From assembly GCF_015291745.1 (NCBI RefSeq), contig NZ_CP030059.1, positions 1,453,501-1,517,500 on the forward strand: a stretch of 64,000 nt of DNA. The letters are read 5' to 3'. This stretch comes from Bradyrhizobium sp. CCBAU 53351. GTDB taxonomy: Bacteria; Pseudomonadota; Alphaproteobacteria; Rhizobiales; Xanthobacteraceae. The notes beneath the pieces were generated by a model. That model saw only the letters and a list, made by a program, of their open reading frames with translations. It was not told where the DNA came from and ran no database searches. Of the stretch, positions 1 to 64,000 are shown piece by piece; positions within the stretch are counted from its first letter, which is position 1; every line of letters starts with the position of its first letter. The translations under genes were made by a program, and so were the position numbers.

Positions 1-91
1 GCTTCACCGGCGGCTTGGTCGGCAGCGGCAATGGCTGTGGCAGGCGTGGCCGGCGCTTGCCGAAGTCCTTTTTGGAGGGTTTGTCGACCAT
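1..91 (-). CDS. N-terminal fragment of an unknown protein, cut by the window edge
   Basis: An ATG at 91-89 follows the stop of the DUF350 gene with one intervening base (TGA-G-ATG), the layout of a translationally coupled operon partner. About 30 codons are visible; they encode a basic, proline-rich start (MVDKPSKKDFGKRRPRL, then a PLPLPTKPP stretch). There is no signal peptide and no recognisable domain in the visible part. The function is unknown. That it is a real gene rests on the tight coupling to the upstream gene. Confidence 0.5.
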   Translation of the reverse strand, partial: MVDKPSKKDFGKRRPRLPQPLPLPTKPPVK

Positions 92-92
92 C

Positions 93-500
93 TCAATAGA
101 TCATGCTGGCGGCGTTGAGCAGGCCGGCCGCGAGCGAGGACAGGCCGAGCCAGATTGCCGGCGCAAGCTCGCCGGCGGCAATCCGTTCGGACAGGTTCGG
201 CACCGGCACGCGTACGAGAAAGAACACGATGACCTGCACGATCAGCGCGATCATGGCCCAGATCAGGCAGTCCAGCACATTGGCCGAATGCGCGATGGCG
301 CTGACCAGCGGCGCCACGAAGCCGAGGAGGCTAAGGCCGAGCGCGATCGCTGCGGCCGGCTCGTTGTCGCGGATCAGCTGGAACTCGTTATGCGCGGTGA
401 TGCGGGTGTAGACGAACAGATACGCCACGATCGCGATCAGCCCGGTGCAGAAATAGACCAGGAAGGCGGGCAGGCCGGCCAGTGATTGCAGGATCATCAT
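93..500 (-). CDS. DUF350 family inner-membrane protein
   Basis: A 135-residue, very hydrophobic protein with four predicted membrane segments: around residues 8-28, 48-68, 75-95 and 115-132. It resembles the DUF350 (YjfL) family, small four-helix membrane proteins of unknown biochemical role. The start is uncertain: ATG codons at 500 and 497 both lie just after a GGGGGA stretch, and an upstream ATG at 551 lacks a ribosome site. It is followed after one base by another reading frame, so it probably heads or sits within an operon running off the left edge. Confidence 0.7.
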   Translation of the reverse strand: MMILQSLAGLPAFLVYFCTGLIAIVAYLFVYTRITAHNEFQLIRDNEPAAAIALGLSLLGFVAPLVSAIAHSANVLDCLIWAMIALIVQVIVFFLVRVPVPNLSERIAAGELAPAIWLGLSSLAAGLLNAASMIY

Positions 501-580
501 TCCCCCATCGTGCAGCGACCATTCGTCGGCGGGGGAAGCATAGCGGTTCAAATGTTAAGCCAGAGATGAGGCGATGCCCC

Positions 581-612
581 AAAAAACAAAACCCCGCCAT
601 TTGCGGCGGGGT
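581..612 (-). terminator. Rho-independent terminator of ctrA
   Basis: Read on the minus strand: a perfect 7-bp GC stem (CCCCGCC at 592-598 pairing with 605-611, plus an A-T closing pair), a 6-base loop, then TTTTGTTTTTT from positions 591-581. It sits 53 bp past the ctrA stop codon, as expected for an intrinsic terminator. Confidence 0.85.
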
Positions 613-664
613 CCAGGCTGGGAGGAGCGAGCCCTGTCGGGCTCGCGACGTAAACGAAAGGAGA

Positions 665-1366
<702 letters not shown>

Positions 1367-1445
1367 GCCAGTTCCCCATAGTCGCCGCTCCTGGGCGTCA
1401 GGTCGGCCGCATTCGCGGCACTCAACAAAACGCCTTTGAACAACT

Positions 1446-1637
1446 GATTCGGATCCTGACAACAGATGGTTAACAAATCCTGATTCTGGAACGCAAGTCC
1501 CCCGGGTGCAATTTTTATCGAATCGCCCTAAGGTCTTGCGTGAGAAGCAGCTTTCGTCACCCAGCTCCGTTCAAGTTCCACTTTAAGAGACGGGCCTAAC
1601 CGACTCCCGCGACTCGGCCTTCTTCTGAAGGGGAGTC
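1446..1637 (-). promoter_or_regulatory. ctrA upstream region with six GANTC (CcrM) methylation sites
   Basis: Part of the 439-bp gap between ctrA and fliI. Six GANTC sites lie within 192 bp: 1446-1450, 1482-1486, 1520-1524, 1602-1606, 1611-1615 and 1633-1637. GANTC is the target of the cell-cycle methyltransferase CcrM, and methylation state gates ctrA transcription in Caulobacter. Random expectation is under one site in this length. The promoter cores themselves are not obvious to me. Confidence 0.6.
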
Positions 1638-1681
1638 ACGCTCAGTCTCAAAGACAGTGACGCAATGATTAATGATGCGGG

Positions 1682-1696
1682 TAAACACGAAGTTAA
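1682..1696. promoter_or_regulatory. Candidate CtrA box between ctrA and fliI
   Basis: The sequence is TAAA, seven bases, then TTAA. The CtrA consensus is TTAA-N7-TTAA(C), so this differs at one position. It lies 110 bp upstream of fliI and 316 bp upstream of ctrA, so it could serve flagellar activation or ctrA autoregulation. The match is short and imperfect. Confidence 0.35.
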
Positions 1697-1805
1697 GCGC
1701 CGTTCAGAAATATGGCGAAACTTAAGGTTTTCACCGTGAAGTCCCGGGATCGCGCATGGCGACCCCGGGGATTACGAAGGTGCGCCCCTTAATGAAGGCC
1801 CCGCT

Positions 1806-3131
1806 ATGAAGGCGCTTGCCGAACAGATCGGCGATATCGACGGCATCAATATCTATGGCCGTGTGGTCGGCGTGCGCGGCCTGATGGTCGAGGTGGCCGG
1901 TCCCATCCACGCGATGTCGGTCGGCGCGCGGCTGGTGATCGAGACCGGCGCCAACCGTTCCATTCCCTGCGAGGTCATCGGCTTCTCCGGCAACAATGCT
2001 GTCGTGATGCCGTTCGCCGGCCTCGATGGCGTGCGCCGCGGCTGCAAGGCCGTGATCGCCAACGCCGCCAATCTGGTGCGACCCTCGTCCGCCTGGCTCG
2101 GCCGCGTCGTCAACGCGCTGGGCGAGCCAATCGACGGCAAGGGCCCGCTGCCGCAAGGCGCGTCCCCGATGCCGTTCCGCAACACGCCGCCGCCGGCGCA
2201 TTCGCGCAAGCGGGTAGGCAGCCCGCTCGATCTCGGCGTGCGCGCGATGAACACCTTCCTCACCTGTTGCCGCGGGCAGCGCATGGGCATCTTCGCCGGC
2301 TCCGGCGTCGGCAAATCGGTGCTGTTGTCGATGCTGGCGCGCAACGTCGATGCCGCGGTCAGCGTCATCGGGCTGATCGGCGAACGCGGCCGCGAGGTGC
2401 AGGAATTCCTGCAGGACGACCTCGGCGAGGAGGGCCTCGCACGCTCCGTCGTGGTGGTCGCGACCTCGGACGAGCCGGCGCTGATGCGCCGCCAGGCGGC
2501 GTATCTGACGCTTGCGGTCGCCGAATATTTTCGCGACGAGGGCCAGGACGTTCTCTGCCTGATGGATTCGGTGACGCGCTTTGCCATGGCCCAGCGCGAG
2601 ATCGGCCTGTCCGCCGGCGAGCCGCCGACCGCGAAGGGCTACACGCCGACCGTCTTCACCGAGCTGCCGAAGCTGCTCGAGCGCGCCGGTCCCGGCCTCG
2701 GGGAGGGCGCCATCACCGCGATCTTCACGGTGCTGGTCGACGGCGACGACCACAACGAGCCGATCGCGGACGCCGTCCGCGGCATCCTGGACGGCCACAT
2801 CGTGATGCAGCGCTCGATCGCCGAGCGCGGCCGCTACCCCGCGATCAACATCCTCAAATCCGTCTCCCGGACCATGCCGAAATCGGCCGATCCGGAATTC
2901 TGGCCCGTCATCCAGCGGGCGCGCCAGGTCATGGCGACCTATGCCGACATGGAGGAATTGATCCGGCTCGGCGCCTATCGGGCCGGCTCCAGCCCCGAGG
3001 TTGACGAGGCGATCCGCCTGCACGAGCCGCTGGAGGCCTTCCTGCGCCAGCGCAAGGACGAAAATGCATCACTGGCGGACGGCTATCGCCAGTTGGCTCA
3101 CATCCTCGGTAATTTGGAAACGGAACGCTAA
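1806..3131 (+). CDS. fliI: Flagellum-specific ATPase FliI
   Basis: A 441-residue homologue of the F1-ATPase beta subunit that energises flagellar type III export at the cytoplasmic side of the basal body. The P-loop GSGVGKS is at residues 165-171. The Walker B region [25 protein letters not shown] and the family block [18 protein letters not shown] are also present. The C-terminal tail ([10 protein letters not shown]) is the usual FliI end. The length is normal. fliJ follows after 121 bp, and the pair ends at a clear terminator. ctrA is divergent. Confidence 0.96.
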
Positions 3132-3252
3132 CTTTGTCCGGTCATCATCCGATCCCACAGAGTAGCAGAACCGGTCTGGGCCCCCATTGGGCCCGTGGGG
3201 TGACCGGTATCGTCCCACGTGCAGCGGGGGGACTTCTGGGGAGTATGAGTCG

Positions 3253-3672
3253 ATGAAGTCACGAGATACCCTCATTCGCCTGAAGAAATTTCAGGTCGAC
3301 GAGAAGCGCCGCCGGGTCACCCAGATCGAGACCATGATTGCCGATTTCCAGCGGATGTCGGTCGATCTCGAGCGCGAGATCCAGACCGAGCAAGAGCGTG
3401 CCGGGATCAACGATCCCTCGCACTTCGCCTACCCGACCTATGCCAAGGCGGCGATCCAGCGCCGCGAGAACCTGACCCGCTCGGCCGACGAGCTCAAGGG
3501 CCAGCTCGACGAAGCCAAGGCCGCGCTGGCCGAGGCCTTCGAGGAGCTGAAGAAGGTCGAGCTGCTCGACGAGCGCGACCAGGCCCGCGAGCGCGCTGAA
3601 GAGAACGCCCGCGAGCAGGCCGACCTCGACAGCATCGGCCTGATGCGCGCCCGCATCGGCGCCGTCGCCTAA
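3253..3672 (+). CDS. fliJ: Flagellar export chaperone FliJ
   Basis: A 139-residue, highly charged coiled-coil protein (MKSRDTLIRLKKFQVDEKRR, then long heptad-like Glu/Ala/Arg helices). It is the size and type of FliJ, which links the FliI hexamer to FlhA in the export gate. The ATG at 3253 is preferred because GGGGAG lies nine bases upstream at 3238-3243. An ATG at 3244 runs straight into a stop. The position immediately after fliI supports the call, since FliJ is weakly conserved in sequence. Confidence 0.9.
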   Translation: MKSRDTLIRLKKFQVDEKRRRVTQIETMIADFQRMSVDLEREIQTEQERAGINDPSHFAYPTYAKAAIQRRENLTRSADELKGQLDEAKAALAEAFEELKKVELLDERDQARERAEENAREQADLDSIGLMRARIGAVA

Positions 3673-3706
3673 CGGCACCATCCGCCAGATCATCCTGGAA
3701 TTTGCC

Positions 3707-3734
3707 AAACCCGGACCCGCAAGGTCCGGGTTTT
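3707..3734 (+). terminator. Rho-independent terminator of fliI-fliJ
   Basis: An 11-bp perfect stem (AAACCCGGACC at 3707-3717 with GGTCCGGGTTT at 3723-3733), a five-base loop and a TTTT run at 3731-3734. It lies 35 bp past the fliJ stop and separates the flagellar pair from the sigma-factor operon. Confidence 0.85.
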
Positions 3735-3852
3735 CGCTTGCGCTGTCCACAGCGTGGCGCCGCGCCCCTTGGTGGTCGGCTTTGTCGCGCGCTATGGTGG
3801 TGCGGTGCCCGGGCTTTCGCGGAACGCGACGGGCCGCGTGTCGGGGGGCTGA

Positions 3853-4398
3853 ATGCTGACGCCAGCAGAGCTGGTCGGGTTGATCGAGGCGGTGGCGAAG
3901 GGCGATCAGGCCGCGTTCGAGCGCCTTTACGCCGCCACGCGCGCGAAACTCTTTGGCGTCGTGCTCCGTATCTTGCGCCGACAGGATCTCGCAGAGGAGG
4001 TCATTCAGGAGACCTACGTCAAGATCTGGAACAGCGCCGGCCGGTTCGATCCGGCGCTGTCGTCGCCGATCACGTGGATGGCCTCGATTGCGCGCAACCG
4101 TGCGATCGACATCGTGCGCAAGAAGTCCGAGGTCTCCATCGAGGAAGAGCCTCAGGCGATGGAGGTCGCGGCCGACAGCCCCGACCCGCTGGCGCGCCGG
4201 GAGATGACCGAAGAGCTGAAGCGGCTCTTGGAATGCGTCGGCCGGCTCGAGCCGGACCGTCAGCGGCTCGTGCTTCTTGCCTATTACAACGGCTGGAGCC
4301 GCGAGCAATTGGCGGAGAAATTCTCAGCCCCGGTCAACACGGTGAAGACGTGGCTGCGGCGCAGCATGTTGGATATTCGCGAATGCCTCGGACTATGA
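3853..4398 (+). CDS. ECF RNA polymerase sigma factor (SigK/RskA-partnered type)
   Basis: A 181-residue sigma-70 family protein with only regions 2 and 4. Region 2 (about 25-95) includes the -10 recognition block ILRRQDLAEEVIQETYVKIW and ITWMASIARNRAIDIVRK. Region 4 (about 125-178) includes LLAYYNGWSREQLAEKF and the helix-turn-helix VNTVKTWLRRSMLDIRECL. It directs RNA polymerase to a stress regulon when released from its anti-sigma factor. The next gene, 37 bp downstream, encodes an RskA-like membrane anti-sigma factor. A GGAAC at 3821-3825 might be an autoregulatory -35, but it is too close to the start to be convincing. Confidence 0.92.
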   Translation: MLTPAELVGLIEAVAKGDQAAFERLYAATRAKLFGVVLRILRRQDLAEEVIQETYVKIWNSAGRFDPALSSPITWMASIARNRAIDIVRKKSEVSIEEEPQAMEVAADSPDPLARREMTEELKRLLECVGRLEPDRQRLVLLAYYNGWSREQLAEKFSAPVNTVKTWLRRSMLDIRECLGL

Positions 4399-4435
4399 GG
4401 GTGTTCATTGTGAGGGTGGTTCTGGACTGCATGTG

Positions 4436-5494
4436 ATGGCCTATTCGGAGGACCATATCGCGCTCGCCGCGGAATATGCGCTCGGCACGCTCGACGCCGA
4501 CGAGCGCGCGCAGGTCGAGACCATGATGGCGGTGGACGAGGCGTTCGCCGCGATCGTGCAGGCGTGGTCCTATCGGCTCGGCGTCCTCAACCAGATGGTC
4601 GGCTCGGTCGAGCCGCGTCCGATCGTATGGGAGAACATCAGGTCCGAGATCGCGCGCACGGCGCCGGCACAGCAGCCGCCGGCGCTTGCGGAGACTTCGC
4701 CGCCGCCTCCGCCTGCACTGGAGCTGCCCGCTTCGGAGAGGGCGGAGCCTGCGATCGAGGCCGCTCAGGCCCCGGCGGTGCCGCCTGCCGAAGCCGCGCC
4801 GCCGGAAATTCCGCGCCCCGAATCCGACGCGCTTGCCGACGTCGCGCCGCAATTCATCCCGCAAGTCCATGCGCCGGATCTCGCATTGGTCCGCGCGCCG
4901 CAGGCGACCGTCGTCGACGATGGCAACGTGATCCGCCTCGAGGGCCGCGTGAAGCGCTGGCGCTCCATCGCATCCGTCGCCGGCGCGCTCGCCGCGGCGT
5001 TGCTCGTCACCCTGTCGCTTCAGATCTTCCTGCCCGATGCGCTGCCGGGCGTCTTGCGTCCCGCGCCGCGCATCCAGACCGTGGAAGTGAAGACGCCGGG
5101 CGCGCCGCTCACTGCGTCGGCGCAATATGTCGCGCTATTGCAGGGCCAGGCCGGCGGCCCCGCCTTCATTCTCACCGTCGACGGTGCGACCAAGAACTTC
5201 ACGGTGCGCAAGGTCGGCGCGACGCCGGAGCCCGGCAAGAGCTTCGAGCTCTGGCTGATCTCCGACAAGCTGCCGCGCCCGCGCTCGCTCGGCGTGATCG
5301 GCTCCAGCGATTTCACCGCGCGTCCGCTGCTCGCCGCCTATGATGCCGAGGTCGTCAACGGCGCGACCTACGCCGTCACCGTCGAGCAATCAGGCGGCTC
5401 GCCCGACGGCCGGCCGACCTCCGCCCCGGTGTTCTCGGGCAAGCTGATCGAGACCGTGCCGCCGTCGCAGCCGCAGGCCCCCGCGAAGCAGTAG
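4436..5494 (+). CDS. RskA-family anti-sigma factor
   Basis: A 352-residue single-pass membrane protein. The cytoplasmic N-terminus (1-65) has the anti-sigma helices (HIALAAEYALGTLDADERAQ and SYRLGVLNQMV). A long Pro/Ala/Glu-rich linker (70-160) follows, then one membrane helix around 178-200 (SIASVAGALAAALLVTLSLQ) and a periplasmic RskA domain (215-335) with the family's EPGKSFELWLI block. It would hold the adjacent ECF sigma factor at the membrane until regulated proteolysis frees it. The start could be GTG 4433 or ATG 4436. The unusually long Pro-rich linker is the only odd point. Confidence 0.9.
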   Translation: MAYSEDHIALAAEYALGTLDADERAQVETMMAVDEAFAAIVQAWSYRLGVLNQMVGSVEPRPIVWENIRSEIARTAPAQQPPALAETSPPPPPALELPASERAEPAIEAAQAPAVPPAEAAPPEIPRPESDALADVAPQFIPQVHAPDLALVRAPQATVVDDGNVIRLEGRVKRWRSIASVAGALAAALLVTLSLQIFLPDALPGVLRPAPRIQTVEVKTPGAPLTASAQYVALLQGQAGGPAFILTVDGATKNFTVRKVGATPEPGKSFELWLISDKLPRPRSLGVIGSSDFTARPLLAAYDAEVVNGATYAVTVEQSGGSPDGRPTSAPVFSGKLIETVPPSQPQAPAKQ

Positions 5495-5499
5495 GTGCC

Positions 5500-5515
5500 G
5501 TAGCCCGGATGGAGC
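5500..5515. repeat. Fragment of the GTAGCCCGGATGGAGC palindromic repeat
   Basis: The 16 bases match exactly the arm of the full palindromic repeat at 50567-50653. No second arm is recognisable downstream, so this looks like a decayed copy just after the anti-sigma gene stop. The rest of the gap to 5695 shows nothing I can name. Confidence 0.55.
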
Positions 5516-5695
5516 CTGCGGAACGACAAGCGACCAGGTTCGTCCTGTCGCCACGGTCCATCCCGCCGTCGTATCCCGACAACTCCCCCCGAAACCGTCC
5601 CTGATTTGAACCTCGCGGCAATTTGCGGCGTCAAATCCCCGGAAATTGCAGTCGGCGCCGCCGATCGCGGAGCCGAAAGAGGGGCTGGAAATCAG

Positions 5696-6655
5696 ATGGA
5701 TGCAGCGAAAACGCCCGGCATCTTCGTTCACCACTACACCGGCCTGCCGCACGGCCCGGCGTTCGAGCATTGGCGCGAGCGGGCCTTCGGTGCCTGCGGC
5801 CTCGATATCGGGCCGAGCCAGGGCGACAGCATCGATTGCCGGCTTCAGGTCAGCGTGGTCGACAACATCACGCTCGCCATTCCGGAAGGCGCCTCCGCGC
5901 AATATTCCCGCACCCAGAGCCACCTCGCCGACGGCAGCGACGACCTCGTCCTGATCGCCGCCCATGCGGGCCTCGTCCGCGTCGGGCAGAATGGCCACAC
6001 CGTGGAGCTTGCGCCCGCCCAGATGGTGCTCGTCGACATGAGCATCACCGGCACCGTCGGCCACACCATTGAAGACCGCTTCACCACCATCCGCATGCCG
6101 CGCCGCGCGCTGCTCGAGATCAATCCGCGCGCCGAGGACAAGCTCTCGCAGCTGCTCGTCGACGGCGCCGTCGCCGAGACCATCTTTCGCTACCACGCGC
6201 TCGCCGCCAATCACGCGCCGCATCTCGATGCGGTGGGCCAGCGTCTCACCGCGCAGCACATGGTCGATCTCGTCGGCCTCCTGCTCGGCACCGATGCCGA
6301 GCATGCAAGCCTTGCCCGCGGCCGCGGCCATGCGGCGGCGCGCCTCGACCTCATGCGCGCCGACGTGATGGCCGCGCTCGGCCGCAACGATCTCTGCCTG
6401 TCCGAGATCGCGACGCGCTCGGGCCTCAGCCCGCGCCAGGCCCAGCGCCTGTTCGAGCAGGCCGGCACCACCTTCACCGAATTTGTGCTGGAGCAGCGCC
6501 TCCTGCAGGCCCGCAAGCTGCTCGGCGACCCCCGCGCCCGGGCGCGCAAGATCAGCGACATCGCGCATTCCTCGGGCTTCGCCGATCTCTCCTATTTCAA
6601 TCGCGCCTTCCGCAAGCGCTTTGGCGCGACACCGTCGGAATTGCGCGAGGCGTGA
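5696..6655 (+). CDS. AraC family transcriptional regulator
   Basis: A 319-residue protein with an N-terminal AraC-binding-domain-like region (about 30-190, related to the AraC_binding_2 type) and a C-terminal double helix-turn-helix (about 215-315). The latter includes LSEIATRSGLSPRQAQRLFE and ISDIAHSSGFADLSYFNRAF, ending RKRFGATPSELRE. It should bind DNA in response to an unknown small ligand. The ATG at 5696 is favoured because residues before it are non-conserved in type and the domain begins soon after. It stands alone, with repeats on both sides, so the target genes are not evident. Confidence 0.85.
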   Translation: MDAAKTPGIFVHHYTGLPHGPAFEHWRERAFGACGLDIGPSQGDSIDCRLQVSVVDNITLAIPEGASAQYSRTQSHLADGSDDLVLIAAHAGLVRVGQNGHTVELAPAQMVLVDMSITGTVGHTIEDRFTTIRMPRRALLEINPRAEDKLSQLLVDGAVAETIFRYHALAANHAPHLDAVGQRLTAQHMVDLVGLLLGTDAEHASLARGRGHAAARLDLMRADVMAALGRNDLCLSEIATRSGLSPRQAQRLFEQAGTTFTEFVLEQRLLQARKLLGDPRARARKISDIAHSSGFADLSYFNRAFRKRFGATPSELREA

Positions 6656-6674
6656 GCGGACGAGTTCTGCGCGC

Positions 6675-6705
6675 GTAGCCCGGATGAAGCGCAGCGCAAT
6701 CCGGG
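6675..6705. repeat. Short palindromic repeat (GTAGCCCGGAT family)
   Basis: Inverted arms CCCGGAT (6679-6685) and ATCCGGG (6699-6705) flank AAGCGCAGCGC-type sequence. This is the same family as the copies at 5500 and 50567. Confidence 0.7.
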
Positions 6706-6735
6706 ACCTTTGTGCGTCTGGGCGAGACTCCCGGA

Positions 6736-6877
6736 TCTCGTGCCCCGGACGCAGTGGAGCGTCCCTTCGACGGTGCGCTGCAGAGCCGGGGCCCATGCGG
6801 CAGCGAACCGTGCAGCTTCCTGGGTCCGGCTCTGCGCAGCAACGCAAAGGGCGTTGCAGCGCGTCCGGGACACGAGA
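6736..6877. repeat. Long imperfect palindromic repeat, about 142 bp
   Basis: The outer arms TCTCGTGCCCCGGACGC (6736-6752) and GCGTCCGGGACACGAGA (6861-6877) pair with one mismatch in 17. The interior holds further GC-rich inverted segments. It has the look of a mobile REP-type element. No reading frame inside it is convincing. With the shorter repeat and the terminator it fills the 410-bp gap 6656-7065. Confidence 0.7.
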
Positions 6878-6940
6878 GGGACGCTCACAATGATGGGGTT
6901 AAGAGGTGCGCAACGGAAATGGATCGGCACCCCAGACATG

Positions 6941-6971
6941 AGAAAGCGCCCGTGGGGGGCGGGCGCTTTCT
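6941..6971 (-). terminator. Strong hairpin, probable terminator of the 67-aa stress protein gene
   Basis: A perfect 12-bp stem (AGAAAGCGCCCG at 6941-6952 with 6960-6971) and a 7-base loop. It lies 95 bp past the stop of the minus-strand gene at 7066. A clear T-run is missing on either strand, so termination is inferred from the stem and position. Confidence 0.55.
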
Positions 6972-7065
6972 GTAGTCGACTTGGGGTTGGGGTCGTCTAC
7001 ATATCCACGTGGCGACTTTGGGGGGCTGGTAAAGAGCCGCGTGAATTCAAAAAACTCGTGTCTCC

Positions 7066-7269
7066 TCAGCGAACGAGCGAGGTGTTCGCGCTGGTGATGG
7101 TGACCGGCTTGCCGGCCTTCATGACGCGTGCGGTCTGGGTGAGGCCTTCGTCCGAACTCGTCGTGCGCGCAGTGATGCCAAGGCCCGCAACCGCGATACC
7201 GGCAACAAGGGCAACGACCACGATCTTCAAATGGGTCGAGCGATCTGCGCTGTAAATCGAGTGGTTCAT
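7066..7269 (-). CDS. Small conserved membrane-anchored protein, possibly stress-induced
   Basis: A 67-residue protein (MNHSIYSADRSTHLK, then a hydrophobic segment at about 15-34, then a short polar tail). I recognise the MNHSIYSADR-THLKIVVVALVAGI type as a recurring small protein of bradyrhizobia with no assigned function. AGGAG stands 9-13 bases before the ATG. A GGAAC-N17-GGTT motif 75-100 bp upstream resembles a SigmaEcfG general stress promoter. It probably has one transmembrane helix or an uncleaved signal anchor. Confidence 0.75.
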   Translation of the reverse strand: MNHSIYSADRSTHLKIVVVALVAGIAVAGLGITARTTSSDEGLTQTARVMKAGKPVTITSANTSLVR

Positions 7270-7343
7270 GGAAGGCTCCTGCCGCCATCTACCCGAAGTA
7301 GTCGCCTGCGTCGTTGGGCAGGTTCATGCTTCCGGTGCCCAAC

Positions 7344-7369
7344 AACCTAGTATTGGGGGGATTCGTTCC
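7344..7369 (-). promoter_or_regulatory. SigmaEcfG-type (general stress) promoter
   Basis: Read on the minus strand: GGAAC (7369-7365), 17 bases, GGTT (7347-7344). The alphaproteobacterial general stress sigma factor recognises GGAAC-N16/17-cGTT. Transcription would start near 7337 and give a leader of about 70 bases for the small gene at 7269. The rest of 7370-7563 upstream of this shows nothing recognisable. Confidence 0.5.
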
Positions 7370-7563
7370 CAAGTGGCCATCACAAGAGCGTGACAGGACG
7401 TGAAAGATCGCGATCAAGCGAGACCCTTGATCGCGCATTTCGGCAATTATTTCAGAGCTGTAATGTGCCGGTGGGGCGCCTTGTCGTCGTTTGGTCCACA
7501 AGGCACCTGGAACTCAAAAACCATTTGCCTGTGGCCGAAAAACACACGGCTTCTTAAGGCAAA

Positions 7564-9705
7564 TCAGACGCTTCCGACCGTTTTCAACCTCGCCCTGGGG
7601 TGGATCTCGGCCTGCGACAGCACCGTGGTCTGGGCCCGGAACCGCTCCACCAGGGACCGGACGAACGGGCGAATTGCAGCGGAGGTGACCAGCACCGGCG
7701 CCTCGCCCTCGCGCGCGGCGCGCTCGAAGGCTTCGCGCACGGCGGTCATGAATTCCGACAGTTTCGAGGGCTGCATCGCAAGGCTGCGCTCCTCGCCCTG
7801 GCCGATGATGGATTCGGCGAAGGCCTGCTCCCATTTAGCCGACAGCGCGATCAGCGGCAGGTAGCCGGCATAGGAGGTGTTTTGCGCGCAGATCTGGCGG
7901 GCGAGGCGGGCGCGGACGTGCTCGACCATGGTCGCGGGATTGCGCGAGAAGGCCAGCGAGTCGGCGATGCCTTCGAGGATGGTCGAGAGGTCGCGGATCG
8001 AGATGCGCTCGGCGAGCAAGAGCTGCAGCACGCGCTGGATGCCGGAGACCGTGACCTGGCCGGGCACGATGTCCTTGACCAGCTCGCTCTGCTCCTTCGG
8101 CAGCTCCTTGAGCAGCTTTTGCACCTCGCCATAGGACAACAGGTCCGACATGTTGGCCTTGAGCAGCTCGGTGAGGTGGGTCGAGAGCACGGTCGCGGCG
8201 TCGACCACGGTGTAGCCCTTGAGCGAGGCCTCCTCCTTGAGGCTGGCATCGACCCAGGTCGCGGGCAGGCCGAAGGTCGGCTCGGTGGTGTGGATTCCGG
8301 GCACCTGCACCTGGCTGCCGCCGGGGTCCATGACCATGAACTGGTTCGGCCAGATCTTGCCGGTGCCGGCGTCGACCTCCTTGATCTTGATGATGTAGGT
8401 GTTGGCCTCGAGCTGGACGTTGTCGAGGATGCGCACCGCCGGCATCACGAAGCCCATCTCGATCGCGAGCGAGCGGCGCAGCGCCTTGATCTGCTCGGTG
8501 AGGCGGTCGGTGCCGTCGGGACCGTTGACGAGCGGCAGCAGCGCATAGCCGAGCTCGATCTTGAGGTCGTCGATCTTGAGCGCGGCGGAGATCGGCTCCT
8601 CGGTCGCGGCAGCGCCTGGTGCGCCGGGCTGGCCGGCCGCAGGTGCGGCCTTGGCGGCTTCCTCGGCCTTGGCGGTGACGCGGTTGCGGTTGCGGGCATT
8701 CCAGGCCAGCGCGCCGGCGCCGGCGCCGAGCGCCAGGAACGGGAGGGTCGGAATGCCCGGCAGCGCCGCCAGCACCAGCATGACCGCGGAGGACATCGCG
8801 AGCGCCTGCGGATAGCCGGAGAACTGCTTCATCAGCGCCTTGTCGGCAGCGCCCGAGACGCCGGCCTTGGAGACGAGCAGGCCGGCCGCGGTCGAGACGA
8901 TCAGCGCCGGCACCTGGGTGACGAGGCCGTCACCGACCGTCAGCAGCGTGTAGCTGCGCCCCGCGTCGGCGAACGACATGCCCTGCTGCGCCACCCCGAT
9001 GATCATGCCGCCGACGACGTTGATGAAGACGATCAAAAGGCCGGCGATGGCATCGCCCCGGACGAATTTGGAGGCACCGTCCATGGCGCCGAAGAAGCCG
9101 CTCTCGTCCTCCAGCTCCTTGCGGCGGTGCTTGGCGACGTTCTCGTCGATCAGTCCGGCGGACAGGTCGGCGTCGATCGCCATCTGCTTGCCGGGCATGG
9201 CATCGAGGTGGAAGCGGGCGGCGACTTCCGCGATACGGCCCGAACCCTTGGTGATGACGACGAAATTGACGATGATCAGGATGGCGAAGACGATGATGCC
9301 GATGACGAAATTGCCGCCCATCACGAAGCTGCCGAAGGCCTCGATGACGTGACCGGCGGCCGCCGTGCCCTCGTGCCCGTGCGACAGGATCAGGCGGGTC
9401 GAAGCCATGTTGAGCGACAGCCGCAGCATGGTCGAGATCAGCAGCACGGTCGGGAAGGCCGAGAATTCCAGTGGCGTCTGGATGAACAGCGACGTCATCA
9501 GGATCAGGATCGAGAGCGTGATCGAGATCGCCAGGAACAGGTCCAGCACGATCGCCGGCAGCGGCAGGATCAGCACCACCAGGATGGTGAGGATGCCGAG
9601 CGCCAGCGCGATATCGCCGCGCTTGAGGATGGTGACGATCTCGTTGAGGGAGGGGATGCCAGGTCTTGCGGTGCCTACGCCCTGTCCCGCGGTGACGTCG
9701 ACCAT
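7564..9705 (-). CDS. flhA: Flagellar export gate protein FlhA
   Basis: A 713-residue FHIPEP-family protein, the export-gate subunit that receives substrate-chaperone complexes. The N-terminal half (about 20-330) has eight membrane segments and the FHIPEP signature region (GSGRIAEVAARFHLDAMPGK). The cytoplasmic half has the conserved block PAVRILDNVQLEANTYIIKI. An Ala/Pro-rich linker (about 345-375) joins them. The ATG at 9705 is chosen because GGGGAGGCAG precedes it and the further upstream codons are not FlhA-like. It is separated from fliI-fliJ by about 4 kb of unrelated genes. Confidence 0.96.
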   Translation of the reverse strand: MVDVTAGQGVGTARPGIPSLNEIVTILKRGDIALALGILTILVVLILPLPAIVLDLFLAISITLSILILMTSLFIQTPLEFSAFPTVLLISTMLRLSLNMASTRLILSHGHEGTAAAGHVIEAFGSFVMGGNFVIGIIVFAILIIVNFVVITKGSGRIAEVAARFHLDAMPGKQMAIDADLSAGLIDENVAKHRRKELEDESGFFGAMDGASKFVRGDAIAGLLIVFINVVGGMIIGVAQQGMSFADAGRSYTLLTVGDGLVTQVPALIVSTAAGLLVSKAGVSGAADKALMKQFSGYPQALAMSSAVMLVLAALPGIPTLPFLALGAGAGALAWNARNRNRVTAKAEEAAKAAPAAGQPGAPGAAATEEPISAALKIDDLKIELGYALLPLVNGPDGTDRLTEQIKALRRSLAIEMGFVMPAVRILDNVQLEANTYIIKIKEVDAGTGKIWPNQFMVMDPGGSQVQVPGIHTTEPTFGLPATWVDASLKEEASLKGYTVVDAATVLSTHLTELLKANMSDLLSYGEVQKLLKELPKEQSELVKDIVPGQVTVSGIQRVLQLLLAERISIRDLSTILEGIADSLAFSRNPATMVEHVRARLARQICAQNTSYAGYLPLIALSAKWEQAFAESIIGQGEERSLAMQPSKLSEFMTAVREAFERAAREGEAPVLVTSAAIRPFVRSLVERFRAQTTVLSQAEIHPRARLKTVGSV

Positions 9706-9932
9706 GGTAGCTGCCTCCCCGCGCGACTGCCGTCCGCGCGCCCCAAACGTCTGCGCGGCGGCCGATGGGCCGCCGTTTCGAAAGTGAGGCACCGCACTGG
9801 CGTCCACGGGGTTCCTCCCGTTCTACGCGGCCGACGACACTCGACTTCACCCGGCAATTCTTGCCGGGTGTATGGTTAGCAAAGGGTTAACGGAGGGGCG
9901 GGAAGAGGAGCGGACCGGGCCGATTTAGCCCG

Positions 9933-10030
9933 TTATTCCGGGGGCGCCCAAAGGGCGAACCCGGAATCCATCGGGGCGCAGAGGTGGTCGATGAATGGAT
10001 TCCGGGTTCGCGCTGCGCGCCCGGAATGAC
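9933..10030. repeat. Nested palindromic repeat (ATTCCGGG family)
   Basis: A perfect 16-bp inverted repeat (9956-9971 with 9995-10010) lies inside outer ATTCCGGG...CCCGGAAT arms. A shorter relative is at 26549-26588. This fills most of the 340-bp gap between flhA and the copper operon. The flhA promoter must lie in 9706-9930, but I cannot name it. Confidence 0.8.
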
Positions 10031-10045
10031 AATGGGAGGAGGGCC

Positions 10046-10348
10046 CTACTTTGCCCTCTCCATCTTGGTCACCGTATACCCCGACGCCGCTTCCTCGGCC
10101 TCGAAGGTCACCTTGTCGCCGACCTTGACCTGCTTGAGCATGGCGGGGTCCTTGACGCGATAGACCATGGTCATGGGGTCATCCATGCCGAGGCTCTTGG
10201 CCGGCCCGTGCTTGAGTGTGATCTTGCCGGCGCCCTCGTCGATCTTCTTGACCTCGCCGCTGATCGCAGCAGCCCCGGCCGCCAAAGCTGCGGTGGCAAT
10301 GCTCAGCGTCAACGCCAGCGCGGCGGTAATATTGATGATGCGGTTCAT
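10046..10348 (-). CDS. CusF-like periplasmic copper-binding protein
   Basis: A 100-residue secreted protein with a signal peptide (1-23, ending ALAAG) and a small OB-like CusF domain. The metal motif region reads LKHGPAKSLGMDDPMTMVY. The histidine and the MTM methionines of CusF are present, but the tryptophan that caps Cu(I) in E. coli CusF is not in its usual place. It would carry Cu(I) in the periplasm. It is the last gene of the copper operon, 16 bp after the cupredoxin stop, with AAGGAG before the ATG. Confidence 0.85.
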   Translation of the reverse strand: MNRIINITAALALTLSIATAALAAGAAAISGEVKKIDEGAGKITLKHGPAKSLGMDDPMTMVYRVKDPAMLKQVKVGDKVTFEAEEAASGYTVTKMERAK

Positions 10349-10363
10349 GGGAGCTCCTTGTCG

Positions 10364-10816
10364 TTACTTGACGGTGACGTGGCCGACCATGCCGTTGTCG
10401 CGGTGGTCGGGAATGAGGCACGAATATTCGAACGTCCCGGGCTTACTGAATTTCCAGAGGACCTCGGCCGTCTTTTGCGGCGCGAGCCTGACCCCATTGG
10501 GATCGTCGTGCTCCATGTGCGGATGCTTCTTCATCTCCACCGCATGCGCGAGATTCTCATTGGTGGTGGCGAGCAGGAATTCGTGGTCCTCCTTGCCGAC
10601 ATTGCGCAGCACGAAGCGGATCTGCTCGCCGCGCTTGACCTCGATCCGGGCGGGTGCGTAGTCCATCTCGTTGAGCAGGATCTCGATCGTGCGCGCGGGC
10701 TTGTTGGGATCGCCGGGCTCGCCGGCCGAAAAATTCGCATGAGTGTGCTTGTCGTGCGCAAGGGCCGGCGCAGCGGACAGCGCAAGCAGCGCGAGGCCAA
10801 GTTTGATCGTCTTCAT
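10364..10816 (-). CDS. Periplasmic cupredoxin (plastocyanin/azurin-like copper protein)
   Basis: A 150-residue secreted protein. The signal peptide (1-20) ends PALAHDKHTH, exposing a His-rich mature N-terminus. The cupredoxin fold has type 1 copper ligands: the His in EDHEFLL, and Cys, His and Met in YSCLIPDHRDNGMVG. An extra Met/His segment (AVEMKKHPHMEHDD) suggests additional metal binding. The start ATG 10816 has GGAG seven bases upstream. The likely role is electron transfer or copper handling with the adjacent multicopper oxidase. Confidence 0.88.
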   Translation of the reverse strand: MKTIKLGLALLALSAAPALAHDKHTHANFSAGEPGDPNKPARTIEILLNEMDYAPARIEVKRGEQIRFVLRNVGKEDHEFLLATTNENLAHAVEMKKHPHMEHDDPNGVRLAPQKTAEVLWKFSKPGTFEYSCLIPDHRDNGMVGHVTVK

Positions 10817-10848
10817 CGTCATCTCCAGTTGGTGGTTCATCGAAACGC

Positions 10849-12183
10849 TCACATCTTGTGTTTCATCGGCGGGCTGTCCGGCCGCTGCCGTGCCGGCTCC
10901 GCGGCCGGCGCCGCGACCTCGTAGGCGACGGTGCCTTGCGGGAATTTGTACGGGCCGGGATCGCGGTAATCGTCGCGCGCAAGGTTCTCGCGGATCTTCA
11001 TCACCGTGAACATGCCGCCCATCTCGATCGGGCCGAACTGGCCGGTGCCCGTCATCATCGGCAGCGTGTTGTCGGGCGCGGGCATCTCCATGTTGCCCAT
11101 CGCCATGCCGGTCGAGCCCATCGCCATGCCGTCAGGCGCGAGCTTGCCGACGGCCTTGGCGAGATCCTTGCGCGACACGCCGATCAAATTGCGCACGTCG
11201 TGTCCCATCGCGTTCATGGTGTGATGCGACTTGTGGCAGTGGAACGCCCAGTCGCCGGGATTGTCGGCGAGCACGTCGAACACCCTGACGGCGCCGACCG
11301 GCACGTCCGTCGTCGTCTCCGGATATTGCGCGCTCTCCGGCACCCAGCCGCCGTCGGTGCAGGTCACCGCGAAGCTGTGGCCGTGCAGGTGGATCGGATG
11401 GTTGGTCATGCTGAGATTGCCGATGCGCACGCGCACCTTGTCGCCGAGTCGCACGGCCAGGGGATCGATGCCGGGAAACACCCGCGCGTTCCAGGTCCAC
11501 ATGTTGAAGTCGGTCATCTCGTTGACGTGCGGCAGATAGGTGCCGGGATCGACGCGATAGGTGCTCATCACGAAGACGAAGTCGCGGTCGACGGGCCGGA
11601 AGCCGGGGTCGCGCGGATGCACGACGACCATGCCCATCATGCCCATCGCCATCTGTACCATCTCGTCGGAATGCGGGTGGTACATGAAGGTCCCGCTCTT
11701 CCCCATCTCGAACTCGTAGACGAAGGTCTTGCCGGGATCGATGTGCGGCTGGTTCAGGCCGCCGACGCCGTCCATGCCGCTCGGGATGATCATGCCGTGC
11801 CAGTGCACGGTGGTGTATTCGGGCAGGCGGTTGGTCACGAAGATGCGGACCTTGTCGCCCTCTACCGCCTCGATCGTCGGGCCCGGCGACTGGCCGTTAT
11901 AGCCCCACAAATTCACCTTCATTCCTTCCGCGAATTCGCGCACCACGGGCTCGGCGACGAGATGGAATTCCTTCCAGTCGCCGTTCATGCGGAACGGCAG
12001 CGACCAGCCGTTCAGCGTGACGACGGGGCGATAGTCGGGCCCGCTGATCGGGTGCAGCGGCGGCTGCATCACCACCTTGTCCATGGTTGGGGCTTCCGGA
12101 ATCGACGCGGCCTGCACGCGGCCTTGAACCGCGGATGCGCCGACCAGCGCGGCAGTCCCCAAAAATCCTCGGCGGGAAAACAT
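10849..12183 (-). CDS. Multicopper oxidase (CopA/CumA type), Tat-exported
   Basis: A 444-residue three-domain laccase-like oxidase. The N-terminus MFSRRGFLGTAAL is a twin-arginine signal, fitting export after copper folding. All four copper motifs are visible: TVHWHGM, YHPHSDEM, HPIHLHGHSF and WAFHCHKSHHTMNAMGH. A Met/Gly-rich tail (GMAMGSTGMAMGNMEM) is typical of copper-resistance oxidases. It likely oxidises Cu(I) to the less toxic Cu(II) in the periplasm. The ATG 12183 has GGAG six bases before it; ATG 12195 is an alternative. Upstream codons in this frame overlap the TolC-like gene and are not part of it. Confidence 0.93.
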   Translation of the reverse strand: MFSRRGFLGTAALVGASAVQGRVQAASIPEAPTMDKVVMQPPLHPISGPDYRPVVTLNGWSLPFRMNGDWKEFHLVAEPVVREFAEGMKVNLWGYNGQSPGPTIEAVEGDKVRIFVTNRLPEYTTVHWHGMIIPSGMDGVGGLNQPHIDPGKTFVYEFEMGKSGTFMYHPHSDEMVQMAMGMMGMVVVHPRDPGFRPVDRDFVFVMSTYRVDPGTYLPHVNEMTDFNMWTWNARVFPGIDPLAVRLGDKVRVRIGNLSMTNHPIHLHGHSFAVTCTDGGWVPESAQYPETTTDVPVGAVRVFDVLADNPGDWAFHCHKSHHTMNAMGHDVRNLIGVSRKDLAKAVGKLAPDGMAMGSTGMAMGNMEMPAPDNTLPMMTGTGQFGPIEMGGMFTVMKIRENLARDDYRDPGPYKFPQGTVAYEVAAPAAEPARQRPDSPPMKHKM

Positions 12184-12196
12184 CCTGGTCTCCATC

Positions 12197-13624
12197 TCAG
12201 TGGCCGCCGCCATCGGCAGGTGCTGCCGCGGCGATGGTGGTTGGATTGTCGCCGCCGGCGGCCGGCGCCCCGCCGCCGTTGACGGCGGTCTGCAAGTCGG
12301 CCTGGGCGAGGAAGAATCGTTGCCTGGCGTCGATCGCGCCGCGCAGCGACGCGAGGCGCTGCCGCGCCTCGGTGAGCAGCGCGAAGATGTCGACCTGCAT
12401 GCTGGAGAAGCGCAGCTGCATCTCCTCGGTGATGATCTTGCGCAAGGGGATGATCTCGCGCTGGTAGTGGCTGGCGATGTCGTAGGTCGAGCGATAGACG
12501 CGATAGGCATCGCGCGCCTCGGAGCGCACGTTGACGGCGCGCTCGGTGAGGCGGTTGAAGGCGAGATTATAGGTCTCCGCCGCCTGCCGCACCCGCACCT
12601 CGCCGCCGTCGAAGATCGGGATCTGGAATTGGACGTCGAAGCCGCGCTCGCGGAATGGCGCTCCTTCCGGGTCCTGGGTGCGACGGGAGATGCCGGCGAG
12701 ATCGAGCAGGGTGACGAAACGCGTTGCCTCGGTGAGATCAAGCGCTTTCGCCAGCGCGTTCAGCTCGAGCCGCGCGATCTGCAGGTCGACGCGATGGCCG
12801 ACCGCGTCGGCTTCGATTCCAGGCAGGGCCTGCGGCCGGCGCGGCAGCGGCGGCAATTGGTTTGGCAGGCGGAAGTCGAGGCCGCCGTCCCACAGCCCCA
12901 TCAGGCGCGCCAGCCTTTCGCGTGCGCTCGCCGCCGTCTGTCGCGCGGTGGCGAGGTCGGCGGTGGTCTCGGCGTAAAACACCTGCTCGCGGGCCTGGTC
13001 CAGCTTGTTGAGGGAGCCGGTCTCGCCGAGCTTGACGGCGAGCTGTGCGGTCGATTCCGCCGTCGCCTTCGCGTCCGTCAGCAGCACCACCATCTCGTTG
13101 CCTGAGACGGCGCGTACATAGGTGCGGCGGACGTCGGCGGCGAGCCGCAGCGTCGCCAGCGCGGCGCGCAATTGGGCCTGGCGGAAGCGTTCGCGGGCAA
13201 TGTCGGAGCGGAACGGCAGGGTGGCGAGCGCGAGGATGTCACCGACCACCTGGCGCTCGATCTCGCTGGCGCCATTGCCTGTGATGCGCGAGATCGAGAA
13301 TACCGGGTTGGGCGGCAGGCTCTGCTCGACCAGATCAGTCTCCGCCAAGGCAAGCTCGTTATAGGCGGCCTGCAGTCCCTTGTTGTTGAGCAGCGCGATC
13401 TGCACGGCGCTGTCGACGCTCAGCGTGCGCGCCAGCAATTGGTGTACGCGCGCGTCGACCGCGCCGGCGCCCTCCGCCGTTCGCACGAAGGCGACGTCCT
13501 TGTTGATGGTCTGGCTCGTCAGCTCGGAGACCGCGTTCATCCCGCTGTCGGGCGAGAAGGCGGCGCAGCCGGAGACGCTGAACGCGGTGAGGACAAGCAG
13601 GCCTCGCGCAAGATGGCGTGTCAT
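12197..13624 (-). CDS. TolC/CusC-family outer-membrane efflux lipoprotein
   Basis: A 475-residue protein with a lipobox (FSVSGCAAF, Cys20) and two repeated helical outer-membrane-factor domains. These show the Ala/Leu/Arg-rich coiled pattern and the family block around PIFDGGEVRVRQA. The Gly/Ala-rich C-terminus (GGGAPAAGGDNP) is low complexity. By homology it forms the outer-membrane channel of a metal efflux complex. No inner-membrane pump (CusA) or adaptor (CusB) is in this operon, so its partners must be elsewhere. AGGAG precedes the ATG. The multicopper oxidase start follows within 14 bp. Confidence 0.9.
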   Translation of the reverse strand: MTRHLARGLLVLTAFSVSGCAAFSPDSGMNAVSELTSQTINKDVAFVRTAEGAGAVDARVHQLLARTLSVDSAVQIALLNNKGLQAAYNELALAETDLVEQSLPPNPVFSISRITGNGASEIERQVVGDILALATLPFRSDIARERFRQAQLRAALATLRLAADVRRTYVRAVSGNEMVVLLTDAKATAESTAQLAVKLGETGSLNKLDQAREQVFYAETTADLATARQTAASARERLARLMGLWDGGLDFRLPNQLPPLPRRPQALPGIEADAVGHRVDLQIARLELNALAKALDLTEATRFVTLLDLAGISRRTQDPEGAPFRERGFDVQFQIPIFDGGEVRVRQAAETYNLAFNRLTERAVNVRSEARDAYRVYRSTYDIASHYQREIIPLRKIITEEMQLRFSSMQVDIFALLTEARQRLASLRGAIDARQRFFLAQADLQTAVNGGGAPAAGGDNPTTIAAAAPADGGGH

Positions 13625-13633
13625 GGCGCGCTC

Positions 13634-13918
13634 CTACTTGTCTTGCTTCGGCTGCCGCGTCACCGCGTCGTTGCGGCCGCGCCACGGGGCCGGCGCCGCA
13701 GGCCGCAGGCCGGTGTAGGGCGAAATGGTCGACCGATAGCCGACAGGCGCGACCTTCGCCGCGGGATCAGCGGGATCGGCGGCCGCGACCTGCGTGGTCG
13801 CCGGCATGCAGCCGGACAGCGCCAGCGCAGTTGCGGCCAGCAGCGGCCAATGGAATCGAAAGTGTCGTCCACGCACCGCAGATGATGCGGCGGACTCCGC
13901 CCCGGAAAGCGTAAGCAT
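13634..13918 (-). CDS. Small lipoprotein of the copper operon
   Basis: A 94-residue protein with a hydrophobic segment and lipobox (ATALALSGCMP, Cys around residue 37). A short Pro/Ala-rich mature part with YRSTISPYTGLRPAAPAPW and a charged end follow. I do not recognise a family. It lies nine bases upstream of the TolC-like gene, so it is co-transcribed and probably outer-membrane anchored. The true start could be internal, because 20 residues precede the hydrophobic core. Confidence 0.65.
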   Translation of the reverse strand: MLTLSGAESAASSAVRGRHFRFHWPLLAATALALSGCMPATTQVAAADPADPAAKVAPVGYRSTISPYTGLRPAAPAPWRGRNDAVTRQPKQDK

Positions 13919-13993
13919 GATTTATCCCTGATCTGAAAGACCACAGGTCCGCGCGCGCAAACGCGCGCAACGGCCCGAAATCGACGCGTCAGA

Positions 13994-14407
13994 TCAGGCG
14001 ATGGGAGGGCGGTAGTGCAGGGGCGGCGCCGCACTGTGCAGGCTGGCCACGATCTCGGGTGCGCAGGCGGAGACGGGCAGAAGCGGCTTGGCGACGGTGG
14101 GAAGATCGGCCGGCAACGCGCTCACGCACATCATCGCGCAGCAGGGCCCGACGGCTCCCTTGCCGCCGTGATGATGCGAGGCGGGTGCATCCTGCGCGGC
14201 GGTCTGCTGCTGGGCGTGTGCATGGTCGTGTATCGCGCCGCCATGCGTGTGAGCCGCCGCCATCTGGTGATGCACCGGCATGGCATCCGCCAGCAAGGAT
14301 TCATCAAGACACGGCGCCGGGCTGCTGCCCCAGGCAAGGCTTGCCGCCGGCGCGAGCACGCAGAACAGATAGGCGAGGGCGATGATCCGCCCCACCCTGA
14401 TCCGCAT
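13994..14407 (-). CDS. Secreted Cys/His-rich protein, first gene of the copper operon
   Basis: A 137-residue protein with a signal peptide (MRIRVGRIIALAYLFCVLAP...). The mature part is rich in likely metal ligands: HHQMAAAHTHGG, HDHAHAQ, SHHHGGKG, GPCCAMMC and a final CAP. No domain is recognised. The composition and operon position suggest copper sensing or binding in the periplasm. The start is uncertain: ATG 14407 or ATG 14431, neither with a good ribosome site. Confidence 0.6.
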   Translation of the reverse strand: MRIRVGRIIALAYLFCVLAPAASLAWGSSPAPCLDESLLADAMPVHHQMAAAHTHGGAIHDHAHAQQQTAAQDAPASHHHGGKGAVGPCCAMMCVSALPADLPTVAKPLLPVSACAPEIVASLHSAAPPLHYRPPIA

Positions 14408-14579
14408 CGATCGTGTCAATCGCAGCAACATTCGGCCGACAAGTGTTCCGCGCGGCAATTGCACACGCTGATTGCAAACTAATGGCAAAAGACGCATTCG
14501 CCAAGAGCTTATTACCGCAGTGCACCGCGCATGCCCAATATCGCGCCACGATGCTTGACCATGCGACATTCTGAGGGTC

Positions 14580-15845
14580 ATGGTCCGCCCCGTGCACGCA
14601 CCAAATCATTCAGGACAAACACCTGCGTCCTTCACCCCTGACTCGCGTCAGGCCTGGGTGCGTCTCGTCCTTGCGCTTGTGATCGGCTCGATCGGTGCCG
14701 TCGGCATGTGGGCGGTCGTGGTCGTGATTCCCGTGGTGCAGGCCGAATTCGGTGCCACGCGCGGCGCGGTGTCGCTGGCCTTCACCCTGATGATGTTCGG
14801 CTTCGGGCTCGGCGGCGTGATCGCCGGCAAGATCACCGATAGGTTCGGCATCGTGCTCGCGATGGCGATCAGCATCGCCTTTCTCGGCATCGCCAATGTG
14901 CTCGCAGGCTTGTCGACCCAGCTTTGGCAGTTCGTCGCCGCCTATTTCCTGATCGGCCTCGGCACCTCCGCGACCTTCGCGCCGCTGATGGCGGAAGCTT
15001 CGCACTGGTTCGAGCGCTATCGCGGCCTTGCCGTGACCATCGTCGCCAGCGGCAATTATGTCGCCGGGACGATGTGGCCGCCGATCGTGAGCTGGGGGAC
15101 GGAAACGATCGGCTGGCGTTACACCCATATCGGCATCGGCATCGTCTGCGCCAGCACGATGGCGCTCCTGGTCCTCGTGCTGCGCGCGCAGATGGGCGAC
15201 GACCATGTCCGCGATCACGCCAATGCGCCGCCGCCCCGCGTCGATCTCAAGCTTTCGACCAACACGCTGACGGTGCTGCTCTCGATCGCCAGCATCTCCT
15301 GCTGCGTCGCCATGGCGATGCCACAGGTGCATATCGTCGCCTATTGCGGCGATCTCGGCTACGGCGTGGCGCGCGGCGCCGAGATGCTGTCCTTGATGAT
15401 GGCTTGCGGCATCATCAGCCGGATCGGCTCCGGCTATCTCGCCGACAAGATCGGCGGCATCCGCACGCTGCTGGTCGGATCGCTGGCGCAGGGCTTCGCG
15501 CTGGTGTTCTATCTGTTCTTCGACAGTCTCACCTCGCTCTATCTCATCTCCGCGATGTTCGGCCTGTTCCAGGGCGGCATCGTGCCGAGCTATGCCATCA
15601 TCGTGCGCGAGGCGATGCCGGCGAGCGAGGCGGCGACGCGCGTCGGCATCGTGATCTTCGCCTCCGTGTTCGGCATGTCCTTCGGCGGCTGGGTGTCGGG
15701 CGTGATCTTCGATGCCACCGGCTCGTATGCCGCGGCGTTCACCAACGGCGTGGCCTGGAACGCGCTGAACATCGCCATCGTCGTGCTGCTCTTGATCCGC
15801 TCACGGATGGGCTCGGTCAGAACCGGCCCGGGTTTCGCGACCTAG
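14580..15845 (+). CDS. Major facilitator superfamily transporter (monocarboxylate/OxlT-like)
   Basis: A 421-residue protein with twelve predicted membrane segments. The MFS loop 2-3 motif reads GKITDRFG, with a matching ADKIGG in the second half (SGYLADKIGGIRT). The architecture and the GVIAGKITDRFGIVLAMAIS region fit the monocarboxylate or oxalate/formate antiporter group, but the substrate cannot be read from sequence. It is divergent from the copper operon. Its stop codon overlaps the stop of the next, converging gene. Confidence 0.88.
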   Translation: MVRPVHAPNHSGQTPASFTPDSRQAWVRLVLALVIGSIGAVGMWAVVVVIPVVQAEFGATRGAVSLAFTLMMFGFGLGGVIAGKITDRFGIVLAMAISIAFLGIANVLAGLSTQLWQFVAAYFLIGLGTSATFAPLMAEASHWFERYRGLAVTIVASGNYVAGTMWPPIVSWGTETIGWRYTHIGIGIVCASTMALLVLVLRAQMGDDHVRDHANAPPPRVDLKLSTNTLTVLLSIASISCCVAMAMPQVHIVAYCGDLGYGVARGAEMLSLMMACGIISRIGSGYLADKIGGIRTLLVGSLAQGFALVFYLFFDSLTSLYLISAMFGLFQGGIVPSYAIIVREAMPASEAATRVGIVIFASVFGMSFGGWVSGVIFDATGSYAAAFTNGVAWNALNIAIVVLLLIRSRMGSVRTGPGFAT

Positions 15846-16249
15846 ACCGCCTGTCCCGCCTTCAGCAGCGAACAGCCGGTGATCTTGTAGCTGCCGTCCG
15901 GCTGTTGCTCGAGCGTGTACAGCGCGATCCAGGCTTCGCCATTGGCGTCGATGATATGAACGCGCTGCGCGATCCAGCCGCCTTCGATCTTGCTCTCGCC
16001 GAACTCGAAGCTCTTGTGCCGGTAGATCGGCGCGTAGCCGCTTCGCACCATCGACATGAAGACGTCGGGCGCGGAGAAAATCTCCTTGATCGCCGGTGCG
16101 GCATGGGAATAGGCCGCGGCCGCATCGTCTCGCGCAAGAGCCTGCTCCTGGGCACGGATGACGCCCTGTGCAGCGGCGACATCGTCGGCGAGGGTTGCGG
16201 TAGAGCCGAAGACAAGGCTGATGGCGACGAGCAAGGCGGCAATGCGCAT
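15842..16249 (-). CDS. DUF4864 domain secreted protein
   Basis: A 135-residue protein with a signal peptide (1-21, ending TATLADD). The single small alpha/beta domain resembles DUF4864 (QGVIRAQEQALARDDAAAAYSHAAPAIK, then GGWIAQRVHIIDANGEAWIALYTLE). The function is unknown; the fold is NTF2-like in related families. Its TAG and the TAG of the converging MFS gene share the palindrome CTAG at 15842-15845. Confidence 0.8.
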   Translation of the reverse strand: MRIAALLVAISLVFGSTATLADDVAAAQGVIRAQEQALARDDAAAAYSHAAPAIKEIFSAPDVFMSMVRSGYAPIYRHKSFEFGESKIEGGWIAQRVHIIDANGEAWIALYTLEQQPDGSYKITGCSLLKAGQAV

Positions 16250-16315
16250 GACAGGCTCCGCGTTGAAATCCCGGCGATGCTGATCCTAGCATGACCTCAG
16301 GGAAATACGGCGGCG

Positions 16316-16969
16316 CTATAGCTTGGGTTTCACCGCGGGTTTGGCGGGCCTGGCGGTGCGCGCCTTGCTGAGCCCTGTCCTGGCCTTGCCCGCCGGCTGC
16401 ACCCGCAAGCCGTCGACGAACACGTCGAGGAGCCGCAGTGCGGTTGACTGCCAGCCCGGCTGGTCGTGGATGTAGCACATGCCGAAGAACGCGCGCAGCA
16501 GGTCCTCCGGACCGATGTCGGCGCGCAACTCGCCGGCCGAAACTGCGCGGTCGAGCAGCGAGCCGGTCGCCTTGGTCAGGCGATCGAACGAGAAGGCGTG
16601 CAGCTCGGACCCGCTTTGCACCGCAAGCGCCAGGGCTGCCACCATCCCCTTTTTGGTGGCGACGAATTCGACACCTGAGCGCAGCCAGCGGCGAAGCGCG
16701 TCGACCGGGTCCTTGGCGGTTCGTAAATGTTCGGCGAGCTCGCTGAGCTGCTCGACCTCGCGCCGATACACCGCCTCGAACAGATCCTCGCGCGTCGGAA
16801 AATGCCGATAGAGCGTGCCGATGCCGACGCCGGCGCGTTTGGCCACGGCTTCCAGGCTGGCCTCCGGGCCGCCGGCATTGAACACCAGCTTGGCCGCCTC
16901 TAACACGCGCTCGCGATTGCGCACGGCGTCGGCACGGGGCTTTCGAATGGGGTCGGTGTGGTCGTCCAT
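16316..16969 (-). CDS. TetR family transcriptional regulator
   Basis: A 217-residue protein with an N-terminal TetR helix-turn-helix (about 15-62: LEAVAKRAGVGIGTLYRHFPTREDLFEAVY) and a helical ligand domain. The tail is Lys/Ala/Pro-rich (SKARTARPAKPAVKPKL). The ATG at 16969 gives the usual short arm before the HTH. It is divergent from the molybdenum hydroxylase operon, with an inverted repeat in the shared 250-bp region, so it likely represses itself and that operon. Confidence 0.88.
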   Translation of the reverse strand: MDDHTDPIRKPRADAVRNRERVLEAAKLVFNAGGPEASLEAVAKRAGVGIGTLYRHFPTREDLFEAVYRREVEQLSELAEHLRTAKDPVDALRRWLRSGVEFVATKKGMVAALALAVQSGSELHAFSFDRLTKATGSLLDRAVSAGELRADIGPEDLLRAFFGMCYIHDQPGWQSTALRLLDVFVDGLRVQPAGKARTGLSKARTARPAKPAVKPKL

Positions 16970-17093
16970 GCGGCCAATGTAGATCACGAATTGGTTAGAT
17001 TGAACCCTTGTCGGACCCCCGCAGGGCTGCATCGCGTTGTCGGCGCACGGGCTTTTGACGAATTCCAAATATTTTTCGGCGGCCCTTGTTAAG

Positions 17094-17108
17094 CGGAGGG
17101 TGCCTCCG
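17094..17108. promoter_or_regulatory. Candidate TetR operator (CGGAGG-GTG-CCTCCG)
   Basis: A 15-bp inverted repeat within TTAAGCGGAGG..., in the middle of the divergent region between the TetR gene (start 16969) and the aldehyde oxidoreductase operon (start 17220). TetR proteins of this class often use AGCGGAG/CTCCGCT half-sites. The rest of the region has no further clear signal except GGAG before ATG 17220. Confidence 0.5.
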
Positions 17109-17219
17109 TATCTTCGTCCTGATGTTGGCCGGCTTCCGCCTGGCTGGCGCATATTGACAGCGGCCACGGCGGTGGCGCACTGCGCGATGACTCATGTCCA
17201 AATCTGATCGGAGCCTTTT

Positions 17220-17717
17220 ATGAACCACTCCATCAGCCTCACCGTGAACGGTGCGCGGCGCGATTTCGTCCTCGACGATCCGCGCGTCACGCTGCTCGAT
17301 CTCCTGCGTGAGCGCCTCCATCTCACCGGAACCAAGAAGGGATGCGACCGCGGCCAGTGCGGCGCCTGCACCATTCTGGTCGACGGCAAGCGCATCAACT
17401 CCTGCCTCGCGCTCGCCATCAGCCATGACGGCGCCGACATCCTCACCATCGAAGGCCTCGCACGGGGCGACCAGCTGCACCCGGTGCAGGCCGCCTTCAT
17501 TGCCCATGACGGCTTTCAATGCGGCTTCTGCACGCCCGGCCAGATCATGAGCGCGATCGGCATGATGCAGGAAGCGCAGGCCGGCAACGACCCCGAGCGC
17601 ATCCGCGAATGCATGAGCGGCAACCTTTGCCGCTGCGGCGCCTATGCGGGCATCGTCGATGCCGTGCTCGACGCGCAAGGACGTATGGACGAAACCAACC
17701 AGAGGCGTTCGGCATGA
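17220..17717 (+). CDS. PaoA-like [2Fe-2S] subunit of a xanthine-oxidase-family aldehyde oxidoreductase
   Basis: A 165-residue protein with two [2Fe-2S] domains. The plant-ferredoxin-type motif KKGCDRGQCGACTILVDGK plus a later Cys (INSC) forms one cluster. CGFCTPGQ and CRCG form the other. It passes electrons from the molybdenum cofactor to FAD. E. coli PaoA has a Tat signal, but none is present here, suggesting a cytoplasmic enzyme. The stop overlaps the next start (ATGA). Confidence 0.9.
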   Translation: MNHSISLTVNGARRDFVLDDPRVTLLDLLRERLHLTGTKKGCDRGQCGACTILVDGKRINSCLALAISHDGADILTIEGLARGDQLHPVQAAFIAHDGFQCGFCTPGQIMSAIGMMQEAQAGNDPERIRECMSGNLCRCGAYAGIVDAVLDAQGRMDETNQRRSA

Positions 17718-18769
17718 AACCGTTCGATTATGTCAGGCCCGCCACGGTTGCTGAGGCCGTCGCCGCCGCGTCCCAGCCGGGCGCGGTCTATCTCGCCGCC
17801 GGCACCAATCTGCTCGATCTGATGAAGGGCAATATCAGCCGGCCGGATCGCCTCGTCGACGTCACCCATCTCGACGGGCTCGATGCCATCGAGACTCTCG
17901 CCGACGGTAGCTTGCGCATCGGCGCGCTGGTGAGCAATGCCGATCTCGCGCATGACCCGGCCTTTGCAAAGACTTATCCCGCCGTCGCCGAGGCGCTGCT
18001 CTCCGGTGCGTCCGCGCAATTGCGCAATGCCGCGACGGTCGGCGGCAATCTGCTGCAGCGGACGCGCTGTGCATATTTCTACGACACCGCCAGCCGCTGC
18101 AACAAGCGCGAGGCCGGCAGCGGTTGCGACGCCCGCGAGGGCGAGAACCGCGGCCACGCCGTGCTCGGCTGGAGCGAGAGCTGCATCGCCACGCACCCCT
18201 CGGATTTCTGCGTGCCGCTCGTCGCGCTCGAGGCCGTCGTCGAGATCGAGGGCAAAGGCGGCCGGCGTGAGATCGCCCTCGAGGAGCTGCATCGTTTGCC
18301 CGGCGACGCGCCCGCGCGCGAATCCGTGCTCGAGCCCGGCGACCTCATCGTCGCGGTGCGTCTGCCGCCGGCAGCGCGCGGCTTTGCGACGCATGCGCGC
18401 TACCTCAAGGTCCGCGAACGCACCTCCTACGCTTTCGCCGTGGTGTCCGCCGCCGCTGCATTGCGGATCGAGAACGGCAAGATCGCGGAGACGCGGCTTG
18501 CGCTCGGCGGCGTTGCCGCAAAGCCCTGGCGCGCCCGCGCGGCGGAAGATGTACTCAAGGGCGTCGCGCCGACGGCGGATGCCTTTCAGGAAGCTGCCTG
18601 GCGCGCGCTCACCGATGCAAAACCGTCCGGCGACAACGCCTTCAAGATCGAGCTCGCGCGCCGCATCGTCGTGCGCGCGCTGCGACTTGCCGCCGCGGGC
18701 ACGCCCGCGCGCCTGCCGGCGCTGCCGGCCTCTCCCTTTGCCTCGACCTCCGGAGCCATCCATGCCTGA
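17714..18769 (+). CDS. PaoB-like FAD-binding subunit of the aldehyde oxidoreductase
   Basis: A 351-residue CO-dehydrogenase/xanthine-dehydrogenase FAD subunit. The FAD loops are YLAAGTNLLDLMKG and ATVGGNLLQRTRC. A Cys-rich insertion (RCAYFYDTASRCNKREAGSGC) corresponds to the extra [4Fe-4S] site of PaoB-type subunits. The CO_deh_flav_C domain occupies the C-terminal third. The ATG 17714 overlaps the preceding stop, and the stop overlaps the next start by eight bases. Confidence 0.9.
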   Translation: MKPFDYVRPATVAEAVAAASQPGAVYLAAGTNLLDLMKGNISRPDRLVDVTHLDGLDAIETLADGSLRIGALVSNADLAHDPAFAKTYPAVAEALLSGASAQLRNAATVGGNLLQRTRCAYFYDTASRCNKREAGSGCDAREGENRGHAVLGWSESCIATHPSDFCVPLVALEAVVEIEGKGGRREIALEELHRLPGDAPARESVLEPGDLIVAVRLPPAARGFATHARYLKVRERTSYAFAVVSAAAALRIENGKIAETRLALGGVAAKPWRARAAEDVLKGVAPTADAFQEAAWRALTDAKPSGDNAFKIELARRIVVRALRLAAAGTPARLPALPASPFASTSGAIHA

Positions 18770-21023
18770 GCTCAATCTCACCAGCACCCCCGCGCATCTG
18801 CGGCACGGCTCGAACGTCGGCCAGCCGCTGACCCGCCGTGACGGCGTCCTCAAGGTCACGGGACAGGCGACCTATGCCGCCGACAATCACCCGCCCGGCA
18901 TGCTGTACGCGGTGATCGCCGTCTCCAGCATCGCGCGCGGCCGCGTGACCTTCCTCGATGTCGCCGCCGCCAAGCGGCATCCCTGCGTCGTCGACGTCAT
19001 GACGCCGGACCACAAGCCACAGCTCGCGATCGATCCGGAGATCAAGACCAACCCGTTCGTGTTCCGGATGGAAGCGTTGCAGAGCAACGAAGTCCGCTAC
19101 GCCAACCAGCCCATCGCGGTCGTCATCGCGGAAACGCTGGAAGCGGCGACGGAAGGCGCGGTGCTGCTGGCGCCGCGCTACGAGACGTTGCCGCCGCTGG
19201 TCGGGCTCGACGCCGGCAAGAGTTTCGTGCCGCCCGTCGTCGGCGTCGGCAACCCCACCGAGAACCACCGCGGCGATGTCGAGGCGGGCCTTGCCTCGGC
19301 GGAGAAACAGATCGATGCGACTTACGAGACGCCGCCGCAATATCATAACGCGATGGAGCCGCATGGGATCGTGGTTCAATGGGACGGCGACAGGCTCTCC
19401 GTGGACATGCCGACCCAGGGCCTGATGCTGTCGCTCGCGCGTATTGCCGAACTGTTCGGCATCGCGCACGACAAGATCCACATTCGCAGTCCTTTCCTCG
19501 GCGGCGGCTTCGGCTCGAAGGGGTTGATGGGCGGTCCGCCGGTGCTCGGCATCATGGCGGCCAAGCTGGTCGGCAGGCCCATCAAGCTGGTGCTGCGCCG
19601 CGAGCAGATGTACGGCCCGGTCGGCCATCGCGCGCCGACGCGCCAACGCCTGCGCCTCGGCGCCGACGGCGAGGGGCGCCTGACCGCGCTCGATCACCAT
19701 GCGCGGACGGTGTCGAGCACGTTCGACGATTTCTACGAGCCCGCGGCCGATGCCTCGCACACGCTCTATGCGGCGCCGGCCATCCGCACCTCGCATGACG
19801 CCGTGCGCGTCAACACGGGAACGCCGCTGTTCATGCGCGCGCCCGGCGAGGCGACAGGCTCGATCGCGCTGGAGAGTGCGATCGACGAAATGGCCTGGGC
19901 CTGCGGCATGGATCCGCTCGCCTTCCGCCTGAAGAACTACGCCGAGGTCGAGCCGATCAGCGGCAAGCCGTTCTCGTCGAAGGCGTTGCTTGCATGCTAC
20001 GAGCAGGGCGCGGCGCGCTTCGGCTGGGCCAAGCGGTCGCTGCAGCCGCGGCAGATGCGCGACGATGCCGGGCTTCTGGTCGGTTGGGGCATGGGCACCG
20101 CGACCTTCCCGGCGCTGATGTTTCAGGCGGAAGCCCGCGCGGCGATCCGGCGCGACGGCTCAGGCGTGATGGAGATCGGCGCGCACGACATGGGGCAGGG
20201 CGCCTGGACCGCGCTGGCGCAGATCGCAGCCGACGAACTCGGGCTCGATATCGATCGCGTCGAGTTCAAGGCGGGGACGTCCGATCTGCCCGATGCCGGC
20301 ATCGCCGGCGGCTCGGCGCACACGGCAACGGCGGGCGCGGCAATCCACAGTGCGGGCGCGGCCGTGATCGCCAAGCTCGCCGATCTCGCCACCGGCGATG
20401 AGCGCTCGCCGCTGTTCGGGGCCGGCAATGCCGGCGTGATCGCGCGCGACGGCCGGTTGATCCGGCGTGATGACGAGCGTCGCGGCGAGAGCTACGCCGA
20501 GATCCTCGCGCGTGCCGGCGTCACCGAGGTCGAGGCGCGGGGCACCGGCGCACCGAACCCGGCGGCGATGGAGGAGTACGCGATGCATGCCCACGGCGCG
20601 GTATTCGCGGAGGTGAAGGTCGATCCCGAGCTCGGTCAGGTCCGCGTCAGCCGCATGGTCGGCGCCTTCGCTGCCGGGCGGATCGTCAATCCGAGGATGG
20701 TGCAGAGCCAGCTGTTCGGCGGCATGATCTGGGGCCTGTCCTTCGCGCTGCACGAAGAGGCAATTACTGATCGCCGGACCGGCCGCATCATGAACGCCAA
20801 TCTCGGCGAGTACCACGTCCCCGTGAATGCCGACGTTCCGCCGCTCGACGTCATCACGGTCGAGGAGCACGATCCGCATGTGAATGCGCTCGGCATCAAG
20901 GGCGTCGGCGAGATCGGCATCACCGGCAGCGCCGGCGCCGTCGCCAATGCCGTCTGGCATGCGACCGGCGTACGGGTTCGCAAATTCCCGATCCGGATCG
21001 AGGAATTGCTGACGTCGTCTTGA
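18762..21023 (+). CDS. PaoC-like molybdenum-cofactor-binding catalytic subunit
   Basis: A 753-residue xanthine dehydrogenase large-subunit protein. The a/b hammerhead domain is N-terminal (TRRDGVLKVTGQATYAADN). The cofactor-binding domain contains SPFLGGGFGSKG and GAHDMGQGAWTALAQI. The catalytic glutamate is in GIKGVGEIGITG near the C-terminus. It would oxidise aldehydes (possibly aromatic) or related heterocycles to acids. The three subunits form one operon with overlapping genes. A dedicated cofactor chaperone (PaoD/XdhC) is not in the window. Confidence 0.92.
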   Translation: MPELNLTSTPAHLRHGSNVGQPLTRRDGVLKVTGQATYAADNHPPGMLYAVIAVSSIARGRVTFLDVAAAKRHPCVVDVMTPDHKPQLAIDPEIKTNPFVFRMEALQSNEVRYANQPIAVVIAETLEAATEGAVLLAPRYETLPPLVGLDAGKSFVPPVVGVGNPTENHRGDVEAGLASAEKQIDATYETPPQYHNAMEPHGIVVQWDGDRLSVDMPTQGLMLSLARIAELFGIAHDKIHIRSPFLGGGFGSKGLMGGPPVLGIMAAKLVGRPIKLVLRREQMYGPVGHRAPTRQRLRLGADGEGRLTALDHHARTVSSTFDDFYEPAADASHTLYAAPAIRTSHDAVRVNTGTPLFMRAPGEATGSIALESAIDEMAWACGMDPLAFRLKNYAEVEPISGKPFSSKALLACYEQGAARFGWAKRSLQPRQMRDDAGLLVGWGMGTATFPALMFQAEARAAIRRDGSGVMEIGAHDMGQGAWTALAQIAADELGLDIDRVEFKAGTSDLPDAGIAGGSAHTATAGAAIHSAGAAVIAKLADLATGDERSPLFGAGNAGVIARDGRLIRRDDERRGESYAEILARAGVTEVEARGTGAPNPAAMEEYAMHAHGAVFAEVKVDPELGQVRVSRMVGAFAAGRIVNPRMVQSQLFGGMIWGLSFALHEEAITDRRTGRIMNANLGEYHVPVNADVPPLDVITVEEHDPHVNALGIKGVGEIGITGSAGAVANAVWHATGVRVRKFPIRIEELLTSS

Positions 21024-21059
21024 AGGGTTGAAGTTTGATCGTCGCGACGACGGAGGTGC

Positions 21060-21172
21060 GCTCCCGCCTGCGGGAGAGGGTTGGGGAGAGGGTGTATCCG
21101 CATTGGGGTCCCCTAGAGGAGAAAGCCCTCACCCGCGCCTTTGGCGCGACCTCTCCCGTAAGCGGGAGAGGT
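21060..21172. repeat. Paired-hairpin repeat (CTCCCG...CGGGAG family)
   Basis: Two hairpins face each other: CTCCCG-CCTG-CGGGAG at 21061-21076 and CTCTCCCG-TAAG-CGGGAGAG at 21151-21170. GGGAGAGGG and CCCTCACC arms lie between them. A single hairpin of the same family is at 45721-45742. It sits between two converging genes and could double as a terminator. Confidence 0.8.
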
Positions 21173-21212
21173 CGACGACCCGCGGCACCGATTCGGCCAA
21201 AAGCCATTCGGT

Positions 21213-22739
21213 TCAGCGGATCGAGCCGGAGAAGTTGTCGATGTCGGCTGAGGGCCGCGCCGGAAACAGCCGTGCAGTCGAGGAGTTGTCGAGCCGTCGC
21301 TTGCACTTCGCCTCGTCGTCCTCATCCTTGCCGCTGCGCTTCTTCGCAAAAGCATCGTCGAGGCGGTTGACGATCAGCATGGCGTGGTCGCGCTCCAGCG
21401 TGTCAGGATTCTTGCGCTGTTCGTCGGCGCGGAACGTGGCGCCGGCCATCTTGCCGGTCATGTCGTAGTCGCAGCCGGCCTTCCAGTCGCCCTGCTCCCA
21501 TTTCCAGCCATGCGCGGTCAGCCGGCCGTCCTTGTCGACGGTGATCTCGAGTATCGCGTTGTAGGCAAGCCAGATGCCGGCGAGGCCTGCGCGCTTGTCG
21601 TCAAAACCTTCCAGCAGCGCGATTCGCTCACGCTGAAGGGCTCCGACATGATCACGCGCGCTGGCCGTAAAGTGCATCTCCGAGGTCCGCTTCTCCCAGG
21701 CCGGATGGAGAAATTCGGCGAATTCCTCGGTCTGCGTGCGGACCCAGTTGCGCTGGTCCTCCATCAAGGCGCGCCGTGTCGGATCGTCGAGCCGCGGCAG
21801 CAGCGCCTTCCAGGCGCGGTTCAAGCGTTGATCGTTCTCGGCGAGATCGGGGTCGGCGCAGATTTCCTCGTCCGTCGCCGTCTCCGGACGCGTACAGTCG
21901 AAGGTCGGCGCGACGAAGGAGGTCTCGACCTTGTCGGCCATATCGCCGCTGCCGCTCGCGAAATAAGTGCCGGTGATCTGCGAGGGATCATCGCATTCGT
22001 CACGATCCCCGATCGTATCGTCGCCATCGGTCATGACGACACGCAGGGTTTCGCCCTGGCGACGGAGCTTGATCGTCGGGAGTTTTGCCGGTTTGGCATG
22101 CTCCTGGCTTGCTGGTGATGCGGTCTTCGCTGGGCCGGCATCCGGCGGTGGGATCGTCCCGCTCAGCCAGCTGCCGGCCTTGGTCACCGTCGCTCTCAGC
22201 TTGCATTGGCGATGCTTGTCACTGCCGTAATAGGCGCTCATGTCGACCGCAATGCGCCGCGCGCCGTTCGCATCCGGTGAGATGGTGAGGTTTCCGAATG
22301 CATTGCCCCATTTGCCGGAGAGCCCGTAGTGGCCGAAGCCGCCGGCGATCTCGTCGAGCGCTTCCTTGCGCCGGCGCAGCGTCGCGACGAAGTTGTCGCT
22401 GAGCTCGGCCTCATCGACCTCCTGCACGGTCTCGCCGGCCTGCGCGATCATCTCTTTGAACCAGGCCTCGTCGCGCTTGAGGAGCGGCCGGATGCTTGCG
22501 GGCGCTTTAGCGAGCGCCGTGTCGAACGATTTGTCGATCGCGGCGACGAGCTTGTCGTAGCCCTTTTCCCTGCAAATGGCTGGCTTGATCCCGGTACCGT
22601 TGCCGTTGGTCTCGCCGCATAGCGTGATCGCGGTCGGCGCGCTGCTGGCGGCGCGGAGGTAATCGTCCATGGCGTGGCAGGTGAGGGGAGCGAGCAGGAC
22701 CGTCGCAGTGACGAGCGCGAGGCGAAAGGGGGCGAACAT
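21213..22739 (-). CDS. Secreted protein with LprI/DUF1311 lysozyme-inhibitor-like domain
   Basis: A 508-residue protein with a signal peptide (1-23, ending CHAMDD). A central region (about 270-350) has the DUF1311/LprI pattern: PTFDCTRPETATDEEICADPDLAENDQ, then Leu- and Arg-rich helices with DQRNWVRTQ. The N-terminal and C-terminal regions (about 30-260 and 370-480) are not recognised. The C-terminal half includes a Cys and Trp-containing beta-type segment (GWKWEQGDWKAGCDYDMTG). Members of the family inhibit lysozymes in other bacteria, but that role is not shown for this architecture. Confidence 0.7.
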   Translation of the reverse strand: MFAPFRLALVTATVLLAPLTCHAMDDYLRAASSAPTAITLCGETNGNGTGIKPAICREKGYDKLVAAIDKSFDTALAKAPASIRPLLKRDEAWFKEMIAQAGETVQEVDEAELSDNFVATLRRRKEALDEIAGGFGHYGLSGKWGNAFGNLTISPDANGARRIAVDMSAYYGSDKHRQCKLRATVTKAGSWLSGTIPPPDAGPAKTASPASQEHAKPAKLPTIKLRRQGETLRVVMTDGDDTIGDRDECDDPSQITGTYFASGSGDMADKVETSFVAPTFDCTRPETATDEEICADPDLAENDQRLNRAWKALLPRLDDPTRRALMEDQRNWVRTQTEEFAEFLHPAWEKRTSEMHFTASARDHVGALQRERIALLEGFDDKRAGLAGIWLAYNAILEITVDKDGRLTAHGWKWEQGDWKAGCDYDMTGKMAGATFRADEQRKNPDTLERDHAMLIVNRLDDAFAKKRSGKDEDDEAKCKRRLDNSSTARLFPARPSADIDNFSGSIR

Positions 22740-22828
22740 TGACGGCCCTTGGCTGGAGCGGAATCGTGCCTGCCCGTTGGTCGTCCGCGGCGTTACTGAG
22801 GTTCAGAAAAGGCCGTCGTGCCGGGGGG

Positions 22829-22987
22829 TTAGTTCAGCTTCCTGCGAAGCGCCTTCACCGCTTCTTTCTGCAGCTCGATGTACTCGGCGATCGCCTTGCG
22901 CAGCTCGCGCGAGTGGAGCTTGTCGGCATCACGCAGAGGTACGCTGCGCAAGGCTTCAGCTTGGGCATTGGCTGGGGTGGTCTTCAT
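22829..22987 (-). CDS. 52-residue conserved-looking small protein
   Basis: The reading frame encodes MKTTPANAQAEALRSVPLRD, then a strongly amphipathic charged helix (HSRELRKAIAEYIELQ, KEAVKALRRKLN). GGAG stands ten bases before the ATG. Codon third positions are GC-rich like neighbouring genes. It is probably cytoplasmic, a helical DNA-, RNA- or protein-binding peptide. No family is recognised. It lies alone between the LprI-like gene and the XRE-cupin regulator; the 190 bp upstream of it hold nothing I can name. Confidence 0.6.
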   Translation of the reverse strand: MKTTPANAQAEALRSVPLRDADKLHSRELRKAIAEYIELQKEAVKALRRKLN

Positions 22988-23177
22988 GCGCGAGCTCCGT
23001 CTACGAAGCGGCCCCGGAGAGCCTAGGAGTCCGAGGCCATAACCTCAGCACCTCTAAGCCAGGCTGCCGGCTACGTTTCGTAATATATCGCGCCTGGGCG
23101 TTGCGGAAATTGAGATGGCTCAAGCTCCGTAAATATCGGTGTCTGCGCAGGACATGCGATGGGCGGCCGATCTTGCA

Positions 23178-23726
23178 TCAGAACGTCGGTGGCGTGCAGG
23201 CCGAGATCACCTCGCAGGGCTTGCCGCCGACGCAGCGGAAGCGGTGCGGGCGGCGGCTCTCGAAATAATAGGCATCGCCGGGGTTGAGGATGCGGCGCTC
23301 GTCCTCGACGGTGACTTCGAGCTTGCCCGAGATCACGATACCGCCTTCCTCACCGTCATGGACGAGGTGGACGCGACCGGTGTCGCTGCCGGGCTCATAG
23401 CGCTCCTTCAGGATCTGCAGGCTGCGGCCGAACAGATTGTCGCCGACCTGTCGATAGGAGATCGGCTTCTTGCCGACCTCGGTCAGTTCCTCGGCGCGAT
23501 AGAAGATCTTGCGTCGTGACTCCGGTTCAAGCGCGAAGAATTCGGCGAGTCCCATCGGGATGCCGTCGAGGATGCGCTTGAGGGCGCCCACCGACGGGTT
23601 CATCTGGTTGGACTCGATCAGCGAGATCGTCGAATTGGTGACCCCGGCGCGCTTGGCCAGCTCGCGCTGCGACAGCTTGTGGCGCGCCCGGATGAATCGC
23701 AGCCGTCCACCGATGTCGACGCTCAT
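23178..23726 (-). CDS. XRE-cupin transcriptional regulator (PuuR-like)
   Basis: A 182-residue protein with an N-terminal helix-turn-helix (about 5-62: LSQRELAKRAGVTNSTISLIE) and a C-terminal cupin (about 105-178: GEEGGIVISGKLEVTVEDE, NPGDAYYFESRRPHRF). This is the PuuR-type layout of regulators of polyamine and amino-acid catabolism. ATG 23726 is chosen over a TTG two codons upstream. It is divergent from the omega-transaminase gene, its likely target. Confidence 0.9.
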   Translation of the reverse strand: MSVDIGGRLRFIRARHKLSQRELAKRAGVTNSTISLIESNQMNPSVGALKRILDGIPMGLAEFFALEPESRRKIFYRAEELTEVGKKPISYRQVGDNLFGRSLQILKERYEPGSDTGRVHLVHDGEEGGIVISGKLEVTVEDERRILNPGDAYYFESRRPHRFRCVGGKPCEVISACTPPTF

Positions 23727-23874
23727 GCCCAAGTCTCGTGTTGCAGGTGTTGCGGATCGGGCAAATATGGACCGGCGGCCCCAGTTAAATCAATGGGTTG
23801 CGGCAGGGTAGAAAAGGACTTGTTGCGCATTCCAAGCCGTGCCTCTGCTATGGGGTCAGCAAAGGAGCGCGGCC

Positions 23875-25203
23875 GTGACCCTTCATCAGATTCCGAACAC
23901 TATCAAGACCGACTCGTTCTGGATGCCGTTCACGGCCAACCGGCAGTTCAAGAAGGCGCCCCGCCTGTTCTCCTCGGCCGAGGGCATGCACTACACCACC
24001 GTCGACGGCCGCCAGGTGATCGACGGCTCGGCCGGCCTCTGGTGCGTCAATGCCGGCCACGGCCGCAAGCAGATCGCCGCCGCCGTCGAGCGCCAGCTGA
24101 TGACGCTGGATTTCGCGCCCTCGTTCCAGATGGGCCACCCGCTGGCGTTCGACTTCGCCGAGCGGCTCGCCGAGATCGCGCCGAAGGGCCTCGATCGCAT
24201 CTTCTTCACCAATTCCGGCTCCGAGTCGGTCGACACCGCGCTGAAGATCGCGCTGGCCTATCACCGTGCCAACGGCCAGGCGAGCCGCACCCGCCTGATC
24301 GGCCGCGAGCGCGGCTATCACGGCGTCGGCTTCGGCGGCACCTCGGTCGGCGGCATGGTCGCCAACCGCCGCGCCTTCACCACCCTGCTGCCGGGCGTCG
24401 ACCACATCCGCCATACCCATGATCTCAGCCGCAACGCCTTCGCCAAGGATCAGCCGGAATATGGCGCCGAGCTCGCCGACGATCTCGAGCGTCTGGTCGG
24501 CCTGCACGGCGCCGAGACGATCGCCGCCGTCATCGTCGAGCCGGTGCCCGGCTCGACCGCGGTGCTGCCGCCGCCGAAGGGCTATCTGCAGCGCCTGCGC
24601 GAGATCTGCGACAAGCACGGCATCCTCCTGATCTTCGACGAGGTCATCACCGGCTTTGGCCGTCTCGGCACGCCGTTCGCCGCCCAGTTCTTCGGCGTCA
24701 CGCCTGACCTGATGACGACGGCCAAGGGCATCACCAACGGCACCATTCCCTGCGGCGCGGTGTTTGCGAGCCGCAAGGTGCATGACGGCATGATGGTCGG
24801 CCCCGAGAACCAGATGGAGCTGTTCCACGGCTACACCTATTCGGCGCATCCGACCGCCTGCGCCGCGGGCATCGCGACGCTCGACATCTACAAGGACGAA
24901 GGCCTGCTGACGCGCGGTGCCTCGATCGCCGAATATTGGCGCGATGCGCTGCATTCGCTGAAAGGTCTGCCGAACGTCGTCGACATCCGCAATTGCGGCC
25001 TGATGGGCGCGGTCGAGCTGGCGCCGCGCGAGGGCGTTGTCGGCGCGCGCGGCTATGACGTGATGGTCGACTGCTTCAACACCGGCCTTTACCTGCGCAT
25101 GAGCGGCGACTCCTTCGCGATGTCGCCTCCGCTCATCGTCGAGAAGAGCCACATCGACCAGATGGTCTCGATCCTCGGCGACGCCATCAAGAAGGTGGCC
25201 TGA
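23875..25203 (+). CDS. Class III omega-aminotransferase (beta-alanine/omega-amino acid:pyruvate type)
   Basis: A 442-residue PLP enzyme. Features include FTNSGSESVDTALKIA for phosphate binding, the catalytic aspartate in LLIFDEVITGFGRLG, and the PLP lysine at residue 284 in TTAKGITNG. It transfers the terminal amino group of omega-amino acids or amines to pyruvate. The GTG start at 23875 is supported by AAAGGAG seven bases upstream; an ATG at 23839 has no such site. It is divergent from a PuuR-like regulator and followed after 71 bp by a DadA-like gene. Confidence 0.92.
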   Translation: MTLHQIPNTIKTDSFWMPFTANRQFKKAPRLFSSAEGMHYTTVDGRQVIDGSAGLWCVNAGHGRKQIAAAVERQLMTLDFAPSFQMGHPLAFDFAERLAEIAPKGLDRIFFTNSGSESVDTALKIALAYHRANGQASRTRLIGRERGYHGVGFGGTSVGGMVANRRAFTTLLPGVDHIRHTHDLSRNAFAKDQPEYGAELADDLERLVGLHGAETIAAVIVEPVPGSTAVLPPPKGYLQRLREICDKHGILLIFDEVITGFGRLGTPFAAQFFGVTPDLMTTAKGITNGTIPCGAVFASRKVHDGMMVGPENQMELFHGYTYSAHPTACAAGIATLDIYKDEGLLTRGASIAEYWRDALHSLKGLPNVVDIRNCGLMGAVELAPREGVVGARGYDVMVDCFNTGLYLRMSGDSFAMSPPLIVEKSHIDQMVSILGDAIKKVA

Positions 25204-25274
25204 TAATTGCTCTCGCCGTTGCGAGTTCGTGTCCTTGCAGCGGCGAGCGCGATGCCGCGGGAGTTTGACGAAGC

Positions 25275-26540
25275 GTGAAAGTCCTGATCCTCGGCAGCGG
25301 TGTCATCGGTGTCACCTCTGCCTACTACCTCGCCCGTGCCGGCCACGAGGTGACGGTCGTCGACCGTCAGCCCGAGCCGGCGCTGGAAACCTCCTTTGCC
25401 AATGCCGGCGAAGTCTCGCCCGGCTATTCTTCGCCCTGGGCCGGCCCCGGCGTGCCGGTGAAGGCCGTCAAGTGGCTCCTGATGAAGCACGGCCCGCTGG
25501 TGGTCCGGCCGAAGCTCGATCCCGTCATGTGGGTCTGGCTGCTCAAGATGCTGCGCAACTGCACCAGCGCGCGCTACGCGGTCAACAAGAGCCGGATGAT
25601 TCCGATCGCGGAATACAGCCGCGATTCCTTGCGCGATCTGCGCCGCGACATCGGCATCCAGTATGACGAGCGCTCGCAGGGCACGCTGCAGCTGTTCCGC
25701 TACCAGGCGCAGCTCGACGGCACGGCCGAGGACATCGCCGTGCTCAAGCAATATGGCGTGCCCTTCGAAGTGCTGAGCCGCGAGGGCTGCATCGCGGTCG
25801 AGCCGGCGCTATCAGGCGTGAAGGAGAAGTTCGTCGGCGGGCTTCGCTTGCCGCAGGACGAGACCGGCGATTGCCACATGTTCACGCAGGCGCTGGCCAA
25901 GCATGCCCAGGCGCTCGGCGTGCGCTTCATGTTCAACACCTCGATCGACCGCATCGTCACCGACGGCGCGCGCGTCAGTGGTGTCGTGACCAGCGCCGGC
26001 ACGTTGCAGGCGGATTCTTACGTGCTCGCGCTCGGCAGCTGGTCGTCGCGGCTCGCAGCGCCGCTCGGCATTTCGCTGCCGGTCTATCCGGTGAAGGGCT
26101 ATTCGATCACGGTGCCGATCAAGGACGCCTCCGGCGCGCCGGAATCGACCGTGATGGACGAGAGCTACAAGGTCGCGATCACGCGATTGGGCGATCGCAT
26201 CCGCGTGGGCGGCACCGCGGAAATCTCCGGCTATTCGGACAAGCTCTACGATGCGCGCCGCGCCACGCTGGATCACTCGCTGACCGATCTGTTCCCGCGC
26301 GGCGGCGATCTCGCCAAGGCGACGTTCTGGAGCGGCTTGCGTCCGATGACCCCGGACGGGCCGCCCGTGATCGGCCCGACGCAATATGCCAACCTGCACC
26401 TCAACACCGGCCACGGCACGCTCGGCTGGACCATGTCCTGCGGCTCGGGCCGCGTGCTCGCGGATTTGCTGTCGGGCAGGAACCCGGACATCGATGTCAG
26501 TGCGTTGACGGTGGACCGGTATAATCACCGGTTTGGATGA
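25275..26540 (+). CDS. D-amino acid dehydrogenase (DadA family)
   Basis: A 421-residue FAD-dependent DAO-family oxidoreductase starting at GTG. The dinucleotide fold is at the N-terminus ([18 protein letters not shown]). The DadA-typical segments [17 protein letters not shown] and the C-terminal [16 protein letters not shown] plus [17 protein letters not shown] are present. It oxidises D-amino acids to 2-oxo acids and ammonia and passes electrons to the respiratory chain. The GTG 25275 is the only sensible start before the fold. It probably forms an operon with the preceding transaminase. Confidence 0.9.
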
Positions 26541-26548
26541 TTGACGCT

Positions 26549-26588
26549 GTCATTCCGGGTTCGATGCTGCGCATCGCCCCGGAATGAC
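26549..26588. repeat. Short palindromic repeat (GTCATTCCGGG)
   Basis: Perfect 11-bp arms at 26549-26559 and 26578-26588, related to the larger copy at 9933-10030. It fills the gap between two converging genes and may act as a bidirectional terminator. Confidence 0.8.
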
Positions 26589-26590
26589 GA

Positions 26591-27253
26591 TCAGCTCCCG
26601 CCCGTCACGCAATTCACCCAGAGCACCACGGCCTTCGCATCCTGCGCCGGATTGGAAAACCGGTGCGGCCGGCGGCTGGCGAAGCGAAAGCTGTCGCCTG
26701 TCTTCAGCGACCAGGTCTCGCTGTCCACCGTCAGCATCATCTCGCCTTCGAGCACGAGGCCGGCCTCTTCGCCGTCATGGGTGTAGAGCTCGTCGCCGGT
26801 GGAGCCGCCGGGCTCCAGATGGACCAGGAACAGGTTGAGCTTGTTGTCGGCGCTCGCCGGGCTCAGCAACTGCTTCGACACCCCGGTGCGCCACAGCTTC
26901 AACTCCGGCCGCTGCAACCCACGCGTCACCACCTGGTCGGACGTGTCGTCCGCGCTAGGGCTGGCGCCGAACAAGGCGGCGATGCCAACGCCGAGCACGT
27001 CGGCGAGTGTGGCCAGCACACGCAGCGAGGGTGACGACAGCCCGCGCTCGATCTGGCTGAGAAAGCCGATCGACAGTGAGGTGCGCGCCGCGACCGTCTC
27101 CAGCGAGAATTGCCTGATGCGCCGGAGATCCCGGATGCGGCGGCCGACCGCGACGTCCATCGCAGGCTCCGCCGGTTTGGTCACGGCCTTGGTCCTCGCC
27201 CGCTTCGCCGGCTTTGCGGCGGCCGGTTTGCGCATTCTTTTGCCACCGCTCAC
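26591..27253 (-). CDS. XRE-cupin transcriptional regulator (second copy)
   Basis: A 220-residue protein. A basic Lys/Ala/Pro N-terminal tail (1-32) precedes an XRE HTH (about 35-92: FSLETVAARTSLSIGFLSQIERG) and a cupin domain (about 135-215: GEEAGLVLEGEMMLTV, TGDSFRFASRRPHRF). The start is GTG 27253, with ATG codons at residue 7 and residue 32 as alternatives. It is divergent from an amino acid ABC transporter operon. Two matching palindromes lie in the gap, so it probably controls that operon. Confidence 0.9.
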   Translation of the reverse strand: MSGGKRMRKPAAAKPAKRARTKAVTKPAEPAMDVAVGRRIRDLRRIRQFSLETVAARTSLSIGFLSQIERGLSSPSLRVLATLADVLGVGIAALFGASPSADDTSDQVVTRGLQRPELKLWRTGVSKQLLSPASADNKLNLFLVHLEPGGSTGDELYTHDGEEAGLVLEGEMMLTVDSETWSLKTGDSFRFASRRPHRFSNPAQDAKAVVLWVNCVTGGS

Positions 27254-27267
27254 GTCAAACCGCTTCC

Positions 27268-27334
27268 TTCATGTGCATGAAAACCGCTTGCATCGGCCGC
27301 GAAAGTGTGACCAAATTTTCATATTGGTGAAAAT
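27268..27334. promoter_or_regulatory. Two TTCA-N6-TGAA operators for the XRE-cupin regulator
   Basis: Site 1 is TTCA (27268-27271), six bases, TGAA (27278-27281). Site 2 is TTCA (27318-27321), six bases, TGAA (27328-27331), extended to ATTTTCA/TGAAAAT. The two have the same half-sites and spacing, 50 bp centre to centre, in the divergent region between the regulator and the transporter operon. Confidence 0.6.
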
Positions 27335-27416
27335 AGGCTGAAACGGCGCGGCCCGCAACGTCTGATCACGACTTGCCCGGAGCGCCGTCATCGGCCGAGC
27401 CCAACAGGGGGATGCG

Positions 27417-28175
27417 ATGAAGCGTTTTGGTCTGGCCGCGGTCGCGGCACTCGCAATTGCAGCCGCAGCGCCCGCGTCGGCGCAGCAGGTGCTGAAAGTC
27501 GGCTCGACCCCGACAGGCATTCCCTTCACCTTCCTCGACACCAAGACCAACACCATCCAGGGCATCATGGTCGATCTCATCACCGAGGTCGGCAAGGATG
27601 CCGGCTTCAACGTGCAGATCGAGCCGATGCAGTTCTCGGCCCTGATCCCCTCGCTGACCTCGAGCAAGATCGACATCATCGCCGCCGCGATGTTCATCAC
27701 GCCGCCGCGCAAGGAGGTCGTCGACTTCTCCGACCCGATCTACACCTATGGCGAGGGCCTGGTGGTGCCGAAGGGCGATACCAAGGCCTATGCCACGCAG
27801 GACGATCTGAAGGGCGAGACGGTCGGTGCACAGGTCGGCACCGCCTTCGTCGACGCGCTGAAGAAGACCGGCCTGTTCGCCGACGTGAAGGCCTACGACA
27901 CCATTCCGGACATCCTGCGCGACGTGAACACCGGCCGCCTCAAGGCCGGCTACGCCGATTATCCGATCCTCGCCTACAATCTGAAGCAGGGCGGCTTCCC
28001 CGAGGTGCGCCTCGTCGAGGGCTACAAGCCAGTTACCGTCGGCTCGGTCGGCATCGGCGTGCGCAAGGGCGAGACCGCGCTGCTCGGCAAGATCAACGCC
28101 TCGCTCACGAAGCTGAAGGCCAACGGCACCATCGCCAAGATCCTGGATAAATGGGGCCTGAAGGCACAGGGCTAG
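27417..28175 (+). CDS. Amino acid ABC transporter substrate-binding protein (family 3)
   Basis: A 252-residue secreted protein with a signal peptide (1-22, ending APASAQQ). The solute-binding family 3 fold starts LKVGSTPTGIPFTFLDTKTN, with KIDIIAAAMFITPPRKEVVDFSDPIY as its signature. It binds a polar amino acid or amine in the periplasm for the permease and ATPase that follow. AGGGGGAT precedes the ATG at 27417. Confidence 0.92.
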   Translation: MKRFGLAAVAALAIAAAAPASAQQVLKVGSTPTGIPFTFLDTKTNTIQGIMVDLITEVGKDAGFNVQIEPMQFSALIPSLTSSKIDIIAAAMFITPPRKEVVDFSDPIYTYGEGLVVPKGDTKAYATQDDLKGETVGAQVGTAFVDALKKTGLFADVKAYDTIPDILRDVNTGRLKAGYADYPILAYNLKQGGFPEVRLVEGYKPVTVGSVGIGVRKGETALLGKINASLTKLKANGTIAKILDKWGLKAQG

Positions 28176-28197
28176 TTGGATCGATGAAGGCTGTTCG

Positions 28198-28851
28198 ATG
28201 AAGGGTTTCTGGCACGACGCCGCCGAGTTCTTCCCGATCCTGATGAACGGCGTCGCGCTGACGATCATCGTGACGATCGGCTCGCTGCTGCTCTCGACGG
28301 TGCTCGGCCTGATCTGGGCGATGATGCGGGTCTCCGGCATCAAGGCGCTGTCGATGCTCAGCGCCAGCCTGATCAATGTGATCCGCGGCATCCCGATCAT
28401 CGTGCTGCTGTTCTATCTCTACTTCGTGATGCCCGATCTCGGCGTCACGCTCAGTGCTTTGCAGGCCGCGATCCTCGGGCTCGGCATCGCCTATTCGGCC
28501 TACCAGGCTGAAAACTTCCGCGCCGGCATCGAGGCGATCGACAAGGGGCAGATCGAGGCGGCGCAGTCGATCGGTATGGGTTGGTGGCTGACCATGCGCC
28601 GCGTGGTGCTGCCGCAGGCCGTGCGCATCGTGCTGCCGCCCTACGGCAACGTCATGATCATGATGCTGAAGGATTCCTCGCAAGCCTCGACCATCACGGT
28701 CGCCGAGCTCGCCCTGCAGGGCAAGCTGATCGCGTCCTCGACCTTCAAGAACACCAATGTGTTCACGCTGGTGGCGCTGATGTATCTCACCATGAGCATT
28801 CCGCTGATCCTGCTGGTCCGTCACTTCGAGAAGCGGGCCGGCAAGCGATGA
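28198..28851 (+). CDS. Amino acid ABC transporter permease (HisM/GlnP type)
   Basis: A 217-residue inner-membrane protein with about five membrane segments. The permease-ATPase coupling (EAA) loop reads [23 protein letters not shown]. The [17 protein letters not shown] region is typical of polar amino acid permeases. It lies 22 bp after the binding protein, and its stop overlaps the ATPase start (ATGA). Confidence 0.93.
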
Positions 28852-29579
28852 TCGAGCTGAACGACATCCACAAGAGCTTTGGCAAGGTCGAGGTGCTCAA
28901 GGGCATCACGGCCTCGGTCGAGAAGGGCGAGGTGGTCTGCATCGTCGGTCCCTCGGGCTCCGGCAAATCCACCATTCTGCGCTGCATCAACGGGCTGGAA
29001 AGCTACGACCGCGGCGAGATCAGCGTCGAGGGCCTCAAGGTCGATCGTGACGCGCCGTCGATCGTGAACATCCGCACCCAGGTCTCGATGGTGTTCCAGC
29101 GCTTCAACCTGTTCCCGCATCGCACCGCGCTGGAGAACGTGATCGAAGGGCCGCTCTATGTGAAGAAGGAGCCGCGTGCGCAGGCGCTGGAGCGCGGCCG
29201 CGCGCTGCTCGCCCAGGTCGGGCTCGCCGAGAAGGCTGACGCACACCCGCCGCAACTGTCCGGCGGCCAGCAGCAACGCGTTGCGATCGCGCGGGCGCTG
29301 GCGATGCAGCCCAAGGCGATCCTGTTCGACGAGCCGACCTCGGCGCTCGATCCCGAGCTCGTCGGCGATGTGCTCGGCGTGATGCGCAAGCTCGCCGACG
29401 ACGGCATGACGATGGTCGTCGTCACCCACGAGATGGGCTTTGCCCGCGACGTGGCCGATCGCGTGCTGTTCATCGACGGCGGCGTCATCGTCGAGCAAGG
29501 GGCAGCCAAGACCGTCCTCAATCAACCCCAGCACCCCCGGACGCAGGACTTCCTGCGCCGCGTGCTGCATCCGCTCTGA
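28848..29579 (+). CDS. Amino acid ABC transporter ATP-binding protein (GlnQ type)
   Basis: A 243-residue ATPase. Walker A is GPSGSGKST, the Q-loop [11 protein letters not shown], the signature [15 protein letters not shown], Walker [14 protein letters not shown], and the H-loop [10 protein letters not shown]. It powers uptake with the permease encoded just before it. The ATG 28848 overlaps the permease stop. The length is normal. Confidence 0.95.
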
Positions 29580-29591
29580 CCGGTCTTCGCC

Positions 29592-30875
29592 ATGACGCGT
29601 CTGCCGCTGCCGCCCTCGCTCTACGCCGACACCGCCGTCGCGCCGGTTGCCACGCCGCCGCTCGATACGGACAAGACCGTCCCGGTCGCGATCGTCGGTG
29701 GCGGCTATACCGGCCTTTCCACCGCGCTGCACCTGGCGGAGCAGGGCGTCGATGCCCTGGTGCTGGAGGCGCAGGAGCCCGGCTGGGGCGCATCCGGCAA
29801 CAATGGCGGCCACACCAACCCCGGCTTGAAGCACGACCCCGACCAGATCGAGGCGGACTTCGGTGCCGAACTCGGCCGCCGCATGATCGCGTTCGCCTAC
29901 GGCACCACGAACTTCACCCACGACCTGATCCGCCGCTACCAGATCCCGTGCGAGGCGCGGCAGAACGGCACGCTGCGTGCGGCCTATAACGAGGCCAGCG
30001 CCGCCGCGATCGAGAAGACCGCGCAGCAATGCATCCGCCGCGGCATGCCGGTGTCGTATCTGAACCGCGAGCAGCTCCGCGAGATGACCGGCACCGACCG
30101 CTACATCGGGGCCATGCTGGATACCCGCGGCGGCGATCTGCATCCGCTCAGCTATGCCCGCGGCCTCGCGCGCGCCGCGGTCTCGGCCGGCGCGAAGGTG
30201 CATGGCGAGACGCCGGCATTGTCGCTCCGGCGCGACGGCTCGCGCTGGCGCATCGAAACGCCGCGGGCGGTCGTTCATGCCGACAAGGTCCTGCTCGCCA
30301 CCAACGGTTTCACCGACAATCTCTGGCCGGCGCTCCGCCGCACCATCGTGCCGGTGTTCTCCTCGATCGCCGCCACTGCGCCGCTCTCGGACCACGTTGC
30401 GCGCGCGATCATGCCGACGCGGCCCGTGCTGTACGAGAGCGGTCACATCACGGTCTATTACCGCATCGATCAGCACAATCGCCTCTTGATGGGCGGCCGC
30501 GGGCCGATGCGCTGGATCAAGTCGCCGAACGACGTCGCCTATCTCATGCGCTATGCCGAGCGGCTATGGCCGCAGCTCAAAGGCGTGTCCTGGACACACG
30601 GCTGGAACAGCCGGCTCGCCATCACGAGCGACCACTACCCGCATGTGCATGAGCCCGCCGAGGGCGTCCTGATCTCGCTCGGCTGCAACGGCCGCGGCGT
30701 TGCGCTCGCGACCGCGATGGGGGCTCAGCTCGCGCGGCGGCTGATCGGCGGCCCGAAGGCCGAGATCGACATGCCCATCACGGGCATCAAGCCGATCCCG
30801 ATGCACGCGTTCTGGCCGGTGGGCGTGACGACCGCCGTGATCGCGGGGCGCGTGCGGGACCGGCTCGGCATATGA
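29592..30875 (+). CDS. FAD-dependent oxidoreductase (PuuB/OrdL-like DAO family)
   Basis: A 427-residue flavoprotein with the FAD motif VGGGYTGLSTALHLAEQG and the PuuB-type block GASGNNGGHTNPG. RDGSRWRIETP and a C-terminal SLGCNGRGVALATAMG FAD segment follow. Relatives oxidise gamma-glutamylputrescine or N-methyl and secondary amines. Twelve bases separate it from the ABC ATPase, so it likely catabolises the imported substrate. A stem-loop follows directly after the stop. Confidence 0.88.
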   Translation: MTRLPLPPSLYADTAVAPVATPPLDTDKTVPVAIVGGGYTGLSTALHLAEQGVDALVLEAQEPGWGASGNNGGHTNPGLKHDPDQIEADFGAELGRRMIAFAYGTTNFTHDLIRRYQIPCEARQNGTLRAAYNEASAAAIEKTAQQCIRRGMPVSYLNREQLREMTGTDRYIGAMLDTRGGDLHPLSYARGLARAAVSAGAKVHGETPALSLRRDGSRWRIETPRAVVHADKVLLATNGFTDNLWPALRRTIVPVFSSIAATAPLSDHVARAIMPTRPVLYESGHITVYYRIDQHNRLLMGGRGPMRWIKSPNDVAYLMRYAERLWPQLKGVSWTHGWNSRLAITSDHYPHVHEPAEGVLISLGCNGRGVALATAMGAQLARRLIGGPKAEIDMPITGIKPIPMHAFWPVGVTTAVIAGRVRDRLGI

Positions 30876-30876
30876 G

Positions 30877-30906
30877 AAGGCGCCGCCCGGCGAGGAGCGG
30901 CGCCTT
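30877..30906 (+). terminator. Hairpin terminator after the amine operon
   Basis: A perfect 10-bp stem (AAGGCGCCGC at 30877-30886 with 30897-30906) and a 10-base loop begin one base after the stop of the oxidoreductase gene. The opposing gene ends at 30930, so it may terminate both transcripts. There is no long T-run. Confidence 0.65.
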
Positions 30907-30929
30907 GCATCATCGGTCGATATTGGGCG

Positions 30930-31166
30930 TCAGCAGCGGCCCTGCTTCCACAGGCCGGGCGGGCAGCCGTGACCGCGCCAGCCGACCTTGCGCCCGCGCG
31001 ACCATCCAGGCGGCGTGCCATGGTGATGATGGCCCATCGAATGCCCATGACCATGACCATGACCGTGTCCATGACCGCCGCCATGGCCGCCCTTGGCCAG
31101 TGCAGGGCCGGTCAATGTAAAGCCGGCCGCAATGACCAGCGACGCAGCGAGCGCAAGTTTCTTCAT
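30930..31166 (-). CDS. Small secreted His/Gly-rich protein
   Basis: A 78-residue protein with a signal peptide (1-24, ending GPALAKG). A (G)HGHGH run follows (HGGGHGHGHGHGHGHSMGHHHHG), and then a WSRGRKVGWRGHGCPPGLWKQGRC tail with two cysteines. The His run is an obvious metal chelator, nickel, zinc or copper being possible. ATG 31166 follows GGAGGA; ATG 31169 is adjacent. An inverted repeat CCGTTC-N7-GAACGG at 31197-31215 lies in the leader and might be a regulator site. Confidence 0.75.
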   Translation of the reverse strand: MKKLALAASLVIAAGFTLTGPALAKGGHGGGHGHGHGHGHGHSMGHHHHGTPPGWSRGRKVGWRGHGCPPGLWKQGRC

Positions 31167-31325
31167 CATGTCCTCCACCGGAATAAGCGCATTTGTCCGT
31201 TCAACGAACGAACGGTGCGCAGCTAAGTTCCCTGCAAATGTGGAGGGGGCGTGATGCTCGCCTCGACGCGTAATCGCGCGAGCGCTCAACGCGCGCTGGC
31301 AGAATCGAAGCAGCGATGCTCGCGC

Positions 31326-32915
31326 TCAACCCTCCGCCACCGCGTCGGCCCAGGGCTGGAAGATCTCGACCGCGCCGGAATTGACGTCGCCCTCACGCAT
31401 CACCACGCTCGGACAGGCGAATTTTTGCGGCAAGGCCTGCACGCGGGTCTCTTCATAGTCGAAGCGCGCGGCCAGCGCCTTGCGCACGTCCTCCGGCAAG
31501 CGGGCGTCGCCAATCACCACCGCGCCTTCACTGGCGTCGATGCGCGGCTGATGGATGGCGGCGTCGAGATCCATGCCGAAATCCATCGCGAATGACACGA
31601 GCTGCATCACCGACGGCAGGATGCGGCGGCCGCCCGAGGCGCCGACCGCGAGACGCTTGCCGTCCTTGGTCTCGGCGATCACGGGCGTGTAGTTGCAGAG
31701 GCAGCGCTTGCCGGGCGCGAGCGAATTGGTCGTGCCCGGCGTCGGGTCGAACCACATGATGCCGTTGTTCATGGCGATGCCGGTGTGCGGCGTCACATAG
31801 CGCGAGCCAAAGGACGAGAGCAGTGTCTGCGTCACCGCGGCGATGTTGCCGTGCCGGTCGACCACGGAGAAATGCGTAGTGCAGGCGGGCGCCAGATATT
31901 CGGCACCGAGCGAGCGCTTGCCGTCGGCATCGCCCATGTCCTTCAGCCGCTCGCGGAAGGCCGCCTGCAGCGCGAGTGCATATTCGGCATAGGCGGCCGC
32001 GTCCGGCGCGCGTCCGGGCTTGAAGCTTTGCTGCAACAGCCGCAGCGCGTGGGCCATGGTGGGGCCGGCCGTGAGTTCGGGCGTCGCATACACCTTGCCG
32101 CCGCGATACGGGATCGCCAAGGGCTCGCGCAGATGCGCGCGGAAGGCGGCGAGGTCCTCGACCGACAGCGATCCGCCATCGGCCTTGACGTCGGAAGCGA
32201 TGCTTTTGGCGAGGTCGCCCTGGTAGAAGTCGCGCGGCCCGGCCTCGGCGAGATGCGACAGCGTCGCTTTCAGCGTGTCCTGCGGCAGCCGGGTCTCGGC
32301 CTTGATGCCCCACGGCGCGCTCGGTGGCAGGCCGTCCTTCAGGAACGCCGCAGCGCTCGCGGGATAGCGCCTGAGATCGGCTGCCGAGCCCGAGATCGTC
32401 ACCGTGGTCCACCAATCGACCAGCAGGCCTTCGCCGGCGAGCCTGGCTGCCGGCGCGACCAGATCCTTCCACGGCATCCTGGCGTAGCGGCGATGCGCCT
32501 CTTCCATTCCCGCGACGACGCCGGGCACGGCGATCGAACCGGGGCCGTGGATGTTGCGATCGTCCTTCACCCGCGGCCAGGGAAAGAGATCGGACGCGGC
32601 GCCTTCGCCGCTGAGCGGATAATCGGCGACGCGCAGGCTTTGCGGCGCGCACATGCCGTAATCGATCACCTCGGTACGATTTTCCTTGGCGCGGTAGAGC
32701 ACCATCGCGCCGCCGCCGCCGACGCCGCTGTTCCAGGGCTCCAGCACGTTCAGCGCCATGGTCGTCGCCACGATCGCGTCCACGCAGTCGCCGCCCGCCG
32801 CCAGCACCTCTGCCCCGACCTCGGCCGCCCGCCGCGATTGCGAGGCGACGATGCCGCCCTTGGACGTGACGGCGGGCTTGCGGACGGTTTGGTTGAGGCT
32901 GAACTGATGAGGCAT
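31326..32915 (-). CDS. Gamma-glutamyltransferase family protein
   Basis: A 529-residue Ntn-hydrolase. The catalytic threonine after self-cleavage is expected at residue 346 in CTTHFSVVDRHG. Other family blocks are GVGGGGAMVLY and GPGSIAVPGVVAGMEEAHRRYG-like. There is no signal peptide, so it is probably cytoplasmic. It hydrolyses or transfers gamma-glutamyl groups from glutathione or gamma-glutamyl amines. The ATG at 32915 is chosen over the open frame upstream because the family's N-terminus begins KPAVTSKGGIVASQS shortly after. It is divergent from an enoyl-CoA hydratase gene. Confidence 0.9.
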   Translation of the reverse strand: MPHQFSLNQTVRKPAVTSKGGIVASQSRRAAEVGAEVLAAGGDCVDAIVATTMALNVLEPWNSGVGGGGAMVLYRAKENRTEVIDYGMCAPQSLRVADYPLSGEGAASDLFPWPRVKDDRNIHGPGSIAVPGVVAGMEEAHRRYARMPWKDLVAPAARLAGEGLLVDWWTTVTISGSAADLRRYPASAAAFLKDGLPPSAPWGIKAETRLPQDTLKATLSHLAEAGPRDFYQGDLAKSIASDVKADGGSLSVEDLAAFRAHLREPLAIPYRGGKVYATPELTAGPTMAHALRLLQQSFKPGRAPDAAAYAEYALALQAAFRERLKDMGDADGKRSLGAEYLAPACTTHFSVVDRHGNIAAVTQTLLSSFGSRYVTPHTGIAMNNGIMWFDPTPGTTNSLAPGKRCLCNYTPVIAETKDGKRLAVGASGGRRILPSVMQLVSFAMDFGMDLDAAIHQPRIDASEGAVVIGDARLPEDVRKALAARFDYEETRVQALPQKFACPSVVMREGDVNSGAVEIFQPWADAVAEG

Positions 32916-33019
32916 GATGTCGTCTTGTGTGCTGCGTTGACGTCGAGGCCCCGCATTTGGCGGAGCGCGCGGACAATGGCACATTGCAGCCAACGAGAAC
33001 ATCCAAAGGGAGGCGCAAC

Positions 33020-33793
33020 ATGGCTGGTGTGAAACAGGCGCGGGATGGCGCGGTCGGAATCCTGACACTCGACGAGCCCGCGAGCCTGAATGCCATGACG
33101 CCGGACCTGCTCGGCGCGCTGGCCACCTCCGTCGCTGAGATGGCGGGTGACGAAGGTATCCGCGCGCTGATCCTCACCGGCGCCGGGCGCGGATTTTGCT
33201 CAGGACAGAATTTGAAGGCCTCGGAGGCGCTCGGCGAAGACATCGCGGCCGGCGTCATGCGGTTCTACTGGCCGGCCTTCAAGGCCCTGCGCGAATGCTG
33301 CGTGCCCGTCGTCGTCGCCGTCAACGGGGTGGCCGCCGGCGGCGGCTTCAGCCTCGCCATGGCCGGCGACATCATCGTCGCGGCGCGATCGGCGAGCTTC
33401 ATCCAGGTGTTCAGCCGCATCGCGCTGGTGCCCGATCTCGGCTCGACCTGGCTGCTGCCGCGACTGATCGGCAGGCAGCGTGCGCTCGAGCTGATGCTGC
33501 TGACCGAGCCGCTGACGGCCGAGCGCGCCCAGGAGATCGGCCTGGTGCGGCAGGTCGTCGATGATTCGAAGCTGATGGACGAGGCGCTGACGCTGGCGCG
33601 CCGTCTCGCCGAGGGCCCGACGCGCGCTTTGGTGGCAACACGGCTGCTGGTCGAGGAGAGCGAGCACGCCACCTACGAGGCGCAGTTCCGCCGCGAGATC
33701 GAGCTCCAGGCGGTGATCCGCAAGAGCGCCGACGCCGTCGAAGGCCGCAACGCCTTTGTCGAGAAGCGCAAGGCAAGGTTTACGGGGAGGTGA
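33020..33793 (+). CDS. Enoyl-CoA hydratase/isomerase
   Basis: A 257-residue crotonase-fold protein. The oxyanion-hole segments are GRGFCSGQNLKAS and GVAAGGGFSLAMAGDIIVA. RIALVPDLGSTWLLPRLIG follows, the region that carries a catalytic acid in PaaG-type isomerases (Asp here). AAAGGGAGG precedes the ATG at 33020. It acts on a CoA thioester in fatty- or aromatic-acid breakdown. No other beta-oxidation gene is adjacent. Confidence 0.9.
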   Translation: MAGVKQARDGAVGILTLDEPASLNAMTPDLLGALATSVAEMAGDEGIRALILTGAGRGFCSGQNLKASEALGEDIAAGVMRFYWPAFKALRECCVPVVVAVNGVAAGGGFSLAMAGDIIVAARSASFIQVFSRIALVPDLGSTWLLPRLIGRQRALELMLLTEPLTAERAQEIGLVRQVVDDSKLMDEALTLARRLAEGPTRALVATRLLVEESEHATYEAQFRREIELQAVIRKSADAVEGRNAFVEKRKARFTGR

Positions 33794-33812
33794 GAAGGGG
33801 CTCGCTACCTCG

Positions 33813-33935
33813 CCGTCATGGCCGGGCATAGCCGTCCGAAGGACGGCGTCGCTTGCGCTCGCCTATGTCCCGGCCATCCACGTTCTGCAGACAGATCCAA
33901 ATACGTCGATGCCCGGGACGAGCCCGGGCATGACG
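33813..33935. repeat. Palindromic repeat (CGTCATGGCCGGGC family)
   Basis: The outer arms CGTCATGGCCGGGC (near 33814-33827) and GCCCGGGCATGACG (near 33922-33935) pair with one mismatch. Inner CCCGGGACGAGCCCGGG-type hairpins lie between. This is typical of bradyrhizobial intergenic repeats. It occupies most of the gap between the hydratase gene and the small genes downstream. Confidence 0.75.
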
Positions 33936-33969
33936 AGTGGAGAGACTGCTGGTTGGAAAACAGAGCCGC

Positions 33970-34146
33970 TCAGAGCGAGCGGTTCAGCCGGCTGGCCTGA
34001 TACTTGGCGCGCCATTTGGGGCCGGGCCCGCGCATATAGTGAAGCTCGGGACGGTAGGGGTCACCCGCGACCCGGATCAGCGTCTGCCATTTGGTGGCGA
34101 CGAAGCTCAGGGGCTGGCGGAGGAGGCTCAGGGAAGCGATCAACAT
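33970..34146 (-). CDS. 58-residue small basic protein, partner of the DUF6894 gene
   Basis: The frame encodes MLIASLSLLRQPLSFVATKW, then a segment rich in Arg, Pro and aromatics (DPYRPELHYMRGPGPKWRAKYQ). It lies nine bases after the stop of the DUF6894 gene on the same strand. The hydrophobic start could be a weak membrane anchor. I do not recognise a family. Support is operon position and protein-like composition; the ribosome site (GAGGTGAT) is fair. Confidence 0.5.
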   Translation of the reverse strand: MLIASLSLLRQPLSFVATKWQTLIRVAGDPYRPELHYMRGPGPKWRAKYQASRLNRSL

Positions 34147-34155
34147 GGCATCACC

Positions 34156-34389
34156 TCAATGCGGCTTGCCGAGCATGGCGGTGAAGGGGAGATCGAAAAT
34201 CTCCTCGCCGTCGTCGTCGCTGACGTGGATCACCCAGTCGCGCCAGTCTTCGTTGCTGGGCGTCAGGATCATCGAGCGCATGATCTGGGAGGCCCGGTCG
34301 CGCGCCTCGGTGAGATTGGACACGGCGGCGCCGTAGCGGTCGATCAGGGTGCCCTCGGTATTCGAGCAGTGAAAATAGACCTGGACCAT
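34156..34389 (-). CDS. DUF6894 small protein
   Basis: A 77-residue protein (MVQVYFHCSNTEGTLIDRYG..., ending DDDGEEIFDLPFTAMLGKPH). Both the YFHC and the DDDGEEIFDLPF blocks match the DUF6894 family, small proteins of unknown function frequent in bradyrhizobia. AGGAGG stands six bases before the ATG at 34389. The upstream open frame has no homology. The 206 bp between it and the divergent dehydrogenase gene show no clear promoter. Confidence 0.85.
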   Translation of the reverse strand: MVQVYFHCSNTEGTLIDRYGAAVSNLTEARDRASQIMRSMILTPSNEDWRDWVIHVSDDDGEEIFDLPFTAMLGKPH

Positions 34390-34595
34390 ATGCGCCTCCT
34401 GATGGAGCAACTGGGATGGCAAATCGATACCACCCGGAGCCTTCGCGAAACATTCGGGTCGAACCCGGTAAGGGAATGTACGGATATTGGTCGGCACGAA
34501 GATCGTTACAGGTTTAATCACAGGCGAGTGATGTTCGACTGGACTGCGTTCGGACGGCATGGAAGACGTTTTCGCTGGAAGTCCGGGGGGCCGCC

Positions 34596-36680
34596 GTGAG
34601 CTACTTCACATCCGGGCGCGAGGGCGGAAGGCTGCGCGCATATGCGGGCGGCCTGGCGGGCGTTTTGGCGGCCCTGCTTGGGTTTGTCTCGGTGGCGTCA
34701 TCGCAGCCGCTTCGCCGCAGCGGCTATGCCATCGGCGCGGACACCTGCGGCCACGGCGATCTCGCTTTTCCCAGGATCCAGATCGACATGAAGGCCGGAT
34801 TTTGCGCCGGGCTCGTCGCCAGCGAGGAGGATCGCCTCAAATTCCCGCGGTCGATCGCCCAGTTGCCGGGCCAGGGCCTGTTCGTGGTGGCCGATATGGG
34901 CGGCTGGGGCCACGCGGACGGCCGGCTGTTGCTGCTCGATCCGCGCGCGCCGCAAGGGCAGCGGCTCAAGGAGCTGCTTGCGGGGCTCGAATATCCCTTT
35001 GGCCTCGCGATCGGCCCGGACAGGAAGCTCTACGCCTCGACCGCCGAGACGATCTTCCGGTTCGATCCGCTCGCCGACAATCCGCGCAGTACGGTCGAAA
35101 CCATCATCCGTCACATGCCCGGCCGCCGGGCCAATTTGCCCGACGGCACAAGGGTCGAGGAGAGCGCGCACCCGCTCAAGCAGTTCGTGTTCGACAGGAA
35201 CGGGCGGCTGTTCGTCAATGTCGGCTCGCACAGCGACGACTGCATCACGCCGGCTCCGATCACGAAGCCTTGCGCGGCGGCCGAGGGCGCTTCCGCCATG
35301 GCCTCGATCTGGCTGTTCACCCCGCCTGCGGGCGGCGTCTTCCCGGTGCTGAAGCCCGGCGATCCCGATCCGCCGCACACCGTCTATGCGCGCGGCCTGC
35401 GCAACTCGATGGCGCTGGCGCTGCATCCGAATTTCCCCGAGGCCGGCTACGCCTTCCTGCAGGCCGAGAACGCCCGCGACTTGCCCGACATCTTCAAGCC
35501 GAACGAGGAGATCAACGCGATCGAGCAGGGCAGGCATTACGGCTGGCCCTATTGCTACGATCTGTCGACGCCGAGTCCCGAATTCAGGGGCGTGCTGCAA
35601 TCCGGTGCCTACAAATCGTTCTGCACGGCAGGCGCGCTCTACAAGCCGCCGCTCTCGCTGTTGCCTCCGCACGGGGCGCCGCTTGGGATGCTCTATTATC
35701 ACGGCGGCAAATTCCCGGAGTTGGAGGGCAAGCTGCTGGTCGGCCTGCACGGCTATCGCCCGACCGGCAGCCGGCTGCTGGTCTACGACGTCAATGACCA
35801 CGGCTTCCCCAAGCCGAGCCCGGCGCCGGTGCGCTATCACGTCAGCTGCGCGGCCGACCCGACCCGCAGCTTTCACACCGACGCCGGCGAAGTCGCCGCC
35901 GCGCCGTTCGAGGAATTGATCGCAGGCTGGCACCGCGTCAACGGCGCGCGGCCGCAAGGCGCGCCCGTCGGCATGACGGTCGCGGAGGACGGCGCGATCT
36001 GGCTGGTCGAGGACAAGAACCAGAGCGTGATCCGCATCGATCGGGCCGCAGGCGAAGCCCCGCCGCCGCTGCCCTGCGACACGCGCAGCCAGGCGATGAT
36101 CGACCAGCTCGCGGCCTTCGTCGCCCGGGACGCGCCGAACAGCGCCCGGCTGACCAATCTGCGCAAGGGCCTCGTCGAGCGGCACTGTGTCGGCTGTCAT
36201 TCGGATTTCGGTTTGAAGAGCGGTCAATCGGAGGCCGAGAAGGACAGGGCGGTGCTCGGCTTCATGCTGGCGCAGGACGGCTGGATCTATCCGGGCGATC
36301 CCGCGTCCGGCAAGCTGCGTACGCGCCTGCGCGGTATCGGCGCGGAGAAGCTGATGCCGCCGGGCGGCGAGAGCCTGCCGAAGACCGAGCCCGGTTATGC
36401 GCGCCTGCTCGACACAATGGAACTGCTCGTTGCCAAAATGGTTCCGGGCACGCGGATGCGCATCAAGCCCGGTCCGCCGCAGCGCAAGTTCTTTGGCAAG
36501 ACCAACAAGGAATGCGGCGAAATACCGGCTGGGAAGGTCGTCGTCGTGACACAAAGCAGCGCTGTAGACAAACCCGGGTTCAGCCGATTCTTCCGGCCGG
36601 CCGATCCCTATTTGAATGGCGAGTGCAGCGACGGCGATGGCTATTACATCCGGCAGGAATTTCTGGTGCCTGTGCAGTAG
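34596..36680 (+). CDS. Soluble-glucose-dehydrogenase-like protein fused to a cytochrome c domain
   Basis: A 694-residue exported protein starting at GTG, with a signal segment (about 15-36). A six-bladed beta-propeller of the sorbosone/PQQ glucose dehydrogenase type (about 80-480) contains ARGLRNSMALALHPNFPEAG and GRHYGWPYCYD. A C-terminal region has a heme c motif CVGCH at residues 531-535 and a possible Met ligand in LMPPGGE. It would oxidise a sugar or alcohol in the periplasm and hand electrons to its own heme. The next gene overlaps its 3-prime end. Confidence 0.75.
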   Translation: MSYFTSGREGGRLRAYAGGLAGVLAALLGFVSVASSQPLRRSGYAIGADTCGHGDLAFPRIQIDMKAGFCAGLVASEEDRLKFPRSIAQLPGQGLFVVADMGGWGHADGRLLLLDPRAPQGQRLKELLAGLEYPFGLAIGPDRKLYASTAETIFRFDPLADNPRSTVETIIRHMPGRRANLPDGTRVEESAHPLKQFVFDRNGRLFVNVGSHSDDCITPAPITKPCAAAEGASAMASIWLFTPPAGGVFPVLKPGDPDPPHTVYARGLRNSMALALHPNFPEAGYAFLQAENARDLPDIFKPNEEINAIEQGRHYGWPYCYDLSTPSPEFRGVLQSGAYKSFCTAGALYKPPLSLLPPHGAPLGMLYYHGGKFPELEGKLLVGLHGYRPTGSRLLVYDVNDHGFPKPSPAPVRYHVSCAADPTRSFHTDAGEVAAAPFEELIAGWHRVNGARPQGAPVGMTVAEDGAIWLVEDKNQSVIRIDRAAGEAPPPLPCDTRSQAMIDQLAAFVARDAPNSARLTNLRKGLVERHCVGCHSDFGLKSGQSEAEKDRAVLGFMLAQDGWIYPGDPASGKLRTRLRGIGAEKLMPPGGESLPKTEPGYARLLDTMELLVAKMVPGTRMRIKPGPPQRKFFGKTNKECGEIPAGKVVVVTQSSAVDKPGFSRFFRPADPYLNGECSDGDGYYIRQEFLVPVQ

Positions 36681-37578
36681 CGTCCTGTTCGTCGTTGCGA
36701 CGACGTCCGCGCAAGCGGAGACGAAGCTGTTCGAAAGCGCGCAGGTGACGCCCGCCGGCGAGTACACCTTCGGCATCGAGGGCCCGGCAGCCGACCTCGA
36801 CGGCAATCTGTTCGTGGTCAATCTCGGCAAGCCCGGCACCATCGGCCGGCTGCCTGCGGGCGGTGCGGCGTCGGAGCCGTTCACGGCACTGCCCGAGGGC
36901 AGCGTCGGCAACGCCATCCGCTTCGACCGCAGCGGCACCATGTTCGTCGCCGACTACAAGAAGCACAACATCTTCGCGATCCCGAAGGGGACGACGGAGC
37001 CGGGCATCTGGTTTCACTCCGACGAGATGAACCAGCCCAACGACATCACGGTCGCGCACGACGGCACGATCTATGCGAGCGATCCGAACTGGAAGGGCAG
37101 GGAAGGCTATATCTGGCGGATTGCGAAAGCCGCCGACGGCACGGTGCAGGGACAAGTGATGGCGTCACCGCGCGCGATGGGCACCACCAACGGCATCGAT
37201 CTCAGCCCAGACGGCAAGACGCTCTATGTCGGGGAATCCAGCAGCGGCCAGATCTGGTCCTATGCGATCAATGGCAATGAGCTGACGGCGGCTAAGCTCG
37301 TCAAGACATTCCAGCCCGACACCGTCGATGGCTTGCGCACCGACGTTGCCGGTCGCCTCTATGTCGCGCGCATTCTCAAGGGCACGGTTGCGCTGATGAG
37401 GCCCAATGGCGCGGTCGAGCGCGAGATCGCGCTCAAGGCCAAGGAGCCGACCAACCTCGCCTTCGGCGGCAGCGACGGCAAGACCGTCTTCGTCACCCAG
37501 CGCCAGGGCGGCTTCATCGAGTCCTTCCGCACCGATCAGCAGGGCCGCGAGCACTGTCTGCAGCGCGGGCGCTGCTGA
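36637..37578 (+). CDS. SMP-30/gluconolactonase-like secreted protein
   Basis: A 313-residue beta-propeller with a signal peptide (NFWCLCSSVLFVVATTSAQAE). The SMP-30 features are GIEGPAADLDGNLFVVNLG, NQPNDITVAHDGTIYASDP, TTNGIDLSPDGKTLYVGES and VDGLRTDVAGRLYVA. These Asn and Asp residues match the metal site of gluconolactonases. Starts at ATG 36637 or 36616 both lie inside the previous gene, overlapping its end by 44 or 65 bp. A sugar lactonase next to a sugar dehydrogenase would make a dehydrogenase-lactonase pair. Confidence 0.85.
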   Translation: MAITSGRNFWCLCSSVLFVVATTSAQAETKLFESAQVTPAGEYTFGIEGPAADLDGNLFVVNLGKPGTIGRLPAGGAASEPFTALPEGSVGNAIRFDRSGTMFVADYKKHNIFAIPKGTTEPGIWFHSDEMNQPNDITVAHDGTIYASDPNWKGREGYIWRIAKAADGTVQGQVMASPRAMGTTNGIDLSPDGKTLYVGESSSGQIWSYAINGNELTAAKLVKTFQPDTVDGLRTDVAGRLYVARILKGTVALMRPNGAVEREIALKAKEPTNLAFGGSDGKTVFVTQRQGGFIESFRTDQQGREHCLQRGRC

Positions 37579-37702
37579 GCCCTGCGGCGCCCTGCTTCCG
37601 GCGCAGGGCGGTCGAGACGGCATTGTTCTTGCTTGCATCTGGCCGCCACGGGGATCAAGACATCTGCTGCCCCTGAAGCGCATGCGAGCACGGAGTGTTT
37701 GA

Positions 37703-38728
37703 GTGAAAGCCGTCCATACCGAACTGCACCGCAGCCATGATCCGCAATTCTTCCTGGTCCGCGGTGTCGTCAAGCGCACCACCGAGCAGCCGGAGCGCGC
37801 CGACCGCCTGCTCAAGGGATTGAAGGACGGCAAGCACCAGCTGGTCGAGCCGACCGCATTCGGGCAGGGACCTCGCGCACGCATCCACAGCCCGGAATAT
37901 CTGTCGTTCCTGAGCGAGGCTTGGGACGCATGGACCGCGCTCGGCGATTCCGGCCCGGAGATGATCGGCAACATCCACCCGGTGCGGCATCCCGCGACCT
38001 ACCCGACCCACATCGTCGGCAAGCTCGGCTGGCACACCGCCGACACCGCCGCGCCGATCGGTCCGGGCACCTGGGCTGCGGCCTGTGCCGCGACCGACGT
38101 CGCCGTTACCGCCGCGCAGATGGTGATGGACGGCGAGGGCGCGGTTTACGCGCTCTGCCGTCCGCCCGGGCATCACGCCTATCGCGACATGGCCGGCGGC
38201 TTCTGCTTCCTCAACAACAGCGCGATCGCGGCGGCGCATCTGCGGCAGAAGCACGAGCGCGTCGTGATCCTCGACGTCGACGTCCATCATGGCAATGGCA
38301 CGCAAGGCATCTTCTACGCCCGGCCCGACGTCTACACGATCTCCATCCATGCCGATCCCGTTGCGTACTATCCCTATGTGTGGGGCTATGGCCATGAGCG
38401 CGGCGAAGGGCCGGGCCTCGGCACCAATCTCAACATTCCGCTTCCGATCGGCACCGGCGATGACGGCTACATGCAGTCGCTGGACGCCGCGCGCAAGGCG
38501 ATCGAATCCTTTGCCCCCGGCGCGCTCGTCGTCGCGCTCGGCCTCGATGCCTCCGAACACGATCCGCTCAAGGGCCTCGCCGTCACCACGCCCGGCTTCC
38601 GCCGGATCGGCCAGGCCATCGCCAGGATGGGCCTGCCGACCGTGCTCGTGCAGGAGGGCGGCTATCTCTCGGATATTCTGGGTGCGAACCTGACCTCGGT
38701 GCTGGCGGGATTCGAAGAGGCGAGGTGA
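37703..38728 (+). CDS. Acetylpolyamine amidohydrolase (histone deacetylase family)
   Basis: A 341-residue class II HDAC-fold enzyme starting at GTG. The catalytic His pair is 158-159 in RPPGHHAYRDMAGGFC. Zinc ligands Asp193 and His195 are in LDVDVHHGNGTQ, and Asp282 is in LGLDASEHDP. The length and the DVDVHHGNGTQ context match bacterial acetylpolyamine amidohydrolases, which deacetylate acetylputrescine or acetylspermidine. It fits the amine-degrading theme upstream. Confidence 0.9.
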   Translation: MKAVHTELHRSHDPQFFLVRGVVKRTTEQPERADRLLKGLKDGKHQLVEPTAFGQGPRARIHSPEYLSFLSEAWDAWTALGDSGPEMIGNIHPVRHPATYPTHIVGKLGWHTADTAAPIGPGTWAAACAATDVAVTAAQMVMDGEGAVYALCRPPGHHAYRDMAGGFCFLNNSAIAAAHLRQKHERVVILDVDVHHGNGTQGIFYARPDVYTISIHADPVAYYPYVWGYGHERGEGPGLGTNLNIPLPIGTGDDGYMQSLDAARKAIESFAPGALVVALGLDASEHDPLKGLAVTTPGFRRIGQAIARMGLPTVLVQEGGYLSDILGANLTSVLAGFEEAR

Positions 38729-38746
38729 GACCCGCCTCCGCGCGCG

Positions 38747-39478
38747 TCATTCGGCCGCTTGCTGCAGCGGCCAGGCATTGCGGCTGATGGGAAGGCCGCC
38801 GTTCGCGCGGGAGCCGTCGGCGATCGCAAGGCGATGCGAGGGCGATGGCGAGCACAGCGAGAAGCGCCAGCCGTCGGGATCGTCGGCGATATCGGGCTTG
38901 AAGCTGATCTCGATGGCCTCGCGCGACACCTGCATCGCGAAGGCGTCGAGCGGCAGATTGAGGCCAAAGCCCCTGGCCTTCAGATAGGCTTCCTTGAGCG
39001 TCCAGTAATCGAAGAAGCGCTCGATCGCGGCGGGCTCCGGCAGTCCGCGCAGCGTCTCAACTTCCTCCGGCGCAAAGAAGCGATGCGCGGTGGACAGCGG
39101 CGCCACCCGCCGCGAGACGGTCTCGACGTCGATGCCGACGGTCTCATGCCGCGACACGACACAGGCGACGCAGCCGTCGGCATGAGACAGGCTGAAATGC
39201 AGCGCGGTCGAGGTTGCAGGCGCTGCGACAAACGGCCGCCCGTAGCGGCCGGCCCCGAAGGACCAGTCGGACGGCGCGACGTTGGTGGCGACCTGCGACA
39301 GTGCCAGGCGCAGCATGGCATGCGCGAAAATATACTGCCGCCGATGCCGCTCGAACATGAAGCGATCGGCCCGGATCCGTTCGTCGACCGAGAGCAGCCG
39401 CCGGCACGTCTCGACCGCGCCCGGCGCGTCAATGGACTCGATCAGTCCGACGAAGAGTTCAATTCTGTCGTTCGCCAT
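38747..39478 (-). CDS. 4'-phosphopantetheinyl transferase (Sfp type)
   Basis: A 243-residue protein with the Sfp motifs FSLSHADG, VGIDVETVSRR and FDYWTLKEAYLKARG. The Mg-binding Asp and Glu and the CoA-binding Lys are present. It loads the phosphopantetheine arm onto carrier proteins of secondary metabolism or lysine biosynthesis. ATG 39478 is chosen because the family start (NDRIELFVG) follows directly. No carrier-protein gene is in the window, so its partner is unknown. Confidence 0.92.
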   Translation of the reverse strand: MANDRIELFVGLIESIDAPGAVETCRRLLSVDERIRADRFMFERHRRQYIFAHAMLRLALSQVATNVAPSDWSFGAGRYGRPFVAAPATSTALHFSLSHADGCVACVVSRHETVGIDVETVSRRVAPLSTAHRFFAPEEVETLRGLPEPAAIERFFDYWTLKEAYLKARGFGLNLPLDAFAMQVSREAIEISFKPDIADDPDGWRFSLCSPSPSHRLAIADGSRANGGLPISRNAWPLQQAAE

Positions 39479-39709
39479 CAATTGGGCCTTTTGCGTCAGG
39501 CAGGGCAAATCCCTCGTCCCGACGGAAGAAACAACTGAGCAAGAATCAACCAAGCAGCCGCTTCTAGCGGCCCACCCGGGCGAATTCTTGTCGATTTGCA
39601 GGCCGGCTTACAGGCGCAAGCTTGTGCGAGACCCCAACTCGACACGCAAGCGACCGATCTTCCGAAAAGTGAAGCCTGAGGATTCGTACGGCGTCCCGGC
39701 CGGTGAATT

Positions 39710-39799
39710 CTACTTCTTCCTGGTCCCCAGCGGCTTCTGGAGAGCCTCGCGGTCCCTGTCGCCCGACGAGGTACCCTTGGTAAATTTGCTCAAACCCAT
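39710..39799 (-). CDS. Candidate 29-residue basic small protein
   Basis: The frame encodes MGLSKFTKGTSSGDRDREAL followed by QKPLGTRKK. A very strong ribosome site (GGGGGGAG) ends five bases before the ATG. It is highly basic and lacks a membrane segment. It stands in the 654-bp gap between the phosphopantetheinyl transferase and DUF6492 genes. The coding claim rests on the ribosome site and composition only; no homologue is known to me. Confidence 0.4.
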   Translation of the reverse strand: MGLSKFTKGTSSGDRDREALQKPLGTRKK

Positions 39800-40132
39800 A
39801 ACACTCCCCCCTTGAAAAAAATCGTCCAAATCAAAACGTGCGAATATCTTGCGCGGTGACGTCGAATAATCAAGCCGCAACTTGATCATTCATAGTTTTG
39901 GCGGGTGAACCCGTAGTCATCCGTGATCTGACCGCAGTCCGTCCTCGACGACTGCGTCGCCGTTTGGTGGCAACCCACCGCCGACCTCGCCGCTGCGCTT
40001 TCGCGGGACCGGGCGGGACCTGCCGCCGGATCGCTAACACTTCGTTTCATTTTACCTTGATTCCGTTTGTGAGTTTCCCCCGTCTTCCGGTGGGGCTATG
40101 AGTGCGGCCTGATTGCCATCCGAGCGCGCGCC
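39800..40132. other. Non-coding gap upstream of the DUF6492 gene
   Basis: This stretch is less GC-rich than its surroundings near 39810-39900. It contains a T-rich region (39920-40075) with no convincing open frame. Divergent promoters for the 29-residue frame and the DUF6492 gene should lie here, but I cannot define them. Confidence 0.4.
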
Positions 40133-41083
40133 ATGCATTCCGTTGCCCTGCTGACTGCCAGCTATGCCAAGGATATCGAGCGCTTTTCGCTGCTCAGCGA
40201 GAGCATCGACACCTGGCTGACGGGATACACCAAGCATTATGTTCTCGTTAACGATGAGGACGTGCCGCTGTTCGAGCGCTTCGCCTCCGACAAGCGCGTG
40301 ATCATTCCGGCCTCGCGCTACCTGCCGAAATGGCTGTTCGCCCTGCCGCCGGCACTTCAGTTCATCAGCAAGCGGCGTGTCTGGCTGTCGCTGCTGTCCT
40401 CGCCGGTGCACGGCTGGCACATCCAGCAGATCCTGAAGATCGCCGGCGTCCTCAACGCGCCCGAGCAGCGCGTCTGCATCCTGGATTCGGACAATCTGTT
40501 CTTCCGCGAATTCGACGTCGGCCAATATGCCGGCGCCGAGAAGACGCCGCTGTTCGTCACGCCGGCCGACATCGGCGCTGATCACCCGCTGCATGGGTTG
40601 TGGCTGCGCACCGTCGATCAGCTGCTCGGCATCAAGGATCGCTCCTTCCCCGCCGACGATTACGTCGGCAACGCGCTGGTCTGGGACAAGGACACCGCGC
40701 GCGCCATGACCGACGCCATCAAATCGGCGACGGGATTGAACTGGGTCCTGGCGCTGTGCCGGAAGAAGAAGTTCTCGGAATATCTGATGTACGGCCATTT
40801 CGTCGCGAACTCGCCCGCGCACCTGGCCACCCACCGGGTCACGGAAGACAGCATCGCGGTCTCGCATTGGGACGACACCCCGCTCGACCGACCGGCCATC
40901 GAAGCGATGATGCGCGCCGCGTCGCCCGGGCAGGTCGCGCTCTGCATCCAGTCCTATTCCTCGACCTCGGTCGACGACATCCGCGACGTGTTCCGCCTCT
41001 CTTCGCGCGATCGCCGGGCTCCGAGCCTCGCACCCGACCACATGGACGATGCGGTCGAATTCGTGGTTCCGAAGGCGCGCTGA
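40133..41083 (+). CDS. DUF6492 family protein (glycosyltransferase-like)
   Basis: A 316-residue cytoplasmic protein beginning MHSVALLTASYAKDIERFSLLSES, as in DUF6492. A DxD-like motif (CILDSDNLFFREF) and FVTPADIGADHP suggest a nucleotide-sugar-binding GT-A-like fold. Members are found with polysaccharide genes. The flippase at 42.5 kb and the DUF6492 gene may belong to the same surface-polysaccharide function. The exact activity is unknown. Confidence 0.75.
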   Translation: MHSVALLTASYAKDIERFSLLSESIDTWLTGYTKHYVLVNDEDVPLFERFASDKRVIIPASRYLPKWLFALPPALQFISKRRVWLSLLSSPVHGWHIQQILKIAGVLNAPEQRVCILDSDNLFFREFDVGQYAGAEKTPLFVTPADIGADHPLHGLWLRTVDQLLGIKDRSFPADDYVGNALVWDKDTARAMTDAIKSATGLNWVLALCRKKKFSEYLMYGHFVANSPAHLATHRVTEDSIAVSHWDDTPLDRPAIEAMMRAASPGQVALCIQSYSSTSVDDIRDVFRLSSRDRRAPSLAPDHMDDAVEFVVPKAR

Positions 41084-41095
41084 GATCCGGCGCCG

Positions 41096-42163
41096 TCAGG
41101 CATCCTTCGTGAACTTGCTGATCACGTCCATGAACGGCTTCGGCTTGAATTCGCCGTCGAGCGGCAGCGGGCGGTTCGGCTGCTTGTCGGCGCGCGCAAA
41201 GACGCCGTTGATCCAGCTATAGCGATCCGAGAGTCCCCAGGTCAGGATCGAACGCACCGGTCCGCTGGTCGAGATCGCGGTGAGGAGATCGTCGACGCGC
41301 TTGGCGACGATGGCGTCTCGCTGTGCCGGATTTCCCGTCAGCTTCTGATCGTCGACGTCGAGCTCGGTGACCAGCACCTCGAGCCCCCAGGAGCGCAGCT
41401 CGGTGACGAATTCGGCGAGGCCATGGGTGTCGATCTCGAGTTCGGCATGCAGATGCGATTGCAGTCCGACGGCGTGCAGCGGGACGCCCTGGTCGAGCAG
41501 GTCCATGATCAGGTTGCGATACGCCGCGCGCTTGGCAATGAACGAGTCCTTGGCCGACTCGATGTCATATTCGTTGATCGCGAACTTGACGAAGGGATCG
41601 GCCGCGGCCGCCGTGCGGAACGCCAGCGGGATCCAGCCCTGGCCCAGATGCTGGGTCCAGAACGTGTCGCGCCGGTCCTTGGGGCTGCGCGGATTGTCCG
41701 GGATCGGCTCGTTGACGACGTCCCACGAGGTCAGCTTGTCCTTGTAGTAGGAGACGACGGTGCCGATGTGGTCGACATAGGCGCGCTCGACGCCGCGCGT
41801 GTTCTTGATCTCTTTGGTCCAGTCCGGAATGTCGTGATACCAGGCGAGCGCGTGGCCGCGCATCGTCAAATCATTGTCCCGCGCGAAATCCAGGATCGCG
41901 TCGGCGCGCTCGAAATTGAACGTGTGCGCGTTCGGTCGCAGCATCGGCCATTTCAGCTCGAGCACCGGCACGACCTGCGTGCAATAGGTGCTGATGGCTT
42001 CGCCGAGCCTGGGGTCGGCTTGCAGGTCCCAGAGCGTGGCGGCCGCGCCAAAGCCGGGGCGGCGCTGCGAAAGCTTTGATGCCGGTGCCGCCGACGCAGA
42101 AGCGCCCGCCGCGAGGGCTGCGGCGCCGCCGAGAAGAAATTCGCGTCTATCGAGCCTGGTCAC
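41096..42163 (-). CDS. GH10 endo-1,4-beta-xylanase, exported
   Basis: A 355-residue glycoside hydrolase family 10 enzyme. The Tat-like signal is LDRREFLLGGAAAL. The acid/base glutamate lies in SWDVVNEP and the nucleophile in VLVTELDV. WYHDIPDW and the final WGLSDRYSWI are also GH10 hallmarks. It cleaves xylan or a related plant polymer outside the cytoplasm. The GTG start at 42163 is preferred: AAGGAC precedes it and the twin-arginine signal begins at once. Confidence 0.9.
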   Translation of the reverse strand: MTRLDRREFLLGGAAALAAGASASAAPASKLSQRRPGFGAAATLWDLQADPRLGEAISTYCTQVVPVLELKWPMLRPNAHTFNFERADAILDFARDNDLTMRGHALAWYHDIPDWTKEIKNTRGVERAYVDHIGTVVSYYKDKLTSWDVVNEPIPDNPRSPKDRRDTFWTQHLGQGWIPLAFRTAAAADPFVKFAINEYDIESAKDSFIAKRAAYRNLIMDLLDQGVPLHAVGLQSHLHAELEIDTHGLAEFVTELRSWGLEVLVTELDVDDQKLTGNPAQRDAIVAKRVDDLLTAISTSGPVRSILTWGLSDRYSWINGVFARADKQPNRPLPLDGEFKPKPFMDVISKFTKDA

Positions 42164-42471
42164 GGCAGTCCTTTTCGAACCAACGCAGCATCGTACCAAG
42201 CGATGCCCTGCAACGCCCGGGTTTCACCTCGTTGGGTTAACCTCTGCCGTCCGCTCGTCATGGTTTCCTTCCATGATCGCGCCTCGTCATTCCCGGAAGG
42301 GCAAATTTAACGCTAACGCGTGAAAGCGGCTGCAAAGCCTCATTTGCCGCCCGATCTGCAGACTTATGTGACACTCTTGCGCGATGCTGCGGCGCAGTTC
42401 GTTCGCCCCGCCAAGGTCCCATTGATTAACAGCCGTCATATTCGCAAGACCGCTGCCGGTCCCGTGCTCGC
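42164..42471. other. Non-coding gap between xylanase and flippase genes
   Basis: 308 bp with no repeat or clear promoter. A 52-codon GTG frame at 42320-42478 overlaps the flippase start. It has no ribosome site, and I do not annotate it as a gene. Confidence 0.4.
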
Positions 42472-43908
42472 ATGCTGAACCGCCATTTCTCGATTTATCT
42501 GGTCGCCTACATCCTGCCCGCGGCGGTGGGCTTCTTCGCCGTCACGGCCTATACGCGGCTGCTGACGCCGGCGGAGTACGGCGTCTATGTCGTCGGCCTC
42601 AGCCTCGCCGGCATTCTGGGCGCGATCTTCTTCGCCTGGATCAAGCTGTCGGTGTCGCGCTATCAGGCGATGTCGGCGGAGGTGGATTTCCGCGGCACGG
42701 CGATGGTCGCCTTCGGACTCACGGTCGCGGTGCTCTGCGCCACGACGCCTTTGGTCTTCCTGTTCCGCAGCGACGTCAGCGTCGAGCTGTTGCTTGCCAG
42801 CATGTTCGTCGCGATCATGGCCAATGCCGTCGATGTCGGTCAGGAGTTCGAGCGCGCGAAATTGCGTCCCTACCGGTTCGCCGCGATCTCGATCGTGCGC
42901 AGCGTGTCGAGCGTCGGATTCGGCCTCGTCGCTATCTGGTTCGGCTGGGGCGGACTGGGGCTGCTCGCGGCGTTCGGCCTGGGCTCGCTCACCGGCATCA
43001 TTCTCAATCTCGTCGGCGACCGCAGCAAAATCGCGCGCTTCCAGCGCAGCCAGTTCATGCAGCTGGCGCGCTATGGCCTGCCGCTGACGCTGGCCGGACT
43101 CTCCGTTGCGGTCTATTCGGCCTGCGACCGGCTCATCGTCGCCTATCTGCTCGGCAAGGACGCTGCCGGCATCTTCGGCGTCGCCGCCGATTTGCCGCGC
43201 CAGTTCATGGTGATGATCGCCTCCAGCGTCGCCGCGGCGACCGTGCCCTTGGTCTTCCGTTCCTCGTCCGAGAACAACAGGGAGACGACGCGGGAGCGGC
43301 TGACCGAAAGCCTCGAGCTCCTGCTCGTCGTGGTCGCGCCCGTCGCCGTCTGGCTCGCGCTCGCGGCGGATCAGGTTGCCGGCACGCTCGTCGGCGTCGA
43401 CTTCCGCGCCGGCGTGTCGGCATTGTTGCCGATCCTGGTGCTTGCCCGCTTCTTCGGGATCGCCAATCAGTTCTACGTTCAGATCAGCTTCCAGCTCGCC
43501 GAGCGCCCCTTCATGCTGGCGGCGCAATCCTTTCTCACGCTGGCGGTCAGCGTGGTGCTGATGGTCGCGCTGGTCGCCGGTTACGGCATCTACGGCGCGG
43601 CGTGGGCAACGCTCGCCACCGAGGCGATCGGTTTCCTCGTTGCCGTCGTCCTGATGCATCGCGCCCACCCGGTCCCGTTCGATCTCAACCGGCTCGCCGG
43701 GGTCGCGGTTTCGGCCGCGGCGATGGCCGCCGCCATCCTCATTGCGCGTTCGCAGGCCGGCGGCACCGGCCTCGTGGCGCTCATCATCGTCAGCCTGGCC
43801 GGCGGCCTGGCCTATGCCGCGGCGGCCTGGCTCCTCAACGTCGCCAATGTCCGGACCCTCTCGCTGCGTTTCCTGCGGACCTTCAACCGCAAGGCCCTGG
43901 GCGTCTGA
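42472..43908 (+). CDS. Polysaccharide flippase (Wzx/MOP family)
   Basis: A 478-residue inner-membrane protein with about 12-14 membrane segments. The polysaccharide-biosynthesis pattern includes FAVTAYTRLLTPAEYGVYVVG at its start and KDAAGIFGVAADLPRQF in mid-protein. It moves lipid-linked glycans across the inner membrane. It may work with the DUF6492 protein, but no glycosyltransferase cluster surrounds it. Confidence 0.85.
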   Translation: MLNRHFSIYLVAYILPAAVGFFAVTAYTRLLTPAEYGVYVVGLSLAGILGAIFFAWIKLSVSRYQAMSAEVDFRGTAMVAFGLTVAVLCATTPLVFLFRSDVSVELLLASMFVAIMANAVDVGQEFERAKLRPYRFAAISIVRSVSSVGFGLVAIWFGWGGLGLLAAFGLGSLTGIILNLVGDRSKIARFQRSQFMQLARYGLPLTLAGLSVAVYSACDRLIVAYLLGKDAAGIFGVAADLPRQFMVMIASSVAAATVPLVFRSSSENNRETTRERLTESLELLLVVVAPVAVWLALAADQVAGTLVGVDFRAGVSALLPILVLARFFGIANQFYVQISFQLAERPFMLAAQSFLTLAVSVVLMVALVAGYGIYGAAWATLATEAIGFLVAVVLMHRAHPVPFDLNRLAGVAVSAAAMAAAILIARSQAGGTGLVALIIVSLAGGLAYAAAAWLLNVANVRTLSLRFLRTFNRKALGV

Positions 43909-44149
43909 CGGGCGCGTCTTCGCCGGCACCAGGCGGACATTCTGCCGCAGCGGCCGCCACCGGCTTCGGAGCGGCCCGGGGGTAACCGACCTTCCGCCGG
44001 CTCCGGCCGTCGTATAAGAGGGATTTGTCGCCCGGACGTGCCGAATATCGCCACAGACGGAACGTAAGGCGGCTGCGGTTTCTTAATTCAATGATCGCAA
44101 TCTGATGCATGATCGGCATGAGCGGGCCGGCATTTCGACCGAGGATGGC

Positions 44150-45706
44150 ATGAAACACCTGATGACGATGGCGCAACCCACCAAGGCGATGCGGCGTCGG
44201 GGGCCTCCCGGAATTGTGACATTGGCGGCAATGGCCGTCCTTGCGGCGGTCGCGCCGGCGAGCGCGGCCAAGCAGGCGCGCCAGCCGGCCGAGGCGGTGG
44301 CGCAGCGGCAGGCCGGCGAGCCGATCATGGCGATCGTGTCGATCAAGAGCCAGCAGGTCACGTTCTACGATGCCGACGGCTGGATCCTGCGCGCGCCGGT
44401 CTCGACGGGCACCACGGGACGCGAGACCCCGGCGGGCGTCTTCGCCATCGTCGAGAAGGACAAGGACCATCGCTCGACCATGTACGACGATGCCTGGATG
44501 CCGAACATGCAGCGCATCACCTGGAACGGCATCGCGCTGCATGGCGGACCGCTGCCCGGCTATGCCGCATCGCACGGCTGCGTGCGCATGCCGTTCGGCT
44601 TCGCCGAGAACCTGTTCGACAAGACCTATATCGGGATGCGTGTGATCATCTCGCCCCACGATTCGGTCCCGACCGAGATCTCTCATCCTTCGCTGTTCGT
44701 GCCGAAGCCGGAAGCGATCGCGGCCGTGCCGCGGCAGGCCGACAAGCTCTCCCTCGAGGCCGAGGAGGCGACGAGGGCCGCCGACGAGGCCAAGAAGGCT
44801 GCGTCCATCGCTGCAAAGGAAGCTGCCTCGCTTCCTGCAGCCCTGCGCAAGCTGGAGCAGCAGAAGTCCCGCGCCGATGCCGAGCTCGCTTTTGCCGACA
44901 AGATGCTCGCGAACGCCAAGACCGATCAGGCCCGCGCCAAGGCCGAGGAGTTGAAGCAGAAGGCCGCGACCAAGGCTGCCGACGCGACAACGCTGCTCGA
45001 CACCGCCAAGGCCGCCGCGCAGCCGAAGCGCGATGCCGTGGCCGCGACCAAGGACGCCGCGAAGGCCGCGGCGGCAAGAAAGACGGAGGCGGTGAAGGCC
45101 GCGACCGACGCCAAGCTCGCGGGCGAGCCTGTCTCGGTCTACATCAGCCGCTCGACGCAGAAGCTCTATGTGCGGCGAAACACCCACAAGCCGGCGCCCG
45201 ACGGCGGCGGCGAGGTGTTCGACACCAGCATCGAGGTTCCCGTCACGATCCGCAATCCCGAGCAGCCGCTTGGCACCCACATCTTCACGGCGATGGCGAA
45301 GACAGATACGGGCCTGCGCTGGAGCGTGGTCACGATCGAAAACGGCGACGAGGCCCGCAATGCACTCGACCGCATCACCATCCCGCAGGACGTGTGGGAT
45401 CGCATCGGGCCGACCGCCTTGCCGCGCTCCTCGATCATCATCTCGGACGAGCCGCTGAGCGCCGAGACCAATTACCGAACCGAGTTCGTCGCGGTGCTGA
45501 GCGACCAGCCGCAAGGCGGCTTCATCACGCGCAAGCCGACCGCGCCGGCCATGATCGCCAGCGACGACGGCTGGGACAACGGCGGCAACGGTTTTGGTTT
45601 CTTCTACCAGCGCGATCCCTACGTGCAGCCGGCCAATCCGCGCCGGCAGCGCGGCCAGTACCAGTACTATCAATCGACGCAGCCGATGCAGCGAAACTGG
45701 TGGTAG
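44150..45706 (+). CDS. L,D-transpeptidase (YkuD) with a second, degenerate YkuD-like domain
   Basis: A 518-residue secreted protein (signal about 15-42). The N-terminal YkuD domain (about 55-165) has HGGPLPGYAASHGCVRMP with catalytic Cys144. An Ala/Lys/Glu coiled-coil linker occupies about 190-320. A C-terminal domain (about 325-480) repeats the start of the YkuD pattern (VYISRSTQKLYVRR, then PEQPLGTHIFTAM) but ends in LPRSSIIISDE, with no HGC motif. It cross-links peptidoglycan or attaches proteins to it. The tail is Gln/Tyr-rich. Confidence 0.88.
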   Translation: MKHLMTMAQPTKAMRRRGPPGIVTLAAMAVLAAVAPASAAKQARQPAEAVAQRQAGEPIMAIVSIKSQQVTFYDADGWILRAPVSTGTTGRETPAGVFAIVEKDKDHRSTMYDDAWMPNMQRITWNGIALHGGPLPGYAASHGCVRMPFGFAENLFDKTYIGMRVIISPHDSVPTEISHPSLFVPKPEAIAAVPRQADKLSLEAEEATRAADEAKKAASIAAKEAASLPAALRKLEQQKSRADAELAFADKMLANAKTDQARAKAEELKQKAATKAADATTLLDTAKAAAQPKRDAVAATKDAAKAAAARKTEAVKAATDAKLAGEPVSVYISRSTQKLYVRRNTHKPAPDGGGEVFDTSIEVPVTIRNPEQPLGTHIFTAMAKTDTGLRWSVVTIENGDEARNALDRITIPQDVWDRIGPTALPRSSIIISDEPLSAETNYRTEFVAVLSDQPQGGFITRKPTAPAMIASDDGWDNGGNGFGFFYQRDPYVQPANPRRQRGQYQYYQSTQPMQRNWW

Positions 45707-45720
45707 CGCGCGGGGCGCGA

Positions 45721-45742
45721 CCTCTCCCGCGAGCGGGAGAGG
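45721..45742. repeat. Single hairpin of the CCTCTCCCGC repeat family
   Basis: A 10-bp perfect stem with a two-base loop, matching the second hairpin of the repeat at 21060-21172. It lies between two converging genes and may terminate transcription. Confidence 0.75.
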
Positions 45743-45773
45743 TGAACGAGCCGCGGCGCTTCCGCTCCAGCCC

Positions 45774-46586
45774 CTACAGTCGCGCTTCGATCACGATAGC
45801 CTGAATCTTGCCTTCCACCGCTCCGGAGCCGTGACGCGTGCGGATCGTCTCGGCGACGATGTCGGTTGCGGCCTGCAGCTTGCCGGCGTCCCTTGCCTCG
45901 ATCTCGCTGCGCAGCGGCGTGCCCTGGCAGAGCGCGAGCGCGACGTATTCGGGCGATGGTGCCCGGCTGATTTCAGATCGCGTCTCGATCGCGATGTCGC
46001 GGAAGCCGGCACGTTCGAGGTCGGTTCTGATGACGGCCTTGTCGTAATAGCCGTGCGGCGTGCGGACCATGAAGCGCGGCGGGTCGTCGGGAAACAGTTT
46101 TGCGAGCGCGATCGTCGCCTCGTGCGTCAGCACATTGTCCTCGATGCGATCCCAGACGTTGAACACGAACGTGCCATCGCCTTTCAGGACTCGTTTCACC
46201 TCGCCGTAAGCCTTGACCCGGTCCGGAAAGAACATCGCGCCGAACTGGCAGCAGACGACGTCGAACCCGGCATCGCCAAAGGGCAGGGCCATTGCGTCCG
46301 CCTGCCGCCAGCTGATGCGATCGTCGTCCGCCTGCCGCTGCGCGGCGACGCCAAGCATCGGTTCGTTGAGATCGGTCGCAACGTAACGGATGCCAGAGGG
46401 CAGCGCAGCCGCCACGGCGCGCGTCACGGCGCCGGTGCCCGCGGCGATCTCGAGCAGCACGGACGGCGAGCGCGCGGCGACGCGTCTTGCGATGTCCTCC
46501 GCGTAGACGGAGAAGATCATCGGGACGAGATACTCGTCGTAGATTTTCGGAATCGAGCCGGCGAAAACCTTGTCAGTGTCGGACAT
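45774..46586 (-). CDS. Class I SAM-dependent methyltransferase
   Basis: A 270-residue Rossmann-fold methyltransferase. The SAM-binding loop LEIAAGTGAVTRAVA, acidic ATDLNEPML, WRQADAMALPFGDAGFDVV and the post-III region VLKGDGTFVFNVWD follow the UbiE/Methyltransf_11 pattern. The substrate is unknown. It stands alone on the minus strand before a VOC protein gene. Confidence 0.85.
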   Translation of the reverse strand: MSDTDKVFAGSIPKIYDEYLVPMIFSVYAEDIARRVAARSPSVLLEIAAGTGAVTRAVAAALPSGIRYVATDLNEPMLGVAAQRQADDDRISWRQADAMALPFGDAGFDVVCCQFGAMFFPDRVKAYGEVKRVLKGDGTFVFNVWDRIEDNVLTHEATIALAKLFPDDPPRFMVRTPHGYYDKAVIRTDLERAGFRDIAIETRSEISRAPSPEYVALALCQGTPLRSEIEARDAGKLQAATDIVAETIRTRHGSGAVEGKIQAIVIEARL

Positions 46587-46662
46587 GTCTGCCTCGCTGC
46601 AGGTTCGGATGCGGGGTGCATGTTACACGGATTGCCGGCAATCGCGCCAGCGGCGAGGGCTC

Positions 46663-47199
46663 CTACGGCTTCGTGACGACCTCACGGATCGGCCGCGTGC
46701 CGTCCCAGGTCAGAGCCGCCTGCCGGACCTTCTCGAAGAACGGACCCTTGGTGCCGCTGATGTCCGAAATCTCGATCACCGTGCCCGGATGGGCCTGCGT
46801 GTCGAAATAGGCAAAGCGTCCCTTCTCGCCGCCGATCTGACCCTCATGGCCGATCCGGTAACCGAGCCCGATCGCCTTATCGTAGAGCGCCTGGTAGTCG
46901 TGGCTCCAGTAGGACATGTGCTGCAGGCCTTCGTGGCCGGCGTTCAAAAACTCCCTGTACAGCGAAGGCGCGTCGTTGCGCTGCTGGATCAGCTCGATCT
47001 GGAGGTCGCCGGAATTGGCGAGCGCAATGCTCATCTCGACGGCAGAGTCCTGGCCGCGATGGCGAAACCAGTCGGTCTTGACGCGGTCCATGTAGTACCA
47101 GGGACCGACGCCCATCACCTCGATCCAGTGCTTCATCGCGGCGTGGATGTCCCGCACCACATATCCGTTCTGGCGCACCGCGCCGAAGATGCGGCTCAT
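46663..47199 (-). CDS. VOC superfamily (glyoxalase/dioxygenase-like) protein
   Basis: A 178-residue vicinal-oxygen-chelate protein (GYVVRDIHAAMKHWIEVMGVGPWYYMD, then EGLQHMSYWSHDY, then HPGTVIEISDISG). The metal ligands His and Glu are in place. The layout resembles methylmalonyl-CoA epimerase or ring-cleavage relatives. It lies downstream of the Bug-type binding protein gene with a repeat between them. It may belong to the same catabolic group. Confidence 0.8.
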   Translation of the reverse strand: MSRIFGAVRQNGYVVRDIHAAMKHWIEVMGVGPWYYMDRVKTDWFRHRGQDSAVEMSIALANSGDLQIELIQQRNDAPSLYREFLNAGHEGLQHMSYWSHDYQALYDKAIGLGYRIGHEGQIGGEKGRFAYFDTQAHPGTVIEISDISGTKGPFFEKVRQAALTWDGTRPIREVVTKP

Positions 47200-47234
47200 G
47201 CCCGCGCTCCCGTTCTCTGCCGATTCACAACGGA

Positions 47235-47278
47235 CCTCATCCTGAGGGCCCGCCGCAGGCGGGCGTCTCGAAGGATGG
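47235..47278. repeat. Palindromic repeat (CCTCATCCTGAG...CTCGAAGGATGG)
   Basis: A perfect GCCCGCC-GCA-GGCGGGC hairpin at 47248-47264 is flanked by the CATCCT/AGGATG pair. I know this as a widespread intergenic repeat of bradyrhizobia. Confidence 0.7.
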
Positions 47279-47304
47279 ACGCACGCGAGCTGCCCGCCAC
47301 TTCC

Positions 47305-48312
47305 TCACTTCACCTCGATGCCGGCGTCCTTGGCAACCTGCTTCCAGGCAGCGATGTCGTGGGCGTTGATGTCGCGCTGCTCCTCGCCGGGCACGAATTG
47401 CGGCGTGATGCCGAGTGCGAGCAGCTTTCCCTTCACCAGATCATCGCCGAGCGCCTCCTTCAGCGCCGCCGACAGCCTCTGCGCGATCGGCGCAGCCAGG
47501 CCCGCGGGCGCATACATCGCCCAGGACAGGCTGCGGTCGAACGGCACGCCCTGCTCCTTGTAGCTGGCGACATCAGGCATGCTCGGCGAGCGCTCGCCGC
47601 AGGCGGCCAGCGCCTTGATCGAGCCGTCCTTGACGAGCGGCGTCGCGGTCGCGACATCGAGCGTCGCGAGCGAGATGTGGCCGCCGAGCAAATCGCCGGC
47701 CAGCTTCGCGATGCCGTTGAACGGCACGTGGTCCATCTTGATGCCGGTCTGCTGCATCAGGATCTCGGCACAGAATTGCCCGGTCGAGCCGACGCCCCAG
47801 CTGCCGTGCTGGATCGGCTCGCCCTTCTTGGCCAGCGCGACCAACTCCTTGATGTCGTTGGCGGCAAAGTTCCTGGTCGCGACCAGCATGATCGACGAGG
47901 TGCCGACGCGGCCGATGGTGGTGAAATCCTTGATCGGATCGTAAGGCAGCTTTGGATAGATCGCGGGGGCCAGCACATGCGTGGTCATGCCGCCGACGGT
48001 GATGGTGTAGCCGTCATTTGGCGATGTCGCGACCATCTGCGTGCCGAGCGTGCCGGCCGCACCGGTGTGGTTCTCGATATAGATGCTCTGTCCGAGCGTC
48101 TTGCCCATCCTGTCCGCGAGCAGCCGGCCGACCACGTCGCCGCCGCCACCGGCCGCATAGGGTAGCAGCATCCGGATCTTGTGCGTGGGATAGGCGGCGG
48201 GATCCTCGGCGTATGCAGGCATTCCCGCAGACGCGATCAGCAGTGAGGATGCGACGAAGCGAAGCGTCATGGTGATTTGCCACGCGGGCAAAAAGCGGGC
48301 GAGGCGTGCCAT
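47305..48312 (-). CDS. Tripartite tricarboxylate transporter substrate-binding protein (Bug family)
   Basis: A 335-residue periplasmic receptor. A hydrophobic signal segment (about 15-32, ending MPAYAEDP) precedes the Bug pattern (PTHKIRMLLPYAAGGGGDVVGRLLA, GAAGTLGTQMVATSPNDGYT). It captures a carboxylate for a TctAB-type importer that is not in the window, as is usual for orphan Bug proteins. ATG 48312 follows GGGAGA. It is divergent from a TetR regulator with two palindromic operators between. Confidence 0.9.
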   Translation of the reverse strand: MARLARFLPAWQITMTLRFVASSLLIASAGMPAYAEDPAAYPTHKIRMLLPYAAGGGGDVVGRLLADRMGKTLGQSIYIENHTGAAGTLGTQMVATSPNDGYTITVGGMTTHVLAPAIYPKLPYDPIKDFTTIGRVGTSSIMLVATRNFAANDIKELVALAKKGEPIQHGSWGVGSTGQFCAEILMQQTGIKMDHVPFNGIAKLAGDLLGGHISLATLDVATATPLVKDGSIKALAACGERSPSMPDVASYKEQGVPFDRSLSWAMYAPAGLAAPIAQRLSAALKEALGDDLVKGKLLALGITPQFVPGEEQRDINAHDIAAWKQVAKDAGIEVK

Positions 48313-48421
48313 GGCGTTGTCTCCCAATTGCTCTCCGTTTATCGAGCGGAGTTGAATGCTATCCGCTCATGTAGCGCTGTCGCTGCATCGCGGCCGAGGA
48401 TCGTCGCATACGACATTAAAG

Positions 48422-48469
48422 ACGAACGATCGTTCGTACGGTTGACTAGCGAACGATCGTTCGTTAGTC
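48422..48469. promoter_or_regulatory. Two palindromic TetR operators
   Basis: Site 1 is the perfect 16-bp palindrome ACGAACGATCGTTCGT (48422-48437). Site 2 has the same CGAACGATCGTTCG core (48450-48463) in a 26-bp palindrome with one mismatched pair (48444-48469). The centres are 27 bp apart. They lie 9-56 bases upstream of the TetR start and 110-157 bases upstream of the divergent transporter gene, ideal for controlling both. Confidence 0.85.
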
Positions 48470-48477
48470 AAGCCATC

Positions 48478-49176
48478 ATGGCTGTCCACACTTCCAGCGC
48501 GGCGGAAGCGGCCCCGCCCACGACGCGGGAGCGCATCCTCACCGAGGCGCTCAATCTGTTCGCGCAGAGCGGCTATGGCGGCGCCTCGATGCGCGAGCTG
48601 GCGCGTCGCGTCGGCATCCGCGAGAGCAGCCTCTACAACCACTTTCCCGGCAAGGCCGCGATCCTGGAAGCGATCGTCAGCGAGCATGGCCCGGCGAGTT
48701 CGGCGAGTCGGCTGGAGGAGCCGCGCTACAGGCAGCTCGCGCGCCAGCCCGCCGCGTTCTGCCGTCAGTTCGCACTCGACCTCGTCGCGCAATGGTCCGA
48801 TCCGCGCGAGCACCAGTTCCAGAAAGTCATCACCGCCGAGCGCAACCGCGTCCCCGGCATCCGCGCCAAATTCGCCGATCATTTCTATGCGCGCGAGCAG
48901 AGCCTGATGACCGACTATTTCCGCGGCTTCGCGCTCGCCGGCCTCGTATCGACGCCGGATCCGCGCGAGACCGCGCGGCTGTTCGCGGCAGGGCTGATCT
49001 ATATCCGTCTCGAGCATTACGTGATGGGCGCGGCGCCTTCGCCGCGGGCCAAGGTGATCGAGGCGATCGACCGCTATCTGTCCTTCTTCCTGTCGCTGAT
49101 CGCGGCAGGCAATGACACCGACAACAAGAAGCGAAAGCCAAAGGGAGAGACGCGTGGCAAGGCTGCCTCTGATTGA
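48478..49176 (+). CDS. TetR family transcriptional regulator
   Basis: A 232-residue protein with a TetR HTH (about 18-64: RILTEALNLFAQSGYGGASM, RRVGIRESSLYNHFPGK). The ligand domain is helical, and the tail is Lys/Arg-rich. The ATG at 48478 lies nine bases after the second operator, implying tight autorepression. It begins an operon: the next gene starts inside its 3-prime end. Confidence 0.9.
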   Translation: MAVHTSSAAEAAPPTTRERILTEALNLFAQSGYGGASMRELARRVGIRESSLYNHFPGKAAILEAIVSEHGPASSASRLEEPRYRQLARQPAAFCRQFALDLVAQWSDPREHQFQKVITAERNRVPGIRAKFADHFYAREQSLMTDYFRGFALAGLVSTPDPRETARLFAAGLIYIRLEHYVMGAAPSPRAKVIEAIDRYLSFFLSLIAAGNDTDNKKRKPKGETRGKAASD

Positions 49177-49714
49177 TCCGGAGACGACGAGCGGCGACAT
49201 CCGCGCCTCGTTCGACCGCATGCCGGTCAAGCTCAATATCTTCCGCATGATGGCCCATGCCGAGGCCAACATGATCCCGGCGATGCGGCTCGGCAATTCG
49301 ATCCTGCACAAGCAGAAGCTCTCTGCCGTCAACCGCGAGCTGCTGATCCTGCAAGCCGCCCAGCTGGAGGGCGGCGCCTATGAGTGGCGCCAGCACGTGC
49401 CGATCGCGCTCGGCGTCGGCTGCACGCAGGCGCAGGTCGATGCGGTGGAGCGCGGCGACTACAATGCTGCCGCGCTGAATGAGGCGGAGCGCGCGCTGCT
49501 GACATTCGGCCGCGAGGTCGTCGAGAACGTCCGCGTCCCCGAGGCCATCTTTGCTGCCGCCCGAAAACACTTCAGCGACCAGGAGATCGTGGAGTCCATC
49601 GTCGCGCTCGGCTTCTACATGATGATGGCGCGCGTCACCGAGGCAACCGAAACCGATCTCGATCCGGCAGCCGGCATGAAGGTCTATGACGGCGGCAAGA
49701 AATCAGGCGGTTGA
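49154..49714 (+). CDS. Carboxymuconolactone decarboxylase family protein
   Basis: A 186-residue all-helical protein (GTG start) of the CMD/AhpD fold: LNIFRMMAHAEANMIPAMRLGN, NRELLILQAAQLEGGAYEWRQHVPIA, then ALNEAERALLTFGREV. The AhpD-type CxxC is absent, so a peroxidase role is unlikely. Relatives act on gamma-carboxymuconolactone or unknown lactones. AAGGGAGAG precedes the GTG 49154, which overlaps the TetR gene by 23 bp. Confidence 0.85.
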   Translation: MARLPLIDPETTSGDIRASFDRMPVKLNIFRMMAHAEANMIPAMRLGNSILHKQKLSAVNRELLILQAAQLEGGAYEWRQHVPIALGVGCTQAQVDAVERGDYNAAALNEAERALLTFGREVVENVRVPEAIFAAARKHFSDQEIVESIVALGFYMMMARVTEATETDLDPAAGMKVYDGGKKSGG

Positions 49715-49715
49715 G

Positions 49716-50561
49716 ATGGCTGACACCGAGAGCAAGCCGGAGCGCTATGTTCGCCCTCCGAGCGCCGAGTCATCAGGCGACGCGCCGGGCAGGGGGCGAC
49801 TGAAGGGGCGCCGTATCCTCGTCGTCGGCGGCGGCCAGCGCGTGTTCGATGCCGCCACCGATCCGATCGGCAATGGCCGCGCCATGAGCATTCTGTGTGC
49901 ACGCGAGGGTGCGAAGGTCGCGGTCGCCGACCTCAATCGCACTTCGGCGGAAGAGACGGTGAAGCGCATCACCGACGAAGGCGGCGAGGCCTTTGCCATT
50001 GCCGCCGATGTCACGTCGGAAGCGGATGTCGTCCGCATGATCGAAGAAGCTCACCGCGCCATGGGCGGCCTCGACGGTATGGTGCTGAACATCGGCACCT
50101 TCGGCAAGACCGGCCTCGATGCCGTCAGCCCCGAGGAGTGGAACAGGATCTACGACGTCAATGTCCGCGGCCCCATGCTGTGCTGCCGCGCAGGCTTGCC
50201 GAAATTCGATGATGGCGGCGCCATCGTCTTCATCTCCTCGATCGCCGCGCTGAAGGCGGGATCGCAGATGGCGGTGTATGATTCGTCGAAAGCCGCGCTC
50301 GGCGGCCTGATGCGCAACATCGCCCATCTCGGCGCGCGCCGGGGCATCCGGGCCAACCTCGTCTATCCAGGTCTCGTCGACACCCCCAACGGCCGCGAAG
50401 CCGGCGCCGGACGGCCGAATCGCGGCAAGGGCCACGTTCCGTTCGGCCGGCAAGCGACGGCGTGGGAGATCGCCTATGCCGTGCTGTTCTTCCTGTCCGA
50501 CGAAAGCGTCTACGTCACCGCGCAAACGCTCGCGGTGGATAGCGGATTGAGCGGGATGTGA
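49716..50561 (+). CDS. Short-chain dehydrogenase/reductase
   Basis: A 281-residue Rossmann-fold SDR. The cofactor motif is altered to VVGGGQRVFDAATDPIGNG, with an insertion in the glycine-rich loop. The catalytic Ser is in VFISSIAA, and Tyr and Lys are in YDSSKAALGG. The C-terminal AQTLAVDSGLSGM is typical. It starts one base after the preceding stop (TGA-G-ATG) and likely oxidises or reduces the catabolic intermediate handled by the CMD protein. Confidence 0.88.
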   Translation: MADTESKPERYVRPPSAESSGDAPGRGRLKGRRILVVGGGQRVFDAATDPIGNGRAMSILCAREGAKVAVADLNRTSAEETVKRITDEGGEAFAIAADVTSEADVVRMIEEAHRAMGGLDGMVLNIGTFGKTGLDAVSPEEWNRIYDVNVRGPMLCCRAGLPKFDDGGAIVFISSIAALKAGSQMAVYDSSKAALGGLMRNIAHLGARRGIRANLVYPGLVDTPNGREAGAGRPNRGKGHVPFGRQATAWEIAYAVLFFLSDESVYVTAQTLAVDSGLSGM

Positions 50562-50566
50562 GGCCT

Positions 50567-50653
50567 GTAGCCCGGATGGAGCGCAAGCGTAATCCGGGAC
50601 CGCAGCATCATCCCACGAGCTGCCCCGGATTGCGCTGCGCTCCATCCGGGCTA
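50567..50653. repeat. Full palindromic repeat overlapping a gene end
   Basis: The arms at 50567-50598 and 50623-50653 both read GTAGCCCGGATGGAGC (second arm inverted) followed by near-identical bases to AATCCGGG. The loop is about 24 bp. The right arm and loop encode the last residues and the stop of the DoxX gene. Confidence 0.85.
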
Positions 50654-51147
50654 CGAATTCGGCAGAGCAAATGATCGAGCGAGACGTTGCCGGGTCCGTA
50701 CGCCATGAGGGCGAGTGCCATCGCGGCCCAGGTGAGGTGGATCGGCCAGCCGTCGGGCACCGTGAGCTCGACGATGACGGTCATGAACAGAAGTCCAAGC
50801 CCCGCGAATCGTGTGCCGAGCCCGAGCACGAGCAGGATCGGAAACATGATCTCGCCGCAGCCTGACAGGAACGCCATCAGCGTCGGCGCGGGAAAGTGAT
50901 AAGGCCCGCCCGGCAGATGCAGCATGAACTCCTCGCTGAACAGCGTTACGGCGGTGTCGTTGAGCCTGAGGAATCCGCCCCATTTGAGCATGCCGGAACG
51001 CCAGAACGGCACCGCGAGCGCGAGGCGCAGCACGAGCAGGACGAGCGAGGGGGTGGCAAGCGTCTGGATCAGGTGATTGGCCCGGTCGATGAGCAGCCAG
51101 GGCGACGGCAGGCCGCCGCTCGCCATGCGTTGGTCCGTGATCATCAT
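50608..51147 (-). CDS. DoxX family membrane protein of the bufferin operon (BufD-like)
   Basis: A 179-residue protein with four membrane segments and DoxX pattern (VLRLALAVPFWRSGMLKWGGF, GCGEIMFPILLVLGLGTRFAGLGL). DoxX proteins accompany many DUF2282-DUF692-DUF2063 operons, probably as a redox or quinone-linked membrane partner. The start overlaps the DUF2063 stop (ATGA). The C-terminus (RSPDGAQRNPGQLVG) is translated from a palindromic repeat, so the natural stop has probably been replaced. Confidence 0.85.
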   Translation of the reverse strand: MMITDQRMASGGLPSPWLLIDRANHLIQTLATPSLVLLVLRLALAVPFWRSGMLKWGGFLRLNDTAVTLFSEEFMLHLPGGPYHFPAPTLMAFLSGCGEIMFPILLVLGLGTRFAGLGLLFMTVIVELTVPDGWPIHLTWAAMALALMAYGPGNVSLDHLLCRIRSPDGAQRNPGQLVG

Positions 51148-51920
51148 GCGTCTCCAGCAGCAGAGGTGAATGCACCGGCTTCGATCAGGCCGGTGATGTT
51201 CGAGGCGATGTCGAAGTCGGGCGATGCATCCAGTGCCGTCGCGGCAGCTTCGCCGAGCGGTTGGCCGGATGCGAGGCAAACGGCAAAGACGGCGCTGGCG
51301 GGCGAAAGGTGCCGCACCACGACGTCGAATTCGGGCCGCGTGATCAATGCGTCCTCCGGCCTCGACGCATCGATGCGCGCGGTAGGAGTGCTGCCGCGAT
51401 TGGCGGCGAAAATCGTCACCGCGGAGAATTGCGAACGAACGATCCGCATCGCCGGGTGCGGGATGAAGACGGTATCCGCCAGACGCTCCGGGGCAATCGC
51501 CGACAGCCGGGCCGGGGACAGCGGCGCGGCGTCGCGCGCATGATAGGCGTCGAGCCAGGCCCGCTCGATGCGGGCGACGTCGGCGAGCCAGGGCATATCT
51601 TGGGCATGCTCATAGGCGTCGATGAAATCCGGAAAGTCGCGGCCATACTGGAACAGCAGCGGCGAGCTCGGCGGATGGCTGCGCACATGAAAGCGCGCCA
51701 TGGCCCGGAAGAAGTCGGTGCCGGTGATGCGCTGCACCGCCGGATAGATCGCGGCCAGCGCCTCGATCAGGCTGACGGTGACGTTGTTGCGATAGACGTC
51801 GTAGCGCCGGGCGGCGGCCTTGCCGTTTGGTCCGGTCACGATCCCCGGCGTCTTGCGCGCTGGGTCCAGCAGCGCCGGCGCGAACGCAGCGGCGAACGAC
51901 AAGCCGGTCTCAGGCTGCAT
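51144..51920 (-). CDS. bufC: BufC-like DUF2063 protein (MNIO partner)
   Basis: A 258-residue protein with the N-terminal DUF2063 domain (about 5-110: FAAAFAPALLDPARKTPG, RRYDVYRNNVTVSLIEALAAIYPAVQRITG, DFFRAMARFHVRSHPPSSPLL). In this family it delivers the precursor peptide to the DUF692 enzyme. The C-terminal half (about 120-258) is a winged-helix-like or beta domain that I do not name. It overlaps bufB by 11 bp and the DoxX gene by 4 bp. Confidence 0.9.
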   Translation of the reverse strand: MQPETGLSFAAAFAPALLDPARKTPGIVTGPNGKAAARRYDVYRNNVTVSLIEALAAIYPAVQRITGTDFFRAMARFHVRSHPPSSPLLFQYGRDFPDFIDAYEHAQDMPWLADVARIERAWLDAYHARDAAPLSPARLSAIAPERLADTVFIPHPAMRIVRSQFSAVTIFAANRGSTPTARIDASRPEDALITRPEFDVVVRHLSPASAVFAVCLASGQPLGEAAATALDASPDFDIASNITGLIEAGAFTSAAGDA

Positions 51921-52827
51921 GACGCTCTCCTGCCATTGCTGTGGTCTGATGACGATCGAGGATCGCCTGTGCGGCAAGGGCTTCCGCCTGCAGCACCGGC
52001 CAGTCCGGAATCTTGCTGTCCCATTCGATCAGCGTCGGCACCGCGCCGCAGCGTCCGATCACCAGCTCGTAAAGCCTCCAGACGGCGTCCGCGACCGGGC
52101 CGTCATGGCTGTCGATCAACAGCAGACCGCCTTCGTCGTCAGCCTGCTCGGCATGGCCGGCAAGGTGAATTTCCTCGACGCGCGACAGCGGGAAATCCGC
52201 GAGATAGTCGAGCGCGGAAGTGCCGTGATTGGTGGCGGAGACGAATACGTTGTTGACGTCGAGCAGCAGCCCGCAGCCGGTGCGCTCGGCGATGGCGCGA
52301 ATGAACTCGGTCTCGCGCATCGAGGATTCGCGGAAGGCGACGTAGGTCGACGGGTTTTCCAGCAGCAGCGGACGACGGATCGCCTCCTGCACCTGGTCGA
52401 TGTGGTCGCAGACGCAAGCGAGCGTCGCCTCGGTATAGGGCAGCGGCAACAGATCGTTGAAGAAGCTGGCCTCATGTGTCGACCAGGCCAGATGCTCGGA
52501 CACCAGCGCCGGCTGATAACGCGCGACGAGGCCGCGGAAGCGCGCCAGATGCGCCTTGTCGAGTGGCCGCGGCCCGCCGATCGACATGCAGACGCCATGC
52601 AGCGACAGCGGATGGTCGCGGCGGATCGCTTCCAGCGCGCGATGCGGCGGGCCGCCATCGCCCATGTAGTTCTCGGCGTGGACTTCGAAGAAGCCACGCC
52701 GAGGTCCGGCCTCGAGGATATTGGAGAGATGCTCGGGCTTGAAGCTCGTCCCGGCAACGCCGCCGATGGGCGTTGGATAGCGGAGCGGCATGGCTGCTCG
52801 TCGGGCGGGGTTGATCACCGTGCTCAT
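51910..52827 (-). CDS. bufB: BufB-like multinuclear non-heme iron oxidase (DUF692/MNIO)
   Basis: A 305-residue TIM-barrel enzyme of the DUF692 family, which modifies Cys residues of precursor peptides. Likely iron ligands are visible: His50 in FEVHAENYM, His77 in LHGVCMSIGG, VSEHLAWS, LLLDVNNVFV, EIHLAGH, DSHDGPV and the Glu in IEWDSKIP. The order and spacing match the family. It follows the precursor gene after 43 bp, with a GGAG site 11 bases before ATG 52827. Confidence 0.93.
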   Translation of the reverse strand: MSTVINPARRAAMPLRYPTPIGGVAGTSFKPEHLSNILEAGPRRGFFEVHAENYMGDGGPPHRALEAIRRDHPLSLHGVCMSIGGPRPLDKAHLARFRGLVARYQPALVSEHLAWSTHEASFFNDLLPLPYTEATLACVCDHIDQVQEAIRRPLLLENPSTYVAFRESSMRETEFIRAIAERTGCGLLLDVNNVFVSATNHGTSALDYLADFPLSRVEEIHLAGHAEQADDEGGLLLIDSHDGPVADAVWRLYELVIGRCGAVPTLIEWDSKIPDWPVLQAEALAAQAILDRHQTTAMAGERHAA

Positions 52828-52870
52828 CGTGCTGCTCCGTTCATCCTTGCCGGCGAGGTCGCGCCGGCCG

Positions 52871-53176
52871 TTAGACCGGCTTGAGCGAGCCCTTCTTGCC
52901 GCCCGGCAGGTCGATGCTGGTGCAGGTGCCGCCCTGCACGAATTTCCAGGCGTTGCCCTGGAAGTCGACCGTCGAAGTGCCCTGGCAGGTCGTGCCCGGT
53001 CCCGCCGCGCAATCGTTCTGGCCCTTCAGCGCGACGCCGAAGCACTTCTCCTTCTTGGCGGCGACGGCGGCCTCGGCCTCGGCCTTGGTCAGCGGGCCGG
53101 CGGCAGCGAGGGTCGCGAGCGCGGTCGAGACGGCGCCGGCGAGGACGAGCGAGGTGACGACGTGTTTGGCAGACAT
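52871..53176 (-). CDS. bufA: Bufferin precursor (DUF2282, BufA)
   Basis: A 101-residue secreted peptide precursor. The signal peptide (1-26, ending TLAAA-G) is followed by a Lys/Ala helix. The conserved DUF2282 core contains four cysteines at 45, 56, 64 and 85 ([24 protein letters not shown]) and WKFV. By family knowledge the DUF692 enzyme turns Cys residues into thiooxazole-type groups and the mature peptide binds copper in the periplasm. AGGAG precedes ATG 53176, and an ECF-type promoter lies upstream. Confidence 0.92.
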
Positions 53177-53198
53177 CGGGATTCTCCTGTTCGAGATG

Positions 53199-53219
53199 GC
53201 ATCGCCTGGCAGGCGATGC
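53199..53219 (-). promoter_or_regulatory. Leader hairpin of bufA mRNA
   Basis: GCATCGCCT (53199-53207) pairs perfectly with AGGCGATGC (53211-53219), with a three-base loop. It falls just downstream of the start expected from the promoter at 53233-53258, so it would be a 5-prime stem of the bufferin transcript, either stabilising it or affecting translation. Confidence 0.45.
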
Positions 53220-53232
53220 GCGCATGGTCTCC

Positions 53233-53258
53233 TTCGCTGCGCGCGCAGCCGGCGTTAC
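53233..53258 (-). promoter_or_regulatory. ECF (SigF-like) promoter of the bufferin operon
   Basis: Minus strand: GTAACG (53258-53253), exactly 16 bases, CGAA (53236-53233). This matches the GTAACC-N16-CGAA type recognised by the metal-responsive sigma factor SigF in Caulobacter, which drives related DUF2282 genes. A 7-bp inverted repeat (53298-53314) lies further upstream. The rest of the 312-bp divergent gap has no other clear motif. Confidence 0.55.
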
Positions 53259-53488
53259 CGCGGGCCGCTCACGAACCCGTGAGACCGATTGGATCGGGCG
53301 CACCGCCGGTGCGCTTGGGCTGGCATTAGCGGGCAATCGTCCGCCCAAAGCCAATGCCTGGGGTCTATCGACACGGTAGCCACCGGGCATTGGCGGCGCC
53401 GCCCCGTTTTCTGCCAGATGTAACGGGCGAGCGCCGGCGGCGTAGAGCAATGTCAGTGGCTCGCGTGGACCGGCAGGCGAAGAGGGCG

Positions 53489-55585
53489 ATGAAGCTTGAT
53501 CCCGAACGACGGCTTCGTGCGATCGCAAGGTTGACGGTCAGCATCCGCCTCGCGGTGTCCGCGCTGGTCCTGGCTGCGATCCTGCTGACGGCCGCGCTCT
53601 CCAGCCTGCTCTGGTGGCGCACGGCGGAGGCGACCAGCCGGCAGCTCGCCTCGACCATCAACGAGCAGATCGTGGCGGCGGTGCGCAAGGAGGTCTCGGC
53701 CATCGTCGACGAGGCGCGCGCCGCGCACACCGCGATCCGCACGCTGTTCCTGCAGAATGTGCTCGACACCCGCGAGGCCGACAAGCGCGAGTTCGTGTTT
53801 CTCTCGCAATTGCAGTCGCAGGCGACGATCTCTTGGGTCGCCTTCGGCTGGCCCGACGGCTCCTTCTTCGCCGCGCACAAGCTTGGCGATCGCCGCCTGG
53901 AGATGATGGAGATCTCGCTGACCGATCATCCCGGCCAGCGCCGCGTCGATGAATACGACGTGGTGCCCGGCGACATCGAGTTCGCCAATCGCCGCTTCGA
54001 GCCGACCGCATTCCATGTCGCCGATCAGGCCTGGTTCAAGGCCGGACTCGACGCGAACGATCCGCAATGGTTCAGGGTGATGGACCATGCCACCGGCGAG
54101 CGGCCCTCGATCGCCTTCGCGGGGCCGATCGACGTCTATCAGGAGCGGCAAGGCGTTCTGGCCGTCATCATCGAATACACCAGGCTTGCGCGTTTTCTCT
54201 CGCAGCTCGAGGTCGGGCGCACGGGGACCGCCTTCATCGTCGATGACAGCGGCGAATTGATCGCGGCGCCGGACAAGGAGGCCGACGAGCTCCATCCGGC
54301 GCGTGGCGACACGACGCTGCTGCCGCTGGCGCGGCTGGCGCTCGACAAGGCGGGGGAGGCCGGCCGCAAGGAGGCCTGGCGAAACCGGCTGACGTCCGGC
54401 GGCGCAGCCTATGAGATTGCACTGACACCGCTGCCGTTTGCCGGCTGGTCGCTCGCGACCGTGATCCCGGAGGCCGAATTTCTCGGGCCGGTCGAGACGA
54501 CGCTGCGGCGACTGATCCTCGGCCTCGCCGTCGGCGCCGTGCTCGCGGCGCTGGCCTCGGCGATGCTGGCGCGGTCCGTCATTGCTGCGCCGCTGTCGCG
54601 CGTCGTCGGCGAGCTCCGCCATGTCGAAGCCTTCGCGCTGGAGCAGGTCCGCCGCCACCCCTCGCGGCTCAAGGAGATCGCGAGCCTGTCCGGCGCGATC
54701 GCCGAGATGGCGTCCGGCTTGTCCGCATTCCGCAAGTTTATTCCGGCCGATCTGGTGCGCGATCTGCTGCGCCAGGGCGTCGAGGCGAGGCCCGGCGGCA
54801 GCGTCCAGGAGCTCAGCGTGATGTTCATCGACATTGCCGGCTTCACCGGGCTGTCCGAGCGGTTGGGCGACCGCGTGGTGCCGCTGCTGTCGCGCTATCT
54901 CGACGTCACCTCGGAGATCATCGTTGCCAATGGCGGCACCATCGACAAGTTCATCGGCGACGCCGTGATGGCGTTCTGGGGCGCGCCGCAGCCGCAGGAC
55001 GATCACGCCGCGCGCTGCTGCCGCGCGGCGCTCGCCTGCCGCAGGGCGATGGAGGAGTCCGGCCTCGCCGACGATCTCGGCCAGCCGCTCCAGATCCGCA
55101 TCGGCATCAATTCGGGCCGCATGCTGGTCGGCAATATCGGCTCGGAGCTGCGGCTGAACTACACCGTGATCGGCGATGCCGTGAACGTCGCAAGCCGGCT
55201 CGAAGGCGCCAACAAATCCTACGGCACGCAGATCCTGATCGGCGAGACGACCGAACGTCTGGCGCGCGGCGCCGTCATCACGCGCGAGGTCGACAGCATC
55301 GCGGTCTACGGACGGGAGGAGGGACTCTCCGTCCACGAACTGATCGGGATCGCGAACGAGGGCACCATCGACGGCGAGACAATCGGCTGGATCGCGGATT
55401 ACGAGCGTGGCCTTGAAGCCTATCGCACGCGGCACTTTGCCGAGGCGCTCGCAGATTTCGAGGCCGTGTTGAAGCGGCGCGGCCACGATCGCCCCGCCGA
55501 GCTGATGCGCGAGCGCTGCCGGCAGCTCATGTCGGCTGCGCCGGACGCCGCCTGGCGGGCGGTGGCGACACTGACGTCGAAATAG
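53489..55585 (+). CDS. Membrane class III adenylate/guanylate cyclase with Cache-type sensor
   Basis: A 698-residue protein. There is a membrane helix at about 18-42, a periplasmic dCache-like sensor (about 50-330), a second helix (about 335-360), a HAMP-like linker, and a C-terminal catalytic domain (about 435-625). The metal Asp residues are in MFIDIAGFTGLSERLG and IDKFIGDAVMAFWG, the latter with a Lys fitting ATP specificity. GDAVNVASRLEG carries the transition-state Asn and Arg. The start at ATG 53489 follows AAGAGGG; ATG 53450 is possible. Confidence 0.88.
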   Translation: MKLDPERRLRAIARLTVSIRLAVSALVLAAILLTAALSSLLWWRTAEATSRQLASTINEQIVAAVRKEVSAIVDEARAAHTAIRTLFLQNVLDTREADKREFVFLSQLQSQATISWVAFGWPDGSFFAAHKLGDRRLEMMEISLTDHPGQRRVDEYDVVPGDIEFANRRFEPTAFHVADQAWFKAGLDANDPQWFRVMDHATGERPSIAFAGPIDVYQERQGVLAVIIEYTRLARFLSQLEVGRTGTAFIVDDSGELIAAPDKEADELHPARGDTTLLPLARLALDKAGEAGRKEAWRNRLTSGGAAYEIALTPLPFAGWSLATVIPEAEFLGPVETTLRRLILGLAVGAVLAALASAMLARSVIAAPLSRVVGELRHVEAFALEQVRRHPSRLKEIASLSGAIAEMASGLSAFRKFIPADLVRDLLRQGVEARPGGSVQELSVMFIDIAGFTGLSERLGDRVVPLLSRYLDVTSEIIVANGGTIDKFIGDAVMAFWGAPQPQDDHAARCCRAALACRRAMEESGLADDLGQPLQIRIGINSGRMLVGNIGSELRLNYTVIGDAVNVASRLEGANKSYGTQILIGETTERLARGAVITREVDSIAVYGREEGLSVHELIGIANEGTIDGETIGWIADYERGLEAYRTRHFAEALADFEAVLKRRGHDRPAELMRERCRQLMSAAPDAAWRAVATLTSK

Positions 55586-55698
55586 CAGCGTCAGTATCGG
55601 CCGGCATCCCATGGCGCCTGCGAAGCAGTTGGCAAAGTCGCTTGATCGCGCGCATGATGGGCTGGATAACACGGCCCACCTGAGATTCCCGAACAGAC

Positions 55699-56283
55699 AT
55701 GAAGATCACGTTGCTGAGACCGAAAGACTACACCCGCTCGCCCTGGAAGAACGGCGGCGGCATCTTCACCGACATTGCGGGCGCCTGGCGCGCTGACGCG
55801 GTGGCGAAGGATTGGAGCAGCCTGCTCTGGCGCCTTGCCTCCACGCCGATCGTGGCGCCCGGCCCGTTCTCCCATATGCCCGGCATCGACCGGCTCCAGA
55901 TGGTCGTCAACGGGCGTGGGCTGGTGCTGAAGTCACCCACGCAGGAGTTCGACGAGCGTGAACCTTTTACGACGGTGCGCTTCACCGGAGAGATGGAGAT
56001 TGTGACCGCGCTCGAAGAGGGACCGGTCGAGGTCGTGAACCTGATGGCCCGGCGCGGCGCGGCGGAGATCGAGCTCGTGGCGCTTCGCGAGCCGGGCACG
56101 CGGCAGCTTGTCGCCGGCACACATTTGGTTTACGCAGCGCGCGGCGATTGCCGCGTCCGCATCGATGACGAGGAATTCTCGCTTTCGCACGAGGACACGC
56201 TGAAAGTGGAGCTCACTGCGGCGTCGAAGCTCGCGCTTGTGTCAGGGCTGGCGGTGCTGGGATCGATTCGGCTCATCGGCTAG
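55699..56283 (+). CDS. HutD family protein
   Basis: A 194-residue double-cupin-like protein of the HutD family (SPWKNGGGIFTDIAG, LWRLASTPIVAPGPFSHMPGIDR, VYAARGDCRVRIDDEEFSL). HutD accompanies histidine utilisation genes and may limit urocanate or formimino-glutamate toxicity, but no hut gene is nearby. It stands alone between two cyclase genes. Confidence 0.88.
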   Translation: MKITLLRPKDYTRSPWKNGGGIFTDIAGAWRADAVAKDWSSLLWRLASTPIVAPGPFSHMPGIDRLQMVVNGRGLVLKSPTQEFDEREPFTTVRFTGEMEIVTALEEGPVEVVNLMARRGAAEIELVALREPGTRQLVAGTHLVYAARGDCRVRIDDEEFSLSHEDTLKVELTAASKLALVSGLAVLGSIRLIG

Positions 56284-56396
56284 CCGGCGATGGCCCCGGC
56301 CATCCGATGCGCATAATCCATGCAACTGGCTAGGTTGACGGGGCGAGGCCGGAGCACGATATCTGTCCTGATGCAGACCGCCGCGCAAGATACGAT

Positions 56397-57605
56397 ATGA
56401 ACGGGCAGGATATGACCGCGCCAGACCACAATCTCCCCGCCACATTGTCCGACGGCGTCGTTGATTGGCTGACCAATGGCACGCGCGACGAGCGCTTCAT
56501 CGACAACATTTTTGCCGAGATGTGCATCCGTCTCCAGCAGGCCGGCATTCCGCTCGCGCGGTCGACGCTCCATGTCCGCATCCAGCACCCGCAATGGCTG
56601 GGGGCCCGCATCATGTGGTCCGACGGCAAGCGCGAGGCCGAGATTTCGCGGGTCGACTTCGATGTGCAGCAGCGCTCCGAATATATCGGCAGCGCCGCCC
56701 ACGAGATATTCGAGGGGGCGGCCGAAGTGCGCGAGAATCTCGAACGTGACCCGTCGCTCGGCCGCAAGCATGCGCTCTATGACGAGATGCGCGCGAAAGG
56801 CCTGACCGACTATGTGGCCTGGCCGCTGCATCACACGCTCGGCAAGCGGCATCTCGTCACCTTCGCGACCGACCGGCCCGGCGGTTTCGACGATGCGCAT
56901 GTCGCCGCCCTCAAGAACGTGTTGCCGGTGCTGGCGCTGGTCAGCGAGATCCGCGTCAAGAATCGCCTGGCGCGGACGCTGCTCGAGACCTATGTCGGCT
57001 CCCATGCCGGCGAGCTCATCCTGGCCGGGGCGACCCGGCGCGGCACGGGCACGACGGTGCGCGCCGCGATCATGATCTGCGACCTCAGGGATTTCACCAA
57101 GATTTCCGACAACTGGCCGCGCGACGACGTCATCGATCTGCTCAACGACTATTTCGACGCGATGTCGGAGCCGATCGCACGGCACGGCGGCGAGATCCTG
57201 AAATTCATCGGCGACGGCCTGCTCGCCATCTTCCCGCTGAGCCAGCCCAATGCCTGCGCCAACCTGCTGCATGCCGTGACCGAGGCCCGGCAGGCCATGG
57301 CCGCCCTGAACGAGCGAAACAAGATGACCAGCCGCGCGCCGCTGAACTACGGCATCGGCGTCCATGTCGGCGACGTCATGTACGGCAATATCGGATCGAG
57401 CAGCCGGCTCGACTTCACCGTGATCGGCCCGGCCGTCAACATGGCCTCCCGGCTCGAAGCCCTCACCAAGAAGTTGGGACGAACGGTGCTGCTGTCACGC
57501 GACTTTGCGGAGCTGGTGCAGCCGAAGTTCGAGCTGGAGCACGTCGGTCAGCATGAGGTGCGCGGCTTCAGCGATCCAATCGAGCTGTTTGCCTATCACG
57601 GCTGA
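56397..57605 (+). CDS. Cytosolic class III adenylate/guanylate cyclase
   Basis: A 402-residue protein without membrane segments. The N-terminal region (about 20-205) resembles a GAF-like sensor. The catalytic domain (about 215-400) has metal Asp residues in MICDLRDFTKIS and ILKFIGDGLLAIF, and the Asn-Arg pair in GPAVNMASRLEALTKKLG. It makes cAMP (or possibly cGMP) in response to an unknown signal. ATG 56397 is accepted; an internal ATG 15 bases later is an alternative. Confidence 0.88.
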   Translation: MNGQDMTAPDHNLPATLSDGVVDWLTNGTRDERFIDNIFAEMCIRLQQAGIPLARSTLHVRIQHPQWLGARIMWSDGKREAEISRVDFDVQQRSEYIGSAAHEIFEGAAEVRENLERDPSLGRKHALYDEMRAKGLTDYVAWPLHHTLGKRHLVTFATDRPGGFDDAHVAALKNVLPVLALVSEIRVKNRLARTLLETYVGSHAGELILAGATRRGTGTTVRAAIMICDLRDFTKISDNWPRDDVIDLLNDYFDAMSEPIARHGGEILKFIGDGLLAIFPLSQPNACANLLHAVTEARQAMAALNERNKMTSRAPLNYGIGVHVGDVMYGNIGSSSRLDFTVIGPAVNMASRLEALTKKLGRTVLLSRDFAELVQPKFELEHVGQHEVRGFSDPIELFAYHG

Positions 57606-57634
57606 GGCAGGCTGCGCCGGACGCGCCGGTGAAG

Positions 57635-58297
57635 CTAGAGCCCAAGTCGGGCCGCGACGTGATCGATCGCCATGTCCAGCGCCAGCTCCAGCGGTCGTGT
57701 CGAACGCAAGGTTTGCGCCAGCAACAGGCCTCCTTGCAGGCTGGCGAGCATTGCCTCCGAAAGCTCCCTCAAATCGCCGGCAGGGGCTCTCCCCGCCCGT
57801 GACTGCATTCTGGCGAATGCCGCTTCGAAATAGCCTGCCCAGCGTGCAAAGCTCTCCGCCAACGCCGCGCGCGTGCGCGGCGTCTCCGAGAGTTCGGCAG
57901 CCAGTGAGCCGAGAGGGCAGCCGCCAGCGCAATTGGTCTGGTCCGTCAGCTCGACCACCGCGTCGCGCCATCGGCGAAGTCCGGCGATGGAATTGAGCTT
58001 TCGCAGCAGACCCTCGTGCGTTCCGAGCACGCACTCGGCCTGTCGCTGGATCACCGCCAGCACGAGCTCATCCTTGTCGGCGAAGTAGTGATACACCTGC
58101 GACTTGCTGGCCTTGCTGGCCTCGATCACCGCATCGATCGTCGTGTTCGCGGCGCCTCGCTCGCGCACGAGCTCGGTTGCCGCATCGACGATGCGCGCGC
58201 GTGTTGCCGCGCCCCGTGCCGTCTTTGGCACTGAGGTGTTGGGCGCTGAGGTCTTTGGCACCGGAGTCCTGGACAATGCAGTCACGTTTTTGTTCAT
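57635..58297 (-). CDS. TetR family transcriptional regulator
   Basis: A 220-residue protein with a low-complexity N-terminus (Thr/Ser/Pro repeats: SRTPVPKTSAPNTSVPKTARG). The TetR HTH follows (ARIVDAATELVRERGAANTT, SKASKSQVYHYFADKDEL), then a TetR_C-type ligand domain with the Cys-containing CAGGCPLGSLAAEL. The Cys pair and the adjacent redoxin gene suggest thiol or redox sensing. A palindrome in the 76-bp divergent gap is its likely site. Confidence 0.87.
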   Translation of the reverse strand: MNKNVTALSRTPVPKTSAPNTSVPKTARGAATRARIVDAATELVRERGAANTTIDAVIEASKASKSQVYHYFADKDELVLAVIQRQAECVLGTHEGLLRKLNSIAGLRRWRDAVVELTDQTNCAGGCPLGSLAAELSETPRTRAALAESFARWAGYFEAAFARMQSRAGRAPAGDLRELSEAMLASLQGGLLLAQTLRSTRPLELALDMAIDHVAARLGL

Positions 58298-58338
58298 CGC
58301 CGTCACCGTACTTGACAGGGATGATGCTGGCAAGTAAT

Positions 58339-58354
58339 TGGACTAAATAGTCCA
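58339..58354. promoter_or_regulatory. TetR operator TGGACTA-AA-TAGTCCA
   Basis: A perfect 7-bp inverted repeat with a two-base centre, midway between the TetR start (58297) and the redoxin start (58374). Binding would block both promoters. AT-rich flanks fit a core promoter here. Confidence 0.75.
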
Positions 58355-58373
58355 GTTTTTGGAGAAGACAAGA

Positions 58374-58847
58374 ATGCCTCGTCTCGACAATGGTGATGCC
58401 TTTCCGGCCCTGACTCTCGACACGGTCGCCGACGGTACGGTTTCCGTCTCCCACCACCTGGCCGGTCACTACGGCGTGGTCCTGATGTATCGCGGGTCGT
58501 GGTGCCCGTATTGCAATGCGCAGCTCGCGGCCTTTGCACGGGCAAAGGAGAAGCTTGATGAGCTCGGGATCAGGGTCGTCGCCATGTCCGTCGACGACAA
58601 GATCGACGCAAGCACGCTGGTGGAAAAGCATCGGCTGAATTTTCCGGTCGGCTATCGCGTCGATGCAGAGGCGATCGCCGCGACGACCGGCGCTTACATC
58701 AACGAGGGCCCGCGCTATCTGCAATCCACCGGCTTCGTTCTCGACCCAGGCGGAAGGGTGATCACGGCGGTCTATTCCAGCGGCGCGATCGGCCGGCTGG
58801 TCGTTGAGGACGTGATCGGCTTCGTCCGTTACGTGAAATCCAGGTGA
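58374..58847 (+). CDS. Peroxiredoxin-like (AhpC/TSA) redoxin
   Basis: A 157-residue thioredoxin-fold protein with Cys44 and Cys47 in YRGSWCPYCNAQ, the CxxC form of the AhpC/TSA-like family. The FPVGYRVDAEAIAATTGAY and STGFVLDPGGRVITAVYSSG segments match. It probably reduces peroxides or disulfides. GGAGAAG stands eight bases before ATG 58374. It is divergent from and likely repressed by the TetR protein, and followed by an SDR and an EamA gene as one operon. Confidence 0.88.
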   Translation: MPRLDNGDAFPALTLDTVADGTVSVSHHLAGHYGVVLMYRGSWCPYCNAQLAAFARAKEKLDELGIRVVAMSVDDKIDASTLVEKHRLNFPVGYRVDAEAIAATTGAYINEGPRYLQSTGFVLDPGGRVITAVYSSGAIGRLVVEDVIGFVRYVKSR

Positions 58848-58875
58848 GGCCAGCTGAACCCCCGGAGGTACGGAC

Positions 58876-59550
58876 GTGAACTCACATGAGGTTGCCGTCG
58901 TCGTTGGCGCGGGTCCCGGATTGGGCAACGCGCTCGTTGCGCGCTTTGCGGATGAAGGCATGCATGTTGCTGCGATCTCGCGCAGCGGCGGCGCAGGTGA
59001 GCCCCACCGCGATCTGGTTCGTCGTTACTCCTGCGATGCGACGATCGCGGAGCAGGTCGAGGACGTGTTCGCCCGCGTCGAAACGGAAATCGGGGCGCCA
59101 TCCCTCGTGGTGTTCAATGTCGGCATCTGGGACCGGGGAGGAATCCTCGACATCTCCGCGGCACTGTTCGAGCAGGCCTGGCGCACCGGTTGCCTTGCGG
59201 GGTTTCTGGTCGGCCGGGCCGCTGCAGCTTCCATGCTGGAAAGCGGAGGCGGGACGATCATCTTCTCCGGTGCAACCGGATCAATCCGGGGCGGCGGCGG
59301 GTTTGCCGCCTTTGCCTCTCCGAAATTCGCCCTGCGGGCGCTGGCACAATCGATGGCTCGCGAGCTGGGGCCGAAGAACATTCACGTGGCGCATGTCATA
59401 CTCGACGGCATGATCGCGCGGGACGACGATCCCTCGGAGACGCTGCTTCAGCCGGCGGCGATCGCGGAGAGCTATTATCATTTGTACCGGCAGGCCAGCA
59501 GCGCCTGGACCCATGAGCTCGACCTGCGGCCGTCAAGTGAAAGATTCTAG
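58876..59550 (+). CDS. Short-chain dehydrogenase with Phe at the catalytic Tyr position
   Basis: A 224-residue SDR-like protein starting at GTG, with the cofactor loop VVVGAGPGLGNALVARFADEG. The usual SDR catalytic YxxxK is FASPK here (FAAFASPKFALR). The upstream serine (IIFSGATGS) is kept. Such proteins may bind NAD(P) without normal dehydrogenase activity. It lies in the operon after the redoxin gene, and the next gene overlaps its end by 14 bp. Confidence 0.82.
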   Translation: MNSHEVAVVVGAGPGLGNALVARFADEGMHVAAISRSGGAGEPHRDLVRRYSCDATIAEQVEDVFARVETEIGAPSLVVFNVGIWDRGGILDISAALFEQAWRTGCLAGFLVGRAAAASMLESGGGTIIFSGATGSIRGGGGFAAFASPKFALRALAQSMARELGPKNIHVAHVILDGMIARDDDPSETLLQPAAIAESYYHLYRQASSAWTHELDLRPSSERF

Positions 59551-60454
59551 CTTGCCGGCCGCCGCCTCGGTCCGAGCCGCCCACCCCAGGCCGCGCGACT
59601 GGCTGCTGCTGGCGTCACTGGTGTTGATCTGGGCCGTGAGCTGGCCGGTCATCAAGATCGGTGTCGGCCAGATATCGCCGATCTGGTATGGCTGCCTTCG
59701 CTATGCGATCGCGGCGCTCATCCTGTTCGCAGTTCTTGTTGCGCGCGGTGAGCTTGCCCTGCCGCCGCTTGCTGATGTCACGGTCGTCGTCATATCGGGT
59801 ACGCTTCAGATGGCGGCGTATTCGGCGCTCACGGGTCTTGCCCTGACGATCTTGCCGCCGGGGCGTGCGTCCGTGCTGGCCTTTTCGACGCCCATCGTGG
59901 TCGCGCCGCTCGCGGCCTAGCGGCTGGGCGAAGATCTTGGACCGAAGATGCTGGCGGGCGTGTTGATCGGATGTGCAGGAACCGCCGTGATCGCCTCGCC
60001 CTCCTTTGCCGTCGTCGGCAGGCAGACGCTGGCCTATGCCATGCTGATGGGCGCCGCCACGGCCTGGGCCGTCACCATCGTGACCGTGCGGGCGCATCGC
60101 TTCACCTCTTCGGCGTTGAGCCTCGCGCCCTGGCAGATGCTGATCGCCGCCATCCTGCTGCTGCCGATCGCGATCTTCGCCGAAGGAGCGACCCCGGCGA
60201 TATCGCCGCTTGGTGCGGCCACGCTCGTCTACGTGGCGCCGGTCGCAACCGCATTCGCCTACTGGGCCGTGGTCGAGGCCGGGCGTCGCTTCGCCGCGAG
60301 CACCATGTCGATGGCGCTGCTGGCGACACCCAGCGTCGGGCTCGTGATTTCCGCTTGGGTGCTGAACGAGCCGATCAATGCGTCTCTCGTCGCAGGGGTG
60401 GCTCTGACCGCGACCGGAATCCGCCTGACGATTGCGACGACGCGAAGTCGATGA
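59537..60454 (+). pseudogene. EamA/DMT-family transporter interrupted by an in-frame TAG
   Basis: Two open segments in the same frame (up to 59917 and from 59921) together make a ten-helix EamA transporter. The first part (RDWLLLASLVLIWAVSWPVIKIG, then STPIVVAPLAA) stops at TAG 59918-59920. The next codons (RLGED, then KMLAGVLIGCAGTAVIA) continue the family's repeat, in which the broken position is normally Trp. TGG to TAG is a single change. No frameshift is needed. Translation may end as a 127-residue fragment, or the site may be a sequencing error. Confidence 0.85.
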
Positions 60455-60590
60455 TCGAAGAGCCCCTCGTCAGGCTGCGAGCCGCTGCCCCGGCGAGGGC
60501 ACACGGCGGCTCGTCTGTTGCCAACGCGGACATGTGCAACTACGCTTTGGCCCAGCTAGTGCCCATGGTCCTTCGATTGTCCGCACCGAC

Positions 60591-61385
60591 ATGCCCAAAT
60601 TCCTACGCATCGGAGTCCTTCAGTCGAACGTGTCGGGATACACGTCGAAGGCGTGGTGCGTCCGGCGCGCTGGCTCGGTGGTCTTCCTGAAGTGGGGAGC
60701 CGTCGAGGTCCATGGCGCCGGCGACGGGCGAAGGGTCTATTGGACGCGCCTGCCGCAGGAGAAGACGGTTCGCTGCGGCACGGTGCAGCGCGCCCAGGAC
60801 TATGCCAAGGCCGCGATCGCCCGGCGCCGCAGTCATCGCTACGAACCGCTGGCCGGACCGATCGCGCCTCGGCGCCGATCAGCCGAGCGCAGCGCCGAGC
60901 TCAAGCAGGCGCTCGCCACCATCCTGATCGTCGATATCGTCCGCTCCACCGAAAAGGCCGCAAAGCTCGGCGATGCGCGCTGGACGAAAATCATGGGCCA
61001 CTATTACGCGGCGGTCCGCAAGGAGTTGAAGAGCACGCGCGGCAAGGAAGTGGTGACGACCGGTGACGGCGTGCTGGCGACATTCAAGGCGCCGGCATCC
61101 GGCATCCGTTGCGCGACCGCGATCCAGAAGGCCGTGCGCACGCTGGGGCTCGACATCAGGGTCGGGCTGCATGCGGGCGAGTATAGCATGAGCGGGGGCG
61201 AGATGGTCGGTCTCGCGTTTCACATCGGCACGCGCGTCGCCGCCAAGGCGCGCGCCGGCGAGGTCCTGGTCTCGAGCGCGGTCAAGGACCTGATGGCGCG
61301 ATCCGAGATCCGCTTCAGGGACCACGGCGTGCACCAGCTCAAGGGCGTTCCGGCGCGGTGGCGGCTGTACCGGGTCGAGGATTGA
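60591..61385 (+). CDS. WGR-like domain fused to a class III cyclase domain
   Basis: A 264-residue cytosolic protein. The first 85 residues follow the WGR pattern (FLRIGVLQ, TSKAWCVRRAGSVVFLKWGAV, KTVRCGTVQRAQDYAKAAIA, Arg/His end). The cyclase homology domain starts at about residue 108 with metal Asp in ILIVDIVRSTEKAAKLGD and VVTTGDGVLATF. The transition-state Asn is replaced in FHIGTRVAAKA, so activity may be low or different. ATG 60591 is chosen because earlier codons are not domain-like. Confidence 0.78.
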   Translation: MPKFLRIGVLQSNVSGYTSKAWCVRRAGSVVFLKWGAVEVHGAGDGRRVYWTRLPQEKTVRCGTVQRAQDYAKAAIARRRSHRYEPLAGPIAPRRRSAERSAELKQALATILIVDIVRSTEKAAKLGDARWTKIMGHYYAAVRKELKSTRGKEVVTTGDGVLATFKAPASGIRCATAIQKAVRTLGLDIRVGLHAGEYSMSGGEMVGLAFHIGTRVAAKARAGEVLVSSAVKDLMARSEIRFRDHGVHQLKGVPARWRLYRVED

Positions 61386-61541
61386 GTGGAACCGACGAAG
61401 CCCTCGCGCCGCGCGCGGAACTCGTTGACGCGACTGGCTTCTTCGGATTCGCGATCGCCGCGTTAAGGTCGGAGACACCAAGCGCCTTTACGGGTCCTTC
61501 GCCTCTCTGTTCTAGCCTTTGATGTGGCTGGGACAATCTCG

Positions 61542-64000
61542 ATGGGTTTCTTCGCGCGGCTTGGTGACGCTTTCGCGATCGGTGATACGACCGATCCGCT
61601 CGGCCGTTCGCTGCTCGTCGAGCAGTTCCGCGTGCTCCGCGAGCAGGTGCCGGTGCTTTATGCCGCGCTTCTGGTCAACAGCATCAGCGTAGGGCTGCTG
61701 CTTCCGGACACGGTCTCGGCGTGGCTGCGATTTGCCTTGCCAGCCGCTCTGCTGGCGGCCTGTCTGTTTCGGCTGGCCCAGTGGCTCCGGCTGAAGAAGG
61801 CCGATTTCACCGCCGAGGAAGCGTACCGGGAGCTCGCAAAGGTTCGTCTCGCCACGGTGGTGCTCAGCTCCAGCTTCGTGATCTGGATCCTGGCGCTGTT
61901 CATGGTGGTCGATCCCGGCCTGCGCGTGTCGGTCTCCCTGCTTCTCTTCATGGGCTGCGTCGGAACGGCTTACTGCCTCGGCAGCTTCCCGCCATCGTCC
62001 CGGCTGACGATGCTGATCGCGGGTGCACCGATCGCGACGCTGCTGCTGCTCTCCGGCGACGGGATGCTGGTCTCGGTCGGAATCAATCTGCTGGCGCTGC
62101 TCGTCCTGCTCGCCCGGATGATCAACACCAATTTCCGCTCCTTCGTGAATCTGGTCGAGACGCACGGACGGCTGTCCGAAGAGGGTGACCGCGCCCGGGC
62201 CGCAGAGCAGATTGCGACCGCGTTCGCGGAGCGCTTCGACAGGGCGCTCAACAACATGTCCCAGGGCCTCTGCTTCTTCGACGACGACCAGCGCCTGATC
62301 GTCTGCAACCGGCAATATCTCGAGGTCTACGATCTCGACCCGAAACGGGTCCGGCCGGGCATGAAGCTGAACGACATCGTCGATCTCCGCTATTCGGCCG
62401 GCAGCGCACCGAAGATGTCGAAGCAGGACTATCTGGCCTGGCGCAACAGCGATCCGGTGATCGCTGCGAATTCGGACACGACCGTGGAATTGACCAACGG
62501 ACGGATCGTGCGGATCCGGCATCGCCCGATGGAGGGGAAGGGCTGGGTCGCGACCCACGAGGACATCACGGAGCGCCATCGCACCGAGAGAGCACTCGCT
62601 GAGGCGGAAGCCTCTTTCCGCCTGCTCTTCGAAGAGAACCCGCTTCCGATGTGGGTGGTCGATGCGAAGACGCGCCGGCTCATTGCCGTGAATGGTGCGA
62701 TGTGCCGGCATTACGGCTATTCCCGCCAGGATCTCCTCGCGCTGTCCGAGCATCAGCTCGCCTATGGCGAGCAGCAAGCCGGAGCCGAGCGCGACTGCGA
62801 ATTGCACAGGACCGCCGGCGGCGAGGCGATCGAGGTCGTGATCGAATCCCGGCCGCTCGCCTATGAGGGACAGTCCGCCCATGTCTGCGTCGCCTTCGAC
62901 GTGACGGAGCGCAATCGGGCGCAGCAGAGGGTGAGTTATCTCGCGTGTCACGATGCGCTGACGGAACTGCCCAACAGGGCCGCTCTGGACCAGCATCTCG
63001 GCGCGGCGATCGAACGCGCGGAGATCACCGACAGCCCCTTCGCCGTGCTCTGCATCGATCTCGATCACTTCAAGGCGATCAACGACCGTTTCGGCCATGC
63101 CGTCGGCGACGCCGTGCTCTGCGAGGCCTCGCGGCGCCTGCAGGACGCCGCGCAAGGCTCCTACGTCGCGCGCGTCGGCGGCGACGAGTTCATCGGCATC
63201 ATCGACCGGTCGCCGCTGCCGGCAACGGCAGAGCTGCTTGCCACCAGGATGCGCGCTCAGTTCGAGCATCCGATCGAGGTCGACGGCCATGCGCTGAAGA
63301 TCGATCTCTGCGTCGGCATCGCGCTGTATCCGAGAGACGCCGACAATTCCGCTTCCCTGCTTGCGAACGCGGATGCCGCGCTGTATCGCGCCAAGCACGA
63401 CGGCCGGGGAGCCATCCGCCTGTTCACCAGCGCGATGGACCAGCAGCTGCGGGATCGCCGCGCGCTGGAGCACGATTTGCGCAATGCCGTCGAGCGCGGC
63501 GAGCTCTATCTGGAGTATCAGCCGCAGCAGCATCGGGACGGCACGCTCATGGCCTATGAGGCGCTGGTGCGCTGGCGGCATCCGGTGCGCGGGAGCATTC
63601 CTCCCGGCGCGTTCATTCCGATCGCGGAGCAGAGCGGCTCCATCGCGCAGATCGACGACTGGGTCCTGATGGAAGCGTGCCGGGAGGCGGCGTCATGGGA
63701 TCAGCCGCTCCGGGTGGCCGTCAACGTCTCCGCGGCGCAGTTTCGTCGGGAAAACCTCGACGGCCAGGTCCGCAGGGCGCTGCGGGACAGCGGGCTTCCG
63801 GCCGCGCGTCTCGAGCTCGAAATCACCGAAGGCGTCCTGATCGAGGACATGCCGCGGGCCAAGAGGACGATGCAATCGCTCAAGGCGCTGGGCATCCTGA
63901 TCGCGCTCGACGATTTCGGAACCGGATATTCGTCGCTGTCGTACCTCGAAGCGTTCCCGCTGGATCGCATCAAGATCGATCGATCCTTCGTCGCCTCGCT
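61542..64000 (+). CDS. Membrane PAS-GGDEF-EAL protein (c-di-GMP), cut by the right edge
   Basis: At least 819 codons are open to the window end. The N-terminal membrane region has about five helices (residues 40-200). Two PAS domains follow (about 225-345, with GLCFFDDDQRLIVCN; and about 350-470, with FEENPLPMWVVDAKT). The GGDEF active site is intact (RVGGDEFIGII, first Gly 546). The EAL domain follows (YEALVRWRHP, EAL at 673-675; LDDFGTGYSSL), also apparently intact. It would make and break c-di-GMP in response to a membrane or redox signal. The ATG 61542 opens MGFFARLGDAFAIGD. Confidence 0.93.
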   Translation, partial: MGFFARLGDAFAIGDTTDPLGRSLLVEQFRVLREQVPVLYAALLVNSISVGLLLPDTVSAWLRFALPAALLAACLFRLAQWLRLKKADFTAEEAYRELAKVRLATVVLSSSFVIWILALFMVVDPGLRVSVSLLLFMGCVGTAYCLGSFPPSSRLTMLIAGAPIATLLLLSGDGMLVSVGINLLALLVLLARMINTNFRSFVNLVETHGRLSEEGDRARAAEQIATAFAERFDRALNNMSQGLCFFDDDQRLIVCNRQYLEVYDLDPKRVRPGMKLNDIVDLRYSAGSAPKMSKQDYLAWRNSDPVIAANSDTTVELTNGRIVRIRHRPMEGKGWVATHEDITERHRTERALAEAEASFRLLFEENPLPMWVVDAKTRRLIAVNGAMCRHYGYSRQDLLALSEHQLAYGEQQAGAERDCELHRTAGGEAIEVVIESRPLAYEGQSAHVCVAFDVTERNRAQQRVSYLACHDALTELPNRAALDQHLGAAIERAEITDSPFAVLCIDLDHFKAINDRFGHAVGDAVLCEASRRLQDAAQGSYVARVGGDEFIGIIDRSPLPATAELLATRMRAQFEHPIEVDGHALKIDLCVGIALYPRDADNSASLLANADAALYRAKHDGRGAIRLFTSAMDQQLRDRRALEHDLRNAVERGELYLEYQPQQHRDGTLMAYEALVRWRHPVRGSIPPGAFIPIAEQSGSIAQIDDWVLMEACREAASWDQPLRVAVNVSAAQFRRENLDGQVRRALRDSGLPAARLELEITEGVLIEDMPRAKRTMQSLKALGILIALDDFGTGYSSLSYLEAFPLDRIKIDRSFVAS

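Follow-up and report, generated by a model that had tools for sequence, protein, structure and literature searches.

A Buf1 bufferin operon divergent to, and probably coupled with, a dCache adenylate cyclase in Bradyrhizobium

An ordinary Buf1 operon of four genes

The window analyzed here, a 64-kb stretch of Bradyrhizobium DNA to whose positions all coordinates refer, holds four tightly packed genes on the minus strand. The gene bufA (52871-53176) encodes a 101-aa Buf1 (DUF2282) precursor (PF10048, 78.8 bits, cut-off 22.4) and is followed by bufB (51910-52827) for a 305-aa MNIO enzyme (PF05114, 352.7 bits, cut-off 25), bufC (51144-51920) for a 258-aa DUF2063 partner protein (PF09836, 91.8 bits, cut-off 27.2) and doxX, or bufD (50608-51147), for a DoxX-family membrane protein (PF07681, 58 bits, cut-off 23.6, scored from 51144). 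The bufB and bufC reading frames overlap by 11 bases and an ATGA is common to the bufC stop and the doxX start, while the C-terminal ∼15 residues of DoxX appear, by eye, to be encoded by a palindromic repeat.

BufB also exceeds the cut-off of the NCBIfam BufB equivalog model NF050167 (380 versus 310). Each of the nine TglH iron ligands (PMC10880893) has a counterpart in BufB: E157, D190, N193, H221, D239, H241, and E268 in the printed alignment and H77 and H112 by motif. BufA carries cysteines at positions 45, 56, 64, and 85, and its N-terminus resembles a signal peptide by eye, with K4, a hydrophobic stretch, and AAAG. An initial annotation had proposed a bufferin-type operon with these cysteines, intact iron-ligand motifs in the DUF692 enzyme, and a DoxX gene within the unit, and the four family matches above curated cut-offs and the ligand counterparts support it. 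The four genes are almost certainly a Buf1 bufferin operon. A Buf2-type identity of the precursor is unsupported, with a score of 24.1 on the NCBIfam BufA2 model (cut-off 60); BufC and DoxX likewise fall below the cut-offs of the HvfC (44.7 versus 142) and HvfX (59.3 versus 80) models. In Buf1 clusters the DUF2063 partner carries an RRE-type C-terminal domain. MNIO and DUF2282 each match only once in the whole genome, which rules out a second bufferin system.

The same annotation had ranked the four genes as the strongest candidate for an unusual system, a description that does not hold, since bufferin clusters have these genes as their core (PMC12452194) and the cluster is of the known Buf1 type. 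The unusual part is a linked adenylate cyclase, which that annotation lacked. The unit is also unlikely to stop at bufA, as the divergent cyclase would belong to it. As in the Caulobacter Buf1 cluster CC3254-CC3257, genes for DUF2282, DUF692, DUF2063, and DoxX lie in one transcription unit with a SigF-type promoter-like element (promoter GTAACC-N16-CGAA in Caulobacter; PMC3511200). Whereas the Caulobacter cluster adjoins sigF-nrsF, here no sigF or nrsF adjoins, and a divergent dCache adenylate cyclase with a same-type element is found instead.

A divergent dCache adenylate cyclase

The gene at 53489-55585 on the plus strand encodes a 698-aa dCache-class III adenylate cyclase, identified from matches to PF02743 (66.7 against a cut-off of 45, covering the dCache domain) and PF00211, alignments, a structure model, and a fold search. 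Class III adenylate cyclases use two metal-binding Asp residues, a substrate-binding Lys and Thr, and an Asn/Arg pair. The corresponding catalytic residues, D448, K487, D491, T559, N566, and R570, are invariant in 19/19 aligned sequences. Among solved structures, PDB 3r5g, the class III adenylate cyclase CyaB of Pseudomonas aeruginosa, matches the catalytic domain best, with the Lys and Thr substrate residues included; the likeness covers this domain, and the sensor of the enzyme in the window is a periplasmic dCache domain. The model (mean pLDDT 82.2) places a double PAS-like domain after a long helix, and Foldseek finds that this modeled dCache domain resembles ligand-binding domains of chemoreceptors for small molecules, amino acids among them. 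The protein is predicted to be a membrane enzyme that makes cAMP under the control of a periplasmic sensor. The dCache domain does not contain any cysteine, and a simple Cys copper site is therefore unlikely.

Searches of the open-access literature gave no paper that connects MNIO or bufferin clusters with an adenylate cyclase. In the methods of PMC12452194, bufferin cluster mining admitted unrelated genes only within 10 bp.

The cyclase co-occurs with MNIO enzymes

Among 265 genomes of the genus, 169 have both the cyclase and an MNIO enzyme, 23 have an MNIO enzyme without the cyclase, and 73 have neither. Every cyclase genome therefore has an MNIO enzyme (169/169) and none of the MNIO-free genomes has the cyclase (0/73), counts that ignore the kinship of these related genomes. 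Four cyclase candidates were scored per genome, and rescoring 35 of the same-genus genomes with 19 candidates each gave identical positives.

Distances were taken from 150 listed cyclase copies, the matching genomes numbering 169. Among the listed copies, 100 of the 101 with at least 60% identity sit within 3 kb of a DUF2282 gene, and 48 of the 49 with 54-57% identity sit no more than 8 kb from an MNIO gene of a second type, the Cys-Lys type, which was called by score (best 72 MNIO matches listed, at least 371 bits). In the exceptions, the cyclase match starts at base 75 of its contig (G146) or the MNIO enzyme is listed on a different contig from the cyclase (G035). The cyclase occurs in four arrangements, divergent or co-directional with either a Buf1 or a Cys-Lys operon. 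Like the Cys-Lys group of captophorins (PMC12668002), the window operon combines an MNIO enzyme with a DUF2063 partner, but it is of the DUF2282 and not the Cys-Lys type; it is in other Bradyrhizobium that an operon placed in this group, by the precursors of L086 and L198, adjoins the same cyclase family. These two loci are the only ones in which the Cys-Lys precursor itself, with its NACKGQ-like units, was seen. The Cys-Lys operon of another locus, L085, includes DsbD-like and thioredoxin-like genes. Among the matches listed, the genus has 145 DUF2282 loci, at most 45 of which are without an adjoining cyclase; this finding together with the 23 MNIO genomes without the cyclase indicates that bufferins do not need it.

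Outside the genus, where three candidates per genome were scored, MNIO enzymes are found in 8/8 cyclase genomes versus 101/269 overall (2 of these 101 matches fall under the Pfam cut-off). The cyclase is present in 6/6 genomes with the second MNIO type, as judged by score, versus 2/263 others. It thus tracks the second MNIO type even where the two are unlinked: adjacency is found in only 2/8 cyclase genomes, and the cyclase copies of Ruegeria-type genomes (48-49%) have no MNIO gene within the flanks read.

We read 21 cyclase-linked loci that were picked for having both cyclase and buf genes, 15 of which had been retrieved through the cyclase only, and the complete set of four buf genes was present in 21/21. 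Flanking SDR, CMD, and TetR genes were rejected as members of the unit, being kept in 4, 8, and 6 of the 21 loci, respectively.

Matched promoter-like elements in the intergenic region

Two SigF/EcfF-type promoter-like elements lie between bufA and the cyclase, GTAAC-N17-CGAA facing bufA (53233-53258, minus strand) and GTAAC-N16-CGTA facing the cyclase (53420-53444, plus strand). We compared 30 distinct intergenic regions, derived from 51 usable loci that are all divergent and were picked for both genes. Such elements are present in 29/30 on the bufA side and 29/30 on the cyclase side, with chance expectations of 0.02 and 0.05 per 30 in Markov shuffles that ignore the kinship of the genomes. 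Judged from sequence, the pattern GTAAC-N16/17-CG(A/T)A upstream of both genes would fit a SigF/EcfF (ECF16) regulon. It resembles the EcfF motif of Bradyrhizobium japonicum, GTAAC(g,a)-N14-15-(c,t)CG(t,a) (PMC3420878). In a further likeness to the EcfF-OsrA regulon, the genome has an NrsF/DUF1109 match of its own. NrsF is present in 262/265 genus genomes. Table 3 of PMC3420878 has no gene named as an MNIO enzyme or a cyclase, and several of its genes are hypothetical. In the cyclase-linked Buf1 loci read, no sigma factor or NrsF gene matched beside the buf genes; sigma/NrsF matches were found near the cyclase-free loci L067 to L070 (sigma only in L067).

Just upstream of the bufA-facing element, the palindrome TCACG-N4-CGTGA (53269-53282) is a candidate regulator site. 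Its core, TCAC-N6-GTGA, is kept in 30/30 distinct intergenic regions, and we assign it to the buf promoter because it also precedes bufA in three loci without the cyclase (L060, L065, and L067). No CRP-type site was recognized by eye in the intergenic region. The TCAC...GTGA order of the palindrome differs from the half-site order of CRP and so lends no support to direct cAMP-CRP control of buf. An inverted repeat, CCAATGCC...GGCATTGG (53351-53393), is kept in 26/30 regions, and a further palindrome, GCGCAC-N5-GTGCGC (53298-53314 in the window copy), appears conserved by eye.

The co-directional Buf1 loci differ in these features. L083 and L096 have both the promoter-like element and the palindrome upstream of bufA, L062 has a TCAC-N6-GTGA match alone, and L082 has neither; upstream of the cyclase the element is absent in all four. 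The strict GTAAC pattern is also missing upstream of the cyclase from most Cys-Lys-clade loci. By eye, Cys-Lys-clade loci appear to have a GAAAC/GTAAC-N16/17-CGTA element on both sides.

Proposed coupling and alternative explanations

We consider it very probable that the cyclase and the buf operon are functionally coupled. The fuller explanation, a Buf1 operon both divergent to and coupled with a dCache adenylate cyclase, is on the whole likely. Weighing against it are the DUF2282 loci and MNIO genomes without the cyclase, the kinship of the genus genomes, the scarce adjacency outside the genus, the cysteine-free dCache domain, and the non-CRP order of the palindrome. For the modification and export of the peptide, the sigma factor, the metal, the cyclase ligand, and the role of cAMP, we infer the following sequence. 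Metal or oxidant stress would free a SigF/EcfF-type ECF sigma factor from its NrsF/OsrA anti-sigma factor, and the freed sigma factor would read both the bufA and the cyclase promoters. BufB and BufC would then convert the central BufA cysteines 56 and 64 to thiooxazoles, with cysteines 45 and 85 pairing as a disulfide, and the peptide would be exported by Sec and bind copper or a comparable metal. Produced under the same stress, the cyclase would sense a signal in the periplasm, which might be the peptide, the metal state of the peptide, or a by-product of stress, and would set cytoplasmic cAMP, thereby tuning the response.

That the cyclase senses the BufA peptide or its metal state is a tentative proposal. 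Equally speculative is a broader role as a dedicated signaling arm of MNIO-made metallophores, in which the dCache domain might read the modified peptide or its metal load and report it as cAMP; such an arm would serve MNIO operons of two types that differ in chemistry, and it may partly replace a local SigF/NrsF pair. In the published text consulted, we met no sensor of the state of a thiooxazole metallophore, and a cyclase restricted in the genus to MNIO genomes is a concrete and genetically tractable candidate. If the coupling is true, copper or oxidant stress would be tied to cAMP in rhizobia, and cluster mining within 10 bp would be shown to miss divergent partners.

That the peptide is modified at Cys, exported, and buffers copper, as the initial annotation proposed, is plausible by homology to Caulobacter Buf1. 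The locus could also serve chiefly against oxidative or thiol stress as part of the EcfF regulon, its peptide guarding against oxidants or other metals with copper secondary, which we regard as somewhat unlikely. The EcfF-like elements speak for it, as EcfF/OsrA of B. japonicum responds to H2O2 and singlet oxygen (PMC3420878), as do the response of Caulobacter SigF genes, including that for DUF2282, to chromate and cadmium (PMC3511200) and the redox-type genes of the L085 operon. Against it, bufferins improve growth during copper stress (PMC12452194), captophorins bind copper (PMC12668002), and the oxidants tested in Caulobacter induced two SigF-controlled genes no more than twofold (PMC3511200). 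Given the range of signals acting on promoters of this SigF/EcfF type, the inducer of buf need not be copper.

It is unlikely that the cyclase belongs to a general cAMP stress response that shares the sigma factor and neither reads nor tunes the bufferin. A shared promoter type would suffice for such co-regulation, and the chemoreceptor-like dCache model would suit a small-molecule ligand, but this explanation predicts the cyclase in MNIO-free genomes, given how widespread NrsF is, and none of the 73 has it.

It is improbable that the cyclase is a neighbor kept by inherited gene order and functionally untied to an ordinary Buf1 cluster. In favor of this explanation, all MNIO-linked cyclases in the tree except that of L113 fall in one well-supported clade (49 rows), so that inheritance could account for most of the linkage; with 27 cyclase-domain matches in the genome, a cyclase neighbor is not a rare thing; and a second cyclase (56397-57605) lies 0.8 kb downstream of the first. 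Against it, the cyclase is missing from the MNIO-free genomes of the genus, is kept across two operon types and several orientations, co-occurs with MNIO enzymes where unlinked, and shares the type of its promoter-like element with bufA, and the other neighbors are less conserved. The second cyclase, a possible further part of the unit, has a close copy in 14/21 loci, and 5 of these 14 copies lie 3-6 kb or more from the first cyclase or are differently placed (L101).

The buf operon and the divergent cyclase

The four minus-strand genes lie where the initial annotation placed them, and their products (DUF2282 precursor, MNIO enzyme, DUF2063 partner and DoxX) each score above the Pfam cut-off. 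With NCBIfam models, the MNIO is BufB above cut-off, while BufA2, HvfC and HvfX match the buf proteins below theirs. As claimed, BufA carries its four cysteines at positions 45, 56, 64 and 85, and the iron ligands of BufB are intact, with counterparts of all nine named for TglH in the accessible part of PMC10880893. In Buf1 bufferins the modification falls on the central cysteines and a disulphide joins the outer two, according to the available text of PMC12452194. The source genome has a single MNIO match and a single DUF2282 match.

As an operon bufABC-doxX is ordinary: the portion of PMC12452194 available describes the same set (precursor, MNIO, DUF2063 and DoxX genes) as the core of bufferin clusters and collects thousands of Buf1 and Buf2 bufferins, and DUF2282 is present in 125 of the 265 genomes of our genus sample. 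The observation was correct and the operon is of a known kind; the probable signalling partner beside it, not found reported in the literature searched, can be tested.

That partner, overlooked initially, is the divergent gene at 53489-55585 (+), whose product has a dCache domain and a class III cyclase domain as well as a long helix (structure model with a mean pLDDT of 82.2 and pTM of 0.48). Asp448, Lys487, Asp491, Thr559, Asn566 and Arg570 are invariant across this protein and 18 relatives with identities of 37 to 75%, and the best solved match is CyaB; the product is therefore probably an adenylate cyclase. The dCache domain contains no cysteine; in a fold search its model came out similar to domains of chemoreceptors for amino acids and other small molecules, and candidate inputs are the peptide, a peptide-metal state or a stress metabolite. 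The source genome has 27 cyclase-domain matches, compared to one MNIO.

Linkage inside Bradyrhizobium

Calling the cyclase present at E values up to 1e-80, we found it in 169 of 265 genus genomes and MNIO in 192, with all 169 cyclase genomes among the MNIO genomes; 23 had MNIO only and 73 neither (Fisher 2.8e-45, kinship ignored). Among the 150 cyclase matches listed, 101 reach at least 60% identity, of which 100 sit less than 3 kb from DUF2282, in most cases ∼435 bases away when measured between matches. None of the other 49 (54-57% identity) is near DUF2282, but 48 of them have another MNIO at a distance of 0.75 to 7.8 kb. The two matches that break the pattern belong to G146, where the match starts at base 75 of the contig, and G035, where the MNIO is listed on another contig. 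Conversely, at least 100 of 145 DUF2282 loci in the genus have the cyclase within 3 kb and at most 45 do not.

By manual tally, and with some flanks short, 33 of 80 named loci fetched with this cyclase have MNIO in the flanks: 32/36 at 53% identity or more and 1/44 below, the latter being L113 (44%), which carries bufABC. All four buf genes are present at 21/21 cyclase-linked loci, of which 15 were fetched by cyclase alone; the remaining six, fetched by DUF2282, were chosen for also having the cyclase and so do not test the link. Other neighbours at these loci are CMD (8/21), TetR (6/21) and SDR (4/21) genes.

In a tree of 66 cyclases, with several long branches of unsure placement, one clade of 49 rows (100/98) takes in every MNIO-linked row except L113. 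Separate groups are formed by the Cys-Lys loci, by the co-directional Buf1 loci and by the divergent Buf1 loci, the last being a single clade of 19 rows.

The second partner operon, which we take for a captophorin operon of the Cys-Lys type, combines DUF2063 and DoxX with an MNIO ∼40% identical to BufB and with a precursor, seen in L086 and L198, that carries ACKGQ-like units. The cyclase is also present in 70 of the 72 listed genus genomes with this MNIO type, as assigned by score. One such locus from another Bradyrhizobium (L085, 4421-7875, minus strand) has DsbD-like, DoxX and DsbH/thioredoxin-like genes, hinting that periplasmic thiol reduction may be tied to Cys-Lys-type peptides.

Co-occurrence outside the genus

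The family sample has 269 further genomes outside the genus, 8 with the cyclase and 101 with MNIO (two below cut-off), and all 8 cyclase genomes have MNIO (p 3.3e-4, not corrected for kinship). Judged by score, 6 of these 269 have the second MNIO type; the cyclase is present in 6/6 of them versus 2/263 of the others. Only G317 and G459 have the two genes adjacent (2/8); they are widely separated on a single contig in G380, and sit on different contigs, some of which are small, in G304, G346, G322, G544 and G556. Co-occurrence thus seems to outlast linkage, which counts against hitch-hiking. The order-level genome G048 has both genes, on different contigs.

MNIO is absent from the examined flanks of the Ruegeria-type cyclases (48-49%) and of the one from Mesorhizobium (50%), which counts against a universal cyclase-MNIO rule. 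Of the seven genomes of L100, L102, L103, L104, L107, L109 and L111, six have MNIO elsewhere and one has none. In L100 (5883-10070, Mesorhizobium tianshanense) an ECF sigma/NrsF pair lies next to the 50% identical cyclase; MNIO was not found within 8 kb of the cyclase, and three MNIO matches are located in other parts of the genome.

Promoter-like elements and sigma factors

We aligned 30 distinct bufA-cyclase intergenic regions, which are related to each other. The element GTAAC-N16-18-CG(A/T)A faces bufA in 29/30 and the cyclase in 29/30 (0.02 and 0.05 in Markov-shuffled sets); TCAC-N6-GTGA occurs in 30/30 (0.12) and CCAATGC...GCATTGG in 26/30 (0.005). The GTAAC element resembles the SigF site of Caulobacter (GTAACC-N16-CGAA), found there upstream of DUF2282 operons, and the EcfF site of B. 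japonicum (accessible parts of PMC3511200 and PMC3420878, respectively). No TGTGA-type CRP site was recognised by eye. The strict GTAAC element is mostly absent upstream of the cyclase in the Cys-Lys clade and at co-directional Buf1 loci; GAAAC...CGTA elements resembling it were seen, by eye only, in the Cys-Lys clade. Because of the co-occurrence and of promoter-like elements common to both, a functional tie between the cyclase and the bufferin operon is likely.

NrsF matches occur in 262/265 genus genomes, the source genome included. The cyclase-free Buf1 loci L067-L070 all have an ECF sigma nearby, three with NrsF, whereas neither was found at the cyclase-linked Buf1 loci examined. This is not a strict swap, since sigma, NrsF and cyclase occur together in L204 and L205, which are basal in the Cys-Lys group, the cyclase of L100 adjoins the pair with no MNIO nearby, L065 and L066 showed neither cyclase nor sigma, and L060 has only a distant sigma match.

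We found no report linking an adenylate cyclase to MNIO or bufferin clusters in the open-access literature searched, and in the main text of PMC12452194, as far as available, "cyclase" appears once, within a reference.

Other features of the loci

Downstream of the dCache cyclase are a small gene, HutD-like by eye (55699-56283, +), and a second class III cyclase (56397-57605, +), with close copies of both at 14 of the 21 related loci, those in L071, L072, L074 and L078 being ∼3-6 kb further off; a third, weak cyclase-domain match lies at 60915-61358 (+). G259 and G016 have four DUF2282 matches each, two in G259 only 2.8 kb apart, and the extra precursors may have other roles. The Buf1 locus G009:C1:2933033-2933826 (in L031 and L068) has an MNIO gene that matches as two pieces in different frames and so seems to be broken in the record. 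Palindromic repeat copies recognised by eye (50550-50660, of the kind CCCGGATGGAGCGCAGCGCAATCCGGG) lie at the doxX 3' end, and the DoxX C-terminus is translated from repeat sequence.
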